Of a stretch of 54,403 bases of DNA, positions 1 through 54,403 are shown piece after piece; position 1 is the first letter of the stretch, and the number at the start of each line of letters is the position of its first letter. Position numbers and translations under genes: made by a program. Below the pieces are notes generated by a model. That model did no database searches and had not been told where the DNA came from. It worked only from the letters and a program-made list of their open reading frames with translations. The stretch spans positions 1 through 54,403 of the forward strand of contig JAUHYR010000007.1 in assembly GCA_030426475.1 (NCBI GenBank), written 5' to 3'. The DNA is from Bacteroidia bacterium. Lineage in GTDB: Bacteria > Bacteroidota > Bacteroidia > Flavobacteriales_E > Vicingaceae.

Positions 1-181
1 TAGTTTTTCAACTCCACATCAGGAGGCTAAGTTTAATCCTTCGGAGCGGTTAATGGGAATGAAACAAAATGAATGGCAGGAGCTAACAGCAGAGGTCTTT
101 AATGAGCTATTCAAACACTCTCCGGTGAAGCGTACTAAATTTTCGGGACTAAAAAGAAATATTGAGTTTCTGAAAGATTAA
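1..181 (+). CDS. queG: Epoxyqueuosine reductase QueG, C-terminal fragment
   Basis: The reading frame entering the window at base 2 and ending at TAA 179-181 encodes about 59 residues. They match the C-terminal tail of tRNA epoxyqueuosine(34) reductase: a TPHQEAKFNPSERL stretch, then W-Q-E-L-T-E-V-F and the VKRTKFSGLKRNIEFL block. QueG is a cytoplasmic cobalamin and iron-sulfur enzyme that performs the last step of queuosine synthesis in tRNA. The catalytic and cluster-binding parts lie upstream of the window, so the call rests on the tail alone. Its stop codon overlaps the stop of the convergent small gene by two bases. Confidence 0.75.
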   Translation, partial: SFSTPHQEAKFNPSERLMGMKQNEWQELTAEVFNELFKHSPVKRTKFSGLKRNIEFLKD

Positions 182-363
182 GAAAACACCTCTACAATTA
201 CGTCCTGATATTGTACAAAGGTAGCCAAGCACCATGCTTTAAATAACATGTGTTCATCGCTCTTTAACCAGCGCTTAGCTTTTATTAATTCTTTCTTGAA
301 TAAACTCTTATCGAAACTTACTTTTAAAAGTATTTGTTTTGAAAACTCTAACATATCTCTCAC
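178..363 (-). CDS. Small conserved-looking protein of unknown function (61 aa)
   Basis: This is a 61-residue soluble, lysine-rich protein with no signal peptide or membrane segment. Its core reads L-E-F-S-K-Q-I-L-L-K-V-S-F-D, followed by KELIKAKRWLKSDE. I recognise no domain, though the pattern resembles a short conserved hypothetical protein of Bacteroidota (memory, not a search). A good promoter (TTG 410-412, 20-base spacer, TACTTTAG 382-389 on the minus strand) lies just upstream of the ATG, which supports a real gene. An internal Met at codon 4 is an alternative start. The 209 bases behind it (364-572) hold only this promoter and AT-rich sequence. Confidence 0.55.
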   Translation of the reverse strand: MRDMLEFSKQILLKVSFDKSLFKKELIKAKRWLKSDEHMLFKAWCLATFVQYQDVIVEVFS

Positions 364-381
364 TTTTAAAATTAACAGACA

Positions 382-412
382 CTAAAGTATAAAATTCTTC
401 GGTTCAAGTCAA
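382..412 (-). promoter_or_regulatory. Bacteroidota-type promoter of the 61-aa gene
   Basis: On the minus strand, TTG (410-412) is followed after 20 bases by TACTTTAG (382-389), seven of eight matches to the TAnnTTTG -7 box. Transcription would start about 10-15 bases before the ATG at 363. Confidence 0.45.
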
Positions 413-572
413 TTTTTTACCCGACAAATTTATATATCTGCCCGATGAAAATCGTTTAATAACTTTTTAGGCAGAAATGAAACCTATTTATAAATGATTG
501 AAATACAATAATATTTATACTAAAAGTAGAGGCTAAATAAGCCTAATAAGCTTGGGTAAAAAATGTTAATAA

Positions 573-3500
573 CTACTTTGTCAGTAAGCGGAAATTCTTT
601 GATTGAGTGTCTGCTTTTAGGATTACCTGATAGCTGCCTTCGGCAATGTTTTCAGGAAGTAAAAAGCTTAATGAATTGCCACTAACCTCATGGTTGGATT
701 GATATACCTGTTTTCCATTAATATCTATTATTTCAATACTTGCCGTAGAAACAACTTCTTCAAACGAAAGATTAATCATTCCCCCTCTTTTTGCAGGGTT
801 AGGGAAAAGATTGATTTCTGACGTTATATTCTGAATAGAAACAGCGGTTAAATCATTTATTACTTCAATAGGTTGTTTTAAGGTAGATTGGCAGTCTTGA
901 TTGCTTGCAGTTAATGCTACATTATATACCCCTTGCGATAGATAGTAATGGGTAGGGCTTTGTTGATTGGATGAATTACCGTCACCAAAGTTCCAGTTAT
1001 ATGTACTTGCATTAACAGATTGATTAATGAAATCTACTTTTCCCCCATCAGATAGTTTTACTTTTATAGGAGATTGAAATTTAGCTATAACTCCATTATT
1101 GGGCTGAATAGTAAAGTTTTTAGTGGTTTTACCGCATAAGCCATTACCGGTAATTTCTACACTATATTTTCCCTCTTTAAGGTTTAGAATAGAATCGGAA
1201 GAGTTAGGTGAGGTAAATGTTTTAAGTATTTTTCCACTATTATCTTTCCAGATGTATGTCCAAGGGCCTGTTCCCATAGCCGAAACAGTAGCTTTTCCGT
1301 CATTGCTGTATTCACAAGAAGAATTGATTACCACTACTTCTGAAATTCCGCTAAAGTGAATATAGAATCGATTATTTATGGTTCCAAAGTTAGAAGAGAA
1401 CGAATAGTTTTTAGCTACTTTCAGGTCAATAAATTTGTTGGTTTGTTTATCTTCTAAATACACACATTCAATATCATCCAGAGCAGGTAAGTTGTCAAAA
1501 TCAAACACATAATTTCCTGTTTGTTTTAATGTAAGAACAAGAGGGAAAGAAGTTGGCTTTTTGGGATTAAAAGCGTGTACGGAAAGTTCCTTGTTGTCGG
1601 TAGAAAGTGCTGAAATGGAAGGAACGGAATTATTAGGCCCAAATACTTTATGGGCATCAAAGCTTCCTTCAAATTTTGTGGTAGCTTGTTCATTAAAAGC
1701 AAATGTAACCTGGTCGGTATAGTTATTTAGTGTATTGGTTAAGTTAATTCTGTAGGGTTGTGCCGTAACCATTTTTACAAAAGACATATCGGTATTGTCT
1801 TTTACGCCTTCTCTAATAGTAAGGGAAGGGGAAGCGGCATTTGCTTTTACCCAAAATGCTTGAGAGGAAGCAATAAATTTAGACCCGCCATTGTTCCCAA
1901 TTCCTGCAACGTACGAGCGATATTGCTGTAAATCCGGGTCCCAAATATAAATGGCATTATCCAGTCTTACTTTTGTCCAGGTGGCATCATCCCAATCAAT
2001 AGTGGAAGGGTAAGGGTTTCCTATCATATTCCAGCCATCATCGGCTATTGAGCCTGAATTAGTATAGCTTACTGGAATATTAATGTTAAACTTATTTATT
2101 GGACCGGCAACATCAATTGTAAATGGTTGTGTGCCGGTAATAGTATCGCCACACCATACCCAAAAACCTTTTCCAACACCTAAAGGAAATAGGTTAGATG
2201 GTACAGGGGTATAACCATTGTTCCACAAACCACTAATGGCTTCATTATAGGTATAGATAGATGGCCATGGGTTTAAAGGAGTTGGCCAAAGTGGCCAAAG
2301 TGAACCCAGATATCCTGAAGTAATAAAATTATCTTGCCAGTCATTGATGGTTGCGCCCGAAACAGGAGAGGATAAAAAGCGCCAGTTGGTCGCTCCGGCA
2401 TCAATGTATCGCTGCATTACTATACTTCCCGTAAAGTCGCCATTTCCCTTTATTTCTGCTATAGACGCAGTTCCGTTCGCATCAGATATGAGGGTTAAAA
2501 GATTATTTGACCTTACAGTTCCATTATCTATAGTTAGCACTCCTTTTTGATTGAAACCGGCACCAAATAATTCCACTCCCTCTAAATTATTTACTCCCCA
2601 ATGATAAAACTCTTGTAGGCTGTTTGCTGTTATTCTTTGAGCGCCACAGGAGCTAATAAAGTTTACTGTGCTATTGTTTGCTATAAATGTGCCCAGATTT
2701 TCCCAATTTCCGGTAAGTGTAATGTTGTTATTTCCGGCAATTTCCAGAGATGCGCCTGCTTCAATCTTTAGGTTTCTTGTAAACAATCCGGAAGTATTAA
2801 TAATGGGGTAATTAGCTAGTCCACCCGGAATAATAGCATCTGTAGATGAATTTGGAACTCCATTTGTCCAATTAGAAGCGGTGTTCCAATTGGTGGTGTT
2901 TCCTATCCATGTGGTAGAAACTGAACCGTCCCCTACAAAAAAGAAGCTATCTGTTCCGAAAGTAAAATAATCACCATCATTAAAATTAACTGCATCAAAA
3001 GTAAATACACTTCCTACAACTGAGTTAGCGTTTATTATAGTGGCGTTAGAGAAATTACCATCGTTATCTACTAATAATTTGATGTTTGGAGGAGTTCCGC
3101 TATACAAACTACTTAAATCAAAAGAGACAGTTACTTTTCCTAAATTTCCGGTATCGTCAACTCTCCATGTTCTTTGAACACGAGATTTTAGTGAAGGAGG
3201 AACATTAGTGGAGCTACACATAGAGGCATTGTCATGCCCCCAAAACATAGATTTATTGTTCCCAAAGCCAAGTATGCTTCTAATTCTTAAAATTGTGTTT
3301 CCTTGTGAGTCGTCATGTTTAACAGTATTGGATAGCTTCCAAATTCCACACACATCATGATAATGCCCGGTAGATTCGTAAGCATACCTGTCATTAGAAA
3401 TAGGTAAATTATACTTAGAACTTAAATAATTTTCAATGATATACATTTGGGCATCATTCAATTGCCCGTTGAAATAGAACATTTCTGCAACATCTCCTCT

Positions 3501-4112
3501 ATATCCACCATAAGTAGAACTTCCTCCAAAGCTAAACGTGTTTAACCAGCTAGGGCAATATCCTGAGTTTGCAGAAGCTCTTAGAACACCATCAGTTCTA
3601 ATTTCCGTTCTATTAGGTAAATGCCTTACTGTAGAAATTTCCCATTGGTTATTGGGGTGCAATGTAGGAACGCTACCCCATGTGCAGTTAGGGGCAACAT
3701 GTGTCCTATTCTGATAATTAGGCCAATAACCTCCATGTGTTCCAACGGTTCCCCAAATAGGTATAAGTGCTTGGTTCATTCCTTCAAATACTGATATTAC
3801 CGTAAAATTGGTGCTAGGGACATTAAATAAGTTTTGATATGGACCTACTGAAGAAAAATCAACAGTTGGCATATTATTAATAGCACTTACGGAAGAGTTG
3901 TACCCAGGATTGACTCCGGTTGGATTATTAGCATTACCACTTAAATCATTCCAGGAAGTTACATTGGTTCCATTATTGATTAATTCCCGGTCAGCTCGGA
4001 CCCATATTAAATTGGTTGAAGCATTGCCAACACCACCCGGTCCCGTTTGTGAATATATATACCCTATAAAGAAGGAGAGAAAAAAAGAAAGTAGGTATTT
4101 ATACTTAATCAT
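573..4112 (-). CDS. Secreted multidomain protein with LamG-like, PKD and type IX sorting domains
   Basis: This 1179-residue exported protein starts with a signal peptide (MIKYKYLLSFFLSFFIGYIYS, cleavage near residue 22). A concanavalin/LamG-like region follows (about 30-240, beginning NLIWVRADRE), then a Cys-containing region around 250-390 and a TTWIGNTTNWNTASNW-type segment near 400-440. Further on are a cargo-type middle region (RFLSSPV near 575) and a PKD domain (about 1020-1095, YNWNFGDG). The C-terminal 80 residues (LFPNPAKRGG to the final FRLLTK) form a type A type IX sorting domain. It is expected to be exported by Sec, moved across the outer membrane by the Gld/Por machine encoded later in the window, and anchored or released there. 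Its function beyond surface display or adhesion is not visible. Its promoter and start are embedded in three copies of a 16-mer. Confidence 0.85.
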   Translation of the reverse strand: MIKYKYLLSFFLSFFIGYIYSQTGPGGVGNASTNLIWVRADRELINNGTNVTSWNDLSGNANNPTGVNPGYNSSVSAINNMPTVDFSSVGPYQNLFNVPSTNFTVISVFEGMNQALIPIWGTVGTHGGYWPNYQNRTHVAPNCTWGSVPTLHPNNQWEISTVRHLPNRTEIRTDGVLRASANSGYCPSWLNTFSFGGSSTYGGYRGDVAEMFYFNGQLNDAQMYIIENYLSSKYNLPISNDRYAYESTGHYHDVCGIWKLSNTVKHDDSQGNTILRIRSILGFGNNKSMFWGHDNASMCSSTNVPPSLKSRVQRTWRVDDTGNLGKVTVSFDLSSLYSGTPPNIKLLVDNDGNFSNATIINANSVVGSVFTFDAVNFNDGDYFTFGTDSFFFVGDGSVSTTWIGNTTNWNTASNWTNGVPNSSTDAIIPGGLANYPIINTSGLFTRNLKIEAGASLEIAGNNNITLTGNWENLGTFIANNSTVNFISSCGAQRITANSLQEFYHWGVNNLEGVELFGAGFNQKGVLTIDNGTVRSNNLLTLISDANGTASIAEIKGNGDFTGSIVMQRYIDAGATNWRFLSSPVSGATINDWQDNFITSGYLGSLWPLWPTPLNPWPSIYTYNEAISGLWNNGYTPVPSNLFPLGVGKGFWVWCGDTITGTQPFTIDVAGPINKFNINIPVSYTNSGSIADDGWNMIGNPYPSTIDWDDATWTKVRLDNAIYIWDPDLQQYRSYVAGIGNNGGSKFIASSQAFWVKANAASPSLTIREGVKDNTDMSFVKMVTAQPYRINLTNTLNNYTDQVTFAFNEQATTKFEGSFDAHKVFGPNNSVPSISALSTDNKELSVHAFNPKKPTSFPLVLTLKQTGNYVFDFDNLPALDDIECVYLEDKQTNKFIDLKVAKNYSFSSNFGTINNRFYIHFSGISEVVVINSSCEYSNDGKATVSAMGTGPWTYIWKDNSGKILKTFTSPNSSDSILNLKEGKYSVEITGNGLCGKTTKNFTIQPNNGVIAKFQSPIKVKLSDGGKVDFINQSVNASTYNWNFGDGNSSNQQSPTHYYLSQGVYNVALTASNQDCQSTLKQPIEVINDLTAVSIQNITSEINLFPNPAKRGGMINLSFEEVVSTASIEIIDINGKQVYQSNHEVSGNSLSFLLPENIAEGSYQVILKADTQSKNFRLLTK

Positions 4113-4165
4113 TAAATAGGTATTTATACTTAAAAAGAAACATCAAAACTAAGTATAAATACCTA
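4092..4165. repeat. Three perfect copies of a 16-bp dyad-like site around promoter and start codon
   Basis: TAGGTATTTATACTTA occurs at 4092-4107 and 4117-4132, and its exact reverse complement at 4150-4165. The 16-mer is itself an imperfect palindrome: the halves agree at 6 of 8 positions, with GTAT/ATAC as the core. For the minus-strand gene, one copy lies between the -33 and -7 boxes, one in the 5' leader and one in codons 2-7. The last two copies (4117-4132 and 4150-4165) could also form a 16-bp hairpin with a 17-base loop. It could be an operator set or an RNA structure. Confidence 0.8.
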
Positions 4166-4175
4166 ATATGTCCAA
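4144..4175 (-). promoter_or_regulatory. Promoter of the 1179-aa cargo gene
   Basis: On the minus strand TTG (4173-4175) is followed by a 21-base spacer and TAGTTTTG (4144-4151), a perfect TAnnTTTG -7 box. The predicted start of transcription is near 4137, about 25 bases before the ATG at 4110-4112. One 16-mer copy fills most of the spacer. Confidence 0.6.
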
Positions 4176-4215
4176 AAAATTAGACGAATTAGTGTAAAGC
4201 TAAGATGAGTGAAGA

Positions 4216-5004
4216 TTACTTTTTGATAAAGGCAAAGTATATTCCCAGTAAAACAAAGGGAATACTAAGTAACTGACCTGTATTTAATGGAATGGCCATG
4301 TCGTACATTTCCTGATTTTCTTTTACAAACTCTATTAAAAAACGAAAAGTAAAAATGAGTATTAGGAACCAGCCAAATGTAGCACCTGTTTTCTGTAAAG
4401 TATTCTTTTTAAAGATAAGGAAGAATAATGCTAAAAAGCTAATGACATAACATATGGCCTCATATAGTTGAGCCGGATGTCTTGGAATTAAATCAGGGTT
4501 TTCAAAAGTAGGATGTCCATGAAAAATAAATGCCCAAGGAAGGTTAGAAGGATTACCCACTATTTCGTGATTCATTAAGTTGCCTAAACGAATTAAAATA
4601 CCTGCAAATGCAATTGGCATTACAATCCTGTCTAATATCCACAATACATTTTTTTTAATGACAAACTTTGAAAAAATAAACATAGCCAAAATAATTCCTA
4701 TTGCCCCTCCATGACTAGCCAATCCGCCTTTCCACACCATTGGAATTTCGCTAAGGTGATTTTTGTAATACGGCCAATCGTAAAAGAAAACATGTCCGAG
4801 CCTGGCGCCTACAACTGTTCCTATTACCATATAAATTAATATACTATCCGTCCATTCGGTAGATTCTCCTTCTTTTCGTAAGGTGTATTTCAGTAATTGA
4901 AAACCGATAAAAAATCCTGTAGCAAACAACAAACCGTACCATCTTATGGTAAGTGGTTCTGAAATTAAGTCAGGATTTACTGTCCAGTGGATGAATTCAA
5001 GCAT
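4216..5004 (-). CDS. lgt: Prolipoprotein diacylglyceryl transferase
   Basis: Lgt transfers diacylglycerol from phosphatidylglycerol to the lipobox cysteine of prolipoproteins in the inner membrane. The 262-residue protein has the family's multi-helix layout. It carries the IRWYGLLFATGF start, GGLASHGGAIG near residue 93, the signature RLGNLMNHEIVG near 138 and RHPAQLYEA near 175. Length is normal. The ATG overlaps the stop of the upstream Fur-family gene by one base (TAATG), so translation is probably coupled. It is the last gene of the pepA-pdxA-trhO-fur run. Several lipoproteins in the window (GldK, LptE, the hydrolase at 24389) are expected substrates. Confidence 0.95.
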   Translation of the reverse strand: MLEFIHWTVNPDLISEPLTIRWYGLLFATGFFIGFQLLKYTLRKEGESTEWTDSILIYMVIGTVVGARLGHVFFYDWPYYKNHLSEIPMVWKGGLASHGGAIGIILAMFIFSKFVIKKNVLWILDRIVMPIAFAGILIRLGNLMNHEIVGNPSNLPWAFIFHGHPTFENPDLIPRHPAQLYEAICYVISFLALFFLIFKKNTLQKTGATFGWFLILIFTFRFLIEFVKENQEMYDMAIPLNTGQLLSIPFVLLGIYFAFIKK

Positions 5005-5477
5005 TAGTTTTGACTGGTTTTATTTATAGCGTCCTGACATTTTTTACAATACCCTAAAAAATTTAGTGAGTGAGATTGTACTTTAAATCCATAAATTTCT
5101 TCTACCGTTTTTTGAATATGCTGAATTCTTGGGTCGCAAAATTCAACTACATCTCTACATTTTTTACAAATGGCATGGTCATGCTGACCAAATTCATAGG
5201 ATTGTTCAAACTGGGAAGTGTTGTCATTGAAAAGATGTTTGGTAACCAAGCTACATTCCATTAATAAATCTAGCGTGTTGTAAATGGTAGCCCTACTTAC
5301 ACGGTATTTTTTTTCTTTCATGATGACGTAAAGATTTTCTACATCAAAATGTCTTTTTCGTGAATAAATTTCATCTAAGATAGCAAAGCGCTCAGGTGTT
5401 TTTCGGTACTGATGTTTTTCTAAAAATTCAGTAAAAATTTGTTTAACCTTTGTTCTTATTGTAGTGCTATCTTCCAT
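5004..5477 (-). CDS. Fur-family metal or peroxide-responsive regulator
   Basis: This 157-residue DNA-binding repressor has the Fur fold: an N-terminal winged helix (residues about 15-95, with [14 protein letters not shown] and the recognition helix region [13 protein letters not shown]) and a dimerisation domain. The metal-site elements are [10 protein letters not shown] and GYCKKCQD, so both structural zinc CxxC pairs are present. Whether it is Fur, PerR or Zur cannot be settled by reading. It sits one base after trhO and overlaps lgt by one base, in a clear operon. No Fur-type box was recognised nearby. Confidence 0.9.
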
Positions 5478-5478
5478 C

Positions 5479-6510
5479 TTAATTTATTTGATATCTCTGC
5501 TTTACTGCTCTTCCTTTCTTAAATATCATTTGGCCTTTGTCAATTCCTTTTCTCAACTCTTTTTGTTTTTCCAAAGGTAATTTAATTATATCATTACACT
5601 CTTGCGAACAGCACCCTTCATATTTTTCAGCACACTTTTTACACTGAATAAAAAGTAAGTGGCACCCTTCATTTTTACAATTGGTGTGGTCGTCACAAGG
5701 CTCTCCACATTGATGGCATGAGGCAATAACGTCTTCAGAAATTCTTTCGCCTAATCGCTCATCAAAAACAAAGTTTTTTCCAACAAATTTATTTTCAAGC
5801 CCTTTGTTTTTTACTTGTCGGGCGTACTCTATTATGCCACCTTCTAACTGATAAACATTTGGATAGCCTTTGTGTTTAAAATAAGCACTGGCTTTTTCGC
5901 AACGAATTCCACCTGTGCAATACATGACAATATGCTTATCTTCTTTTCCTTTAATGATTTCTTCTACCACAGGTAATTCTTCTCTAAACGAATCCACATC
6001 GGGTAAAATAGCGCCTTTAAAATGCCCTACTTCTGACTCGTAATGATTACGCATGTCAATTAATATAGTATCTTCTTTTGAAGTAAGTTCATTAAATTCT
6101 TCGGCTTTTAAGTGTTTCCCGCAATTAGTTACATCAAATTCTTTATCGTTTAATCCGTCCGCAACAATTTTGTGGCGCACTTTTATAACTAATTTGATGA
6201 ATGATTTCCCATTGTCATCAATGGCATAATTCAATCGAATTCCGTTTAAAAAAGAGATGTCGTCTAGCTTTTGTTTGAATTCGTGAAGGTTTTCATTGAG
6301 CACAGAAATTTGTGCGTTAATGCCTTCATGGGCTAAATAAATTCTGCCTAAAACACCCACTTCCGAAAAGTGAATAAATAGGTAATCTCTAAATAAATCA
6401 GGGTTTTTAATTTGGTGGTACTTGTAAAAAGAAATAGTCGTTCTTTCTTTTGGACTGTTTAGAACTTTTTCTCTCAGTACCTTTTTATCTATTCTGTTAT
6501 ATAGTTGCAT
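5479..6510 (-). CDS. trhO: tRNA uridine(34) hydroxylase TrhO (rhodanese family)
   Basis: TrhO (YceA family) hydroxylates U34 of tRNA as part of 5-carboxymethoxyuridine formation. The 343-residue protein has the acylphosphatase-like N-terminal domain and a central rhodanese domain with catalytic Cys in [16 protein letters not shown] (near residue 195-210). A Cys-rich C-terminal region follows ([25 protein letters not shown]), probably a zinc site. Length is typical for Bacteroidota. A TAACTTTG -7 box lies at 6554-6561 on the minus strand, but no TTG stands at the right distance. It may have its own weak promoter within the pdxA-trhO gap. Confidence 0.9.
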
Positions 6511-6573
6511 GCTATATGAAGTTTAGAGTTATTGGTTACTAATTAATGGTGTGCAAAGTTAGTAATTTTAGCG

Positions 6574-7623
6574 TTACTCCTTTTTAGAAACAGGTAATGG
6601 GTTTGCTATTGCTTCCAAATGATTTTTTCTGTTTTTAAATGCATCACAGGCAGCGTAGATGGCATTTCGAAATGAAGTTTCATCAGCTTCGCCTTTTCCG
6701 GCAATATTGTAAGCCGTGCCATGCGCAGGGCTTGTTCTGATAAATGATAAGTTCCCGGTATAATTTACACCTCTGCCTTCTGCCAACAACTTAAATGGAA
6801 TCAATCCTTGGTCGTGATACATGGCTAGTATTACATCAAACTTAGTGTATTCATCATAAGAGAAAAATCCGTCAGCAGGATATGGGCCAAATACCACCAT
6901 ACCGGAATTTTTTGCTTCACGGATTGCTCTTTCCAATTCATCTTTTTCTTCTGTTCCTAAAAGTCCGCCATCACCCGCATGTGGGTTTAAACCCAGTACT
7001 GCAATTTTTGGTTTTTCAATGGCAAAATCCTGAATTAAGCATCTGTTAATGGCTGCAATTTTTTTGAAAACGACATCTGAATTAATCTTTTTAGCTACAT
7101 CTTTTAACGGAATATGTCCCGTAACTACAGCCACTTTTATGTTGTCGTGAATCATCAACATTACCGCTTCGTCTTTATCTCCTGACTTTGATGCTAAATA
7201 TTCTGTATGTCCCGGAAATTCAAAGTCTTTAGACTGAATGGTTTTTTTGTCGATAGGTGCCGTAACCAATACATCAATTTTTTTATCGATTAAATCTTGT
7301 GTAGCAGCTTCCAATGATTGAAAAGCAAAGCTTCCGGCATTATTGGTAGGTTGACCTAAATCAATTTTTATTTCTTCATCAGAAATGCTGATTAGGTTGT
7401 TTTTTCTGTGGTGCGCTTCTTCGGCTGACTTAACAATATTAAAATTAAAGTCATTCATATTGATGGCTTTTCTGTGATAGGAAGCTACCTTAGAAGACCC
7501 ATAAACAATAGGCGTACAAATTTCATTAATTAAGTTGTCTGCCAATGATTTTATAATGATTTCCATTCCTATTCCGTTTACATCGCCAACGGAAATTCCC
7601 ACTCTTATTTTTTCTTCACTCAT
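6574..7623 (-). CDS. pdxA: 4-hydroxythreonine-4-phosphate dehydrogenase
   Basis: PdxA oxidises 4-phosphohydroxy-L-threonine in the DXP-dependent pyridoxal phosphate pathway. The 349-residue protein shows the IRVGISVGDVNGIGMEII start and the metal-binding histidines in FPGHTEYLA, NPHAGDGG and MYHDQGLIPFK. The substrate loop SPAHGTAYNIAGKG is also present. Length is slightly above the usual ~330. It follows pepA by 20 bases and precedes trhO by 63 bases on the same strand. No other pdx gene is in the window. Confidence 0.95.
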   Translation of the reverse strand: MSEEKIRVGISVGDVNGIGMEIIIKSLADNLINEICTPIVYGSSKVASYHRKAINMNDFNFNIVKSAEEAHHRKNNLISISDEEIKIDLGQPTNNAGSFAFQSLEAATQDLIDKKIDVLVTAPIDKKTIQSKDFEFPGHTEYLASKSGDKDEAVMLMIHDNIKVAVVTGHIPLKDVAKKINSDVVFKKIAAINRCLIQDFAIEKPKIAVLGLNPHAGDGGLLGTEEKDELERAIREAKNSGMVVFGPYPADGFFSYDEYTKFDVILAMYHDQGLIPFKLLAEGRGVNYTGNLSFIRTSPAHGTAYNIAGKGEADETSFRNAIYAACDAFKNRKNHLEAIANPLPVSKKE

Positions 7624-7643
7624 CTGAAAATACTTTTTAAAAA

Positions 7644-9062
7644 CTACTTAGCGTAGTTCGTTTTAATAAAATGGTATAATAATCTAACGCCAACGCCTGT
7701 GCCGCCAACTGTTCGGTAAGCTTCCGCTTTATCTAAAAACGAAGGTCCGGCAATGTCTAAATGTATCCAAGAGTAATCGGTAAAGTGTTGTAAAAATTTA
7801 CCTGCTGTAATAGCACCTGCCGTTGGTCCACCCAAGTTGGTAATGTCTGCAATAGTAGATTTTAGTTGGTCGCCATACTCATCCCAGAAAGGCATTTCTG
7901 CAATTCTTTCATAGGTTTCGTTACCTGAAGCTTTCAGTTTTGCCACTGTTTTTTCATCTGCTGTTCCCATAGCTACTACTCCGTGTGTGCCAATTGCTCT
8001 TACGGCAGCACCTGTTAACGTAGCTAAGTCAATTACTAATTGTGGCTTGTATTTTTGAGCATAACTTAATGCGTCTGCTAAAATCATTCTTCCTTCGGCA
8101 TCGGTGTTTAATACTTCTACCGTTTTGCCATTGTGCATTTTTATGACATCACCCGCAGCATAAGCATTTTTTCCGGGACGGTTATCGGTTGCAGGAATTA
8201 AACCAATTACATGAACAGGAAGTTTATTGGAAGCAATAGCATCTATGGTTCCTACTACCGCTGCCGCACCTGCCATATCGCATTTCATGGTTTTCATGCT
8301 GCCGCCTGTTTTAATGTCTAGCCCGCCAGTATCATAAACAACACCTTTACCAACCAAGATAATCGGCTTTTTGTTTTTGGCATTTTTGGGTTTCCACTCT
8401 AAAATATTAAAAGTAGGAGGGTCAATGCTTCCCTGATTAACGGCAAGCAATCCGCCCATTTTTAAAGATTCTATTTTCTTTTTGTCAAACACTTCAACTT
8501 TAAAGCCTGAGTTTTTTCCAATCTTTTTTATTTCCTCAGAAAGTTGAGGTGCGCTTAAATAAGATACGGGCTCGTTTACTAGGTCTCTGGAAACACAGGT
8601 GGAATTGGCTACTCTAATCACTTCTTCTTGAGCGGCATCCATTTTCCCTACTACAGAAATTGTTTTTAAGGTGTATGCTCTTTTTTTGTCGGTAAAATAT
8701 TTTGAGAATTGATAGTTTGCCAATAAAGTTCCTTCCAAATAATTCAATAGGCTGTCTTTTCCTTTAGAGGTGCTGATTAATTCTGCCTCTACTGCTTTAT
8801 CAGCATTTAATGCATTAATGGTTTTAGCAGCTTGCTTTCTCCATGCTTCAGCGGTTAGATGAGCCTGGTCTTTCTTCTCAACCACTTCCACAAAAATGGA
8901 AACACCTTCTTTCATTAGTTGGCAATTTCCTTTTTTTGTTTTTAAATAGGTGATTTCTTTTTTACTTAGTGATAAAACTTTTTGAGCGTCTTCGGGTTTA
9001 TCGCATAGTATAATAATGGAGTGATTACTGCTTAGTTTTGAAATATAATTTATGTTCATCAT
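7644..9062 (-). CDS. pepA: M17 leucyl aminopeptidase
   Basis: This is a cytoplasmic metallo-aminopeptidase releasing N-terminal residues from peptides. The 472-residue protein has the variable N-terminal domain (1-150) and the M17 catalytic domain. The two-metal site shows as VGKGVVYDTGGLDIKTGGSM, KCDMAGAAAVVG and the signature NTDAEGRMILADALSYA (usually NTDAEGRL). It begins with two adjacent Met codons; I keep the first, but the second is equally likely. It is the first gene of the minus-strand run. A possible promoter (TAACTTTA with TTG 23 bases upstream) is weak. Confidence 0.93.
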   Translation of the reverse strand: MMNINYISKLSSNHSIIILCDKPEDAQKVLSLSKKEITYLKTKKGNCQLMKEGVSIFVEVVEKKDQAHLTAEAWRKQAAKTINALNADKAVEAELISTSKGKDSLLNYLEGTLLANYQFSKYFTDKKRAYTLKTISVVGKMDAAQEEVIRVANSTCVSRDLVNEPVSYLSAPQLSEEIKKIGKNSGFKVEVFDKKKIESLKMGGLLAVNQGSIDPPTFNILEWKPKNAKNKKPIILVGKGVVYDTGGLDIKTGGSMKTMKCDMAGAAAVVGTIDAIASNKLPVHVIGLIPATDNRPGKNAYAAGDVIKMHNGKTVEVLNTDAEGRMILADALSYAQKYKPQLVIDLATLTGAAVRAIGTHGVVAMGTADEKTVAKLKASGNETYERIAEMPFWDEYGDQLKSTIADITNLGGPTAGAITAGKFLQHFTDYSWIHLDIAGPSFLDKAEAYRTVGGTGVGVRLLYHFIKTNYAK

Positions 9063-9163
9063 CGTTTTAATTGGAGCGTAAAGTTAACATATTTAGGAAT
9101 TAGTACGTACAAGTAAAATAAGTCGGACAAAATTGCGTATCTTTATTGACTTTTTGGATTTAA

Positions 9164-11779
9164 TTGAAAAGGCTAAAACACATATTATTTTTTCTGTTTT
9201 TAGGAATATTTTCTGTTTCCTTTGCTACGCATAACAGAGCGGGAGAAATTACTTACCGACATATTTCAGGGTTAAAATATGAAGTTACAGTAATTACTTA
9301 TACCGACCCAAACAGCCCTGCCGATAGGCCGGAGTTGGAAGTTGTGTGGGGAGACAATACCTTAGATACAGTTAAGAGAACTAACATAACTTCGGTATCG
9401 TCTATTATTCAAAAAAACACTTATGTATCACAACATGTTTATCCGGGGCCCGGCTCTTATACGATTTCAGTATTGGATCCAAACAGAAATGCCGGAAGCC
9501 AAAACATTCCTAATTCGGTAAATGTTCCATTTTATATTGAATCAAAATTATTGATTGACCCTTTTTCATTAACATTGGGTTATAATAACTCTCCACAGCT
9601 TTTAAATCCGCCTATTGATAATGCTTGTTTAGATAAAATTTATATTCATAATCCCGGTGCGTTTGATGCTGATGGAGATAGTCTTGCCTATTCACTAGTT
9701 GATTGCAGAGGAAATAATGGAGCGGTTATTCCCGGGTATCTTTACCCTAATCAGGTAAATCCCGGCCCGGGAAATAATATCAGTTTAAATCCCGTTACCG
9801 GAGACTTTATCTGGAACTCTCCCAAAAAGCAAGGAGAGTATAACATTGCCATTTTAATTAGTGAGTACAGAAATGGAAAGTTAATAGGGACCGTATTAAG
9901 AGATATGCAAATTACGGTGGGTATTTGTCAGCATGACCCACCCGATATTCAAGACATAGCCGACATTTGTGTGATAGCCAATGATACGTTAATTTTTAAT
10001 GTTAATGCTTCAAACCCAACTGACCCTCAGGATAAATTAAAATTAACAGCTAATGGTGGTCCATTAGTGTTGACGAATAGCCCTGCTATTTTCTTTCCGC
10101 CAACATTTAATGCCAACTCTGTAACGGGAACATTTTATTGGGAAACGAATTGCGACCATGTAAGGAAACAACCTTATCAAGTTAACTTCAAAGCAGAAGA
10201 TGATAATTTTCCTGTATTAGTAGATTTAGAAACCGTGCAGATAACTGTGATTGCGCCACCACCGACTAACCTGCAAACCACTCCTCAGGGAAATGCCATT
10301 AATGTTACCTGGAACAAAGCCTGTAACAATGCCATTGGCTATAAGATTTACAGAAAAATTAATTATTACGGATACAATCCTGCTTACTGTGAAACGGGAG
10401 TTCCTGCTTACACAGGCTATTCTTTAATTAAAACCATTAGCGGTGTTAACACTACTTCCTTTTTAGATGATAATAATGGCAAAGGCTTGGTTCCGGGAAC
10501 AGCTTATTGCTATATGGTCACTTCTTATTTTTCCGATAATGCCGAAAGCATTGCATCCGTAGAAATTTGTGATACACTTAAAAAAGATGTTCCGTTAATT
10601 ACTCATGTAGATGTGGATTCAACAAGTACTACTTTAGGTAAGATAAACGTAAACTGGTCTAAACCAACCGAACATGACACGATTGCTTATCCCGGTCCTT
10701 ATCATTACTTAATTTACAGAGCCGAAAATAGCTTTACTAATTTTACATTGATTGATTCTACGCTTACTATTAATGATACTACTTATGTAGATAGCTTACT
10801 AAATACGGAACAAAGCTATTATGTATATCGGGTTGATTTTTATAGCACGGGTAATGGATATCAACTAGTAGGAAAATCCAGTGTAGCGCAATCTATTTTC
10901 TTAAACATTACTCCTGCCGACAATCAGTTAACGCTTTCCTGGAATGAAACTGTTCCCTGGGCGAATAGTGAATACACTATTTATAGAAGAAACTTTGCTA
11001 CGGGAGTTTATGATTCCTTGGCTACGGTTACCACTAAATCTTATGTAGATGATAGCCTGGCGAATGGAATAGACTATTGTTATTATGTGAGAAGTAAAGG
11101 GCAGTATTTTACTCCGGGAACAACTAAGCCTTTGCTTAATCGTTCGCAAAAAACGTGTAAGGCACCTGAAGATTTGGAAGCACCTTGCCCGCCTACTTTA
11201 GCTATTGAGGATAGCTGTTCGGAACAGTTTAATCTTTTACTTTGGAATAATCCTAACCTAAGCTGTGCCGATGATGTGGTAAGTTATAAAGTGTATCATC
11301 ATTTTGGTAAGGAAGGAGAGTTTAAAGTAATTTACTCATCTTCTACTGATGTAGATACCGTTTACCAGCACGGACCATTAGAAAGTATAGCCGGTTGTTA
11401 TTATGTTACGGCCATTGATTCTTTTGGAAACGAAAGCGTAATAAAAGATACGGTTTGTGTAGATAATTGTCCGTACTATGTGTTACCGAATGTCTTTACA
11501 CCGGGTAATGACGGTAAAAATGATTTTTTTATTCCTTTCCCTTATCGATATATTGATTCTATTGATTTGACTATTTTTAGCCGATGGGGAAATGTAGTTT
11601 TCTCTACCACAGATAAAGATATTAATTGGGACGGTACAAACACCGAAACCAATAAGCCATGTTCTGATGGAGTGTACTATTACATTTGCACCGTAAATGA
11701 AATATTGCTGGAAGGCATTGTGCCAAGAACGATAAAAGGCAATGTGCAATTAATTCGAAAACAGGGAAGCGGAAAATAG
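9164..11779 (+). CDS. Secreted adhesin-like protein with type B (gliding-associated) C-terminal sorting domain
   Basis: This is an 871-residue exported protein. The start is TTG at 9164, chosen because the signal peptide (KRLKHILFFLFLGIFSVSFA) begins right there. The mature N-terminus (THNRAGEITYRHISGLKYEV) belongs to the same family as the partial protein at 53051. Fibronectin-III-like repeats occupy roughly residues 365-690 (ITVTW-, GYKIYR-type strands). The last ~95 residues (YVLPNVFTPGNDGKNDFF, IFSRWGNVVF, WDG, DGVYYY) form the CHU_C/gliding-associated domain used as a type B type IX sorting signal. Role: probably a surface filament or adhesin. It ends one base before ribE. Confidence 0.88.
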   Translation: MKRLKHILFFLFLGIFSVSFATHNRAGEITYRHISGLKYEVTVITYTDPNSPADRPELEVVWGDNTLDTVKRTNITSVSSIIQKNTYVSQHVYPGPGSYTISVLDPNRNAGSQNIPNSVNVPFYIESKLLIDPFSLTLGYNNSPQLLNPPIDNACLDKIYIHNPGAFDADGDSLAYSLVDCRGNNGAVIPGYLYPNQVNPGPGNNISLNPVTGDFIWNSPKKQGEYNIAILISEYRNGKLIGTVLRDMQITVGICQHDPPDIQDIADICVIANDTLIFNVNASNPTDPQDKLKLTANGGPLVLTNSPAIFFPPTFNANSVTGTFYWETNCDHVRKQPYQVNFKAEDDNFPVLVDLETVQITVIAPPPTNLQTTPQGNAINVTWNKACNNAIGYKIYRKINYYGYNPAYCETGVPAYTGYSLIKTISGVNTTSFLDDNNGKGLVPGTAYCYMVTSYFSDNAESIASVEICDTLKKDVPLITHVDVDSTSTTLGKINVNWSKPTEHDTIAYPGPYHYLIYRAENSFTNFTLIDSTLTINDTTYVDSLLNTEQSYYVYRVDFYSTGNGYQLVGKSSVAQSIFLNITPADNQLTLSWNETVPWANSEYTIYRRNFATGVYDSLATVTTKSYVDDSLANGIDYCYYVRSKGQYFTPGTTKPLLNRSQKTCKAPEDLEAPCPPTLAIEDSCSEQFNLLLWNNPNLSCADDVVSYKVYHHFGKEGEFKVIYSSSTDVDTVYQHGPLESIAGCYYVTAIDSFGNESVIKDTVCVDNCPYYVLPNVFTPGNDGKNDFFIPFPYRYIDSIDLTIFSRWGNVVFSTTDKDINWDGTNTETNKPCSDGVYYYICTVNEILLEGIVPRTIKGNVQLIRKQGSGK

Positions 11780-11780
11780 T

Positions 11781-12371
11781 ATGTTTACAGGAATAGTTGA
11801 GGTATTAGGCGAAGTAGTAGAAATCACCAAAAATCAAGAAAACATTGTATTACAGGTTCAGTCAAGCATTTCTTCTGAATTTAAGATAGACCAAAGTGTA
11901 GCACACAATGGCGTTTGCCTTACGGTTACCAAAGTAGATGCCGATAAGCATGAGGTAGTAGCCATTAAAGAAACTCTTGATAAAAGCAATATCGGTTTAT
12001 TGAAGGTGGGCGATAAAGTAAATCTGGAACGTGCCTTAAAAATGGGCGACAGGCTGGACGGACACATGGTACAAGGCCATGTAGATACTACTGCTATTTG
12101 CCAAAATGTTACCAACCAAGACGGAAGTTACGTTTACCGATTTGAACTGAAACAAAAGCATGAAGGTTTGTTGGTAGAAAAAGGTTCTATCTGTTTAAAC
12201 GGCATTAGCCTTACCGTATTTGATGTTACCGAAACTGCCTTTTCGGTGGCAATTATTCCTTACACCTTTGAGCATACCAACATCCAATACATTCAGCTTA
12301 CTGATTCCGTAAACATTGAATTCGATATGATGGGGAAATACATTAAGCAGTTGATGGGGAAGAGAGGCTGA
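11781..12371 (+). CDS. ribE: Riboflavin synthase, alpha chain
   Basis: It dismutates two molecules of 6,7-dimethyl-8-ribityllumazine to riboflavin. The 196-residue protein has the family's two lumazine-binding barrels. The first opens MFTGIVEVLGEV with HNGVCLTV near residue 43; the second has GHMVQGHVD near 95 and GSICLNGISLTVF near 137. Length is normal. The ATG is one base after the stop of the secreted protein, so it may be co-transcribed with it. No FMN riboswitch was seen, and there is no room for one between the two genes. Confidence 0.95.
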   Translation: MFTGIVEVLGEVVEITKNQENIVLQVQSSISSEFKIDQSVAHNGVCLTVTKVDADKHEVVAIKETLDKSNIGLLKVGDKVNLERALKMGDRLDGHMVQGHVDTTAICQNVTNQDGSYVYRFELKQKHEGLLVEKGSICLNGISLTVFDVTETAFSVAIIPYTFEHTNIQYIQLTDSVNIEFDMMGKYIKQLMGKRG

Positions 12372-12449
12372 TTTTACGGTAATTCTTGTCAAAATGTTAT
12401 AAAAAGGCTTGTTTTCAGGGATTTTGAGTAGTAAGCTGCCATAATTGCA

Positions 12450-12638
12450 TACCCATTCTAAAGAAATGTGTACCCGTTTTTAAGTTTTGCCTACCCATTT
12501 TCAACAAATGGGAACCCACATTAGGGTTTTGTGAACCCATTTCAAGCAAATGCCTACCCATTTTTAAGTTTTGGGTACTCATTTTCAACCAACGTGAACC
12601 TAAATTCAAGTTTTATGTACCCAAATCTTTCAGATAAG
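12450..12638. repeat. 21-bp tandem array between convergent genes (8 units plus a decayed ninth)
   Basis: The 318-base gap 12372-12689 holds units starting at 12450, 12471, 12492, 12513, 12534, 12555, 12576 and 12597, all exactly 21 bases. Most open with TACCCA or AACCCA. Ends alternate between AAATG-type and TTTTG-type, giving a 42-base super-period for much of the array. Unit 3 contains a perfect hairpin (CCCATTT, 5-base loop, AAATGGG; 12494-12512). Weakly similar units extend to about 12408. Because 21 is divisible by 3, the minus strand stays open over 64 codons as heptads (MGxHLLx / MGxQNxx), but nothing else supports translation. Confidence 0.85.
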
Positions 12639-12689
12639 GACTTATTTGTTCTTAATGGAAACTAATTTATTGTGTATAGAAAGACTAAA

Positions 12690-14285
12690 TTATCTCGCAA
12701 TAACAAATCTACCCGCATTAGAATAGCTATTACCAACTACATTAATGAAATAAATACCATTAGTAAGAGCAGAAGTGTTAAGCTGTACTTTATTCTCTTT
12801 ATTAATGTTAATTTCACTTACTATGGCTCCTTTACTATCAATAATGGTAATATAACTTGGTTTTTCAGTAAATGAACTAAAATCAATACTTACATAATTG
12901 TTAGCCGGATTAGGGTAAATAGTTAATTCGTTAGAAGGAACAACTTGCTCATTAATGGATGTAATAATAGAGGTATTACATAGTTGGTTAATTTCACAAG
13001 CGGTTAAAGCTCTGTTATAAATTCTTAAATCATCTATTGAACCTTTAAAATAATACATATAACCCGGTTGTCCCGGTCCCCCAATGCCGTTTCTAGGCTC
13101 AGGAGAATAAGTAATGCTTGATGAAAGAGTAGAACTTCCGTCTTCTACACAATCTATATATACCTTAAGTTGAGAAGTATTTTTATCATACGTGCCTACC
13201 ACATGATGCCATTGTCCGTCAGTAATTTTTTGAGAGGAAACAGCAGCACCTTGTCCGCCATTAATGGTTATTCTTAAATTACCATTAGCGGTTACCGTCA
13301 ATCCATATCCATCGTTAATTTCAATTCTGTCATAAATATATCTTAGATTGTTCACAGAATCAGCTTTTACCCATGCTGCCATGGAAACCGCATTAGTCGG
13401 GCTCATATTGTTGTAAGTAGGGATATTAATATAATCATCAACTCCGTCAAAATAATAGGCGCTGTTTGGAGTGTTAAATCTGTCAGTAGTTAAAGAAGCT
13501 CCATTGGTTGGCACTCCATGATTACCCAGTCCGCTAGAGTCCGAAGAATTTCCTGAGAACATAAAATGACCAATTAAACCTGCACTGAGGTTGTATTGAA
13601 CGTCTGCAAGTTTTTCAATTTCACAAAGATTAATAGCCCGATTGTATATTCTTACTTCATCAATAGAACCATTAAAGAATGAGTTAGTTCCAATTTGCCC
13701 TGTTCCGCCAATACCATTTCTGGGCTCAGGTGTATATGTTATGGAAGAGCTAAGCGTACCAGTTCCTGCAATTACGCCATCTACATATATATTAGCAACT
13801 CCTTTATTTCTATCATACGTTCCTGCCACATGATGCCATTGATTATCTGCAACAACTTGTGTAGAAGTTACCCACACTTGTCCACCATTAATACTAAGCC
13901 TTAGATTTCCTGTGCTGGTAAACATTAGTCCGTATCCATCATTAATTTCAAGCCTATCGAAAACATAGGCATTTTTTCCGGTAGTGGTTCCTTTTACCCA
14001 AGCTGCAATAGAAACAGCATTAGTCGGGCTCATATTAGTATAAGTAGGAATGTTAATATAATCATCAACTCCATCAAAAGCATAAGCACTGTTTGGAGTA
14101 TTAAATCTATCGGAAGTTAAAGAAGCGCCATTGGTTGGTACGCCATGATTACTTAGTCCGCTGGAGTCTCCTGCATTTCCGGTAAAAGGAAAATAGGCAA
14201 TAAGCCCGTTAGTTAAATTAATTTGAGCAAAAGAAGAAAATGAGAATAGAACTATACTCAATAGTAAAGTAGTTTTAGTTTTCAT
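12690..14285 (-). CDS. Secreted double-LamG protein with type IX sorting domain
   Basis: This 531-residue exported protein starts with a signal peptide (MKTKTTLLLSIVLFSFSSFA). Two consecutive LamG/concanavalin-like domains follow (about 22-230 and 231-440) that share most residues, including DSSG-NHGVPTNGASLT and FDGVDDYINIPTY. They also share DGYGL, QWHHV-GTYD and RNGIGG. A type A sorting domain closes the protein (TIYPNPANNYVSIDF to GRFVIAR). LamG domains usually bind glycans or other surface ligands. The two domains look like a recent internal duplication. A perfect TATGTTTG -7 box sits at 14305-14312 (minus), without a well-spaced TTG. It is convergent with ribE. Confidence 0.88.
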   Translation of the reverse strand: MKTKTTLLLSIVLFSFSSFAQINLTNGLIAYFPFTGNAGDSSGLSNHGVPTNGASLTSDRFNTPNSAYAFDGVDDYINIPTYTNMSPTNAVSIAAWVKGTTTGKNAYVFDRLEINDGYGLMFTSTGNLRLSINGGQVWVTSTQVVADNQWHHVAGTYDRNKGVANIYVDGVIAGTGTLSSSITYTPEPRNGIGGTGQIGTNSFFNGSIDEVRIYNRAINLCEIEKLADVQYNLSAGLIGHFMFSGNSSDSSGLGNHGVPTNGASLTTDRFNTPNSAYYFDGVDDYINIPTYNNMSPTNAVSMAAWVKADSVNNLRYIYDRIEINDGYGLTVTANGNLRITINGGQGAAVSSQKITDGQWHHVVGTYDKNTSQLKVYIDCVEDGSSTLSSSITYSPEPRNGIGGPGQPGYMYYFKGSIDDLRIYNRALTACEINQLCNTSIITSINEQVVPSNELTIYPNPANNYVSIDFSSFTEKPSYITIIDSKGAIVSEININKENKVQLNTSALTNGIYFINVVGNSYSNAGRFVIAR

Positions 14286-14373
14286 AGCATAAGTGTTTGA
14301 GCAACAAACATAAGCAAGAAAATTAAATAATCCCTTTCTTTTTTATATAAAACCCGTCCCGAAAAGGATTTAA

Positions 14374-15327
14374 TTAGAAAACCTCTTTAGCAATACTCTT
14401 GACAGCAGTAGATTTTCCCATGGTGTAAAAATGGATGCATGGTACGTTATGTTGAGCCAGTTCTTTGGCTTGCATAGCACTCCACTCAACACCAATCTGT
14501 GTGGCTTCTTCGTTGGTTTTACATTTTTCTACCTCTTTAGCCAGCGCATCAGGAATGTCTATTTTAAAGAACTTAGGTAAAAACTGTAAGTGGCGTTTTT
14601 GTGTTAATGGCTTTAAACCCGGAATAATAGGAACGTTGATGTCATGTTTTCTACATAAGTCCACAAAATCGAAATACTTTTTATTATCAAAAAACAATTG
14701 AGTAACGATGTATTCAGCACCGGCATCAATTTTTTGCTTTAAATACTTCATGTCGCTTTCCATGTTGGGTGCTTCAAAGTGCTTTTCGGGATAGCCGGCT
14801 ACACCAATACAAAAATCAGTAGGGGCAGGGTTGTTAATGTCTTCATCTAAGTATCTGCCGTTATTCAAGTCCACTACTTGTTTTACTAAATCAACGGCAT
14901 GTTCGTTTCCATCAGGCTCAGGCACAAAATTAGCTTCTGTTTTTATGGCATCACCTCTTAGAGCAAGTACATTGTTTATTCCTAAAAAGTTGAGGTCGAT
15001 AAGTGCGTTTTCGGTTTCTTCTTTAGAAAAGCCTCCACAAATTAGATGGGGAACGGTTTCAATATGATATTTATTCATAATGGCGGCACAAATCCCTACT
15101 GTTCCGGGTCTTTTCTTAATGGATATTTTCTCTAAAAAGCCCTTCTCTCTTTTTTTGTACATAAACTCTTCTCTATGATAAGTAACATTGATAAATGCCG
15201 GCTTAAACTCAATCAATGGGTCAATACCGTCATAAATAGATTGAATTTGACTTCCTTTTAAGGGAGGTAAAATTTCGAATGAAAAAAGTGTTTTTTTCGA
15301 ACTATTGATATGCTCAATGACTTTCAT
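14374..15327 (-). CDS. metF: 5,10-methylenetetrahydrofolate reductase
   Basis: MetF reduces methylene-THF to methyl-THF with FAD, supplying methionine synthase. The protein of 317 residues has the TIM-barrel features FSFEILPPLKG, NVTYHREE, PHLICGGFSKEE, NVLALRGDA and a central GVAGYPEKH. It also has DAGAEYIVTQLFFDNKKYFDFV and the C-terminal PCIHFYTMG. A longer frame opens at 15348, but I choose ATG 15327: the product then begins MKVIEHINSSKKTLFSFE, and the predicted -7 box (15346-15353) would overlap the longer start. No methionine-related riboswitch was seen. Confidence 0.94.
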   Translation of the reverse strand: MKVIEHINSSKKTLFSFEILPPLKGSQIQSIYDGIDPLIEFKPAFINVTYHREEFMYKKREKGFLEKISIKKRPGTVGICAAIMNKYHIETVPHLICGGFSKEETENALIDLNFLGINNVLALRGDAIKTEANFVPEPDGNEHAVDLVKQVVDLNNGRYLDEDINNPAPTDFCIGVAGYPEKHFEAPNMESDMKYLKQKIDAGAEYIVTQLFFDNKKYFDFVDLCRKHDINVPIIPGLKPLTQKRHLQFLPKFFKIDIPDALAKEVEKCKTNEEATQIGVEWSAMQAKELAQHNVPCIHFYTMGKSTAVKSIAKEVF

Positions 15328-15345
15328 AACAGAAAAATAAGTGTG

Positions 15346-15376
15346 CAAAGAAAGGAAATGCCTTATTCGAATACAA
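15346..15376 (-). promoter_or_regulatory. Predicted metF promoter
   Basis: On the minus strand TTG (15374-15376), a 20-base spacer and TTTCTTTG (15346-15353, seven of eight to TAnnTTTG). It supports the start at 15327. Confidence 0.4.
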
Positions 15377-15388
15377 GCAAAAAAGGTT

Positions 15389-15691
15389 TTATCTTTTTTC
15401 TATCTCTTTAATTTTAATGACTTCGCCAATAGCACAACCTGCTTCCTGAACATTATTTTGGTTATTGTCTTTTATATAAACTACTTTTACGGGTAGTCTG
15501 GGTTGTTGAAATTCGCTATCTATTTTATGTTTATATACTCGTATAGAATCAGTAGAACTTGGAATTACGATATAACCATTAATGGCGGAGCAGTTAGGGG
15601 TGTAATAAATATAAGCGTCAACGGTATATTTCTTCTTTAAACAAGAAAAAGAGATAAAACTGATAATAATAAAGAGAAAAACTTTGTACAT
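15389..15691 (-). CDS. Small putative lipoprotein of unknown function
   Basis: This is a 100-residue protein. The N-terminus MYKVFLFIIISFISFSC is a lipoprotein signal peptide with Cys17 as the acylation site, followed by KKK. The mature part has a second Cys pair (NCSAIN and AGCAIGEV), possibly a disulfide. No known domain was recognised. It starts three bases after recQ on the same strand, so it is probably co-transcribed, but nothing links it functionally to RecQ. Confidence 0.65.
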   Translation of the reverse strand: MYKVFLFIIISFISFSCLKKKYTVDAYIYYTPNCSAINGYIVIPSSTDSIRVYKHKIDSEFQQPRLPVKVVYIKDNNQNNVQEAGCAIGEVIKIKEIEKR

Positions 15692-15694
15692 GAT

Positions 15695-17902
15695 TTAGTT
15701 ACCCATTTCCGATAAGAATTTGATTCTGAGTAATCGCATTTCTTCTTCAGTATAAGCTCCTTCAAACTCTTCAAAAGCAGCTTCAATGTCATCTTCTTCC
15801 GTTTCTGCGAAATACTCAAACACCTCTTCTTGGTATTCCTCATCAACTAAGTCGTTGATGTAATAATCTAAATTTACCTTAGTACCTGAATGAACAATAT
15901 GTTCAATTTCCTCAATTATGTCTATTGGTTCTTTGCCTTTTGCTTTGGCAATGTCTTCAATGGTAAGTTTTCTGTCAATGCTTTGTATGATATATACTTT
16001 AAGCCCTGACTTATTCACCACCGATTTCATGATCATATCGGTAGGGCGCTCAATGTCGTTTTCTTCTACGTACTTAGCAATTACTTCAATAAACTCCTCA
16101 CCAAACTTTTCAGCTTTACCTTGCCCAACACCAGCAATATTTACCAGCTCTTCCATGTTTATAGGATAACGCAAACACATTTCCTCTAAAGAAGGGTCTG
16201 AGAAAATTACATAAGGGGGAAGCTCCTTTTGTTTGGCAATTTTTTTACGTAAATCTTTTAAAATGTTGTAAAGCGTTTCATCTAAAGCTCCACCGCCACC
16301 ACCTGAAATAATGGCATCGTCATCATCATCACCTTCGTACTCATGTTCTTTAATCAACATGAATGAATGTGGATTCTCAATAAATTCTTTCCCTTTTTTG
16401 GTAACCTTTAAAACTCCGTAATTTTCTACTTCTTTGTGAATAAGTCCTGCTATTAGGCACTGTCTTATAACAGCTTCAAAGTAGCGTTCGTCTTTTTTTC
16501 CGTCTTCATCCTTACCGATACCCATTAACGGATGGTTTTCATGTTTAAATGTAGAGATGTCAGGAATCATTTTTCCGGCAATAAATGCAGAAATATATTT
16601 TGACTTAAACTGTTCTTTTAAAGCTAAGATGACTTCCAGAACTGTTTTTACATCATCTTGTCCTTCAAATTTTTCTTTAGGATTACAGCAGTTGTCGCAG
16701 CCACCTTGCTCTATACAAAGCTCTTCATTAAACGGTTCACCAAAGTAGTGAAGTATTTGCTTTCTTCTACAAATAGCAGATTCCGCATAAGAAACCATCT
16801 CAAGAATAAGTTGAGTTCCTATTTCTACTTCTGCAACAGGCTTACCGTGCAAAAACTTTTCAAGTTTTTCAATGTCCTTATAGCTGTAGAAGGCAACACA
16901 TTTTCCTTCTCCGCCATCTCTTCCGGCTCTACCCGTTTCTTGATAATAACTTTCTAAACTTTTCGGAATATCGTGATGAATAACAAACCTGACGTCAGGT
17001 TTGTCTATCCCCATACCAAAAGCAATAGTAGCCACAATCACATCAGCATCTTCCATTAAAAACATGTCTTGATGCTTGGCTCTTGTGCTAGAATCCATAC
17101 CTGCATGATAAGGAAGTGCCTTTATTCCGTTTACCGATAATATTTCAGCAATTTCTTCTACTTTTTTACGGCTTAAGCAATAAACAATACCCGATTTACC
17201 AGGATGTTGTTTAATAAACTTAATCATTTCCTTTTCTACGTTACGTTTTGGGCGTATTTCGTAGTAAAGATTAGGTCGATTAAATGAATCGATAAAAACT
17301 TTGGCGCCTGAATCCATGCCTAAGTTTTTCATAATGTCTTCTTGAACTTTAGGTGTGGCGGTGGCAGTTAAGGCAATAATAGGAACATTATCAATGGCTT
17401 CAATGATGGGTTTTAACCTACGGTATTCGGGCCTGAAATCATGTCCCCACTCTGAAATACAGTGAGCTTCATCAATGGCAAAGAAAGAGATGTTGATTTG
17501 CTTAAAAAACTCAACGTTTTCTTCTTTATTTAAAGATTCAGGGGCAACGTATAAAAGTTTGGTTTTTCCTGAAGTAATATCAGAACGTACTTGTTTTATT
17601 TCTGTCTTATTAAGAGATGAGTTGAGCACATGGGCTACTCCGTCATCTGTAGAAACTCCTCTAATGGCATCTACTTGGTTTTTCATTAAAGCAATAAGTG
17701 GAGAAACTACTATAGCGGTTCCTTCGCTGATAAGAGCAGGTAATTGGTAGCAAAGTGATTTTCCGCCACCTGTTGGCATAATCACAAAAGAATCATTGCC
17801 ATCCAGTAAATTCTGGATAATGGCTTCCTGTTGGCCTTTAAATTTGTCAAAGCCAAAGAACTGTTTTAAGCTATCGGTGAGAGTTAAAGTTGTGGTATCC
17901 AT
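15695..17902 (-). CDS. recQ: ATP-dependent DNA helicase RecQ
   Basis: RecQ is a 3'-5' DNA helicase for recombination and stalled-fork repair. The 735-residue protein carries helicase motifs MPTGGGKSLCYQLPA (Walker A), DEAHCISEWGHDFRPEY, ALTATAT, FNRPNLYYE and QETGRAGRDG. An RQC zinc region follows (CRRKQILHYFGE, CDNCC) and an HRDC domain (about 535-615, LRKKIAKQKELPPYVIF). It has an extra acidic C-terminal segment of about 100 residues beyond HRDC, with a DDDDD run before HRDC. Longer than the E. coli enzyme (~610), as is common in this phylum. Confidence 0.95.
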   Translation of the reverse strand: MDTTTLTLTDSLKQFFGFDKFKGQQEAIIQNLLDGNDSFVIMPTGGGKSLCYQLPALISEGTAIVVSPLIALMKNQVDAIRGVSTDDGVAHVLNSSLNKTEIKQVRSDITSGKTKLLYVAPESLNKEENVEFFKQINISFFAIDEAHCISEWGHDFRPEYRRLKPIIEAIDNVPIIALTATATPKVQEDIMKNLGMDSGAKVFIDSFNRPNLYYEIRPKRNVEKEMIKFIKQHPGKSGIVYCLSRKKVEEIAEILSVNGIKALPYHAGMDSSTRAKHQDMFLMEDADVIVATIAFGMGIDKPDVRFVIHHDIPKSLESYYQETGRAGRDGGEGKCVAFYSYKDIEKLEKFLHGKPVAEVEIGTQLILEMVSYAESAICRRKQILHYFGEPFNEELCIEQGGCDNCCNPKEKFEGQDDVKTVLEVILALKEQFKSKYISAFIAGKMIPDISTFKHENHPLMGIGKDEDGKKDERYFEAVIRQCLIAGLIHKEVENYGVLKVTKKGKEFIENPHSFMLIKEHEYEGDDDDDAIISGGGGGALDETLYNILKDLRKKIAKQKELPPYVIFSDPSLEEMCLRYPINMEELVNIAGVGQGKAEKFGEEFIEVIAKYVEENDIERPTDMIMKSVVNKSGLKVYIIQSIDRKLTIEDIAKAKGKEPIDIIEEIEHIVHSGTKVNLDYYINDLVDEEYQEEVFEYFAETEEDDIEAAFEEFEGAYTEEEMRLLRIKFLSEMGN

Positions 17903-17944
17903 TAATATTTATTCATAATAAAAACATATAAACTTGAACAATGT

Positions 17945-17976
17945 TTGTATGTCACTATAATTTTAAGCTAAATTTA
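17945..17976 (+). promoter_or_regulatory. Predicted promoter of the glycosyltransferase-carbamoyltransferase operon
   Basis: TTG (17945-17947), a 21-base spacer and TAAATTTA (17969-17976, seven of eight). It lies in the recQ / glycosyltransferase divergent gap, about 30 bases before ATG 18009. Confidence 0.4.
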
Positions 17977-18008
17977 CGGAATAATATCTTACTGGAAAAA
18001 TAAAATTA

Positions 18009-18881
18009 ATGCAAGATTTAACAATTATTATACCTGCATACAATGAGCAAGAAAGCCTTAAAAGCTTTTTGCCTGAGCTTCTTGATTTTGTGACGTTAAA
18101 TAAATGTATGTTAATTGTTGTTAATGATGGTTCTTCTGATAATACTGCTGACGTACTAAATGGAGTAAATCACCCGCAAGTTAAAGTTCTTCATCATAAA
18201 GTAAATATGGGATATGGCGGTGCTGTAAAAACAGGAATCAGAAATTGTACTACCAAATATGCGGTTACTATTGATGCAGATGGGCAGCATTATACCAAAG
18301 ACATAAAGAGTGTGTACGACTTTTTTCTACAACAAAATGCTGATATGGTTGTAGGAAGTAGGAAGGGTCACAAAGAAAACTGGTATAGAGCTATTGGGAA
18401 GGGAATTATAAGAACAATTGCGAAAATACTTTTACCGCTTAATATTTATGATATAAATTCCGGCTTAAAGATGTTTGAAACCCAAATAGCCAGAAAATAC
18501 ATATCTCTTTGTCCTGACGGATACGCTTTTTGCGATATTATAGCTATGGTATTTATCAGTAAAAAGAAAAAAGTACTGGAAACACCAATTAATATTAGAC
18601 CCAGAACAGAAGGAAAAAGCAAAATATCTACCATTACGGCCTTTGAAACCATTCGGCATATACTAAGTATCGTAATTCTCTTTAACCCAATGAAAATATT
18701 CTTACCTATTTCTGTTTTCTTAATTCTTGGAGGTGTTCTTTGGGGAATTCAGTTTTTGGTTGCCGATAAAGGTGTGAGTGTTGGTGCAATGATGAGTATT
18801 GTTTCAGGTATTATTTTCTTTATGATGGGTTTGCTTGCGGAGCAACTTGCTGAAATGAGAAAAAACAGTGTAGATGACTAA
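18009..18881 (+). CDS. DPM1/ArnC-like family 2 glycosyltransferase
   Basis: This 290-residue GT-A enzyme probably moves a sugar from a nucleotide donor to a polyprenyl phosphate at the inner membrane. Motifs: LTIIIPAYNEQESL at the start, VVNDGSSDNT near 40, GYGGAVKTGI near 72, TIDADGQH near 91 and VVGSRKG near 115. The loop DINSGLKMF lies near 150. Two C-terminal membrane helices (about 228-250 and 258-280) match the ArnC/DPM1 layout. It begins a five-gene operon with 8-base, 4-base, 8-base and 8-base overlaps. Its pairing with the next gene resembles ArnC/ArnD-type or FlmF2/NaxD-type lipid-linked sugar systems (family knowledge). The sugar is unknown. Confidence 0.88.
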   Translation: MQDLTIIIPAYNEQESLKSFLPELLDFVTLNKCMLIVVNDGSSDNTADVLNGVNHPQVKVLHHKVNMGYGGAVKTGIRNCTTKYAVTIDADGQHYTKDIKSVYDFFLQQNADMVVGSRKGHKENWYRAIGKGIIRTIAKILLPLNIYDINSGLKMFETQIARKYISLCPDGYAFCDIIAMVFISKKKKVLETPINIRPRTEGKSKISTITAFETIRHILSIVILFNPMKIFLPISVFLILGGVLWGIQFLVADKGVSVGAMMSIVSGIIFFMMGLLAEQLAEMRKNSVDD

Positions 18882-19683
18882 AACCTATCTTTTTAGCATT
18901 GACCTTGAGGATGTTCGGGATTCTCTTTCGAACGGAGGAAAATTTAGCGAGAGAGTTCTTTTAATGACAGAAGCGTATCTTAACTTTTTAAAATGTAAAG
19001 ATTGGAAATGTACTTTTTTTACGGTTGGTAAAACTGCCGAAAAACACCCTGAGTTACTAAAAAAAATAGTTGAAGAGGGTCATGAAGTAGCGTTACATTC
19101 ATACTCTCACATACCTGTTACAAAACAAAGTAGAGAAGACTTTAATCACGATTTAAAGAAAAATATTGAATTTATCCACAAGGCAACCGGAATAATACCA
19201 ATTGGTTACAGAGCTCCTATTTTTTCTTTGACTAATGAGGTAGATTGGGCTTACAAAGTGTTGGCAGAAAACAACATTGTTTATTCTAGTTCAATTTTTC
19301 CGGCTAATAATCCGCTTTTTGGCTGGAAAGAATTTGGGAGGAAGATTAAAAAAGTAAATGGCATTACTGAAATTCCTATGACACTGGGTTCATTTTTTAA
19401 TAGAGAACTTGCATTTGGTGGAGGAGTTTATTTTAGAACCTTGCCTTTTAGTTGGATAAAACAACAATTTTCAAAGCACGATATGGTAACCGGGTATTTT
19501 CATCCCTATGACATAGACATAGAGCAAGAAAAGTTTATGCATCCCGGAATAAACAACAATAAGTTTTATAATTTCTTGATGTATTACAATAGAAGAAATG
19601 TATTTCACAGGCTAGAGAAAATATCAAAAATGGGATTTGAAGTAATGCGCTACGATAAGTTTGTGAATCAATTAACCCAATGA
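18874..19683 (+). CDS. NodB-like polysaccharide deacetylase
   Basis: This 269-residue carbohydrate esterase family 4 protein lacks a signal peptide, so it acts in the cytoplasm or at its membrane face. The metal-site motifs read FSIDLEDVRD (motif 1, residues 6-15) and EVALHSYSHIPV (HSYSH, motif 2). GYRAPIFSL (motif 3) is present too. The C-terminal part includes GYFHPYDID. It overlaps the glycosyltransferase by 8 bases. By analogy with NaxD/ArnD it may remove an acetyl or formyl group from a polyprenyl-linked amino sugar; this is inference. It could equally act on a nascent polysaccharide. Confidence 0.87.
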   Translation: MTKTYLFSIDLEDVRDSLSNGGKFSERVLLMTEAYLNFLKCKDWKCTFFTVGKTAEKHPELLKKIVEEGHEVALHSYSHIPVTKQSREDFNHDLKKNIEFIHKATGIIPIGYRAPIFSLTNEVDWAYKVLAENNIVYSSSIFPANNPLFGWKEFGRKIKKVNGITEIPMTLGSFFNRELAFGGGVYFRTLPFSWIKQQFSKHDMVTGYFHPYDIDIEQEKFMHPGINNNKFYNFLMYYNRRNVFHRLEKISKMGFEVMRYDKFVNQLTQ

Positions 19684-21386
19684 AAATCTTAGGGATAAAT
19701 ATCGGTCATGATAGTGGTGCTACTTTAGTGGAAGACGAAAAAATAGTGTTTGCTATAAACGAAGAACGTCTTAGCAGAAAAAAGTTGCATCATGGGTTTC
19801 CATATCTGTCGATAGAAGAGGTGTTAAAAACACTTTCTATCTCTTTAAAAGAAATTGATGTTGTTGCCATTGAAGGAAAATCAGTAACTCCACAAGATGA
19901 AATAGGGTTTGAATTAGAAGATAGTGATTGGAAAAAACTTTGGCTGGAAAGACTCGGCTTAACTAAATTCTTTTTGGGAACAGAGCTAGGATTAAGTTTT
20001 GTCAGACTTTTGCTTAAACCATCAGTCAAAAGAAAGCATAACGAAATCAAAAAGTTTTTTATAGAAAAAGGCTTTGAAGGAAAGTTTGAATTCATTGACC
20101 ATCATCTTTGCCATGCGGCTTCTGCATATTATACCCAAAAAGAAAATAACGGAATTGCCATTACATTAGATGCAAGTGGAGAGGGATATTGTTCGAGAGT
20201 TTATAAATGTGAAGATGGAAAAATGCAGCTTCTGAATTCGTTACCTTGTTATCATTCTCCTGCTTATTATTATGCCTATATAACCAAAATAGCAGAATTT
20301 ACTCCGTTACGCCATGAAGGAAAAATTACAGGATTAGCAGCTTTTGGCAGTTCAAAAGAAACGTTACCCATATTAAAACAAATGATTGATTTTGATGCTG
20401 AAACCGGACAAATAAAAAACAGTGGAGGTTATCACATTAAAGCTATTAAAACTTTAAAGAAAAATCTTCAAAAATTTTCAAGAGAAGATATTTCAGCCGG
20501 AGTGCAAGATTTGGTGGAAGATATTGTTACTAAATATGTGGCTCATCAAATCAAGAAATACTTCAACCAAAAAGAAAATGTTTTTTTAGCAGGCGGTCTA
20601 TTTGCTAATGTTAAGCTCAATCAGCGGATAAAAGAATTAGACTGCGTTAAGAATATTTACATTTTTCCGAATATGGGAGATGGCGGTGTAAATGCCGGAG
20701 CTGCTTTATGTTCTTTTTTCTCAAAAAATAATTCTGCTAAAAGACATGATTTTAATTCGGTATACTTCGCGAAAAAATATACTTCTGATGAAATAAAAGA
20801 GGCAGTAGAAAATTCAGGATTACAATTTGTTTTTTCTGAAAACATAACGGAACTCTCGGTCGAAAAAATATTAGAAAAGAAAGTAGTGGGTAGGTTTAAT
20901 GAAGCTATGGAGTACGGACCAAGAGCTTTATGTAATCGTTCTATTATTTACAGTGCATCAGATAAATCTGTCAATCAGTGGTTGAATAATAGATTAAAGC
21001 GTACTGAATTTATGCCTTTTGCTCCTGTAGTTCGAGATGTAGATTTTAAAGATTATTTTATTGCAGACTATGATGACCTAAGAGCTTTTCAATTTATGAC
21101 TATAACTTGTCATGTTACCGAAAAATGTATTCAAGAAGCACCTGCAATAGTTCATGTTGACAATACGGCAAGGCCACAATTGGTTACCAAAGAAATTAAT
21201 CCAAGTATGTATGATATTTTAACGCATTACAAAGAAAAGACAGGTGTAGGAGTGTTAGTCAACACATCGTTTAACATGCATGAAGAGCCTATTGTAAATA
21301 CTCCAAAAGAAGCCATTGAAACTTTTTTAAGTGGAAAGTTAGATGTACTTTCTATCGGAAATTATTTAATAGAAAACGGTGAGTAA
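19680..21386 (+). CDS. NodU/CmcH-family carbamoyltransferase
   Basis: This 568-residue enzyme transfers a carbamoyl group from carbamoyl phosphate (via carbamoyl-AMP) to a hydroxyl, typically on a sugar. The Kae1-like N-terminal domain has ILGINIGHDSGATLV, the metal-binding DHHLCHAASAYY (His141, His142, His145), LDASGEG and GLAAFG. It also has GGLFANVKLNQRI and GDGGVNAGAAL. The C-terminal domain shows EYGPRALCNRSII and VLVNTSFNMHEEPI. Length fits the family (~550-620). It overlaps its neighbours by 4 and 8 bases. A sugar carbamoylation step in a surface glycan pathway is the likely role. Confidence 0.9.
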   Translation: MKILGINIGHDSGATLVEDEKIVFAINEERLSRKKLHHGFPYLSIEEVLKTLSISLKEIDVVAIEGKSVTPQDEIGFELEDSDWKKLWLERLGLTKFFLGTELGLSFVRLLLKPSVKRKHNEIKKFFIEKGFEGKFEFIDHHLCHAASAYYTQKENNGIAITLDASGEGYCSRVYKCEDGKMQLLNSLPCYHSPAYYYAYITKIAEFTPLRHEGKITGLAAFGSSKETLPILKQMIDFDAETGQIKNSGGYHIKAIKTLKKNLQKFSREDISAGVQDLVEDIVTKYVAHQIKKYFNQKENVFLAGGLFANVKLNQRIKELDCVKNIYIFPNMGDGGVNAGAALCSFFSKNNSAKRHDFNSVYFAKKYTSDEIKEAVENSGLQFVFSENITELSVEKILEKKVVGRFNEAMEYGPRALCNRSIIYSASDKSVNQWLNNRLKRTEFMPFAPVVRDVDFKDYFIADYDDLRAFQFMTITCHVTEKCIQEAPAIVHVDNTARPQLVTKEINPSMYDILTHYKEKTGVGVLVNTSFNMHEEPIVNTPKEAIETFLSGKLDVLSIGNYLIENGE

Positions 21387-22554
21387 AAAACTTAAAATAC
21401 TGGTTGCGGATGCTTGGACCCGAAAAGGTTTGAGCTGTGTCAGAGCGTTGGGCGAAAGTGGTCATGAAGTGCATGTAGCGGCTCAAAAGTTTTTATCTCC
21501 GGCACTTTATTCTAAATATACTTTCGAAAAAATCATTCTATCAAATCCAGAGAAGGATTTTGAAATATATAAAGAAATCTTGCATAAAGTAATTGAAGAG
21601 AACGGGATTGAAGTTTTTTTACCAATGGAAGAACACGATATAAAGGCGGTGTATGAGTTAAGAAAGCAATATCCAAATAATGAAGTTTATCAAAAAGTAG
21701 TTTTGCCTGAACAGGACAACTATCTGAAAGCGACCGATAAAAATGCTACTGCTCAACTGGCAAAAGAATTGGGAATAAATGTTCCATCATCCACATTGGT
21801 AAAAGAGGAAAAAGAATTAGAACAATTTAAAAGCGCAACCTATCCTCTTATTATAAAACCAGTTAATTCCAGTGGTTCAAGAGGAATGAAAAAAGTAAAG
21901 AACTATTCAGAGTTACTTACACATTATAAAAAGGTGAGTAAAAATTTTACTGAATTTTTGGTGCAACAATGTATAGTTGGTTACGGAGCAGGAGTGGGCT
22001 TATTGGCAAAAGATGGCGAACTGTTATTGAGTTATGAATACAAACGATTACGAGAGTTTCCTGTTTCGGGTGGACCAAGCACACTAAGAGAAACGATTGA
22101 TTTCCCTGAATTAAAAAATGCTACCGAAAAGCTAATGAAATCTTTAAAATGGAGCGGGTTAGTGATGGTAGAGTTTAAGGTAGATAACAATAATCAAGCA
22201 TGGTTATTAGAGATAAACCCTAGAACTTGGGGTTCTATTGAATTGGCTTCAGTAGCGGGTTTAAACTTCGCTAATGCTTACGCTCAGCTTTCTGTAGGCG
22301 AAGCTGTAGAACCTAAAAAAGCAGCAATTGGAAAGCGATGTAGGTGGTTGATTCCGGGAGACATTGCACATTTTGTTGCTAACCCCAAACGCTTTTCATT
22401 GCAACCTTCTTTCTTTAAATTTTTTGACAAAAATACTAGCTATGACCAATTACAGTGGAAAGATTTTAAAGGAAGTTTTGCAACTTTATGCTGTACATTT
22501 TTACAAATCTTTGATTTAACCATTTGGAAAAAAGGTATATTTAGAAATGGCTGA
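21379..22554 (+). CDS. ATP-grasp ligase, CarB-like
   Basis: This 391-residue protein starts with GTG inside the end of the carbamoyltransferase gene. It has a Rossmann-like preATP-grasp domain (KILVADAWTRKGLSCVRAL) and an ATP-grasp fold with IIKPVNSSGSRGM (Lys160) and MVEFKVDN. The metal-site LLEINPRTWGS (Glu278, Asn280) completes it. Enzymes of this fold join a carboxylate to an amine through an acyl phosphate. Its placement beside a carbamoyltransferase raises the idea that it prepares or uses the carbamoyl donor or adds an amino-acid-like group. The substrate cannot be read from the sequence. Confidence 0.85.
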   Translation: MSKKLKILVADAWTRKGLSCVRALGESGHEVHVAAQKFLSPALYSKYTFEKIILSNPEKDFEIYKEILHKVIEENGIEVFLPMEEHDIKAVYELRKQYPNNEVYQKVVLPEQDNYLKATDKNATAQLAKELGINVPSSTLVKEEKELEQFKSATYPLIIKPVNSSGSRGMKKVKNYSELLTHYKKVSKNFTEFLVQQCIVGYGAGVGLLAKDGELLLSYEYKRLREFPVSGGPSTLRETIDFPELKNATEKLMKSLKWSGLVMVEFKVDNNNQAWLLEINPRTWGSIELASVAGLNFANAYAQLSVGEAVEPKKAAIGKRCRWLIPGDIAHFVANPKRFSLQPSFFKFFDKNTSYDQLQWKDFKGSFATLCCTFLQIFDLTIWKKGIFRNG

Positions 22555-23029
22555 CAACACCCCTAAAGTCCCCTCAAGGGGACATAAATATTATATGTTA
22601 AATACTTTTTATGGATTAGGCTATTGGCCTTTTTCTGCTGCCATTGCCTCAGGCTTTGCCTGGTTGATGTTTTGGGCGTTTATATTACTTTTTGAAAACT
22701 ATTATAACATGCTGCTTATTTCTACAGCAGTGTTATCGGGTTTTGCTTTATTAGAGGCTTACCTAAATAGAAGTTTTGTAAAAGAAGACCCAAAACAAGT
22801 GGTGTTTGATGAGTTTGTAGGCATGATGGCTATATTTTTGATTTGCCCTGAAATTGATTTATTAGTGAGCGTTGGGGCTCTGGTATTGTTTAGAGTAATT
22901 GATAATATAAAGTTTCCGCCTTTTAACTATTTTGACAATAAAAAAGCAGTATGGGCAGTATATGCAGATGACATTTTTATTGGAATTGTACTTGGTTTAA
23001 TTGCCAAATTGGTGATGATGTTTTGGTAA
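22547..23029 (+). CDS. Phosphatidylglycerophosphatase A-like membrane phosphatase
   Basis: This 160-residue protein of the PgpA family has four membrane segments. Conserved elements: EDPKQVVFDEFVGM (the DE pair), LFRVIDNIKFPPF and YADDIFIG. In the classical enzyme these bind Mg and dephosphorylate phosphatidylglycerophosphate. The ATG at 22547 overlaps the upstream stop by 8 bases, the same geometry as two other junctions of this operon, so I keep it. However, residues 4-13 (NTPKVPSRGH) are encoded by a copy of the CACCCCT/CCCCTCAAGGGG repeat. The next Met (MLNTFYG, codon 17, 22595) is an alternative start. The substrate may be a lipid-linked intermediate of the operon rather than PGP. Confidence 0.85.
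   Translation: MADNTPKVPSRGHKYYMLNTFYGLGYWPFSAAIASGFAWLMFWAFILLFENYYNMLLISTAVLSGFALLEAYLNRSFVKEDPKQVVFDEFVGMMAIFLICPEIDLLVSVGALVLFRVIDNIKFPPFNYFDNKKAVWAVYADDIFIGIVLGLIAKLVMMFW
22558..22584 (+). repeat. CACCCCT-N4-TCCCCTCAAGGGGA repeat, copy 1 (inside pgpA-like gene)
   Basis: CACCCCT (22558-22564), four bases, then the perfect 14-bp palindrome TCCCCTCAAGGGGA (22569-22582). The other three copies lie 1.4-1.8 kb downstream around the DUF559 gene. Confidence 0.85.
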
Positions 23030-23044
23030 GAGTAAAAAAGCAAA

Positions 23045-23527
23045 CTAAAGACCATTACAATCAAACTCTGATAAACTAAATGACTTACTTAAAATTATTG
23101 TACTAGTATTAGACAAATTAATAGTTTTTAAGTCTTTGGAATATATTCCCTGTATAACACCTTCTTTTTGATCTGGAAATAGATTAAAAATAATTTCATC
23201 ACCATATATTTTTTCTGCTTTTCCACTTAACAAAACCAAAGTATCATTTTTTAGCAAAAAACTGTTCCTATGAATTTCTAAAAAAATTTTATTTGAAGTA
23301 AATGAATTAATAGTGGCTTCTTCATTGAGTACAAAGCAAACTGATTCTGAGACATCTAAATCAAATATGGGTCTAAAGTTTATAAAGAAGATTACTATTA
23401 GTGCTAATAAAGAGACACAAACAGTAATAATATTAAATGGTCTTTTTTTTCTAAATAATAGATATAGCACAGCGCCTAATAGTGTAATTAAAATCATTAA
23501 AATAACTTTAAAGCCTATAAAAAACAT
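23045..23527 (-). CDS. Membrane protein of unknown function (160 aa)
   Basis: Two N-terminal hydrophobic segments (about 5-25 and 33-52, separated by LFRKKRPF) are followed by a ~105-residue soluble domain. This is rich in Ser, Leu and Asp with a NLFPDQKEGVIQGIYS stretch. No family was recognised. It follows the YjbR-family gene by 21 bases on the same strand and converges with the PgpA-like gene. AT-rich codon use is similar to its neighbours. Confidence 0.6.
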   Translation of the reverse strand: MFFIGFKVILMILITLLGAVLYLLFRKKRPFNIITVCVSLLALIVIFFINFRPIFDLDVSESVCFVLNEEATINSFTSNKIFLEIHRNSFLLKNDTLVLLSGKAEKIYGDEIIFNLFPDQKEGVIQGIYSKDLKTINLSNTSTIILSKSFSLSEFDCNGL

Positions 23528-23548
23528 ATCTATAATTTTAAACTAAAT

Positions 23549-23890
23549 TTATTCTAATTCTTTTTGCAATTTCTTAGGTAGTTTAGCCTTTATAATGTCG
23601 TATGATTTTTTTACATACGATTTCCACTCACTATCCGAAAATGCATCTTGCTCAACTTTTACCCATTTGTTTCTCGCCATGTAAGGAGCAGGGATAATGC
23701 CATCTCTTGCTACTAATTCGTCAAAGTCTTCATCAGTAACTTTTATAGAAGCTTTCATGGGTATTTCATCTAAACTACCAATGAAAAATATTTTATTCAT
23801 TACAGAAAAGCATAAATGGTTTTCCCATTTAATGTCTTCAGTTACTCCTTTAAACGCTAAACAATATTGCCTAAGAGTTTCTAAGTCCAT
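23549..23890 (-). CDS. MmcQ/YjbR family protein
   Basis: This small cytoplasmic protein of 113 residues has the CyaY-like double-wing fold of the MmcQ/YjbR family. The N-terminal LRQYCLAFKGVTEDIKWENH and CFSVMNKIFF are typical, as are the tail IIPAPYMARNKWVKVE and a final amphipathic helix. The family is described as DNA-binding-like, but its function is poorly known. A perfect TATATTTG -7 box lies at 23896-23903 (minus), eight bases upstream of the ATG region, without a well-spaced TTG. A repeat copy begins 44 bases upstream of the start codon. Confidence 0.85.
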   Translation of the reverse strand: MDLETLRQYCLAFKGVTEDIKWENHLCFSVMNKIFFIGSLDEIPMKASIKVTDEDFDELVARDGIIPAPYMARNKWVKVEQDAFSDSEWKSYVKKSYDIIKAKLPKKLQKELE

Positions 23891-23933
23891 TAAAACAAAT
23901 ATAATTGTTTTTGCTTTGAAATTGAAAGTCTTT

Positions 23934-23960
23934 CACCCCTGTTGTCCACTCAAGGGGACT
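23934..23960 (+). repeat. CACCCCT-N4-TCCCCTCAAGGGGA repeat, copy 2
   Basis: CACCCCT (23934-23940), four bases, then TCCACTCAAGGGGA (23945-23958). It has one mismatch to the palindrome consensus and the same orientation as copies 1 and 4. Confidence 0.8.
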
Positions 23961-23979
23961 TTTTTTCCGAATATTAATT

Positions 23980-24007
23980 TCTCCCTTGAGGGAGATTAAG
24001 AGGGTGA
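23980..24007 (-). repeat. CACCCCT-N4 palindrome repeat, copy 3 (inverted)
   Basis: On the minus strand: CACCCTC, four bases, then TCTCCCTCAAGGGAGA (23980-23995), a perfect 16-bp palindrome. Relative to the other copies the C/G arms carry compensating changes (CCCC to TCCC with GGGG to GGGA), so the pairing is conserved. It encodes the last residues and stop of the DUF559 protein. Confidence 0.8.
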
Positions 24008-24367
24008 ATTAGTTAGCTCCTTTATTTTAGCTCTTATTTCTCGCTCAACATTTAAAATGTCGTTGAATACATCTTCATCTTGTATTCTTAACACAGTATA
24101 GCCAAGAGAATATAGTCGTTGGTCTCTTTCTATATCTTTATCATATTTGAAGTTATGTGAATAGCCATCAACTTCAATAATTAATTTTAGTTCTTTACAG
24201 AAAAAATCAGCAATATAATTATCAATAGGTCTTTGCCTTAGAAACCGAACACCCATTTTGCTTTTGCATAAAAGCTCTTTCCACAATATTACTTCTGATT
24301 TAGTGCTGTTTTTTCGGAGCTTTTTTGCATATTCCTTAAGTGACTTATTATAGTGGTTGTTTTTCAT
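23996..24367 (-). CDS. DUF559 family endonuclease-like protein
   Basis: This 123-residue protein of the DUF559 family has a PD-(D/E)xK nuclease-like fold related to Vsr-type and restriction nucleases. Visible motifs: YAKKLRKNSTKSEVILWKEL (N-terminal helices), RFLRQRPIDNYIADFF (Asp54) and LIIEVDGYSH (Glu65, Asp67). The core EVD block is followed by RDQRLYSLGYTVLRI and a final helix. The catalytic acidic residues look intact. No methylase or restriction partner is adjacent, so it is not an obvious restriction system. It is bracketed by inverted palindromic repeats; one of them supplies its C-terminal NSPS and stop. The cellular role of the family is unknown to me. Confidence 0.85.
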   Translation of the reverse strand: MKNNHYNKSLKEYAKKLRKNSTKSEVILWKELLCKSKMGVRFLRQRPIDNYIADFFCKELKLIIEVDGYSHNFKYDKDIERDQRLYSLGYTVLRIQDEDVFNDILNVEREIRAKIKELTNSPS

Positions 24368-24372
24368 AAAAT

Positions 24373-24399
24373 CACCCCTATCATCCCCTCAAGGGGATA
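24373..24399 (+). repeat. CACCCCT-N4-TCCCCTCAAGGGGA repeat, copy 4
   Basis: CACCCCT (24373-24379), four bases, then the perfect palindrome TCCCCTCAAGGGGA (24384-24397). It lies between the DUF559 start codon and the end of the hydrolase gene, and its TTGA provides the hydrolase stop codon (24389-24391). Confidence 0.85.
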
Positions 24400-25183
24400 T
24401 TTTTAATTTCTCTAAAAAAGGCATTAAAGAATTCCAGTATTGTGTGTGGTGAGGGTTGGTTTTCCATAGAGCTCTTGAGCCATGTTCACCGGTTGAATCA
24501 GGCACAAACTGCATTTGATTTTCTTTGAATTGAACTTCACTCAAATATTTACTTAGCTCTTCTGCCTCAGGCTTGGAAGATGTTAGCCACATTGGTTTGT
24601 TACATGCTTTTATTTTTTCTAACATGTTTCCTTTTTCTGCGTCAAAATAATTACCAGGGCTAAACGAAACAATTGCTTTTACGTTTTCATTTTCTGTTCC
24701 AACATGAACAGCCAATGTGGAAGAATAAGAACTTCCCCATAAAATTACTTTTTGGTTGTATTTTTTAGCTGCATAATTAATGGCTGCAATAATGTCTTGC
24801 TCTGCATCTAAAAAGTCGGTGGGTTTACCTTCCATTTCCGCATGAAGTTTGGTTTCGTTAAACTCTTCAATTAGTGGTCCGCCAGAGCGTTGGTCAATAG
24901 CCAGACAGTTAAATCCATTTTCATGTAATGTTTTGGCAATGCCGTTATATTCAAACTTATTAAACCTGGCTTGATGGCATAACACAATTACAGGTGCAGA
25001 ATCATTCACATGGTAAAGGTTAGCCACTACTAATATGCTGTCTAAAGAAGGAAAATCTATTTTTTCAGGAATTTTTACTATTTCTTCAACTTCTTTTTCA
25101 ATGGTTTTAGTTTCAGTGGGGCAATCGTTTTTACATGCTCCGAGAAAAAACAGAAAAATAATGATTGACCAATAGTTTTTCAT
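24389..25183 (-). CDS. Lipoprotein alpha/beta hydrolase
   Basis: This 264-residue protein has a lipoprotein signal peptide (MKNYWSIIIFLFFLGAC, acylated Cys17), a Glu/Lys-rich linker and an alpha/beta hydrolase domain. Catalytic features: APVIVLCHQARFNKFEY (oxyanion region), LAIDQRSGG and the nucleophile elbow ILWGSSYSSTLAV. The elbow reads G-S-S-Y-S, where the last position is usually Gly. GEHGSRALW near the end offers the His. It probably acts in the periplasm as an esterase or peptidase-like enzyme; the substrate is unknown. The last residues (ISP) and stop lie in a copy of the palindromic repeat, so the original C-terminus may have been altered. Confidence 0.8.
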   Translation of the reverse strand: MKNYWSIIIFLFFLGACKNDCPTETKTIEKEVEEIVKIPEKIDFPSLDSILVVANLYHVNDSAPVIVLCHQARFNKFEYNGIAKTLHENGFNCLAIDQRSGGPLIEEFNETKLHAEMEGKPTDFLDAEQDIIAAINYAAKKYNQKVILWGSSYSSTLAVHVGTENENVKAIVSFSPGNYFDAEKGNMLEKIKACNKPMWLTSSKPEAEELSKYLSEVQFKENQMQFVPDSTGEHGSRALWKTNPHHTQYWNSLMPFLEKLKISP

Positions 25184-25234
25184 AGGGTGTTGGTTTTAAA
25201 ACTATTGCAAGTTACAAAAAAGCTTCTTTAGAAA

Positions 25235-25687
25235 CTATCGCACTACTTTTACTTTTATGGCTGTCGGGCCTTTGGGGCCTGTGCCCATTTGAAAAGTAAC
25301 CATGTTGTTTTCTTTTATTTCTTCTTCTACATTGTTTACATGAACGAAAATACTTTCTTGAGTTTCTTTATCTTTGATAAAGCCATAACCCTTAGATTCA
25401 TTATAGAATGAAACTACGCCTTTCCTAACAGGATCAATTTCTTCACTTGCTTCTCTTTTTGGAACACCAATTTCAATGTTTTCAGCTTTTATTTTACTTT
25501 TTTTAGTAGGATCCGGTGGTGTGTCCACTATCATTCCGTTCTCATCTACATAAGCAATCATATCATCTAACTTGCCTGATTTTTCTTGTTCCTTTCTGGC
25601 AAGTCTTTTAGCTTCTTTTTCTTTACGCTTTTTTTCTTTTTTGTTTCTAACTTCTTTCTTGTTAAATGTCTCTTGTGATCTACCCAT
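25235..25687 (-). CDS. Cold-shock-domain protein with long basic N-terminal extension
   Basis: This 150-residue protein has a Lys/Arg/Glu-rich, probably disordered or helical N-terminus (NKKEVRNKKEKKRKEKEAKR) and a linker. A C-terminal cold-shock domain follows (about 88-150) with RNA-binding motifs SKGYGFI and SIFVHVNNV. It probably binds single-stranded RNA as a chaperone, and the basic tail could add ribosome or RNA affinity. It lies downstream of a dedicated CspA-like gene on the same strand, separated by a terminator. This extended form is common in Bacteroidota (family knowledge). Confidence 0.85.
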   Translation of the reverse strand: MGRSQETFNKKEVRNKKEKKRKEKEAKRLARKEQEKSGKLDDMIAYVDENGMIVDTPPDPTKKSKIKAENIEIGVPKREASEEIDPVRKGVVSFYNESKGYGFIKDKETQESIFVHVNNVEEEIKENNMVTFQMGTGPKGPTAIKVKVVR

Positions 25688-25727
25688 AAATTTGATTTGC
25701 TATAATATACGTTTTTTCTGTGAATAA

Positions 25728-25763
25728 AAAAAGCCTATCAAAATAGTATTGACAGGCTTTTGG
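25728..25763 (-). terminator. Intrinsic terminator after the cold-shock gene
   Basis: On the minus strand AAAGCCTGTCA, a 9-11 base loop and TGATAGGCTTT form an 11-bp stem with one wobble-type mismatch, followed by a run of T. It lies just after the stop of the 63-aa cold-shock gene. Confidence 0.7.
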
Positions 25764-25789
25764 TGTTTTAAAAAATTAAAGCGTAAATA

Positions 25790-25981
25790 TTAAATTACTT
25801 TTACGTTCACTGCATTCAATCCTTTTTTACCTTCTTGTAGTTCAAATTCTACTGTATCTCCATCACGAATTTCATCTATCAATCCTGATACGTGTACAAA
25901 ATGTTCTTTGTTGTTACCTTCTTCTGTGATAAAACCAAATCCTTTGGTCTCATTGAAGAATTTTACTGTGCCTTTATTCAT
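25790..25981 (-). CDS. CspA-family cold-shock protein
   Basis: This is a 63-residue single cold-shock domain, an RNA chaperone. It begins MNKGTVKFFNETKGFGFITEEG (RNP1 KGFGFI) and has KEHFVHVSGLIDEI (RNP2) and GDTVEFELQEGKKGLNAVNV. Length is typical (63-70). It has its own promoter with a perfect TACCTTTG box and a 14-bp palindrome in the spacer, plus a downstream terminator, so it is monocistronic. Which of the paralogues responds to cold cannot be told. Confidence 0.95.
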   Translation of the reverse strand: MNKGTVKFFNETKGFGFITEEGNNKEHFVHVSGLIDEIRDGDTVEFELQEGKKGLNAVNVKVI

Positions 25982-26004
25982 TGTATTAATTTAAAAATGT
26001 GACG

Positions 26005-26031
26005 CAAAGGTACTCTAATATATTAGACCAA
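26005..26031 (-). promoter_or_regulatory. Cold-shock gene promoter with palindromic spacer
   Basis: On the minus strand TTG (26029-26031), a 16-base spacer and TACCTTTG (26005-26012), a perfect -7 box. The spacer holds the perfect palindrome TCTAATATATTAGA (26014-26027), a candidate operator. Confidence 0.5.
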
Positions 26032-26090
26032 CTATTTTTTCGGCCTTTTTATTTATTTAAGGGAAGCAGGAAAGAGAGTATTTGAAAAAA

Positions 26091-26381
26091 TTATTGTGTT
26101 TGATCCGGATCTTTTTTCCAGCTTCTACACTGTACTTCAAGCTTACATAGGTTGTTTCCTGTTCTGCTTAAATCATAAGCCTGTTGTTTTGCTTTTTCTT
26201 CTAATCCGGTATTTTCACTTCCACAACCTTCTATTTTCCACTCTGTCACTCCGGTTTCTGTATTAATTACTTTACACTCTTTACATTGATTAGGTAAAAC
26301 AGCACCGTTAAACATACTGGCACATGCTCCCAGTAAAATAATGCTACCGCCAATTAGAATATATTTCAATTGCTTTTTCAT
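26091..26381 (-). CDS. Small Cys-rich putative lipoprotein
   Basis: This 96-residue protein has a lipoprotein signal peptide (MKKQLKYILIGGSIILLGAC, acylated Cys20). The mature part has Cys at NQCKECKV, EGCGSEN, NLCKLEVQCRS, suggesting disulfides. No domain was recognised. It follows the gene at 26393-26893 by 11 bases, so the two may share a transcript. Confidence 0.65.
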   Translation of the reverse strand: MKKQLKYILIGGSIILLGACASMFNGAVLPNQCKECKVINTETGVTEWKIEGCGSENTGLEEKAKQQAYDLSRTGNNLCKLEVQCRSWKKDPDQTQ

Positions 26382-26392
26382 GTTTTATTTTT

Positions 26393-26893
26393 TTAGTAAG
26401 CATTAAAAAGTAAGTCACTTAAATCATTCCAAAAATTTGTATGTGTTTCTTGATTAGCAGACTTATATTTAATCTTTATATGGTTAATGTTGAAATAGTT
26501 TGAATTATTAATGCATCCTAAATCAATAGATGATTTTTCTTCAGAATAGTTTGGGTTTTCTCTTGGAAAAAAATACTGGTAATAACAAACATTCTCAAAG
26601 TATTCACCTAAACAATACTTGGTGGTAATTTCTGGAATAACTCTTTTAAGTATTGTGGGTTCAATATTTTTAGTAAATGCGAATTCTAAATAACTATCAA
26701 ATTCAAAGCTCCTTTTTTGTGAAGAGTGTTTTTTTGAATAAAGTGTTTGTATTTGATTATTTGAGTTTATTTTTTCCAATAATTCAAGTAAGTTTTCATC
26801 TAATTTCCAACTTGGGTTTGTACAAGCGACAACCTTTTTAAAATCCTCAGTATAAAGCTTTTTTCTTCTTTTTGTCAAATAAATATTTCTCAT
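26393..26893 (-). CDS. Protein of unknown function (166 aa)
   Basis: A frame opens at 26926, but that start lies within the hairpin 26915-26950, so I prefer the Met at 26891-26893 (MRNIYLTKRRKK). The protein is soluble, rich in Asn, Tyr and Phe, with Cys-containing segments (VVACTNPSWKL, CLGEYFENVCYYQYFF, LGCINNS). No signal peptide, membrane segment or known domain was recognised. Its composition is similar to its AT-rich neighbours. Confidence 0.5.
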   Translation of the reverse strand: MRNIYLTKRRKKLYTEDFKKVVACTNPSWKLDENLLELLEKINSNNQIQTLYSKKHSSQKRSFEFDSYLEFAFTKNIEPTILKRVIPEITTKYCLGEYFENVCYYQYFFPRENPNYSEEKSSIDLGCINNSNYFNINHIKIKYKSANQETHTNFWNDLSDLLFNAY

Positions 26894-26914
26894 ACTTCTA
26901 ACTATAAAAATAAC

Positions 26915-26950
26915 AAAAAACCCCATTCGAATGAACGAACAGGGTTTTTT
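26915..26950 (-). terminator. Terminator after groEL
   Basis: AAAAAACCC at 26915-26923 pairs with GGGTTTTTT at 26942-26950, with an inner TTCG/CGAA pairing. On the minus strand it follows groEL by about 25 bases and ends in a T-run. The A/T symmetry would also allow the opposite direction. Confidence 0.75.
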
Positions 26951-26973
26951 GCCTATCTACTATGAAAAAACTA

Positions 26974-28629
<1,656 letters not shown>

Positions 28630-28653
28630 TTAATTGTTTAACTAAAAAATGAT

Positions 28654-28929
28654 TTACACTACAGCATAAATGTCAGACTCTCTCATGATAAGATAGTCTT
28701 TACCTTCTATGCTGATTTCGGTTCCAGAGTATTTACCATAAAGCACATTGTCTCCTGCTTTTACGGTTAACGGCTCATCTTTTTTTCCATTGCCTACGGC
28801 AACAACTTTTCCTCTTTGTGGTTTTTCTTTAGCAGTATCAGGAATGATAATTCCTCCTGCAGTTTTTTCTTCAGCCGGAGCAGGTTCTACAAGAACTCTG
28901 TCAGCTAGCGGTGTGATATTCACTCCCAT
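28654..28929 (-). CDS. groS: Co-chaperonin GroES
   Basis: This 91-residue lid subunit of the GroEL chamber has the family pattern [24 protein letters not shown] (mobile loop TAGGIII), [27 protein letters not shown] and [14 protein letters not shown]. It is the first gene of the groESL operon, with a promoter predicted 65-95 bases upstream. Confidence 0.97.
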
Positions 28930-28992
28930 GGTTTATATAATTTTAAAGTTAAACTTAAATTTTTTCGAATGTGTGCTTGTCAGATTTTGTGC

Positions 28993-29022
28993 CAAATAGA
29001 TTTTTAGGTAAAAAGGTGACAA
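28993..29022 (-). promoter_or_regulatory. Predicted groESL promoter
   Basis: On the minus strand TTG (29020-29022), a 19-base spacer and TCTATTTG (28993-29000, seven of eight to TAnnTTTG). No CIRCE element is present between it and the ATG. Confidence 0.4.
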
Positions 29023-29048
29023 AAATTCCATTCTTATAGTATAAAGAC

Positions 29049-29078
29049 AAAAAAAGCTGTCAGTTTTAGTGACAGCTT
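29049..29078 (-). terminator. Terminator after secG
   Basis: On the minus strand AAGCTGTCA, a 7-base loop and TGACAGCTT form a perfect 9-bp stem (29054-29062 with 29070-29078), followed by seven T. It separates the miaB-secG operon from groESL. Confidence 0.85.
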
Positions 29079-29097
29079 GTCAGAATCTTTTTCAATT

Positions 29098-29493
29098 TTA
29101 TTTTGCAGGCTCTTCAGGTGGGGTTTGTTGTCCACCATCTCCTCCCGGTATTGGTTGCCCCTGATTTGGTAAAGGAATATTATTATCTACCGGTGGGGCT
29201 GCAGGTAATTCAGGCGTAGCCGTTTGAACGTCTTTTAATTCACTTTCAGTGGCTTGTTCTGCAGAAGTAGGTGTGCCGCTTAGCAAAGTGGCAGATACTA
29301 TACTTAGTATTACCAATGCAATACCTAATGTCCATGTTGATTTTTCTAAAAAGTCAACGGTTCTTTTTACACCGCCAATTTGGTTCATTCCTGAAAAGTT
29401 GCTAGAGATACCGCCTTTTGGGTTTTGAACTAATATCACTAACATTAAAAGAATGCAGATGACAATGATTAAGAAGGTTACAACTGCTGCCAT
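29098..29493 (-). CDS. secG: Preprotein translocase subunit SecG
   Basis: This small SecYEG accessory subunit assists Sec export at the inner membrane. The 131-residue protein has two membrane helices (about 3-23 and 54-74) around the conserved LVQNPKGGISSNFSGM loop and the VKRTVDFLEKSTW segment. A Pro/Gln/Gly-rich tail of about 50 residues is typical for Bacteroidota. It is the last gene of the operon; its ATG is one base from the preceding stop. Confidence 0.92.
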   Translation of the reverse strand: MAAVVTFLIIVICILLMLVILVQNPKGGISSNFSGMNQIGGVKRTVDFLEKSTWTLGIALVILSIVSATLLSGTPTSAEQATESELKDVQTATPELPAAPPVDNNIPLPNQGQPIPGGDGGQQTPPEEPAK

Positions 29494-29494
29494 A

Positions 29495-30367
29495 CTAGTC
29501 TGTTTTTTTCTTTAAGATTAAAATTTGGGCTGCGAAGTAACTACTTTTTTCGGGAATTTTCAAACTTAATTTCTTGTAGGCAGCTATTGCTTTGTCTATT
29601 TTGTTTTGCATGACATATATTTTGGCAAGCGTTTCTGTAATGATTTCATCGTTTTCTTCTACACTTTTTTGAGCCATTTTTGCCGGATTGTAGAATTCTT
29701 TTTTAACTGATGGTTTAATTTCAACAGGTTTTTCCGGCTCTCGAAAGCTTTTACTTTCTTTGCTTTTTGTTTTTTCAGTAAATAAATCCAGCCACTCGGA
29801 GAAGGTTTGCTTGCTTGGCAAGTTTTCCTTTTGTGGTTTTTCTTTAATTAATGATTGAAGTTCTTCTTTTGAAATTTCCTCTTTTGCTTCATCAAAATAA
29901 CCCACACTTTCAACAGATGAAATGTAGTTCTCTTCCAATTTCTTGATGTCTTTTTCTACATCGTATTCTATTTCGGACTTTTGCTTTTCTTTTTTTACAA
30001 AATCAGAAATAATGTCTTGCTTTTTATTCTCTTTTATGGGTTCAGTAACTTCCTTTTCGACAACCTTTTGTGTAGTAGATTGGCTGGTTTTTATTTCTTC
30101 TGTTACTTCAGTAGAAATATCTGACTCTGCATTTTTCAGCTGAATTAGGTCATATAGTTTTTCTCTATCAGAAACGTAAACTGCTTTAAGCGGAAGGACT
30201 TTTTCAAATTTAATGGAGTCAGAGTTTTTTAACGCTTTGGCGTGAAGCAAATGGGCTGTTTGAAAGTATGGGTAAACTTCTAAAATATCCTCTAACTGTT
30301 TAATGTCTTCATTGGAAAGTTGAAGAGGTTTTTCAATAGAAGCGGATATGTAATTTGAGCTTACCAA
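29495..30367 (-). CDS. TPR-like cytoplasmic protein of unknown function
   Basis: This 290-residue protein has an N-terminal helical segment (LEDILEVYPYFQTAHLLHAKAL) and a long Lys/Glu-rich, low-complexity middle (about 95-220). Near the C-terminus is a single TPR-like pair (LAKIYVMQNKIDKAIAAYKKLSLKIPEKSSYFAAQ). No signal peptide. It overlaps lptE by seven bases and abuts secG. The context suggests a cell-envelope assembly role, but this is only positional. Confidence 0.75.
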   Translation of the reverse strand: MVSSNYISASIEKPLQLSNEDIKQLEDILEVYPYFQTAHLLHAKALKNSDSIKFEKVLPLKAVYVSDREKLYDLIQLKNAESDISTEVTEEIKTSQSTTQKVVEKEVTEPIKENKKQDIISDFVKKEKQKSEIEYDVEKDIKKLEENYISSVESVGYFDEAKEEISKEELQSLIKEKPQKENLPSKQTFSEWLDLFTEKTKSKESKSFREPEKPVEIKPSVKKEFYNPAKMAQKSVEENDEIITETLAKIYVMQNKIDKAIAAYKKLSLKIPEKSSYFAAQILILKKKTD

Positions 30368-30882
30368 TTGCTTAGTGCTGCGTTGAAAATATCTTGCACA
30401 AGTTGAGAATTTACATCTTCTACTAACTGTGTTTCTACTTGAGAAAAATCTTTGCTACTGTCGAAATCTGAAAACCTGGTAAAGGTTCTTTCAAAGTTTT
30501 GTTCGGGCTGCTTAGTATTTACATACTTTACCTTTACTGAAATAGTTAACCGGTTGAGTGATGCTGTTTCGTTAGCTTGGATAGAAACGGGTTTTACGTT
30601 AAATTCGGTTATATTTCCTTCAAAAGCTAAATCACCATTTTTATTGATTAAACTTAAGCCAGATTGTCGTATTAAAACGTCTTTTAATGCTTCCGTAAAT
30701 TGCTGACTCAAGTTAGGAGAACCTAAGCTAGATAGATTTTCAAAATACTGAACCGAAACTGTTTTGCATTCGGCACATGGTTTAGCTCCTGTAAATGAAT
30801 ATATCCCACATGAAAAAAGTCCAATACCTATTATTAAGTAATATAGAGGTTTAAGGAAAGTATAAAAGGGTTTATTGCTCAT
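30361..30882 (-). CDS. lptE: LptE-family LPS assembly lipoprotein
   Basis: LptE plugs and supports LptD, the outer-membrane LPS translocon. The 173-residue protein has a lipoprotein-type N-terminus (YYLIIGIGLFSC, Cys25, then GIYSFTGA) and the Bacteroidota LptE features VSVQYFENLSS and FTEALKDVLIRQSGLSLI. A beta-rich body (FEGNITEFNVKPVSI) follows. LptD is not in the window. It lies six bases after the sigma54 activator gene in the same operon. Confidence 0.82.
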   Translation of the reverse strand: MSNKPFYTFLKPLYYLIIGIGLFSCGIYSFTGAKPCAECKTVSVQYFENLSSLGSPNLSQQFTEALKDVLIRQSGLSLINKNGDLAFEGNITEFNVKPVSIQANETASLNRLTISVKVKYVNTKQPEQNFERTFTRFSDFDSSKDFSQVETQLVEDVNSQLVQDIFNAALSNW

Positions 30883-30888
30883 GTAGTA

Positions 30889-32118
30889 CTATAACTCTAT
30901 TTCGTATTCTTTTATTTTCCTGTAAAGTGTTCTTTCTGAAATACCCAGTTCTTCGGCAGCATATTTTCTTTTTCCGTTGTGTTTCTCAAGAGCTTTTTCT
31001 ATTAACTCTTTTTCATGGTCGGTAAGAGAAAGTTTTGAGTCTTCATCCTCTTCTTCTGTATGATGAAATTCTTCTTCGTGATGTGAAACGGAAGGCTTAA
31101 ACAATTCAATTTTTGATGGCACTTCAAGTTCGTCATTACTCAACCATTTTTTTACGATGGTAGTATTTTGTTCACTACTTTTAATAGCATTAGGATTGTT
31201 AGTTAACTCAAATACAACCTTTTTTAAATCGGTAACATCATTTTTTAAGTCGAATAAGACTTTATATAAAATTTCTCTTTCGGTAAGGGTTTCTGCACTT
31301 TCTTCTTTAGAATAAACAACGGGAAGGCTTCGTGAAGCATTTTCCGGTAAATACTTATAAAGGACTTCTCCGGTAACCTCTCTATTTTTTTCAATTACAG
31401 ATATTTGTTCGGTAACATTTTTAAGTTGTCTGATGTTTCCCGGCCAGGCATAATTTTCAAGAATATTAACGGCCTCATCAGTTAAATGAATGGTTGGCAT
31501 GCGGTATTTTTCAGCAAAGTCGGCTGCAAACTTCCTAAATAATAAGTGAATATCTTCTTTACGATGTCTCAATGGAGGAACTTCAATTGGAACGGTGTTT
31601 AACCGATAGTATAAATCCTCTCTAAATTTCCCTTTTTTAATGGCTTCGGGAATATTTACATTGGTGGCTGCCACAATTCTTACGTCTGTTTTTTGAACTT
31701 TTGATGAGCCAACTTTAATAAATTCTCCTGTTTCTAAAACCCTTAGTAATCTTACTTGCGTTTGAATAGGAAGCTCGGCAACCTCATCTAAAAAAATAGT
31801 GCCGCCATCCGCTTCTTCAAAATAACCCGAACGAGCATTTGTAGCTCCGGTAAAAGATCCTTTTTCATGCCCGAATAATTCTGAGTCAATCGTTCCTTCG
31901 GGAATAGCACCGCAGTTAACGGCAATATATTTATTATGTTTTCTTGAGCTTTGTTGGTGAATGATTTGAGGCATTACCTCTTTCCCTGTTCCACTTTCTC
32001 CGGTAATTAAAACCGATAAATCAGTTGGGGCAACTTGTAAAGCAATATTTATAGCTCTGTTGAGAGCGGCTGAGCTACCAATTATTTTAAAGCGTTGTTT
32101 TATTTGTTGAATATCCAT
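30889..32118 (-). CDS. Sigma54-dependent AAA+ transcription activator without sensor domain
   Basis: This 409-residue enhancer-binding protein starts directly with the AAA+ domain: Walker A GESGTGKE (residues 40-47), GSFTGA loop (87-92, usually GAFTGA), and Walker B GGTIFLDEVAELP. The arginine-finger region is near 180. A Fis-type helix-turn-helix sits at the end (KRKYAAEELGISERTLYRKIKEYEI). There is no receiver, GAF or PAS domain at the N-terminus. A non-conserved linker of about 110 residues has an acidic/His-rich patch (HHEEEFHHTEEEDEDS). It is translated three bases after miaB. Target promoters are unknown. Confidence 0.92.
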   Translation of the reverse strand: MDIQQIKQRFKIIGSSAALNRAINIALQVAPTDLSVLITGESGTGKEVMPQIIHQQSSRKHNKYIAVNCGAIPEGTIDSELFGHEKGSFTGATNARSGYFEEADGGTIFLDEVAELPIQTQVRLLRVLETGEFIKVGSSKVQKTDVRIVAATNVNIPEAIKKGKFREDLYYRLNTVPIEVPPLRHRKEDIHLLFRKFAADFAEKYRMPTIHLTDEAVNILENYAWPGNIRQLKNVTEQISVIEKNREVTGEVLYKYLPENASRSLPVVYSKEESAETLTEREILYKVLFDLKNDVTDLKKVVFELTNNPNAIKSSEQNTTIVKKWLSNDELEVPSKIELFKPSVSHHEEEFHHTEEEDEDSKLSLTDHEKELIEKALEKHNGKRKYAAEELGISERTLYRKIKEYEIEL

Positions 32119-32121
32119 AGC

Positions 32122-33570
32122 TTATTCAATTCTTGACGCAGAACCTAATAATGTTGCAGATGTGCAATCTTCAATAGAAACACTTACGTATTCACCTTTT
32201 TTAAAGTCTTCTTTTGGAAAAACACAAACTGTATTTTGTGATGTTCTTCCGTAAAGTTGTTCATCAGATTTTTTTGATATACCTTCAACTAAAACAGTAA
32301 AAGTTTTTCCAACATCTGCTTTATTTCTTTCTAATGAGTGTTTTTGCTGTAACTGAATTATTTCGGCCAGTCTTCTTGATTTTACTTCTTCAGGAATATC
32401 ATCTTCAAACTTTTTGGCAGCAGCTGTATTAGGTCTTTCAGAGTATTTAAACATGTATGCAAAATGATATTTTACTTGCTCCATTAGGCTTAAAGTGTCT
32501 TTGTGTTCTGTTTCTGTTTCAGAGCAAAAGCCGCTTATAATATCTGTTGATATTGCACAATCGGGAATAATTCTGTTAATCGCTTCAATTCTATTTAAAT
32601 ATTTTTCTCTGGTGTAACCCCTGTTCATCATTTCCAGTACTCTTGTGTTTCCTGATTGAACAGGTAAATGAATATACTTACAAATGTTTTCATATTTAGC
32701 CATTACATGAAGAACTTCATCCGTCATATCCTGAGGGTTAGAAGTAGAAAACCGAATTCTTAAATTTGGATTGACTTGGGCAACCATTTCTAAAAGCTTG
32801 GCAAAGTTTACAGAGGATTTTTGTTCTTCTTCCGTTAGTTTATTAAATACTTTTTTTGGCCCACCACCAAACCATAAGTATGAATCTACGTTTTGTCCTA
32901 AAAGAGTGACTTCTCTGTATCCTTGTTCAAAAAGATACTTTGCTTCATGTACAATAGTTTTTGGGTCTCTGCTTCTTTCTCTTCCTCTTGTAAATGGCAC
33001 TACACAAAAAGAGCACATATTGTCACACCCTCTGGTGATTGAAATAAATGCAGTTATTCCATTTCCTCCTAACCTAACAGGGTTTATGTCCGCATAGGTT
33101 TCTTCTTTGGATAGAATAACGTTTACTGCTTTGCTTCCTTCTTCTGTTTCTAACAATAGAGATGGTAAATCACGGTAAGCATCGGGTCCGGCAACTAAAT
33201 CAACCAGTTTTTCTTCTTCTAATAATTTTGATTTTAATCGTTCCGCCATGCATCCAAGGATGCCAACAACCATCTTAGGTTTTTCTTTTTTTAACCCTTG
33301 AAATTCGGTTAATCTTTTTCTTACTGTTTGTTCGGCCTTATCTCTTATAGAGCAAGTATTTAAAAAAACTACATCGGCCTCATTAATTTGTTTGGTTGTG
33401 TTATAACCATTTTTATTTAGAATGGATGCTACAATTTCACTGTCAGAAAAATTCATTTGACAACCATAACTCTCAATGTAAACTTTTTTGTTGTTTTCCA
33501 AAGAGCCTTCTAACTCCAACGCTTCGCCCTGTTTTTCTTCAATGATTTCTTTGTTTTCTACTTCTAGCAT
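32122..33570 (-). CDS. miaB: tRNA methylthiotransferase MiaB
   Basis: MiaB converts i6A37 to ms2i6A37 in tRNA with two 4Fe-4S clusters and SAM. The 482-residue protein has the N-terminal UPF0004 domain Cys residues ([29 protein letters not shown]). It also has the radical-SAM motif [22 protein letters not shown] and a C-terminal TRAM domain. A 30-residue acidic N-terminal extension precedes [12 protein letters not shown]. It leads the operon with the sigma54 activator, lptE, TPR protein and secG, and has a strong predicted promoter. Confidence 0.96.
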
Positions 33571-33595
33571 TTATTCCATATATAATAAGGGATTG

Positions 33596-33625
33596 CAAAG
33601 TTAAGTAAAAGGAAATTAGTGCCAA
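33596..33625 (-). promoter_or_regulatory. Promoter of the miaB operon
   Basis: On the minus strand TTG (33623-33625), a 19-base spacer and the perfect -7 box TAACTTTG (33596-33603), about 26 bases before the ATG. Confidence 0.6.
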
Positions 33626-33663
33626 AATGTCAGTCCGAACAATTGTTAATAAACCCAAAAAAT

Positions 33664-33686
33664 TATATAATATGTAATATTATATA
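33664..33686. other. 23-bp perfect A/T dyad in the miaB-topA divergent gap
   Basis: TATATAATAT (33664-33673), GTA, then ATATTATATA (33677-33686). It lies between the two divergent promoters. It could be an operator or a cruciform-prone element. Chance is possible because the sequence is AT-only apart from the centre. Confidence 0.5.
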
Positions 33687-33708
33687 GTAAAAAATCTTTT
33701 TTAAATGT

Positions 33709-33740
33709 TTGGTAGATAAGGAAATTATTATTTTTCTTTG
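33709..33740 (+). promoter_or_regulatory. Predicted topA promoter
   Basis: TTG (33709-33711), a 21-base spacer and TTTCTTTG (33733-33740, seven of eight), about 50 bases before the ATG. Confidence 0.4.
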
Positions 33741-33792
33741 TCGCCATCATTATTAACAAAAAACTGTTGATATTGCCTAAAAACACTGCCTT

Positions 33793-36273
33793 ATGATTAA
33801 AAATTTAGTCATAGTTGAGTCACCTGCCAAAGCAAAAACAATCGAAAAATTCTTAGGAAAAGATTTTATCGTGCGTTCATGTTTTGGACATATTCGTGAC
33901 CTTAACTCCAAAAAACTTTCAGTTGATGTAGAAAATAACTTTGCTCCTGACTATGAAATACCCGCAGACAAAAAGAAAGTAGTTAGCGAGCTGAAAAAAA
34001 TGGCAAAGGAGGCAGAAACGGTTTGGTTAGCATCGGATGAGGACCGTGAAGGAGAAGCTATTTCTTGGCATTTGTTTGAAGCGCTTGGCTTAAAGCAAGA
34101 TAAAACAAAGCGAATTGTTTTTCATGAAATTACTAAAGATGCTATTCAAAAAGCAATTGAAAAACCGAGAGGCATAGACATGAATTTGGTTGATGCCCAG
34201 CAGGCAAGAAGAGTTTTAGACAGATTGGTGGGATATGAAGTTTCTCCTATTCTTTGGAAGAAAGTAAAACCTTCATTGTCGGCAGGAAGAGTGCAGTCAG
34301 TAGCAGTTAAACTAATTGTAGAAAGAGAAAAAGAAATTACCAATTTCAAATCAGAATCTTCTTATAAGGTTACCGGTTTTTTTAAAACTGAAAAAGGTGA
34401 AATTATTAAAGCTGAATTAAACACTAAGTTTTCTACTTTAGAAGAAGCTAATAGTTTTTTGAAAAAATGCGGAGAAGCTAAGTATGAAGTGGCAAGCGTA
34501 GAAACTAAACCTACAACAAAATCTCCGGCAGCGCCTTTTACAACTTCTACATTACAGCAAGAGGCAGGAAGAAAGCTAGGGTATTCGGTTTCAAAAACAA
34601 TGACTTTAGCTCAACGATTGTATGAGGCAGGGCATATTACTTATATGAGAACAGACTCTGTTAACTTAAGTGATTTAGCCATTAATACAGCCAAACAAGA
34701 GATAACTAATTTATATGGGAAAGAATTTTCTGAGCCAAGAAATTATACCAGTAAATCAAAAAATGCGCAAGAGGCTCACGAAGCAATTCGACCAACTTAT
34801 ATCGCCAATAAATCAATAGATGTGGAGTCCGGACAAGAAAGATTATATGATTTAATTTGGAAGAGAACAGTTGCATCTCAAATGAGTAAGGCTGAATTGG
34901 AAAAAACAACTTTACATATAGAGTTGTCAAATACCTCTGAAAAATTTATTGCAACAGGTGAGGTAATCAAGTTTGAAGGGTTTTTAAAAGTATATCTTGA
35001 ATCTACTGACGATGAGCAAGAAGATACCGATAGCGGATTATTGCCTGCTACCAAAAAAGGGGATTTACTTAGTTATAATACTATTCAGGCAGTAGAAAGA
35101 TTCACGCATCATCCTGCAAGATACACAGAGGCAAGTTTGGTAAGAAAAATGGAAGATTTAGGAATAGGCAGACCCTCAACTTATGCCCCAACTATTTCTA
35201 CCATTCAAAAGAGAGGATATGTAGTATTAGAAGATAGAGAAGGAGTGGAAAGAAAATACAATAGTATTGAGTTAAAAGCCGGAAATATTGAAAAAGAGGA
35301 AAAAGTGGAGATGGCGGGAAGAGAAAGGAAAAAACTTTTCCCAACGGATATAGGTATTGTTGTTAGTGACTTCTTAGATGAATACTTTAAGCGTATTATG
35401 GATTATGGCTTTACCGCCAATGTGGAAGAACAATTTGATGAAATTGCCAACGGCCAGTTGAAATGGAACAAAATGATTGAGCAGTTTTATAATCCGTTTC
35501 ACAAAAACGTTGAAAATACTACCGAAAATGCCGAAAGAGCTACTGGAGAAAGGGAGCTGGGAATAGACCCAGAAACTGCAAAACCGGTAATCGTTAGAAT
35601 CGGAAAATTCGGACCAATGGCTCAAATTGGTAAAACAGAAGATGAGGGAGGAGCTAAGTTTGCAAGTTTATTATCGAGCCAAGCTATTAATACAATTACT
35701 TTAGAAGAAGCCTTAGAACTTTTTAAATTTCCAAAAACAGTAGGAAAATATGAAGGGCATGAGGTAATTGTTTCTCAAGGAAGGTTTGGCCCTTATGTGA
35801 AGTTTGATGATTTATTTATCTCTATTCCAAAAAATGAAGACATAAGCTCTGTTGATTTAAAAAGAGCAATTGAACTTATCAAACAAAAACTGGATGCAGA
35901 TGCACCAATAGATGAATACGAAGGCATGCCTGTTCAAAAGGGAGTGGGGCGTTTCGGGCCTTTTATTAAGTGGAACGGAATGTTTATCAATGTCAATAAA
36001 AAGTATGATTTTGATAATTTATCTCACAACGATATTGTTCAGCTAATTGAGGATAAGAAGAAAAAAGAGAAAGAAAAGTATATTCATCGTTGGGATGATG
36101 AAGGAATTTCAGTTCAAAAAGCTCGCTGGGGAAGATTCCATATTGTAAAAGGAAAACAAAAAATTGAACTTCCTAAAACTTTTGAGGTAGAAAAACTTAC
36201 CTTAGATGCGGTAAAGAAAATGTTAGAAGAAAACGCTCCTAAGAAAAAAACTACCGCTAAAAGAAAAAAGTAG
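33793..36273 (+). CDS. topA: DNA topoisomerase I
   Basis: This type IA topoisomerase relaxes negative supercoils. The 826-residue protein has the Toprim domain (IVESPAKAKTIEKFLG at the start, LASDEDREGEAISWH near 78), the AGRVQSVAVKLIVERE block and the active-site EAGHITYMRTDS (Tyr284). GRPSTYAPTISTIQ follows. Instead of Cys4 zinc fingers the C-terminus has three GRFGP-type repeats (SQGRFGPYVKF, GVGRFGPFIKW, KARWGRFHIVKG), a common Bacteroidota variant. The Lys-rich tail ends three bases before the next gene. Confidence 0.96.
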   Translation: MIKNLVIVESPAKAKTIEKFLGKDFIVRSCFGHIRDLNSKKLSVDVENNFAPDYEIPADKKKVVSELKKMAKEAETVWLASDEDREGEAISWHLFEALGLKQDKTKRIVFHEITKDAIQKAIEKPRGIDMNLVDAQQARRVLDRLVGYEVSPILWKKVKPSLSAGRVQSVAVKLIVEREKEITNFKSESSYKVTGFFKTEKGEIIKAELNTKFSTLEEANSFLKKCGEAKYEVASVETKPTTKSPAAPFTTSTLQQEAGRKLGYSVSKTMTLAQRLYEAGHITYMRTDSVNLSDLAINTAKQEITNLYGKEFSEPRNYTSKSKNAQEAHEAIRPTYIANKSIDVESGQERLYDLIWKRTVASQMSKAELEKTTLHIELSNTSEKFIATGEVIKFEGFLKVYLESTDDEQEDTDSGLLPATKKGDLLSYNTIQAVERFTHHPARYTEASLVRKMEDLGIGRPSTYAPTISTIQKRGYVVLEDREGVERKYNSIELKAGNIEKEEKVEMAGRERKKLFPTDIGIVVSDFLDEYFKRIMDYGFTANVEEQFDEIANGQLKWNKMIEQFYNPFHKNVENTTENAERATGERELGIDPETAKPVIVRIGKFGPMAQIGKTEDEGGAKFASLLSSQAINTITLEEALELFKFPKTVGKYEGHEVIVSQGRFGPYVKFDDLFISIPKNEDISSVDLKRAIELIKQKLDADAPIDEYEGMPVQKGVGRFGPFIKWNGMFINVNKKYDFDNLSHNDIVQLIEDKKKKEKEKYIHRWDDEGISVQKARWGRFHIVKGKQKIELPKTFEVEKLTLDAVKKMLEENAPKKKTTAKRKK

Positions 36274-36276
36274 TCC

Positions 36277-37443
36277 ATGGAAATTCTTCATTACTTTAAA
36301 AAGGTTTCTGGTGTTGGAGTTCGTAAAACTTACAATTTTGAAAAAACCTTAGGAAACCTTATCACTCTTAATAATGAAGATGCCAAAATCACATCTCTTG
36401 AGGATTACAAAGTTGCCATAATAGGCGTTCCGGAAAGTAGAGGAATAGGTAAGATACAATCTATCAATTCAAATTTTTTTAGAGAATCATTTTATAGTTT
36501 TTTTTCATCAAAAAACATTCAGCCCAATCAGGTAATTGATTTAGGAGACATTATACCGGGAGAAAAAAAGGAAGATACCTACTTTGCATTAGCAGATGTT
36601 TTACATGAACTTCTTTCAAAAAAGATAATTCCAGTAATAATTGGTGGAACAGATGACTTAGCTTTTGCAAACTTTAAAGCTTACGAAAGATTTGAGCATA
36701 CCATAAACATAACTCATATAAGTAAATCCATACCACTCGGGAATCCTGAAGAAGAAATATTAAACACAAACTGGCTTAATAAAGTTATACTGTACCAACC
36801 CAACTATTTATTTAATTATAGTCATCTTGCTTTTCAATCTTTTTATGTTGATGAATCTGAAAAAGAATTATTAGATAGCTTAAACTTTGATTTTCATAGA
36901 TTAGGAGAGATTAGTAATAATGTTGAACAGGCAGAGCCAATTGTAAGAAACTCTGATATGCTTTCATTTAATATGGATGCGATAAGAAATTCTGATGCTA
37001 ATGATGTTTTTAATTCTTCTCCTAACGGGTTATTTGGACATCAGGCCTGCCAGATAGCGAAATATGCAGGTATAAGCGATAAGCTTACCTCTTTTGGAAT
37101 CTATAATGCAAACTTATCCGGTTGTTCTGTTACTTCAGAATTAATGGCTCAAATGGTTTGGTATTTTATTGAGGGGGTTTTTCAAAGAAAGAATGATTAT
37201 CCTGCGGGAAAAATTGATAATTACACTAAATACAATGTGGCACTTAAAACTTCAGAGCACGAAGTAGCCTTTTATAAAAGTGATAAATCACAACGTTGGT
37301 GGATGCAAATACCTTACCCTGCTAGCGTACTTTTAAAAAACCAGCGACATTATTTGGTGCCTTGTACGTATGAAGATTATCAAAAAGCTTGTAATGACGA
37401 GCTTCCCGATAGATGGTTAAAGACGTATCACAAATTAATTTAA
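36277..37443 (+). CDS. Arginase/formimidoylglutamase-fold protein with degenerate metal site
   Basis: This 388-residue protein has the arginase-superfamily core (VAIIGVPESRGIG, VIDLGDIIPG, PVIIGGTDDLAF, MLSFNMDAIRNSDA). The metal ligands look eroded. The expected GGxH motif reads GGTDD (123-127), the DAHxD motif is replaced by NITHISK (144-150), and SxDxD reads SFNMD (230-234). It is therefore probably not an active Mn2+ ureohydrolase. It sits between topA (three-base gap) and the PorP/GldKLMN genes. A non-enzymatic role linked to secretion or gliding is possible but is inference from position. Confidence 0.75.
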   Translation: MEILHYFKKVSGVGVRKTYNFEKTLGNLITLNNEDAKITSLEDYKVAIIGVPESRGIGKIQSINSNFFRESFYSFFSSKNIQPNQVIDLGDIIPGEKKEDTYFALADVLHELLSKKIIPVIIGGTDDLAFANFKAYERFEHTINITHISKSIPLGNPEEEILNTNWLNKVILYQPNYLFNYSHLAFQSFYVDESEKELLDSLNFDFHRLGEISNNVEQAEPIVRNSDMLSFNMDAIRNSDANDVFNSSPNGLFGHQACQIAKYAGISDKLTSFGIYNANLSGCSVTSELMAQMVWYFIEGVFQRKNDYPAGKIDNYTKYNVALKTSEHEVAFYKSDKSQRWWMQIPYPASVLLKNQRHYLVPCTYEDYQKACNDELPDRWLKTYHKLI

Positions 37444-37488
37444 ATTAGAATGAAATTAAATATCAACATTTTTATTGTTGAAAATTTT

Positions 37489-37517
37489 TTGTTTCAAAAT
37501 ATTTTTCCATACCTTAG
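37489..37517 (+). promoter_or_regulatory. Predicted promoter of the porP-gldKLMN run
   Basis: TTG (37489-37491), an 18-base spacer and TACCTTAG (37510-37517, seven of eight). The ATG at 37559 is about 40 bases further. The position argues against the upstream in-frame start at 37475. Confidence 0.5.
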
Positions 37518-37558
37518 CAGTTCGCATTGTGAGAAATGCGTATAAACTAAACACTATT

Positions 37559-38542
37559 ATGAAGAAAGTATTACTCTCTGTATTTGCTATTGCTGTAGGC
37601 TTGTCTGCTTTCGCGCAACAAGATTATCAGTTTACTCAAAACATGTTTAACAAGGTGCCGATTAACCCGGGAGCTGCCGGAACAAATGATGCTATTTGTG
37701 CTACTTTGTTTTTTAGACAGCAGTGGATTGGGTTTGACGGAAGTCCTCAAACCATCCAGTTTAGTGCCAATGCTCCGATAAACCGTATGCCACTTATAGG
37801 GGGAACACATGGGGTTGGTTTAACGGTTTTTCAAGATAAATTAGGTTTTGAAACCAACTTTATGGGAAAATTAGCCTATTCATATAGAAGAAATTTTGGT
37901 CCTGGTGAGTTAGGTATTGGTATAGATGGTGCATTTTATAACAAGTCGTTAAACGGTGCTTGGATAGCTACTGACGATTATACTCAAGATCAGGCTATTC
38001 CTAATTCAGGTGCCAGTGATTATACCATGAACTTAGGAGCGGGATTATATTATCACATTCCACAAAAATTATATGTTGGGTTATCTTCTACACATGTTGT
38101 GTCGGGAGATATTCAAACTTCAGTTCAGGGAAGTGGGCTTCAGCAATATCAATATAACTATAATGTAAAGAGACACTATTATATTATGGCAGGTTACGAA
38201 TGGGATATTCCTTCTACTTCATTAAAATTAATGCCATCAGTGTTTGCTAAAACGGATGCTGCTTCTACACAATTAGATATTAACTGTAATGTTATGTGGA
38301 ATCAGTTTTTGTGGGGAGGATTATCTTACAGAGTGCAAGATGCGGCAGCAGTATTATTGGGAATTGATTTTACTCCTGTTATGCCGGAACTTGAAAATTT
38401 AAAACTTGGTTTTGCTTATGATGTCACAACTAGTGGGTTAAAAAGCTATAGCAGTGGGTCTATGGAGGTAATGCTTAACTATTGCTTCAAAATACCGAAA
38501 AAACCAAAAGTTAATGTTTATAAGAGTGTAAGATTCTTATAA
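37559..38542 (+). CDS. PorP/SprF family type IX secretion membrane protein
   Basis: This is an outer-membrane beta-barrel partner of the type IX system. An in-frame extension from 37475 exists, but the ATG at 37559 gives a proper signal peptide (MKKVLLSVFAIAVGLSAFA) and lies after the promoter; the protein is then 327 residues. Family features: QQDYQFTQNMFNKVPINPGAAG, FRQQWIGFDGSPQT, GVGLTVFQDKLGFE, LGAGLYYHIPQKLYVGLS and alternating barrel strands to the C-terminal FRIPKK-like end. It precedes gldK by 90 bases. Whether it is the general PorP or a cargo-specific SprF cannot be told, but adjacency to gldK favours PorP. Confidence 0.9.
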   Translation: MKKVLLSVFAIAVGLSAFAQQDYQFTQNMFNKVPINPGAAGTNDAICATLFFRQQWIGFDGSPQTIQFSANAPINRMPLIGGTHGVGLTVFQDKLGFETNFMGKLAYSYRRNFGPGELGIGIDGAFYNKSLNGAWIATDDYTQDQAIPNSGASDYTMNLGAGLYYHIPQKLYVGLSSTHVVSGDIQTSVQGSGLQQYQYNYNVKRHYYIMAGYEWDIPSTSLKLMPSVFAKTDAASTQLDINCNVMWNQFLWGGLSYRVQDAAAVLLGIDFTPVMPELENLKLGFAYDVTTSGLKSYSSGSMEVMLNYCFKIPKKPKVNVYKSVRFL

Positions 38543-38632
38543 GAACAATATAAAAGGGAAAAATACGTTTAATTATATAAATAAACCTTTGCGAAAGCAT
38601 TCCGAGAAATCGGTTAAAACAAAGGAGGGAAC

Positions 38633-39922
38633 ATGAAACGGTTATTATTTTTATTAGGGGTTGCGTTACTTTACGCTTGTAGTTCAGATAACGGAGAATT
38701 AATTGGTGTGCAAGGCAGACCGGAATGGTATCAACCTGATCCATATGGTATGTTATATATTCCAATGGGAAGTTATAACATGGGGCCAAGTGACCAAGAT
38801 GTGCCTTACGCACAAACAGCTCAATCTAAAACAGTTTCGGTACAGGCATTCTATATCGATCAAACTGAGATATCAAATAATGAGTACAGACAATTTGTAT
38901 ATTGGGTAAGAGACTCATTAATGATACAATTATTAGGAGATAATGTTTCTGAAGAAGAATTCTTTATTTTAGAAGATGAATGGGGAAATGAAATAGATCC
39001 TCCATACTTAAACTGGTATGCAAAAATCGACTACAGAAATGAAGAGGTAAGAGATGCATTGGAAGAAATGTATTTATCTGAAGGTGAAAGATATTACAGA
39101 AGAAAAGAGTTTGATGCTCGTAAGTTCAACTATTCATATATGTGGATAGACTGGAAAGAAGCAGCTGCTCGTAAAAATAGACCTCAAGGTTTAATTGACA
39201 GATCTGTATTTATTAAAAAAGATGTTATCAATATCTATCCGGATACTTTAGCTTGGGTGCATGATTTCTCTTATTCATTTAATGAGCCAATGTCAAACAC
39301 TTATTTTTGGCATCCTGCTTACGATGATTATCCTGTAGTAGGTGTTAGCTGGAAACAAGCCAGAGCATTTAGTATTTGGAGAACAGCTTACTTAAATTCA
39401 TGGAGAGGTGCCAGAGGAATTACTTATGTACAAGACTTTAGGTTGCCTACAGAGTCTGAATGGGAGTGGGCTGCCAGAGGAGGTCTTGATTTAAGTCCAT
39501 ATCCTTGGGGAGGTCCTTACATCAGAAATACAAGAGGATGTTTCTTGGGTAACTTCAAGCCATTAAGAGGTAACTATATTGATGATGGTGGTTTCCACAC
39601 AGTTGATATTTTCTCTTATAACCCAAATGACTTTGGTTTATACAACATGGCAGGTAATGTTGCAGAGTGGACAAGTAATGCATTTGATGAATCTGCTTAC
39701 AACTTTGCACATGACTTAAACATGGATTATTCTTACGAAGCAAATGAACAAGATCCTCCGTCAATGAAACGTAAAGTAATCAGAGGTGGTTCATGGAAAG
39801 ACGTAAAATATTACTTAAATGTAAGTACCAGAACTTATGAATATCAAGATACCGCTAAATGTTACATTGGATTTAGAAATGTAATGACATATCTTGGTAG
39901 AGCTAAAGAAGATTCAAATTAA
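38633..39922 (+). CDS. gldK: Type IX secretion lipoprotein GldK
   Basis: GldK (PorK) is an outer-membrane lipoprotein that forms the periplasmic ring with GldN. The 429-residue protein has signal peptide MKRLLFLLGVALLYAC (acylated Cys16) and an FGE-sulfatase-type fold (MLYIPMGSYNMG, FYIDQTEISNNEYRQFVYWV, PVVGVSWKQARAF, RLPTESEWEWAARGG, GLYNMAGNVAEW, RGGSWKD). It is preceded by a strong AGGAGG ribosome-binding site (38622-38629 region), unusual for this phylum. Confidence 0.96.
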   Translation: MKRLLFLLGVALLYACSSDNGELIGVQGRPEWYQPDPYGMLYIPMGSYNMGPSDQDVPYAQTAQSKTVSVQAFYIDQTEISNNEYRQFVYWVRDSLMIQLLGDNVSEEEFFILEDEWGNEIDPPYLNWYAKIDYRNEEVRDALEEMYLSEGERYYRRKEFDARKFNYSYMWIDWKEAAARKNRPQGLIDRSVFIKKDVINIYPDTLAWVHDFSYSFNEPMSNTYFWHPAYDDYPVVGVSWKQARAFSIWRTAYLNSWRGARGITYVQDFRLPTESEWEWAARGGLDLSPYPWGGPYIRNTRGCFLGNFKPLRGNYIDDGGFHTVDIFSYNPNDFGLYNMAGNVAEWTSNAFDESAYNFAHDLNMDYSYEANEQDPPSMKRKVIRGGSWKDVKYYLNVSTRTYEYQDTAKCYIGFRNVMTYLGRAKEDSN

Positions 39923-39978
39923 AACTTTAAAATAAACTAAAAATAAACCTATCTATTAACTTTTAAAACAATTAAACT

Positions 39979-40797
39979 ATGGGATTTGTAGAATTTTTAT
40001 TTGAGACCAAAAAGGGTAAAAAAATCATGGGATTACTTTACGGATTAGGAGCATCTGTAGTAATCGTAGGGGCGTTATTTAAAATTCAGCACTGGCCGGG
40101 TGCAGGGCCGATGCTTATCATCGGATTATTAACAGAGGCAATTATCTTTGCCGTTTCGGCTTTTGAACCACCTCACTTTGATGTGGATTGGACGTTGGTT
40201 TATCCTGAATTAGCCGGAATGCATGATGAAGATGGCGGTCACGGTAAAAAACAAATTGAAGCAGAAGATAAAGGAAGCATTACTGAACAATTAGATGCAA
40301 TGCTTGAAGAAGCTAAGATAGAGCCTGCTTTAATTGAAAGCTTAGGTCAAGGACTAAGAAACTTAGGAGACAATGCAGGAAAACTTTCTGAAATATCTAA
40401 TGCTTCTGTAGCAACCGAAGAGTATGCTAATAGCTTAAAAGGAGCGTCTGACAAGGTAAAAGAATTATCCGGTACTTATGCTGCTGCATCTGAAGCATTA
40501 ACAGGTCTTTCTGCTGCATCTGAAGCAGGTTCTTCTACAGGAGAGCATTTACAAAAGCTTTCTACTAATTTAAGAGCATTAAATGAGTCTTATGAAATGC
40601 AAATTAAGGGAGCACAAGAGCACTTTGAAACAACTAACAAGTTGTATTCAGGAATGTCTCAATTGATGGCAAACCTTAATGATTCTGTAGATGATACTCA
40701 GAAGTATAAAGAAAACATTGCTGAACTTTCTACTAACTTAGGTAAGTTAAATAGAATTTACGGTAACATGCTAACTGCTATGAGCACTAATGCATAA
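39979..40797 (+). CDS. gldL: Type IX secretion inner-membrane motor protein GldL
   Basis: GldL (PorL) forms with GldM the proton-driven rotary motor of type IX secretion and gliding. The 272-residue protein has two N-terminal membrane helices (about 16-36 and 43-63, GLLYGLGASVVIVGALFKI ... MLIIGLLTEAIIFAVSAFEPPH). These carry the conserved Lys/Glu-containing segment. A long coiled-coil, Ser/Ala/Glu-rich cytoplasmic tail follows. It lies 56 bases after gldK. Confidence 0.95.
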   Translation: MGFVEFLFETKKGKKIMGLLYGLGASVVIVGALFKIQHWPGAGPMLIIGLLTEAIIFAVSAFEPPHFDVDWTLVYPELAGMHDEDGGHGKKQIEAEDKGSITEQLDAMLEEAKIEPALIESLGQGLRNLGDNAGKLSEISNASVATEEYANSLKGASDKVKELSGTYAAASEALTGLSAASEAGSSTGEHLQKLSTNLRALNESYEMQIKGAQEHFETTNKLYSGMSQLMANLNDSVDDTQKYKENIAELSTNLGKLNRIYGNMLTAMSTNA

Positions 40798-40833
40798 GGA
40801 AATCTAAGTATAACTTTGAAACTTTAAAATATT

Positions 40834-42540
40834 ATGGCAGGCGGGAAATTACCACCAAGACAGAAGATGATTGGGATGATGTACTTAGTACTTACGGCTC
40901 TTTTAGCGATGAACGTTTCTAAGGACATCTTAGATGCCTTCATCCTGATTAACAAGGGTATTGAAACTACTACAAACACCTTTCAAGATAAAAATGCATA
41001 CATCTATACAAAATTTGCATCAGCAGCAGTAGAGGCACCTGAAAAAGTAGGTCCTTGGAAAAAAAGAGCTGACGAAGTGCAAAAAATTGCAAATGAGATG
41101 TATGACCATTTGGCAAAATTGAAAATCACTTTAATTAAAGAAACTGATAAAGTAACTCAGGAAATAGCTGATACTTTACCACTAGGAAGAGTTTCTTCTA
41201 AAGATAATTATGATATCCCTACATTGATAATGGGATTAGCAGATCCATCAAAACCTACTGCTGTTCCTGGATTTGAAGAGTTTTCTGCGGCTAAATTAGA
41301 AGAAAAAATTGATGCTTATCGTGAAGGCTTGATTAGTATAGTTCCAAAAGATTACCATGAAGTATTTATTCCTGCAATTGGTTTAACTACTGACGAAGTA
41401 ATTAATGCTGACGGAGGTAAAGAACCTTGGCCGGTAGGAACTTTTTATCACGTTCCTTTAGCGGCTTGTGTAACCATGGTGTCTAAATTACAAGCTGACG
41501 TTAGAAATGCTGAAGCGGAAGCGCTTAAGTTGTTGTTTGAGAATATTGATGCTGCCGGTGTATCTTTCAATAAAGTAGATGGATTAGGAGTGATGGAGAA
41601 AGGATTTATCCTTAAAGGAGATACTATTAGAGCAAAAATATTCACAGCTGCTTATGATGATACTCAAAACCCTGAAGTTTATATTGGTGATTATGACTCT
41701 ACTGCTTTAGCTGAGGCCATAAAATCCGGTAAATACGAAATTGAAAAGTTGATGAAGGGAACAAAAGTGGAGAATCTTACTGAGGTTGTACCCGGTGAAA
41801 CATGGGCTCAAATGCCGGAAGATAAAGTGTCTGCTGGTAGAGGTAATTTAGCAATCCCTACAACAGCGGTTGGTTTGTATGATCTTAAAGGTCTTATTAG
41901 AATTAAAACTTCTAAAGGAGACAGAGTTTACCCATACAAAACACAATATGAGGTTGGAACTCCTTCAACAACTATTGCGGCTACCAAAATGAACGTGTTC
42001 TATATTGGTGTGCCAAACCCGGTTTCAATTTCTGCACCTGTGCCGCAAGATAAAATTACTGCAACAGGTCTTGGAATTTCTAAAAGCGGTAAAGAAGGTT
42101 GGGTAGTTAGACCTTCAAAATCAAGTGGAAAATCAGGAAAAATTACAGTTTTTGCTGATATAGATGGTGTTAAGACTAAAATGGGAGAAGCAGAATTTAG
42201 AATTAAGAAAATTCCTGATCCAACTCCTTATGTTGCAGGTAAAACAGGAGCTACTACAATTCCTAAAGCTCAGTTACAAGCTGCTACAAGAGTTATTGCA
42301 AAAATGGAAAACTTTGACTTTGATGTAACTCCAACAGTTCAGTCGTTTATGTTTTCTACGGTTGGTTCAGATGGTTTATTAAAAGAGATTAGAGGAAGCG
42401 GAGCATCTTTCAGTGGTGAAATGTCTTCTTTAGTTTCAAAAGCAAAAAAGAGTCAAAAAATATATATTGAGCAAATTACTGTTAGTATGCCTGATGGTAC
42501 CAAAAGGGTGTTACCTCCGGTATCTCTAAAAGTAATATAG
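40834..42540 (+). CDS. gldM: Type IX secretion protein GldM
   Basis: GldM (PorM) spans from the inner membrane through the periplasm to the GldK/GldN ring and turns with GldL. The 568-residue protein begins MAGGKLPPRQKMIGMMYLVLTALLAMNVSKDILDAF, with a single N-terminal membrane helix (about 12-34). Long helical and Ig-like periplasmic domains follow, ending in VLPPVSLKVI. Length is close to known GldM (~520). It is 36 bases after gldL. Confidence 0.95.
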   Translation: MAGGKLPPRQKMIGMMYLVLTALLAMNVSKDILDAFILINKGIETTTNTFQDKNAYIYTKFASAAVEAPEKVGPWKKRADEVQKIANEMYDHLAKLKITLIKETDKVTQEIADTLPLGRVSSKDNYDIPTLIMGLADPSKPTAVPGFEEFSAAKLEEKIDAYREGLISIVPKDYHEVFIPAIGLTTDEVINADGGKEPWPVGTFYHVPLAACVTMVSKLQADVRNAEAEALKLLFENIDAAGVSFNKVDGLGVMEKGFILKGDTIRAKIFTAAYDDTQNPEVYIGDYDSTALAEAIKSGKYEIEKLMKGTKVENLTEVVPGETWAQMPEDKVSAGRGNLAIPTTAVGLYDLKGLIRIKTSKGDRVYPYKTQYEVGTPSTTIAATKMNVFYIGVPNPVSISAPVPQDKITATGLGISKSGKEGWVVRPSKSSGKSGKITVFADIDGVKTKMGEAEFRIKKIPDPTPYVAGKTGATTIPKAQLQAATRVIAKMENFDFDVTPTVQSFMFSTVGSDGLLKEIRGSGASFSGEMSSLVSKAKKSQKIYIEQITVSMPDGTKRVLPPVSLKVI

Positions 42541-42567
42541 CTCTTAATTAATAAAAGGAGGTTGATT

Positions 42568-43407
42568 ATGAAACGGTTAGTTTTAATTTTAGTGTTGGCA
42601 GTTTCTTTTGTATTTGTTACAAACGAAGCAAGTGCACAAAAAATTCTTGATGGTCCTTACATTAAGGAAAACACGCCTACAAGACGCGTAGTTCCTTACA
42701 CCCCTATTCGAGAGGCCGATGTAATGTGGGCAAGAAGAGTATGGAGAGTAATAGACTTGAGAGAAAAAATCAATCATCCGCTATATTATCCAACAGAGCC
42801 ATTAGCTGAGCGAAAAAGCTTATTTGATGTCATTAAAGAAGGAGTTACGGAAGGAACTTTAACTGCTTATGATGATGAAGAGTTTTTAGTTGCATTAACT
42901 AAAGCTCAGGCAACCGGTAAGTTAGGAGATTCCATTCAAATATATGTTGAAGATCCCGATGACCCTACAGGAGATTTAATACCTGAAACTGCTTATCAGG
43001 AACTAACACCTGACCGTATAAAACAATATTACGTGAAGGAAGATTGGTTTTTTGACAGAGAGCGTTCAGTAATGGATGTTAGAATAATGGGATTGATGCC
43101 TATTAAAGAAGCAATTGACCAGGAAGGTAATTTTAAAGGCTATGCTTCAACATTTTGGATTTATTTCCCTGAGGCTAGATATGTATTTGCCAACTATGAT
43201 GTATTTAACCGTCACAATGACGCAGAGCGAAGAACCTTTGAAGATATTTTCTGGAAAAGAATGTTTAACTCATATATTAAAAGATGGTCAAACGTTTACA
43301 ATAACAGAATTATCGACTCATACAAAAAAGGCTTAGATGCATTACTAGAAGGAGAAGACATCAAAGAACAAATTATGTTTGTTGAACATGACCTTTGGAG
43401 CTTTTAA
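42568..43407 (+). CDS. gldN: Type IX secretion protein GldN
   Basis: GldN (PorN) is the periplasmic partner of GldK. The protein of 279 residues has a signal peptide (MKRLVLILVLAVSFVFVTNEASA) and family features (READVMWARRVWRVIDLREKINHPLYYP, KEDWFFDRERSVMDVRI). It ends HDLWSF. A TTG two codons upstream (42562) is a possible start, but AGGAGG at 42557-42562 is ideally spaced for ATG 42568, so I choose that. Last gene of the gldKLMN run. Confidence 0.95.
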   Translation: MKRLVLILVLAVSFVFVTNEASAQKILDGPYIKENTPTRRVVPYTPIREADVMWARRVWRVIDLREKINHPLYYPTEPLAERKSLFDVIKEGVTEGTLTAYDDEEFLVALTKAQATGKLGDSIQIYVEDPDDPTGDLIPETAYQELTPDRIKQYYVKEDWFFDRERSVMDVRIMGLMPIKEAIDQEGNFKGYASTFWIYFPEARYVFANYDVFNRHNDAERRTFEDIFWKRMFNSYIKRWSNVYNNRIIDSYKKGLDALLEGEDIKEQIMFVEHDLWSF

Positions 43408-43488
43408 AAGGTTGCTTTTTGACATTTCATTTATCATAGTTTAAGAGACTTTTTTGTTTTAGAAATAGTATAAATTGTTTTCTCAGAC

Positions 43489-43518
43489 TTGATAAATAGT
43501 AATGGTAGTTTAAATTTG
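43489..43518 (+). promoter_or_regulatory. Promoter of the sdhCAB operon
   Basis: TTG (43489-43491), a 19-base spacer and the perfect -7 box TAAATTTG (43511-43518), 19 bases before the ATG at 43538. It is among the best promoter matches in the window. Confidence 0.6.
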
Positions 43519-43537
43519 TATAAAATTTAGAAAATCA

Positions 43538-44224
43538 ATGGCACAATCAGTTCTTTTGAAATCATCTCTTGCTAAAAAATATTGGATGGCATTAACAGGT
43601 TTGTTTTTATGTCTTTTTTTAGTCGGTCATTTAGCAGGTAATCTTCAGTTATTTATTGGCGGGATAGAAGGTCAGTTACAATTTAATGAATATGCAAAGT
43701 TTATGACTACCAATCCTTTGGTTAAAATTCTTAGTTATGTTACGTACATCAGTATAATTTTTCATGCGATTGACGGATTGCTTTTAACAATCAAAAACAA
43801 AAGTGCCCGACCGGTCAAGTATCATAACGAAAAAGCATCGGCAAATTCAGCTTGGGCTTCAAGAAACATGGGGATTTTAGGAACTATTTTATTGGTTTTT
43901 ATCATTACTCACATGATGAATTTTTGGTATGAAATGCATTGGGGAGAAATAGGCGTAGATGCAAACGGAAATAAAGATTTGCATACCATTGTAATCGCTT
44001 TTTTCAAAGATGCTTCTATGGGGTTAGTTTTTACATTAGCTTATGTTTTATCAATGTTGGCTGTTGCATTTCATCTATCTCACGGATTCCAAAGTGCTTT
44101 TCAGTCATTAGGATTGCGCCATGAAAAATATACTCCAATTATTCAAAAAATAGGTTTTGCATTTGCACTGCTGGTACCACTGGCTTTTGCGGCAATTCCT
44201 TTATACATTCACTTTGTTTATTAG
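43538..44224 (+). CDS. sdhC: Succinate dehydrogenase cytochrome b558 subunit
   Basis: This 228-residue five-helix membrane anchor of the Bacillus/Wolinella-type (di-heme) succinate:quinone oxidoreductase passes electrons to menaquinone. Helices lie about 15-35, 65-85, 105-125, 160-180 and 205-225. Candidate heme histidines are in [29 protein letters not shown] and FHLSHGFQS. There is no sdhD, as expected for this type. It starts the sdhCAB operon; sdhA follows after five bases. Confidence 0.93.
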
Positions 44225-44229
44225 TAACT

Positions 44230-46233
44230 ATGAGTAAACTAGATTCAAAAGTACCCGAAGGACCATTAAAAGATAAATGGACCAATTATAAAGACCACAT
44301 TAATTTAGTTAATCCGGCTAATAAGAGGCTAATTGATGTTATTGTGGTGGGAACAGGTTTGGCAGGAGGCTCGGCTGCTGCTTCATTGGCAGAGCTTGGG
44401 TATAACGTAAAAGCTTTTTGTTTTCAAGATAGCCCAAGAAGAGCTCACTCCATTGCAGCACAAGGTGGTATAAATGCCGCTAAAAATTATCAAGGAGATG
44501 GAGATTCTACTTACAGGCTTTTTTATGACACGGTTAAAGGAGGTGATTATCGTTCAAGAGAAGCAAATGTTTATCGTTTAGCGGAAGTATCTGCAAATAT
44601 TATTGACCAATGTGTGGCACAAGGTGTTCCTTTTGCAAGAGAATATGGTGGCTTATTGGATAATCGTTCATTTGGTGGAGTGTTGGTTTCCAGAACATTT
44701 TATGCCAAAGGACAAACAGGTCAACAATTACTTTTGGGAGCTTACTCAGCTTTATCAAGACAGATTGCAAGAGGTAAAGTGACTATGTACAATAGACATG
44801 AAATGCTTGAGTTAGTGATAGTGGACGGAAAAGCAAGAGGAATTATCGCAAGAAATTTAGTAACAGGTGAAATAGAACGACACTCTGCTCATGCAGTTGT
44901 ATTATGTACCGGAGGGTATGGAAATGTGTTTTTTCTTTCTACCAATGCAATGGGGTCAAATGTAACTGCGGCATGGAAAGCCCACAAACAAGGAGCTTTC
45001 TTTGCAAACCCATGTTATACACAAATTCATCCTACCTGTATTCCGGTAAGTGGCGATTATCAATCGAAATTAACTCTTATGTCAGAGTCTTTAAGAAATG
45101 ACGGAAGAATTTGGGTACCTAAAAAGATAGAAGATGTAAAAGCAATTCGGGAAGGGAAGCTAAAACCTAAAGACATTAAAGAAGAAGATAGAGATTATTA
45201 TTTAGAAAGAAGATATCCGTCATTTGGTAATCTTGTTCCAAGGGACGTAGCTTCTCGAGCTGCAAAAGAAAGATGCGATGCCGGTTTTGGTGTTAACAAA
45301 ACAGGAGAGGCTGTATTCTTAGACTTTTCTTCTGCGATTGAGCGATATGGTAAAACGGAAGCAAACATTCAAGGAATTGAAAATCCTTCTAAAGAAAAAA
45401 TAATTGAATTGGGTAAAAAAGTGGTTGAGGCAAAATATGGTAATCTATTTCAGATGTATGAAAAGATTACCGATGATAACCCTTACGAAACTCCAATGAA
45501 AATTTACCCTGCAGTTCACTATACAATGGGTGGTCTTTGGGTAGATTACAACTTAATGACAACCATACCCGGATGTTATGCTTGTGGAGAGGCCAATTTC
45601 TCTGACCATGGAGCAAACAGATTAGGAGCATCGGCATTAATGCAAGGTTTGGCAGATGGTTATTTTGTATTGCCATACACTATTGGAGATTATTTATCTA
45701 AAGATATTAGAACCGGAAAAATTCCGACTAACTCTCCTGAGTTTGATGCGGCTGAGGCTAAAGTAAAAGAGCAGCTTTCTAAATTGATTGATAACAATGG
45801 AACTAAATCAGTAGATTATTTCCACAAAAGGCTGGGAAAAATTATGTGGGATAAATGTGGCATGGCTAGAAATGAAAAAGGATTAAATGAAGCCTTAGTT
45901 GAGATAGCGCAATTAAGAGAAGAGTTTTGGAAAGATGTAAAAGTTCCCGGTAAGATGAATGAGTTTAACCCTGAGTTAGAAAAAGCAGGTAGAGTTGCTG
46001 ATTTTCTTGAATTGGGTGAGCTTTTTGCGAAAGATGCTCTTCACAGAAATGAATCATGTGGTGGCCACTTCAGAGAAGAATATCAAACAGAAGAGGGAGA
46101 GGCAAAAAGAGATGATGTGAATTTCGCTTACGCTGCTGCATGGGAATATAAAGGGAAACCAGGAGATGCTGTACTTCACAAAGAAGAGTTGAAGTTTGAA
46201 AATATAGAGTTAAAACAAAGAAGTTATAAATAA
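44230..46233 (+). CDS. sdhA: Succinate dehydrogenase flavoprotein subunit
   Basis: This 667-residue FAD subunit oxidises succinate to fumarate in the TCA cycle. Features: the dinucleotide fold [21 protein letters not shown], the covalent-FAD histidine motif [25 protein letters not shown] and [12 protein letters not shown]. The substrate-site region [10 protein letters not shown] and the C-terminal FRVEYQ-like helical domain ([11 protein letters not shown]) are also present. Length is typical of the epsilon-proteobacterial/Bacteroidota form. It works on the inner face of the inner membrane with SdhB and SdhC. Confidence 0.97.
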
Positions 46234-46246
46234 GAACTAAGTTACT

Positions 46247-46990
46247 ATGAATCTTACATTAAAAATCTGGAGACAAAAAAATAGTAAAGACAAAGGTAAA
46301 ATGGAAACGTATCCGGTAAAGGATATTTCCCCTGACATGTCTTTTCTGGAAATGATGGACGTTCTTAACAATCAATTGATAGAGTCCGGCCAAGACCCTG
46401 TTGCTTTTGACCATGATTGTAGAGAAGGAATATGTGGAATGTGTAGTATGTTTATTAATGGAGAAGCTCACGGACCCGGAAGAGGGATTACTACTTGTCA
46501 GTTACACATGCGTTCATTCAAAGATGGAGATACCATTTATATTGAGCCATGGAGAGCAGCTGCATTTCCTGTTATTAAAGATTTAGTTGTTGACAGAAGT
46601 TCTTTTGATAGAGTTATTCAAGCAGGCGGGTATGTTTCAGTAAATACTTCAGGAAATACTCAAGATGCTAATGCTATACCTGTTCCAAAAGAAGATGCGG
46701 ACAAAGCGTTTGATGCAGCAACATGCATTGGCTGTGGAGCGTGCGTAGCTACTTGTAAAAACTCATCAGCCATGCTATTTGTTTCAGCAAAAATTTCACA
46801 ATTAGCACTACTTCCACAAGGTAAAGTTGAAGCAAAACAAAGAGCGTTAAACATGGTAAAACAAATGGACGAAGAAGGATTTGGAAACTGTTCTAATACA
46901 GGAGCTTGTGAGGTGGAATGTCCAAAAGGAATTTCTTTAGAAAACATTGCTCGTATGAACCGAGAATATTTAAAAGCTTCTACCAGCTAA
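46247..46990 (+). CDS. sdhB: Succinate dehydrogenase iron-sulfur subunit
   Basis: This 247-residue subunit carries three clusters: the 2Fe-2S site in [16 protein letters not shown] with a later TCQLH, the 4Fe-4S site [11 protein letters not shown], and the final site in [15 protein letters not shown]. It relays electrons from SdhA to the cytochrome. It follows sdhA by 13 bases and closes the operon. Confidence 0.97.
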
Positions 46991-47014
46991 TATATTACAA
47001 AACCACAAACTTTA

Positions 47015-48034
47015 TTGAAGGACTCCATTCTAATAATATATACTGGCGGCACTATCGGAATGATTAAAGACCCTGCTAGTGGAGAACTAAAGCCTTTTGA
47101 TTTTTCTTATTTAGCAAATGAAATTCCTGAATTAAAAAAGTTTAATTGTGTACTTGATGCAAAGTCATTAGGTGAGGCAATAGACTCTTCTGATATGACT
47201 CCTGAAGTATGGGAGGAAATTGCTGAAATAATCTATGAGAACTACAATAATTATACAGGCTTTGTTGTACTTCATGGAAGTGATACTATGGCATTTACGG
47301 CATCCGCTTTAAGCTATATGTTGCAAGGTTTAAAAAAGCCAATTATTTTAACCGGCTCACAGTTACCTATTGGAGCAGTGAGAAGTGATGGAAAGGAAAA
47401 TTTAATTACTGCCATTGAAATTGCTTTAGTTAAACAAAACAATGAATCTATTATTCAGGAAGTAGCCATTTATTTTGAGTATAAACTTTATAGAGGAAAC
47501 CGAACACAAAAAATTGACGCACAAAATTTTCAGGCTTTTAGCTCTTTTAATTATCCTTTACTGGCAGAAGCAGGGGTAGATGTTAAATATAACTACCCGT
47601 ATTTATTTCGTTCAGATAAAAGTGAACTAACCTTAAAAAAGGGATTTGTTGCTGATGTAGCTGTTATAAAGTTTTATCCGGGTATTTCTAGAGATTATGT
47701 TACATCAGTATTAAGCAGTAATTGCAAAGCAATTATAATAGAAACCTTTGGCGCAGGTAATGTAACTACAGATAAATGGTTGACTGATGAGTTAAAAAAA
47801 CAAATTAATAACCATAAAATAATATTGAATGTTACCCAATGCAATGGCGGAATGGTAGAGCAGGGTAAATATGCTACGAGTAAACAATTAAAAGAAATTG
47901 GGGTTGTTTCAGCCAGAGATATGACGTTTGAAGCTGCCGTAACTAAATTGATGTTTTTATTGTCACAGGAAAAAGAATCCTCCTCAGTCATCAAAAAAAT
48001 GCAAGAACATATAGCCGGAGAAGTAACGATTTAG
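47015..48034 (+). CDS. ansA: Type I L-asparaginase
   Basis: This cytoplasmic enzyme hydrolyses asparagine to aspartate and ammonia. The 339-residue protein has the nucleophile motif ILIIYTGGTIGMI at the N-terminus (first Thr), the second threonine motif VVLHGSDTMAFTASALSYM and the loop PIILTGSQLPIGAVRSDGKEN. It starts with TTG at 47015, only 10 codons before the active-site threonine, as the family requires. There is no signal peptide, which supports type I. It is 24 bases after sdhB and may be read through from that operon. Confidence 0.93.
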   Translation: MKDSILIIYTGGTIGMIKDPASGELKPFDFSYLANEIPELKKFNCVLDAKSLGEAIDSSDMTPEVWEEIAEIIYENYNNYTGFVVLHGSDTMAFTASALSYMLQGLKKPIILTGSQLPIGAVRSDGKENLITAIEIALVKQNNESIIQEVAIYFEYKLYRGNRTQKIDAQNFQAFSSFNYPLLAEAGVDVKYNYPYLFRSDKSELTLKKGFVADVAVIKFYPGISRDYVTSVLSSNCKAIIIETFGAGNVTTDKWLTDELKKQINNHKIILNVTQCNGGMVEQGKYATSKQLKEIGVVSARDMTFEAAVTKLMFLLSQEKESSSVIKKMQEHIAGEVTI

Positions 48035-48181
48035 CATTATTTTTAGTTTGTTTTCTATAATTTTTACTGCCATTTATAGTTAAAAATCAACCTTTCCTTG
48101 TTTGATTTTGCATTAATATTTTTACGTATATCATTTTTTTATATTTTTACGTTCTCAAATCAGAGAAAACGTTCTTTGTAT

Positions 48182-48269
48182 GGAGAAGTGGCCGAGTGGT
48201 CGAAGGCGCACGCCTGGAAAGTGTGTATACCTCAAAAGGGTATCAAGGGTTCGAATCCCTTCTTCTCCG
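48182..48269 (+). tRNA. tRNA-Ser (anticodon GGA)
   Basis: The 88-base tRNA has acceptor arms GGAGAAG (48182-48188) and CTTCTCC (48262-48268) with discriminator G. The D-arm region is GGCCGAGTGGTCGAAGGC, the anticodon loop CTGGAAA with GGA, the long class II variable arm is expected for serine, and the T-arm is GGGTTCGAATCCC. The 3' CCA is not encoded. It reads UCC/UCU codons. Confidence 0.97.
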
Positions 48270-48326
48270 CAGCAGGTCAACTACTAAAAATTAAAAAACC
48301 TAATAACTAATAATTAATTACTCTTT

Positions 48327-49142
48327 ATGAAAAAGATTTTTGCAATATTTTCTCTTGTAGGATTGATGAGCTTTGGAGCTTATAACAATGTTTATGCACA
48401 AGATAGTTCTGCTGCAGCTACAGAACAGCCGGCAACAGAGCAAGTAACAGAAGAACCTGCTGCTGACGCATCGAAAGATGCTGCTGCTGAAGAAATGCCA
48501 CAAGAAGAATTAAGTTTTCATCAAACGATAAAAAACAGATTCATTGAAGGTGGTCCCGGTTTCATGGGGATTGTATTAATCTGTTTAATTTTAGGTTTGG
48601 CAATTTGTATCGAAAGAATTATTTATTTAAATCTTGCTACTACTAATACTGATAAATTAATCAGTAATGTTGAAAATGCACTTGCTTCTGGTGGTGTTGA
48701 AGCTGCTAAAGAAGTTTGCAGAAATACAAGAGGTCCTGTTGCAAGTATCTTTTATCAAGGCTTAGACAGAGCAGGAGAAGGAATTGATGCCGTTGAAAAA
48801 TCTGTAATCAATTACGGAAGTGTGCAAATGGGGTTATTAGAGAAAAACGTTTCTTGGATTTCATTATTTATTGCACTTGCACCAATGCTTGGTTTCATGG
48901 GTACGGTAATCGGTATGATTGACGCATTCGATGCAATTGCTGCTGCGGGTGACGTATCTCCTTCATTAGTTGCTGACGGTATTAAAATCGCATTATTAAC
49001 TACAGTATTCGGTTTGATAGTAGCAATTATTCTTCAAATTTTTTACAACTACATCATTGCAAAAGTAGATAGCGTTGTAAACGATATGGAAAATGCTTCT
49101 ATCTCATTAGTAGATGCTTTAGTAAAACATAAATCTAACTAA
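48327..49142 (+). CDS. exbB: MotA/TolQ/ExbB family proton channel protein
   Basis: This 271-residue inner-membrane protein harnesses proton-motive force with ExbD. It has a signal-like hydrophobic N-terminus (IFAIFSLVGLMSFGAYNNVYA) and a 35-residue Ala/Glu-rich low-complexity stretch. The three ExbB helices follow: about 75-92, 172-195 with LFIALAPMLGFMGTVIGMIDAF, and 215-240. The N-terminal extension is typical for Bacteroidota. It is the first gene of exbB-membrane protein-exbD-exbD and starts 57 bases after the tRNA. Confidence 0.92.
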   Translation: MKKIFAIFSLVGLMSFGAYNNVYAQDSSAAATEQPATEQVTEEPAADASKDAAAEEMPQEELSFHQTIKNRFIEGGPGFMGIVLICLILGLAICIERIIYLNLATTNTDKLISNVENALASGGVEAAKEVCRNTRGPVASIFYQGLDRAGEGIDAVEKSVINYGSVQMGLLEKNVSWISLFIALAPMLGFMGTVIGMIDAFDAIAAAGDVSPSLVADGIKIALLTTVFGLIVAIILQIFYNYIIAKVDSVVNDMENASISLVDALVKHKSN

Positions 49143-49144
49143 GA

Positions 49145-49546
49145 ATGGTAAATAATATTTCAAAATACTCTCTTTGGGCACTAGGTGGAATATCTACATT
49201 ACTAGCTTTATTGTGGATGTTTGACATAGTTTCTGAAGACCTTTTAATAAGATGGTGTTATTTATTGATGATTGTTACAACCTTAGCTGTTTTGGCGTTT
49301 TCATTAATGAATACACTTGGAAATATTAAAAAAGCAAAAAATGCACTCATTGGTGTGGTTGGTTTAGTGGTTGTATTAGGTATATCTTATGTTGTAGCTT
49401 CATCAGAAGTTCCTGCTAAGTACGTACTTACGTTGACCGAAGGAACCTCAAAAATGGTAGGTGCAGGAATAATTTCATTTTATATACTATTAGTAATATC
49501 TGTTGTTGCCGCTATTGGCTCAGGTGTTATGAAAATGCTAAAGTAG
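49145..49546 (+). CDS. Four-helix membrane protein embedded in the exbB-exbD operon
   Basis: This 133-residue protein has four predicted membrane helices (about 10-27, 35-55, 65-83 and 107-130) and almost no soluble part. No family was recognised. It starts two bases after exbB and stops three bases before exbD. It is likely an accessory of this energy-transduction complex by position only. Confidence 0.75.
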   Translation: MVNNISKYSLWALGGISTLLALLWMFDIVSEDLLIRWCYLLMIVTTLAVLAFSLMNTLGNIKKAKNALIGVVGLVVVLGISYVVASSEVPAKYVLTLTEGTSKMVGAGIISFYILLVISVVAAIGSGVMKMLK

Positions 49547-49549
49547 AAT

Positions 49550-50170
49550 ATGGGAAGAAGAGACATACCGGAAATTAATGCAGGTTCAATGGCGGACATT
49601 GCGTTCCTTCTGTTGATATTCTTCTTAGTTACCACTACTATGGATACCCCAACCGGATTAATGAGGCAGCTTCCTCCTAAGATGGATGAAGTTGAGCCAC
49701 CACCACCGGTAAAAGAACGAAACATCTTCAGTATACTAGTAAATGCAAATAATGAATTGTTGGTAGAAGGGGAAATGATGGAGTTGAAAAACTTGAGAGA
49801 GAGAGCCAAAGAATTTATTATTGGAAGACAAAATGTTCCTAATGATGAAAGATTTCCTGAATTCAAAGCTACTGACATTGAATTTTATGGAAAAGGATAT
49901 CCTGTTTCTAAGCAGATAATATCACTGCAAAACGATAAGGGAACATCTTACGGAACATATATTCAGGTGCAAAACGAATTAGTTGCTGCTTATAATGAAA
50001 TAAGAAATGAGGAAGCAATGCGTAAGTTTGGTGTTACTTTTGACCGATTAGTAGAACTTGAGAAAGAGGGAGATGAATTATCCGGTAGAAGAGTTGATGC
50101 AATAAAAGACGTTTACCCTCAAAGAATATCTGAAGCAGAACCAAAACAAGTAGGAAAAATTCCACAATAA
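49550..50170 (+). CDS. exbD: ExbD/TolR family protein, first copy
   Basis: This 206-residue protein has a short cytoplasmic N-terminus, then one membrane helix (about 15-35) with the proton-relay Asp in SMADIAFLLLIFFLVTTTM. A periplasmic domain follows, longer than in the second copy. It partners with ExbB to drive TonB-type or related outer-membrane transport. The pair of exbD genes in series is common in Bacteroidota. Confidence 0.92.
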   Translation: MGRRDIPEINAGSMADIAFLLLIFFLVTTTMDTPTGLMRQLPPKMDEVEPPPPVKERNIFSILVNANNELLVEGEMMELKNLRERAKEFIIGRQNVPNDERFPEFKATDIEFYGKGYPVSKQIISLQNDKGTSYGTYIQVQNELVAAYNEIRNEEAMRKFGVTFDRLVELEKEGDELSGRRVDAIKDVYPQRISEAEPKQVGKIPQ

Positions 50171-50184
50171 ATCAGGAAGAAGAT

Positions 50185-50676
50185 ATGTCAAAATTTAAAA
50201 AAGGCGGAAAAAGAGGAGGACAGGCAATATCTACAGCTGCTTTGCCCGATATTGTATTTATGCTTTTGTTTTTCTTCATGGTGACTACGGTAATGAGAGA
50301 AACCGAATTGAAGATTAAGGTAATGATTCCAAAAGCTACTGAACTTCAAAAGTTAGAAAGAAAATCTTTAGTAAGTTATATCTACATCGGAACTCCAATC
50401 CCTGCTCTTCAAGGTCAACTAGGTACTGCTCCCAGAATTCAGTTGAATGATGCAATAAAAAGTCCCAAAGATATTATACAATTTATTGAAGAGGAAAAAG
50501 AAGACATCATGGAAGCTGAGCGACCTTTAATGACCGTTTCTTTAAAAGTGGATAGAGATTGTGAAATGGGGATTGTAACAGATGTTAAGCAAGAGCTAAG
50601 AGAGGCAAATGCGTTAAAAATTAGTTACGCTTCTTCAAAAACAGATAATATCTTAAATCAAGGAAAACAGAATTAG
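50185..50676 (+). CDS. exbD: ExbD/TolR family protein, second copy
   Basis: This 163-residue protein has a basic N-terminus (SKFKKGGKRGGQAIS), the membrane helix with its conserved Asp in LPDIVFMLLFFFMVTTVM, and a periplasmic domain. It is 14 bases after the first exbD. It is followed by a hairpin terminator whose stem includes its stop codon. No TonB gene is in the window. Confidence 0.92.
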   Translation: MSKFKKGGKRGGQAISTAALPDIVFMLLFFFMVTTVMRETELKIKVMIPKATELQKLERKSLVSYIYIGTPIPALQGQLGTAPRIQLNDAIKSPKDIIQFIEEEKEDIMEAERPLMTVSLKVDRDCEMGIVTDVKQELREANALKISYASSKTDNILNQGKQN

Positions 50677-50690
50677 TCTGTTTTTTTATT
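50664..50690 (+). terminator. Terminator of the exbB-exbD operon
   Basis: AAAACAG (50664-50670), loop AATTAGT and CTGTTTT (50678-50684) followed by a T-run. The exbD stop codon TAG lies in the loop. Confidence 0.7.
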
Positions 50691-50719
50691 TCTTAACTTT
50701 ACCGAAAATTTATTAGCTT

Positions 50720-51133
50720 ATGTATCCAGCAGAACTTGTTATGCCAATGAAAGCCGATTTAACCAATGTAGGCTTTGAAGAATTATTAACTCCTGAAAAA
50801 GTAGATGAAGTGTTATCTAAAACAGACGGTACAGTTTTAGTAGTTATTAATTCAGTTTGCGGATGTGCTGCGGCAAATGCCAGACCGGCTGCTAAAATGG
50901 CTATTCAAAACGGAAAAAAACCGGATAAAATAACTACTGTATTTGCAGGGTTTGATAGTGATGCAGTTCAACAAGCAAGAAAATATATGTTACCATATCC
51001 TCCGTCTTCTCCTTCTATGGCTTTATTTAAAGATGGTAAATTGGTTCACATGATAGAACGTCATAACATTGAGGGAAAACCCGCAGAAATGATTGCGGAT
51101 AATTTAAAAGCTGCTTTTGACGAGTACTGTTAG
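50720..51133 (+). CDS. BrxA/BrxB family bacilliredoxin
   Basis: This 137-residue thioredoxin-fold protein has the CGC motif in [14 protein letters not shown] (near residue 47-49), the [19 protein letters not shown] start and [11 protein letters not shown]. Bacilliredoxins remove bacillithiol from oxidised protein thiols in the cytosol. Length fits the family (~140). The stop codon overlaps the convergent lepA stop by two bases. Confidence 0.9.
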
Positions 51134-52923
51134 TCGTTAATTTTTAGTACCGCTAGAAAAGCTTCCTGAGGAACTTCAACACTTCCTATCTGACGCATTT
51201 TCTTTTTCCCTTCTTTTTGCTTTTCAAGTAATTTTCTCTTTCTGGAAATATCACCACCGTAACATTTAGCGGTTACGTCTTTTCTTAAAGCTCTAACGGT
51301 TTCTCTGGCAATAATTTTAGCACCGATAGCTGCTTGTATGGCAATTTCAAACTGTTGTCTTGGAAGTAACTCACGCAACTTTCCACACATTTTTTTACCT
51401 AAATCAAACGCATGGTCTTTATGAACTAATGCAGATAATGCATCTACCTGATCGCCATTTAAAAGAATATCCATTTTTACCAACTTTGATTCTTTATAAC
51501 CAATAGGGTGATAATCAAAAGAAGCATACCCTCTTGAAATGGTTTTCAATCGATCGTAAAAATCAAAAACAATTTCTGCCAAAGGAATGTGAAAGGTGAG
51601 CTCAACTCTATCGGTAGTTAAATATACCTGATTAGTAACTTCACCTCTTTTGTCAATACATAAGCTCATAATTGCACCCACATATTCAGCCTTAGTAATA
51701 ATTTGCGCTTGAATGTAAGGTTCTTCAACTTTATGTAAATGAGCGGGATCAGGTAAGTCGGAAGGGTTATTAATAATCTCTGGAATATCGGGAGTTTTAT
51801 TCAAATAAGCTTTGTAAGATACGTTAGGAACAGTTGTAATTACTGTCATTTTGAATTCACGCTCCAGCCTCTCCTGAATAATATCCATGTGAAGCATACC
51901 CAAAAATCCACATCTAAAACCGAAGCCAAGTGCTGCGGAACTTTCGGGTTCAAAGGTCAAAGAGGCGTCATTCAACTGAAGTTTTTCAATTGCATCTCTT
52001 AGCTCTTCGTATTCACTGGTATCTACAGGGTAAATTCCCGCAAATACCATTGGTTTAACATTTTCAAAACCTTGAATAGCCTTTGATGGTCTGTCAACAT
52101 GAGTAATGGTATCACCTACCTTAACTTCTTTTGCTACTTTAATTCCTGAAATCAAATAGCCAACATCGCCTGTTTTAACCACATTTTTTGGTTCGGGTTT
52201 AAGTTTTAAAATTCCTACTTCATCAGCAAAATATTCCTTACCGGTATTAATAAATTTTACTTTATCACCCTTCTTAATTTCTCCATTTTCAACTTTAAAA
52301 TAGGCTCTAATTCCTCTATACGAATCAAAAACAGAGTCAAAAATCAAAGCTTGTAATGGTGCTTGAGGGTCACCAACCGGATGAGGAACTTTAGTAATGA
52401 TTGCTTCTAATATTTTTTCTACTCCCAAGCCTGTTTTTCCCGAAGCAGGAATAATATCATCTCTATCGCAACCAATTAAATCAACAATTTGGTCTTTTAC
52501 TTCTTCAGGCATTGCACTTGGTAAATCCATTTTATTCAAAATGGGGATGATTTCTAAATCATGTTCAATAGCCAAGTAAAGGTTAGAAATAGTTTGCGCT
52601 TGTATGCCTTGTGCTGCATCTACAATTAGCAATGCTCCTTCGCAAGCTGCAATAGACCTGGAAACTTCGTAAGAAAAGTCAACGTGTCCGGGAGTGTCAA
52701 TTAAGTTTAGAACATATTCTTCTCCATCATGAATATAATTCATTTGAATAGCATGGCTTTTAATGGTAATGCCCCTTTCACGCTCCAAATCCATGTCGTC
52801 AAGTACCTGAGCCTGTAATTCCCTTGCGGAAACAGTTTTTGTAAACTCTAAAAGCCTGTCTGCCAAAGTACTTTTACCATGGTCAATGTGAGCAATAATA
52901 CAGAAGTTTCTAATTTTTTCCAT
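51130..52923 (-). CDS. lepA: Elongation factor 4 (LepA)
   Basis: This is a ribosomal GTPase. The protein of 597 residues has the G motifs [28 protein letters not shown] and ILNKMDLP, plus the LepA-specific C-terminal domain ([38 protein letters not shown]). A longer frame opens at 52953, but the Met at 52923 ([17 protein letters not shown]) matches the usual start, and the -7 box at 52951-52958 would fall in the extension. Confidence 0.97.
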
Positions 52924-52950
52924 TAATGTTTTGTAATGCTGAAAGGAGCG

Positions 52951-52977
52951 CAAAAGTAATCAAACCTAAATACTCAA
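52951..52977 (-). promoter_or_regulatory. Predicted lepA promoter
   Basis: On the minus strand TTG (52975-52977), a 16-base spacer and the perfect -7 box TACTTTTG (52951-52958), about 28 bases before the ATG. The spacer is slightly short but equal to that of the cold-shock promoter. Confidence 0.45.
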
Positions 52978-53050
52978 AAAAATTTTATGTTAGATGCAAC
53001 CTTTTTTATTAAATTTACATCTTGTATAATGTATACCAAAGTTTTTAAAA

Positions 53051-54403
53051 ATGAAAAATTTACTACGACTTCTTATTATTTCAATTGCATTTGTAGGTTT
53101 TAATCAAACTGCAGAGGCCTCTCATGGAGCTGCATTTGAAATTACTTATAAACATTTAAGTGGAAATCAGTACAGAGTGTACGCTTCTTTTTACCGAGAG
53201 TGTTCCGGGATTGCTGCACCAACTAGTTTTCAATTGGGCTATTTTTCTTCTTGTTATCCTAATGTTCAGTATGTAAATATGCCACAGTTGGCTGGTTCTG
53301 GAGTTACTGTTCCTACTACTTGCTTGGCAACTTCTACTGTATGTACTAAAGAGCATAAATATGAAATGACGATTACTTTACCTGGGGTATGTAAAGACTG
53401 GGTGTTTTTCCACTATAGTGGAGGAAGACCTACAAATGATAATATTACCACACAAACAAATTATTACGTTTATGCTTACTTAAATAATAAAGACGTCCCT
53501 AATAACAACTCTCCAAAATGGAATAACAATGTAACTGTGAGGGACTTTTGTGTAGGTAAAAAGCAATTTTTTGACCAATCTTCTACCGAAATAGACGGAG
53601 ACTCTGTGGTTTATAAGTTAAGCCCTGCTTACCAAAATGGACCTACAGCACCGGGTGGTACGTTTACCCAAGTACCTTATAAAGTGCCTTACGATTCTAC
53701 TTATCAAATTCCAACATCAACACCCTTGGTAATAAATTCGCTTACCCAATCATTTGAATTTACACCTTCAATGCAATTTAGCGGTTCCTTTTGCTTTAGA
53801 GTGGAGGAATGGAGAAAGGTAAAACAAGTGATTAATCCGGGAACCCCTCAGGTAGATACTATTTACCCTAGAGTGTTAGTGGGAAAAATTATGCGTGATA
53901 TGCGTGTAATTTTTGGACCAAACTGTAATGTTGTTAATCCTTACCTAGCGGGTAAGTTAAACAGTTCAGGAGTTCCGTTAATCGACAATAGCTTAGGTAA
54001 ACCCTATTATTATCAGGATGTACCTTGTGCCGCTACTGCTTTTACGGTAACTATGCCTGAAGCTGGTGCTTGTGGTTCCATCGAGCCATTTGGTTCAGAC
54101 TTTAGATTGTATAATGTTACTTCAGGTCTTCAATACGGGCCTATTATAGGAGCAACTCCATATTGTAACACAAGCGGTAATGCAGATTCAATCCGTATTC
54201 AAATGGGTCAGGGTATGGCTATGGGAAATTACTTTTTAATCGTAAAAACCGGAAATGACCTAAATACGATTACTTCTAACTGCGGAGACGTGATTCAAGA
54301 ATTTGAAGATACAGTATTGATAAAAGTAAGCGGTAATGCTGCCTTTCCACTGAGCGACCAGACCGTATGCTATCCTACCCAACCTTACCCTAACTTAGCC
54401 TTA
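53051..54403 (+). CDS. Secreted adhesin-like protein, N-terminal 451 residues (runs off window)
   Basis: An open frame from ATG 53051 continues to the last base without a stop. The signal peptide (MKNLLRLLIISIAFVGFNQTAEA) is followed by SHGAAFEITYKHLSGNQYRV. This aligns with the mature start of the protein at 9164 (residues 22-41), so the two are paralogues. Many Cys residues (for example YRECSG, SSCYP, TTCLA, GVCKDW) and GDSVVYKLSP-type repeats suggest an extracellular beta-rich protein. Its C-terminus, probably with a type IX sorting domain, is outside the window. Confidence 0.85.
   Translation, partial: MKNLLRLLIISIAFVGFNQTAEASHGAAFEITYKHLSGNQYRVYASFYRECSGIAAPTSFQLGYFSSCYPNVQYVNMPQLAGSGVTVPTTCLATSTVCTKEHKYEMTITLPGVCKDWVFFHYSGGRPTNDNITTQTNYYVYAYLNNKDVPNNNSPKWNNNVTVRDFCVGKKQFFDQSSTEIDGDSVVYKLSPAYQNGPTAPGGTFTQVPYKVPYDSTYQIPTSTPLVINSLTQSFEFTPSMQFSGSFCFRVEEWRKVKQVINPGTPQVDTIYPRVLVGKIMRDMRVIFGPNCNVVNPYLAGKLNSSGVPLIDNSLGKPYYYQDVPCAATAFTVTMPEAGACGSIEPFGSDFRLYNVTSGLQYGPIIGATPYCNTSGNADSIRIQMGQGMAMGNYFLIVKTGNDLNTITSNCGDVIQEFEDTVLIKVSGNAAFPLSDQTVCYPTQPYPNLAL

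Follow-up and report, generated by a model that had tools for sequence, protein, structure and literature searches.

RcsB, NarL and DevR (DosR) are regulators of the same fold as the candidate regulator considered below. Their operators are symmetric sites of 14-20 bp, which occur singly or in arrays and serve in both activation and repression. The half-site sequence and the target genes described here differ from those of these three proteins. A closer likeness in DNA sequence is found in the FixJ operator at rhizobial fixK, TAAGTAATTTCCCTTA, which is also a 16-bp imperfect palindrome with a TAAGTA half-site (PMC4999443). FixJ is comprised of a receiver and a LuxR helix-turn-helix domain, as the candidate is, and the regions that it protects lie upstream of the promoter (PMC4999443). 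A natural site from a relative of the organism studied here (TAAGTAATTTTACTTA, genome G009) shares 14 of its 16 positions with the FixJ site.

Two-component control has also been linked to type IX secretion (T9SS) in Porphyromonas gingivalis, in the PorXY-SigP system (PMC4800418). This system uses an ECF sigma factor to control the genes of the secretion machinery, whereas the locus described here has a palindromic operator at the TAnnTTTG promoter of a cargo gene. At the window gene a housekeeping box of the TAnnTTTG type was found instead of an ECF sigma promoter.

The window is a stretch of 54,403 nucleotides from a Bacteroidia bacterium. It contains three exact copies of the 16-mer TAGGTATTTATACTTA, all inside 74 bp and one of them inverted, at the promoter and start of a gene for a secreted protein whose T9SS type A sorting domain scores above the cut-off of TIGR04183. 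The copies are very probably operator sites for a gene regulator. Arrays of operators for response regulators are of a known kind; the present case differs from FixJ in its Bacteroidota-type T9SS lineage, in its TAnnTTTG promoters and in its targets, which are T9SS cargo and signalling genes. Literature searches returned no paper with the exact 16-mer TAAGTATTTATACTTA, and no description of an operator TAVGTA-N4-TACBTA or of such a T9SS cargo regulon.

The number of exact matches to TAGGTATTTATACTTA expected in dinucleotide shuffles of the window is 0.00. It is the sole 16-mer in the window that is present three times within 100 bp, and no such cluster was seen in any of 40 windows generated by a second-order Markov model. 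Three matches at up to three mismatches occur in 24 of 100 shuffles and are not unusual on their own, the signal of the array is the exactness and clustering of its copies and not the count of loose matches. The 16-mer has the symmetry TA.GTAT..ATAC.TA, which agrees with the description of its half-sites as near-palindromic in an earlier note on this DNA, and the number, spacing and placement of the copies that the note had reported (one inverted copy between the -33 and -7 boxes, one in the leader, one in codons 2-7) are confirmed by the coordinates (Table 1). The note had also pointed to a looser match to the core at 512-521. This match is present, but it is not a real site: it lies downstream of the gene, one half-site is absent and it has four mismatches to TAVGTAWWWWTACBKA, and it was set aside as a chance match.

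Table 1. Features of the array and of its predicted target gene in the window, with the loci of the divergent XRE gene pair of relatives.
Feature	Position	Strand	Description
Putative operator copy 1	4092-4107	+	Over codons 2-7; exact match to TAGGTATTTATACTTA; would span +33 to +48 from the predicted start
Putative operator copy 2	4117-4132	+	In the leader, just 5' of the ATG; exact match; predicted +8 to +23
Putative operator copy 3	4150-4165	-	Opposite in orientation to copies 1 and 2; exact match; between the -33-like element and the -7 box
Predicted -7 box TAGTTTTG	4144-4151	-	Perfect fit to the consensus TAnnTTTG
Weak -33-like element TTTTTTGG	4172-4179	-	Proposed from sequence; 21 nt separate its TTTG from the -7 box
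Predicted start point	near 4139	-	From the placement of the -7 box
Predicted regulated gene, 1179-aa secreted protein	573..4112	-	ORF; PKD domain (PF00801) and T9SS type A C-terminal sorting domain (PF18962)
Divergent XRE gene pair (relatives, outside the window)	L380:1561-2422, L391, L383, L386, L410, L413		

The -7 consensus TAnnTTTG is placed at -12 to -5 (PMC9723704). Read along the minus strand, TTTTTTGG (4179-4172) is followed by copy 3, TAGTTTTG, the predicted start at about 4139, copy 2, the ATG (4112) and copy 1; from direct reading of the sequence, the TA of TAGTTTTG is common to copy 3 and the -7 box. Scans with the sigma-70 consensus were uninformative for a promoter of the TAnnTTTG type at the window gene.

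The 16-mer is one form of a general two-fold symmetric site, TAVGTA-N4-TACBTA. The source assembly (G000) is 97.7% complete and in 139 contigs, and its ORFs were called mechanically. In its 2.87 Mb there are 13 copies of TAGGTATTTATACNNA against 0 for the reversed control pattern. Most of them lie just 5' of genes, which encode T9SS cargo, receiver, PAS and PAS-SpoIIE proteins and the response-regulator cluster of contig C38. Two sites precede the LuxR-type response regulator that heads this cluster. Contig C46 has four sites, of which two are one-mismatch variants; they precede genes for a PAS protein, a PAS-SpoIIE protein and two unknowns. Cargo proteins with a sorting domain follow the sites at C9 and C32, exported proteins those at C42, C43 and C37, and a DNA methylase gene one further site. 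The genome scan that the earlier note had proposed thus places the word at the promoters of other cargo genes, and also at signalling genes.

Further evidence comes from the relatives, which comprise 46 genomes of the order, all from one family, so that related species are not independent. Paired cores number 12, in 8 genomes, against 0 for the control; one of the 12 (G038) falls within a coding region. The pattern TAVGTAWWWWTACBTA, which had been widened on related loci before counting, has 157 matches against 43 for the control (summed per-genome counts over the 46 genomes), and matches to the general site are concentrated in genera g1, g6, g8 and g16. A site with at most one mismatch is present within 300 bp upstream of 19 of the 38 homologs of the window gene (4/7 in g6, 12/19 in g8 and 3/3 in g16), whereas none of 48 other genes at these loci has one and the reversed motif gives 0 (Fisher p = 6e-9, an exact value not to be over-read given the prior widening of the motif). 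The contrast of the homologs with their neighbouring genes is independent of this exact value. In G017 the homolog has an exact copy of TAGGTATTTATACTTA 84 bp upstream. The site was absent from the homologs in the other genera sampled, at one or two per genus. We regard the presence of the site upstream of cargo-gene homologs as the strongest evidence that it would be functional. Together with the genome scan, conservation in other genera strongly supports the suggestion of the earlier note that the copies may be an array of operators through which a dimeric regulator controls a type IX cargo gene.

Two placements of the site with respect to the promoter recur. Six sites of this genome that end in TACTGA (L010, L011, L012, L013, L024 and L025) have TAnnTTTG or a near match 22 nt downstream. 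Among 179 promoter-oriented sites of the family, a set in which some sites are orthologous to each other, TAnnTTTG peaks at 22 nt (7 cases) and 23 nt (4 cases) downstream, where shuffles give 0.19 and 0.30 (11 cases against about 0.5 in all). This spacing would centre the site near -42, which is the usual position of a class II activator. Sites of a second group lie over the -7 box or the start point: TAnnTTTG begins 13-19 nt before the site in 10 cases and overlaps its last TA in 5 cases against 1.2 in shuffles, the latter excess being weaker as the site itself supplies the TA. Copies 2 and 3 of the window belong here. Copy 2, at an offset of -19, has the same geometry downstream of the -7 box as other promoters of the family, and the +14 overlap of copy 3 is also found at four other promoter-oriented sites of relatives. 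The class II spacing of 22-23 nt is absent at the window gene, unlike at the 11 promoter-oriented family sites.

Several loci that carry the site have arrangements of their own. On C32 a gene for a 123-aa receiver is followed after 13 bp by a site (L079:8232) and then by a long exported-protein gene; the same order of receiver-only gene, 13 bp, operator and long exported gene is found again in G008 (L378:1946), so that it is known from two genera. On C101 of the source assembly (L083:1199-4991) the operator heads genes for an N6/N4 DNA methylase, an HATPase_c_3 protein that resembles type II restriction enzymes in PADLOC, and a protein of no recognised family. This operator has the spacing expected for activation, with TAGGTTTG 22 nt downstream of it, and it is possible that these genes are a restriction-modification system under the same regulator as the array. 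Divergent genes for a receiver-only protein and a ThiF/E1-like (Rv1355c-like) protein have one operator between them at L374:823-2659 and its orthologs L382, L385, L389 and L392, the pair being kept in five species of one genus. In another relative (L355) a 71-aa peptide with a double-glycine-like leader (NVVGGG) is encoded 260 bp after a site and is possibly secreted.

The binding protein is probably a response regulator of the NarL/FixJ type, with a receiver and a LuxR helix-turn-helix domain. The regulator of contig C38 (C38:1494-2144) contains a receiver (PF00072) and a GerE domain (PF00196). Two sites 25 bp apart lie at its promoter, and TATGTTTG follows the nearer of them after 22 nt. 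That this regulator in particular is the binder is a tentative proposal, somewhat short of an even chance. Its closest solved structures are VraR, NarL and DevR, all of the NarL subfamily, and in sequence it is closer to VraR/NarL than to FixJ. In genus g6 five species (G008, G009, G013, G010 and G012) have a site 50-110 bp 5' of a LuxR-type response regulator, and in two of the five 22 nt separate this site from TATATTTG. A site also precedes such a regulator in G019 and G023. The LuxR-type regulators that bear the site do not form one clade in a tree (5 changes), therefore some of them may be targets and not the binder. This weakens autoregulation as a proof of a LuxR-type binder, and it was not retained as one. 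LuxR-type response regulators are also present in motif-poor genomes, so that their distribution does not follow that of the motif. When 85,000 genomes were scanned with the C38 regulator, only distant relatives came up, the best with 42% identity.

The C38 cluster (L078:1494-6213) encodes the LuxR-type regulator, a histidine kinase, a receiver, a receiver-PAS-SpoIIE protein and a second LuxR-type regulator, the two LuxR-type proteins being 69% identical. Part of the kinase weakly resembles protoglobin, with a score that falls slightly short of the Pfam threshold. Its best relative among the orthologs searched is 49% identical over the kinase part, and no site was found near this relative.

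A dimeric response regulator of this type would bind TAVGTA-N4-TACBTA at the three copies. One operator would then join T9SS cargo and signalling or regulatory genes into a regulon, both here and in three or more further genera of the family. With a site about 22-23 nt 5' of the -7 box, the regulator would be expected to activate, as a class II activator. At the window gene, with copies over the -7 box, the start region and codons 2-7, it could cooperatively block transcription until the signal changes; repression here is a guess from the geometry of the sites.

Other binders have to be weighed. Some other, unrecognised global regulator, such as a member of a further helix-turn-helix family, may bind the site, with the LuxR-type, LytTR and XRE genes all among its targets. 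The site does occur 5' of these three unrelated families of regulators, and the phyletic pattern of none of them tracks the motif well. We consider this reading unlikely, no candidate for such a protein was found, and the half-site TAAGTA/TACGTA and the 16-bp length agree with the published FixJ site. A related conjecture, which also appears improbable, is that LuxR-type, small LytTR and XRE regulators have this one operator in common, each bearing it at its own promoter, and form a cross-wired switch of the surface display of T9SS cargo. If this were true, the triple array over the promoter and start codon would make the switch of the window gene unusually sharp.

LytTR domains suggest another possibility, namely that a standalone LytTR-domain regulator uses the operator to control T9SS cargo genes and itself. 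Paired sites adjoin small LytTR genes at 5 of 12 loci (in G009, G008, G013, G011 and G020), in G044 sites flank a small LytTR gene on both sides, and about 11 of 17 motif-rich genomes have a small LytTR gene. The window genome is among the richest in sites, yet its only four LytTR genes are all full-length response regulators and none is near the sites found. Sites without a close small LytTR gene are also seen in G010, G012, G021 and G043. Characterised LytTR proteins bind direct repeats, as has been described for AgrA (PMC4227749), whereas the present site is a strict palindrome with a half-site distance of 10 bp. The single copies are palindromic and many promoters have one copy, in place of the paired-repeat unit of the LytTR type. 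A LytTR binder is thus quite unlikely.

XRE-type (HTH_3) repressors fit a symmetric 16-bp operator. A small repressor of this family, with the cargo genes as targets, is suggested by sites just upstream of 8 of 12 XRE orthologs in four genera, with two sites spaced 24 bp apart in some cases. We nevertheless think it very unlikely: no XRE ortholog at E 1e-8 or better was found in the window genome or in most motif-rich g8 genomes, and no XRE gene was recognised beside the sites examined in the window genome. Neither an XRE nor a small LytTR protein explains the array of the window, because neither was detected in this genome; this exclusion holds unless the gene is missing from the 97.7% complete assembly or is too diverged. 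In several genera the small XRE regulator is part of a conserved divergent pair, the operator lying between it and the gene for a protein of 73-139 aa that starts M..(L)TPFI.WL. This partner had no match in Pfam or NCBIfam where tested.

The least credible reading is the RNA switch raised in the earlier note, in which pairing between the inverted copy and a direct one masks the start codon of the transcript: a transcript that started upstream of 4165 would form a strong fold (-23.4 kcal/mol, z -3.6), but the predicted leader, from about 4139, does not contain the inverted copy because copy 3 lies upstream of this start, it folds no better than shuffles (z +1.3), searches for RNA families and tRNAs found nothing with no Rfam family matched, and many sites elsewhere are single and often upstream of the promoter, so this reading was rejected.

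Under the preferred reading, the copies would be the operators of a NarL/FixJ-type response regulator at a T9SS cargo gene. Control of the transcription of T9SS cargo is little described, the papers found concern machinery genes (PorXY-SigP). A conserved operator on cargo, two-component and phosphatase genes in four genera would offer a concrete regulon, with ranked candidate regulators and a testable promoter geometry.
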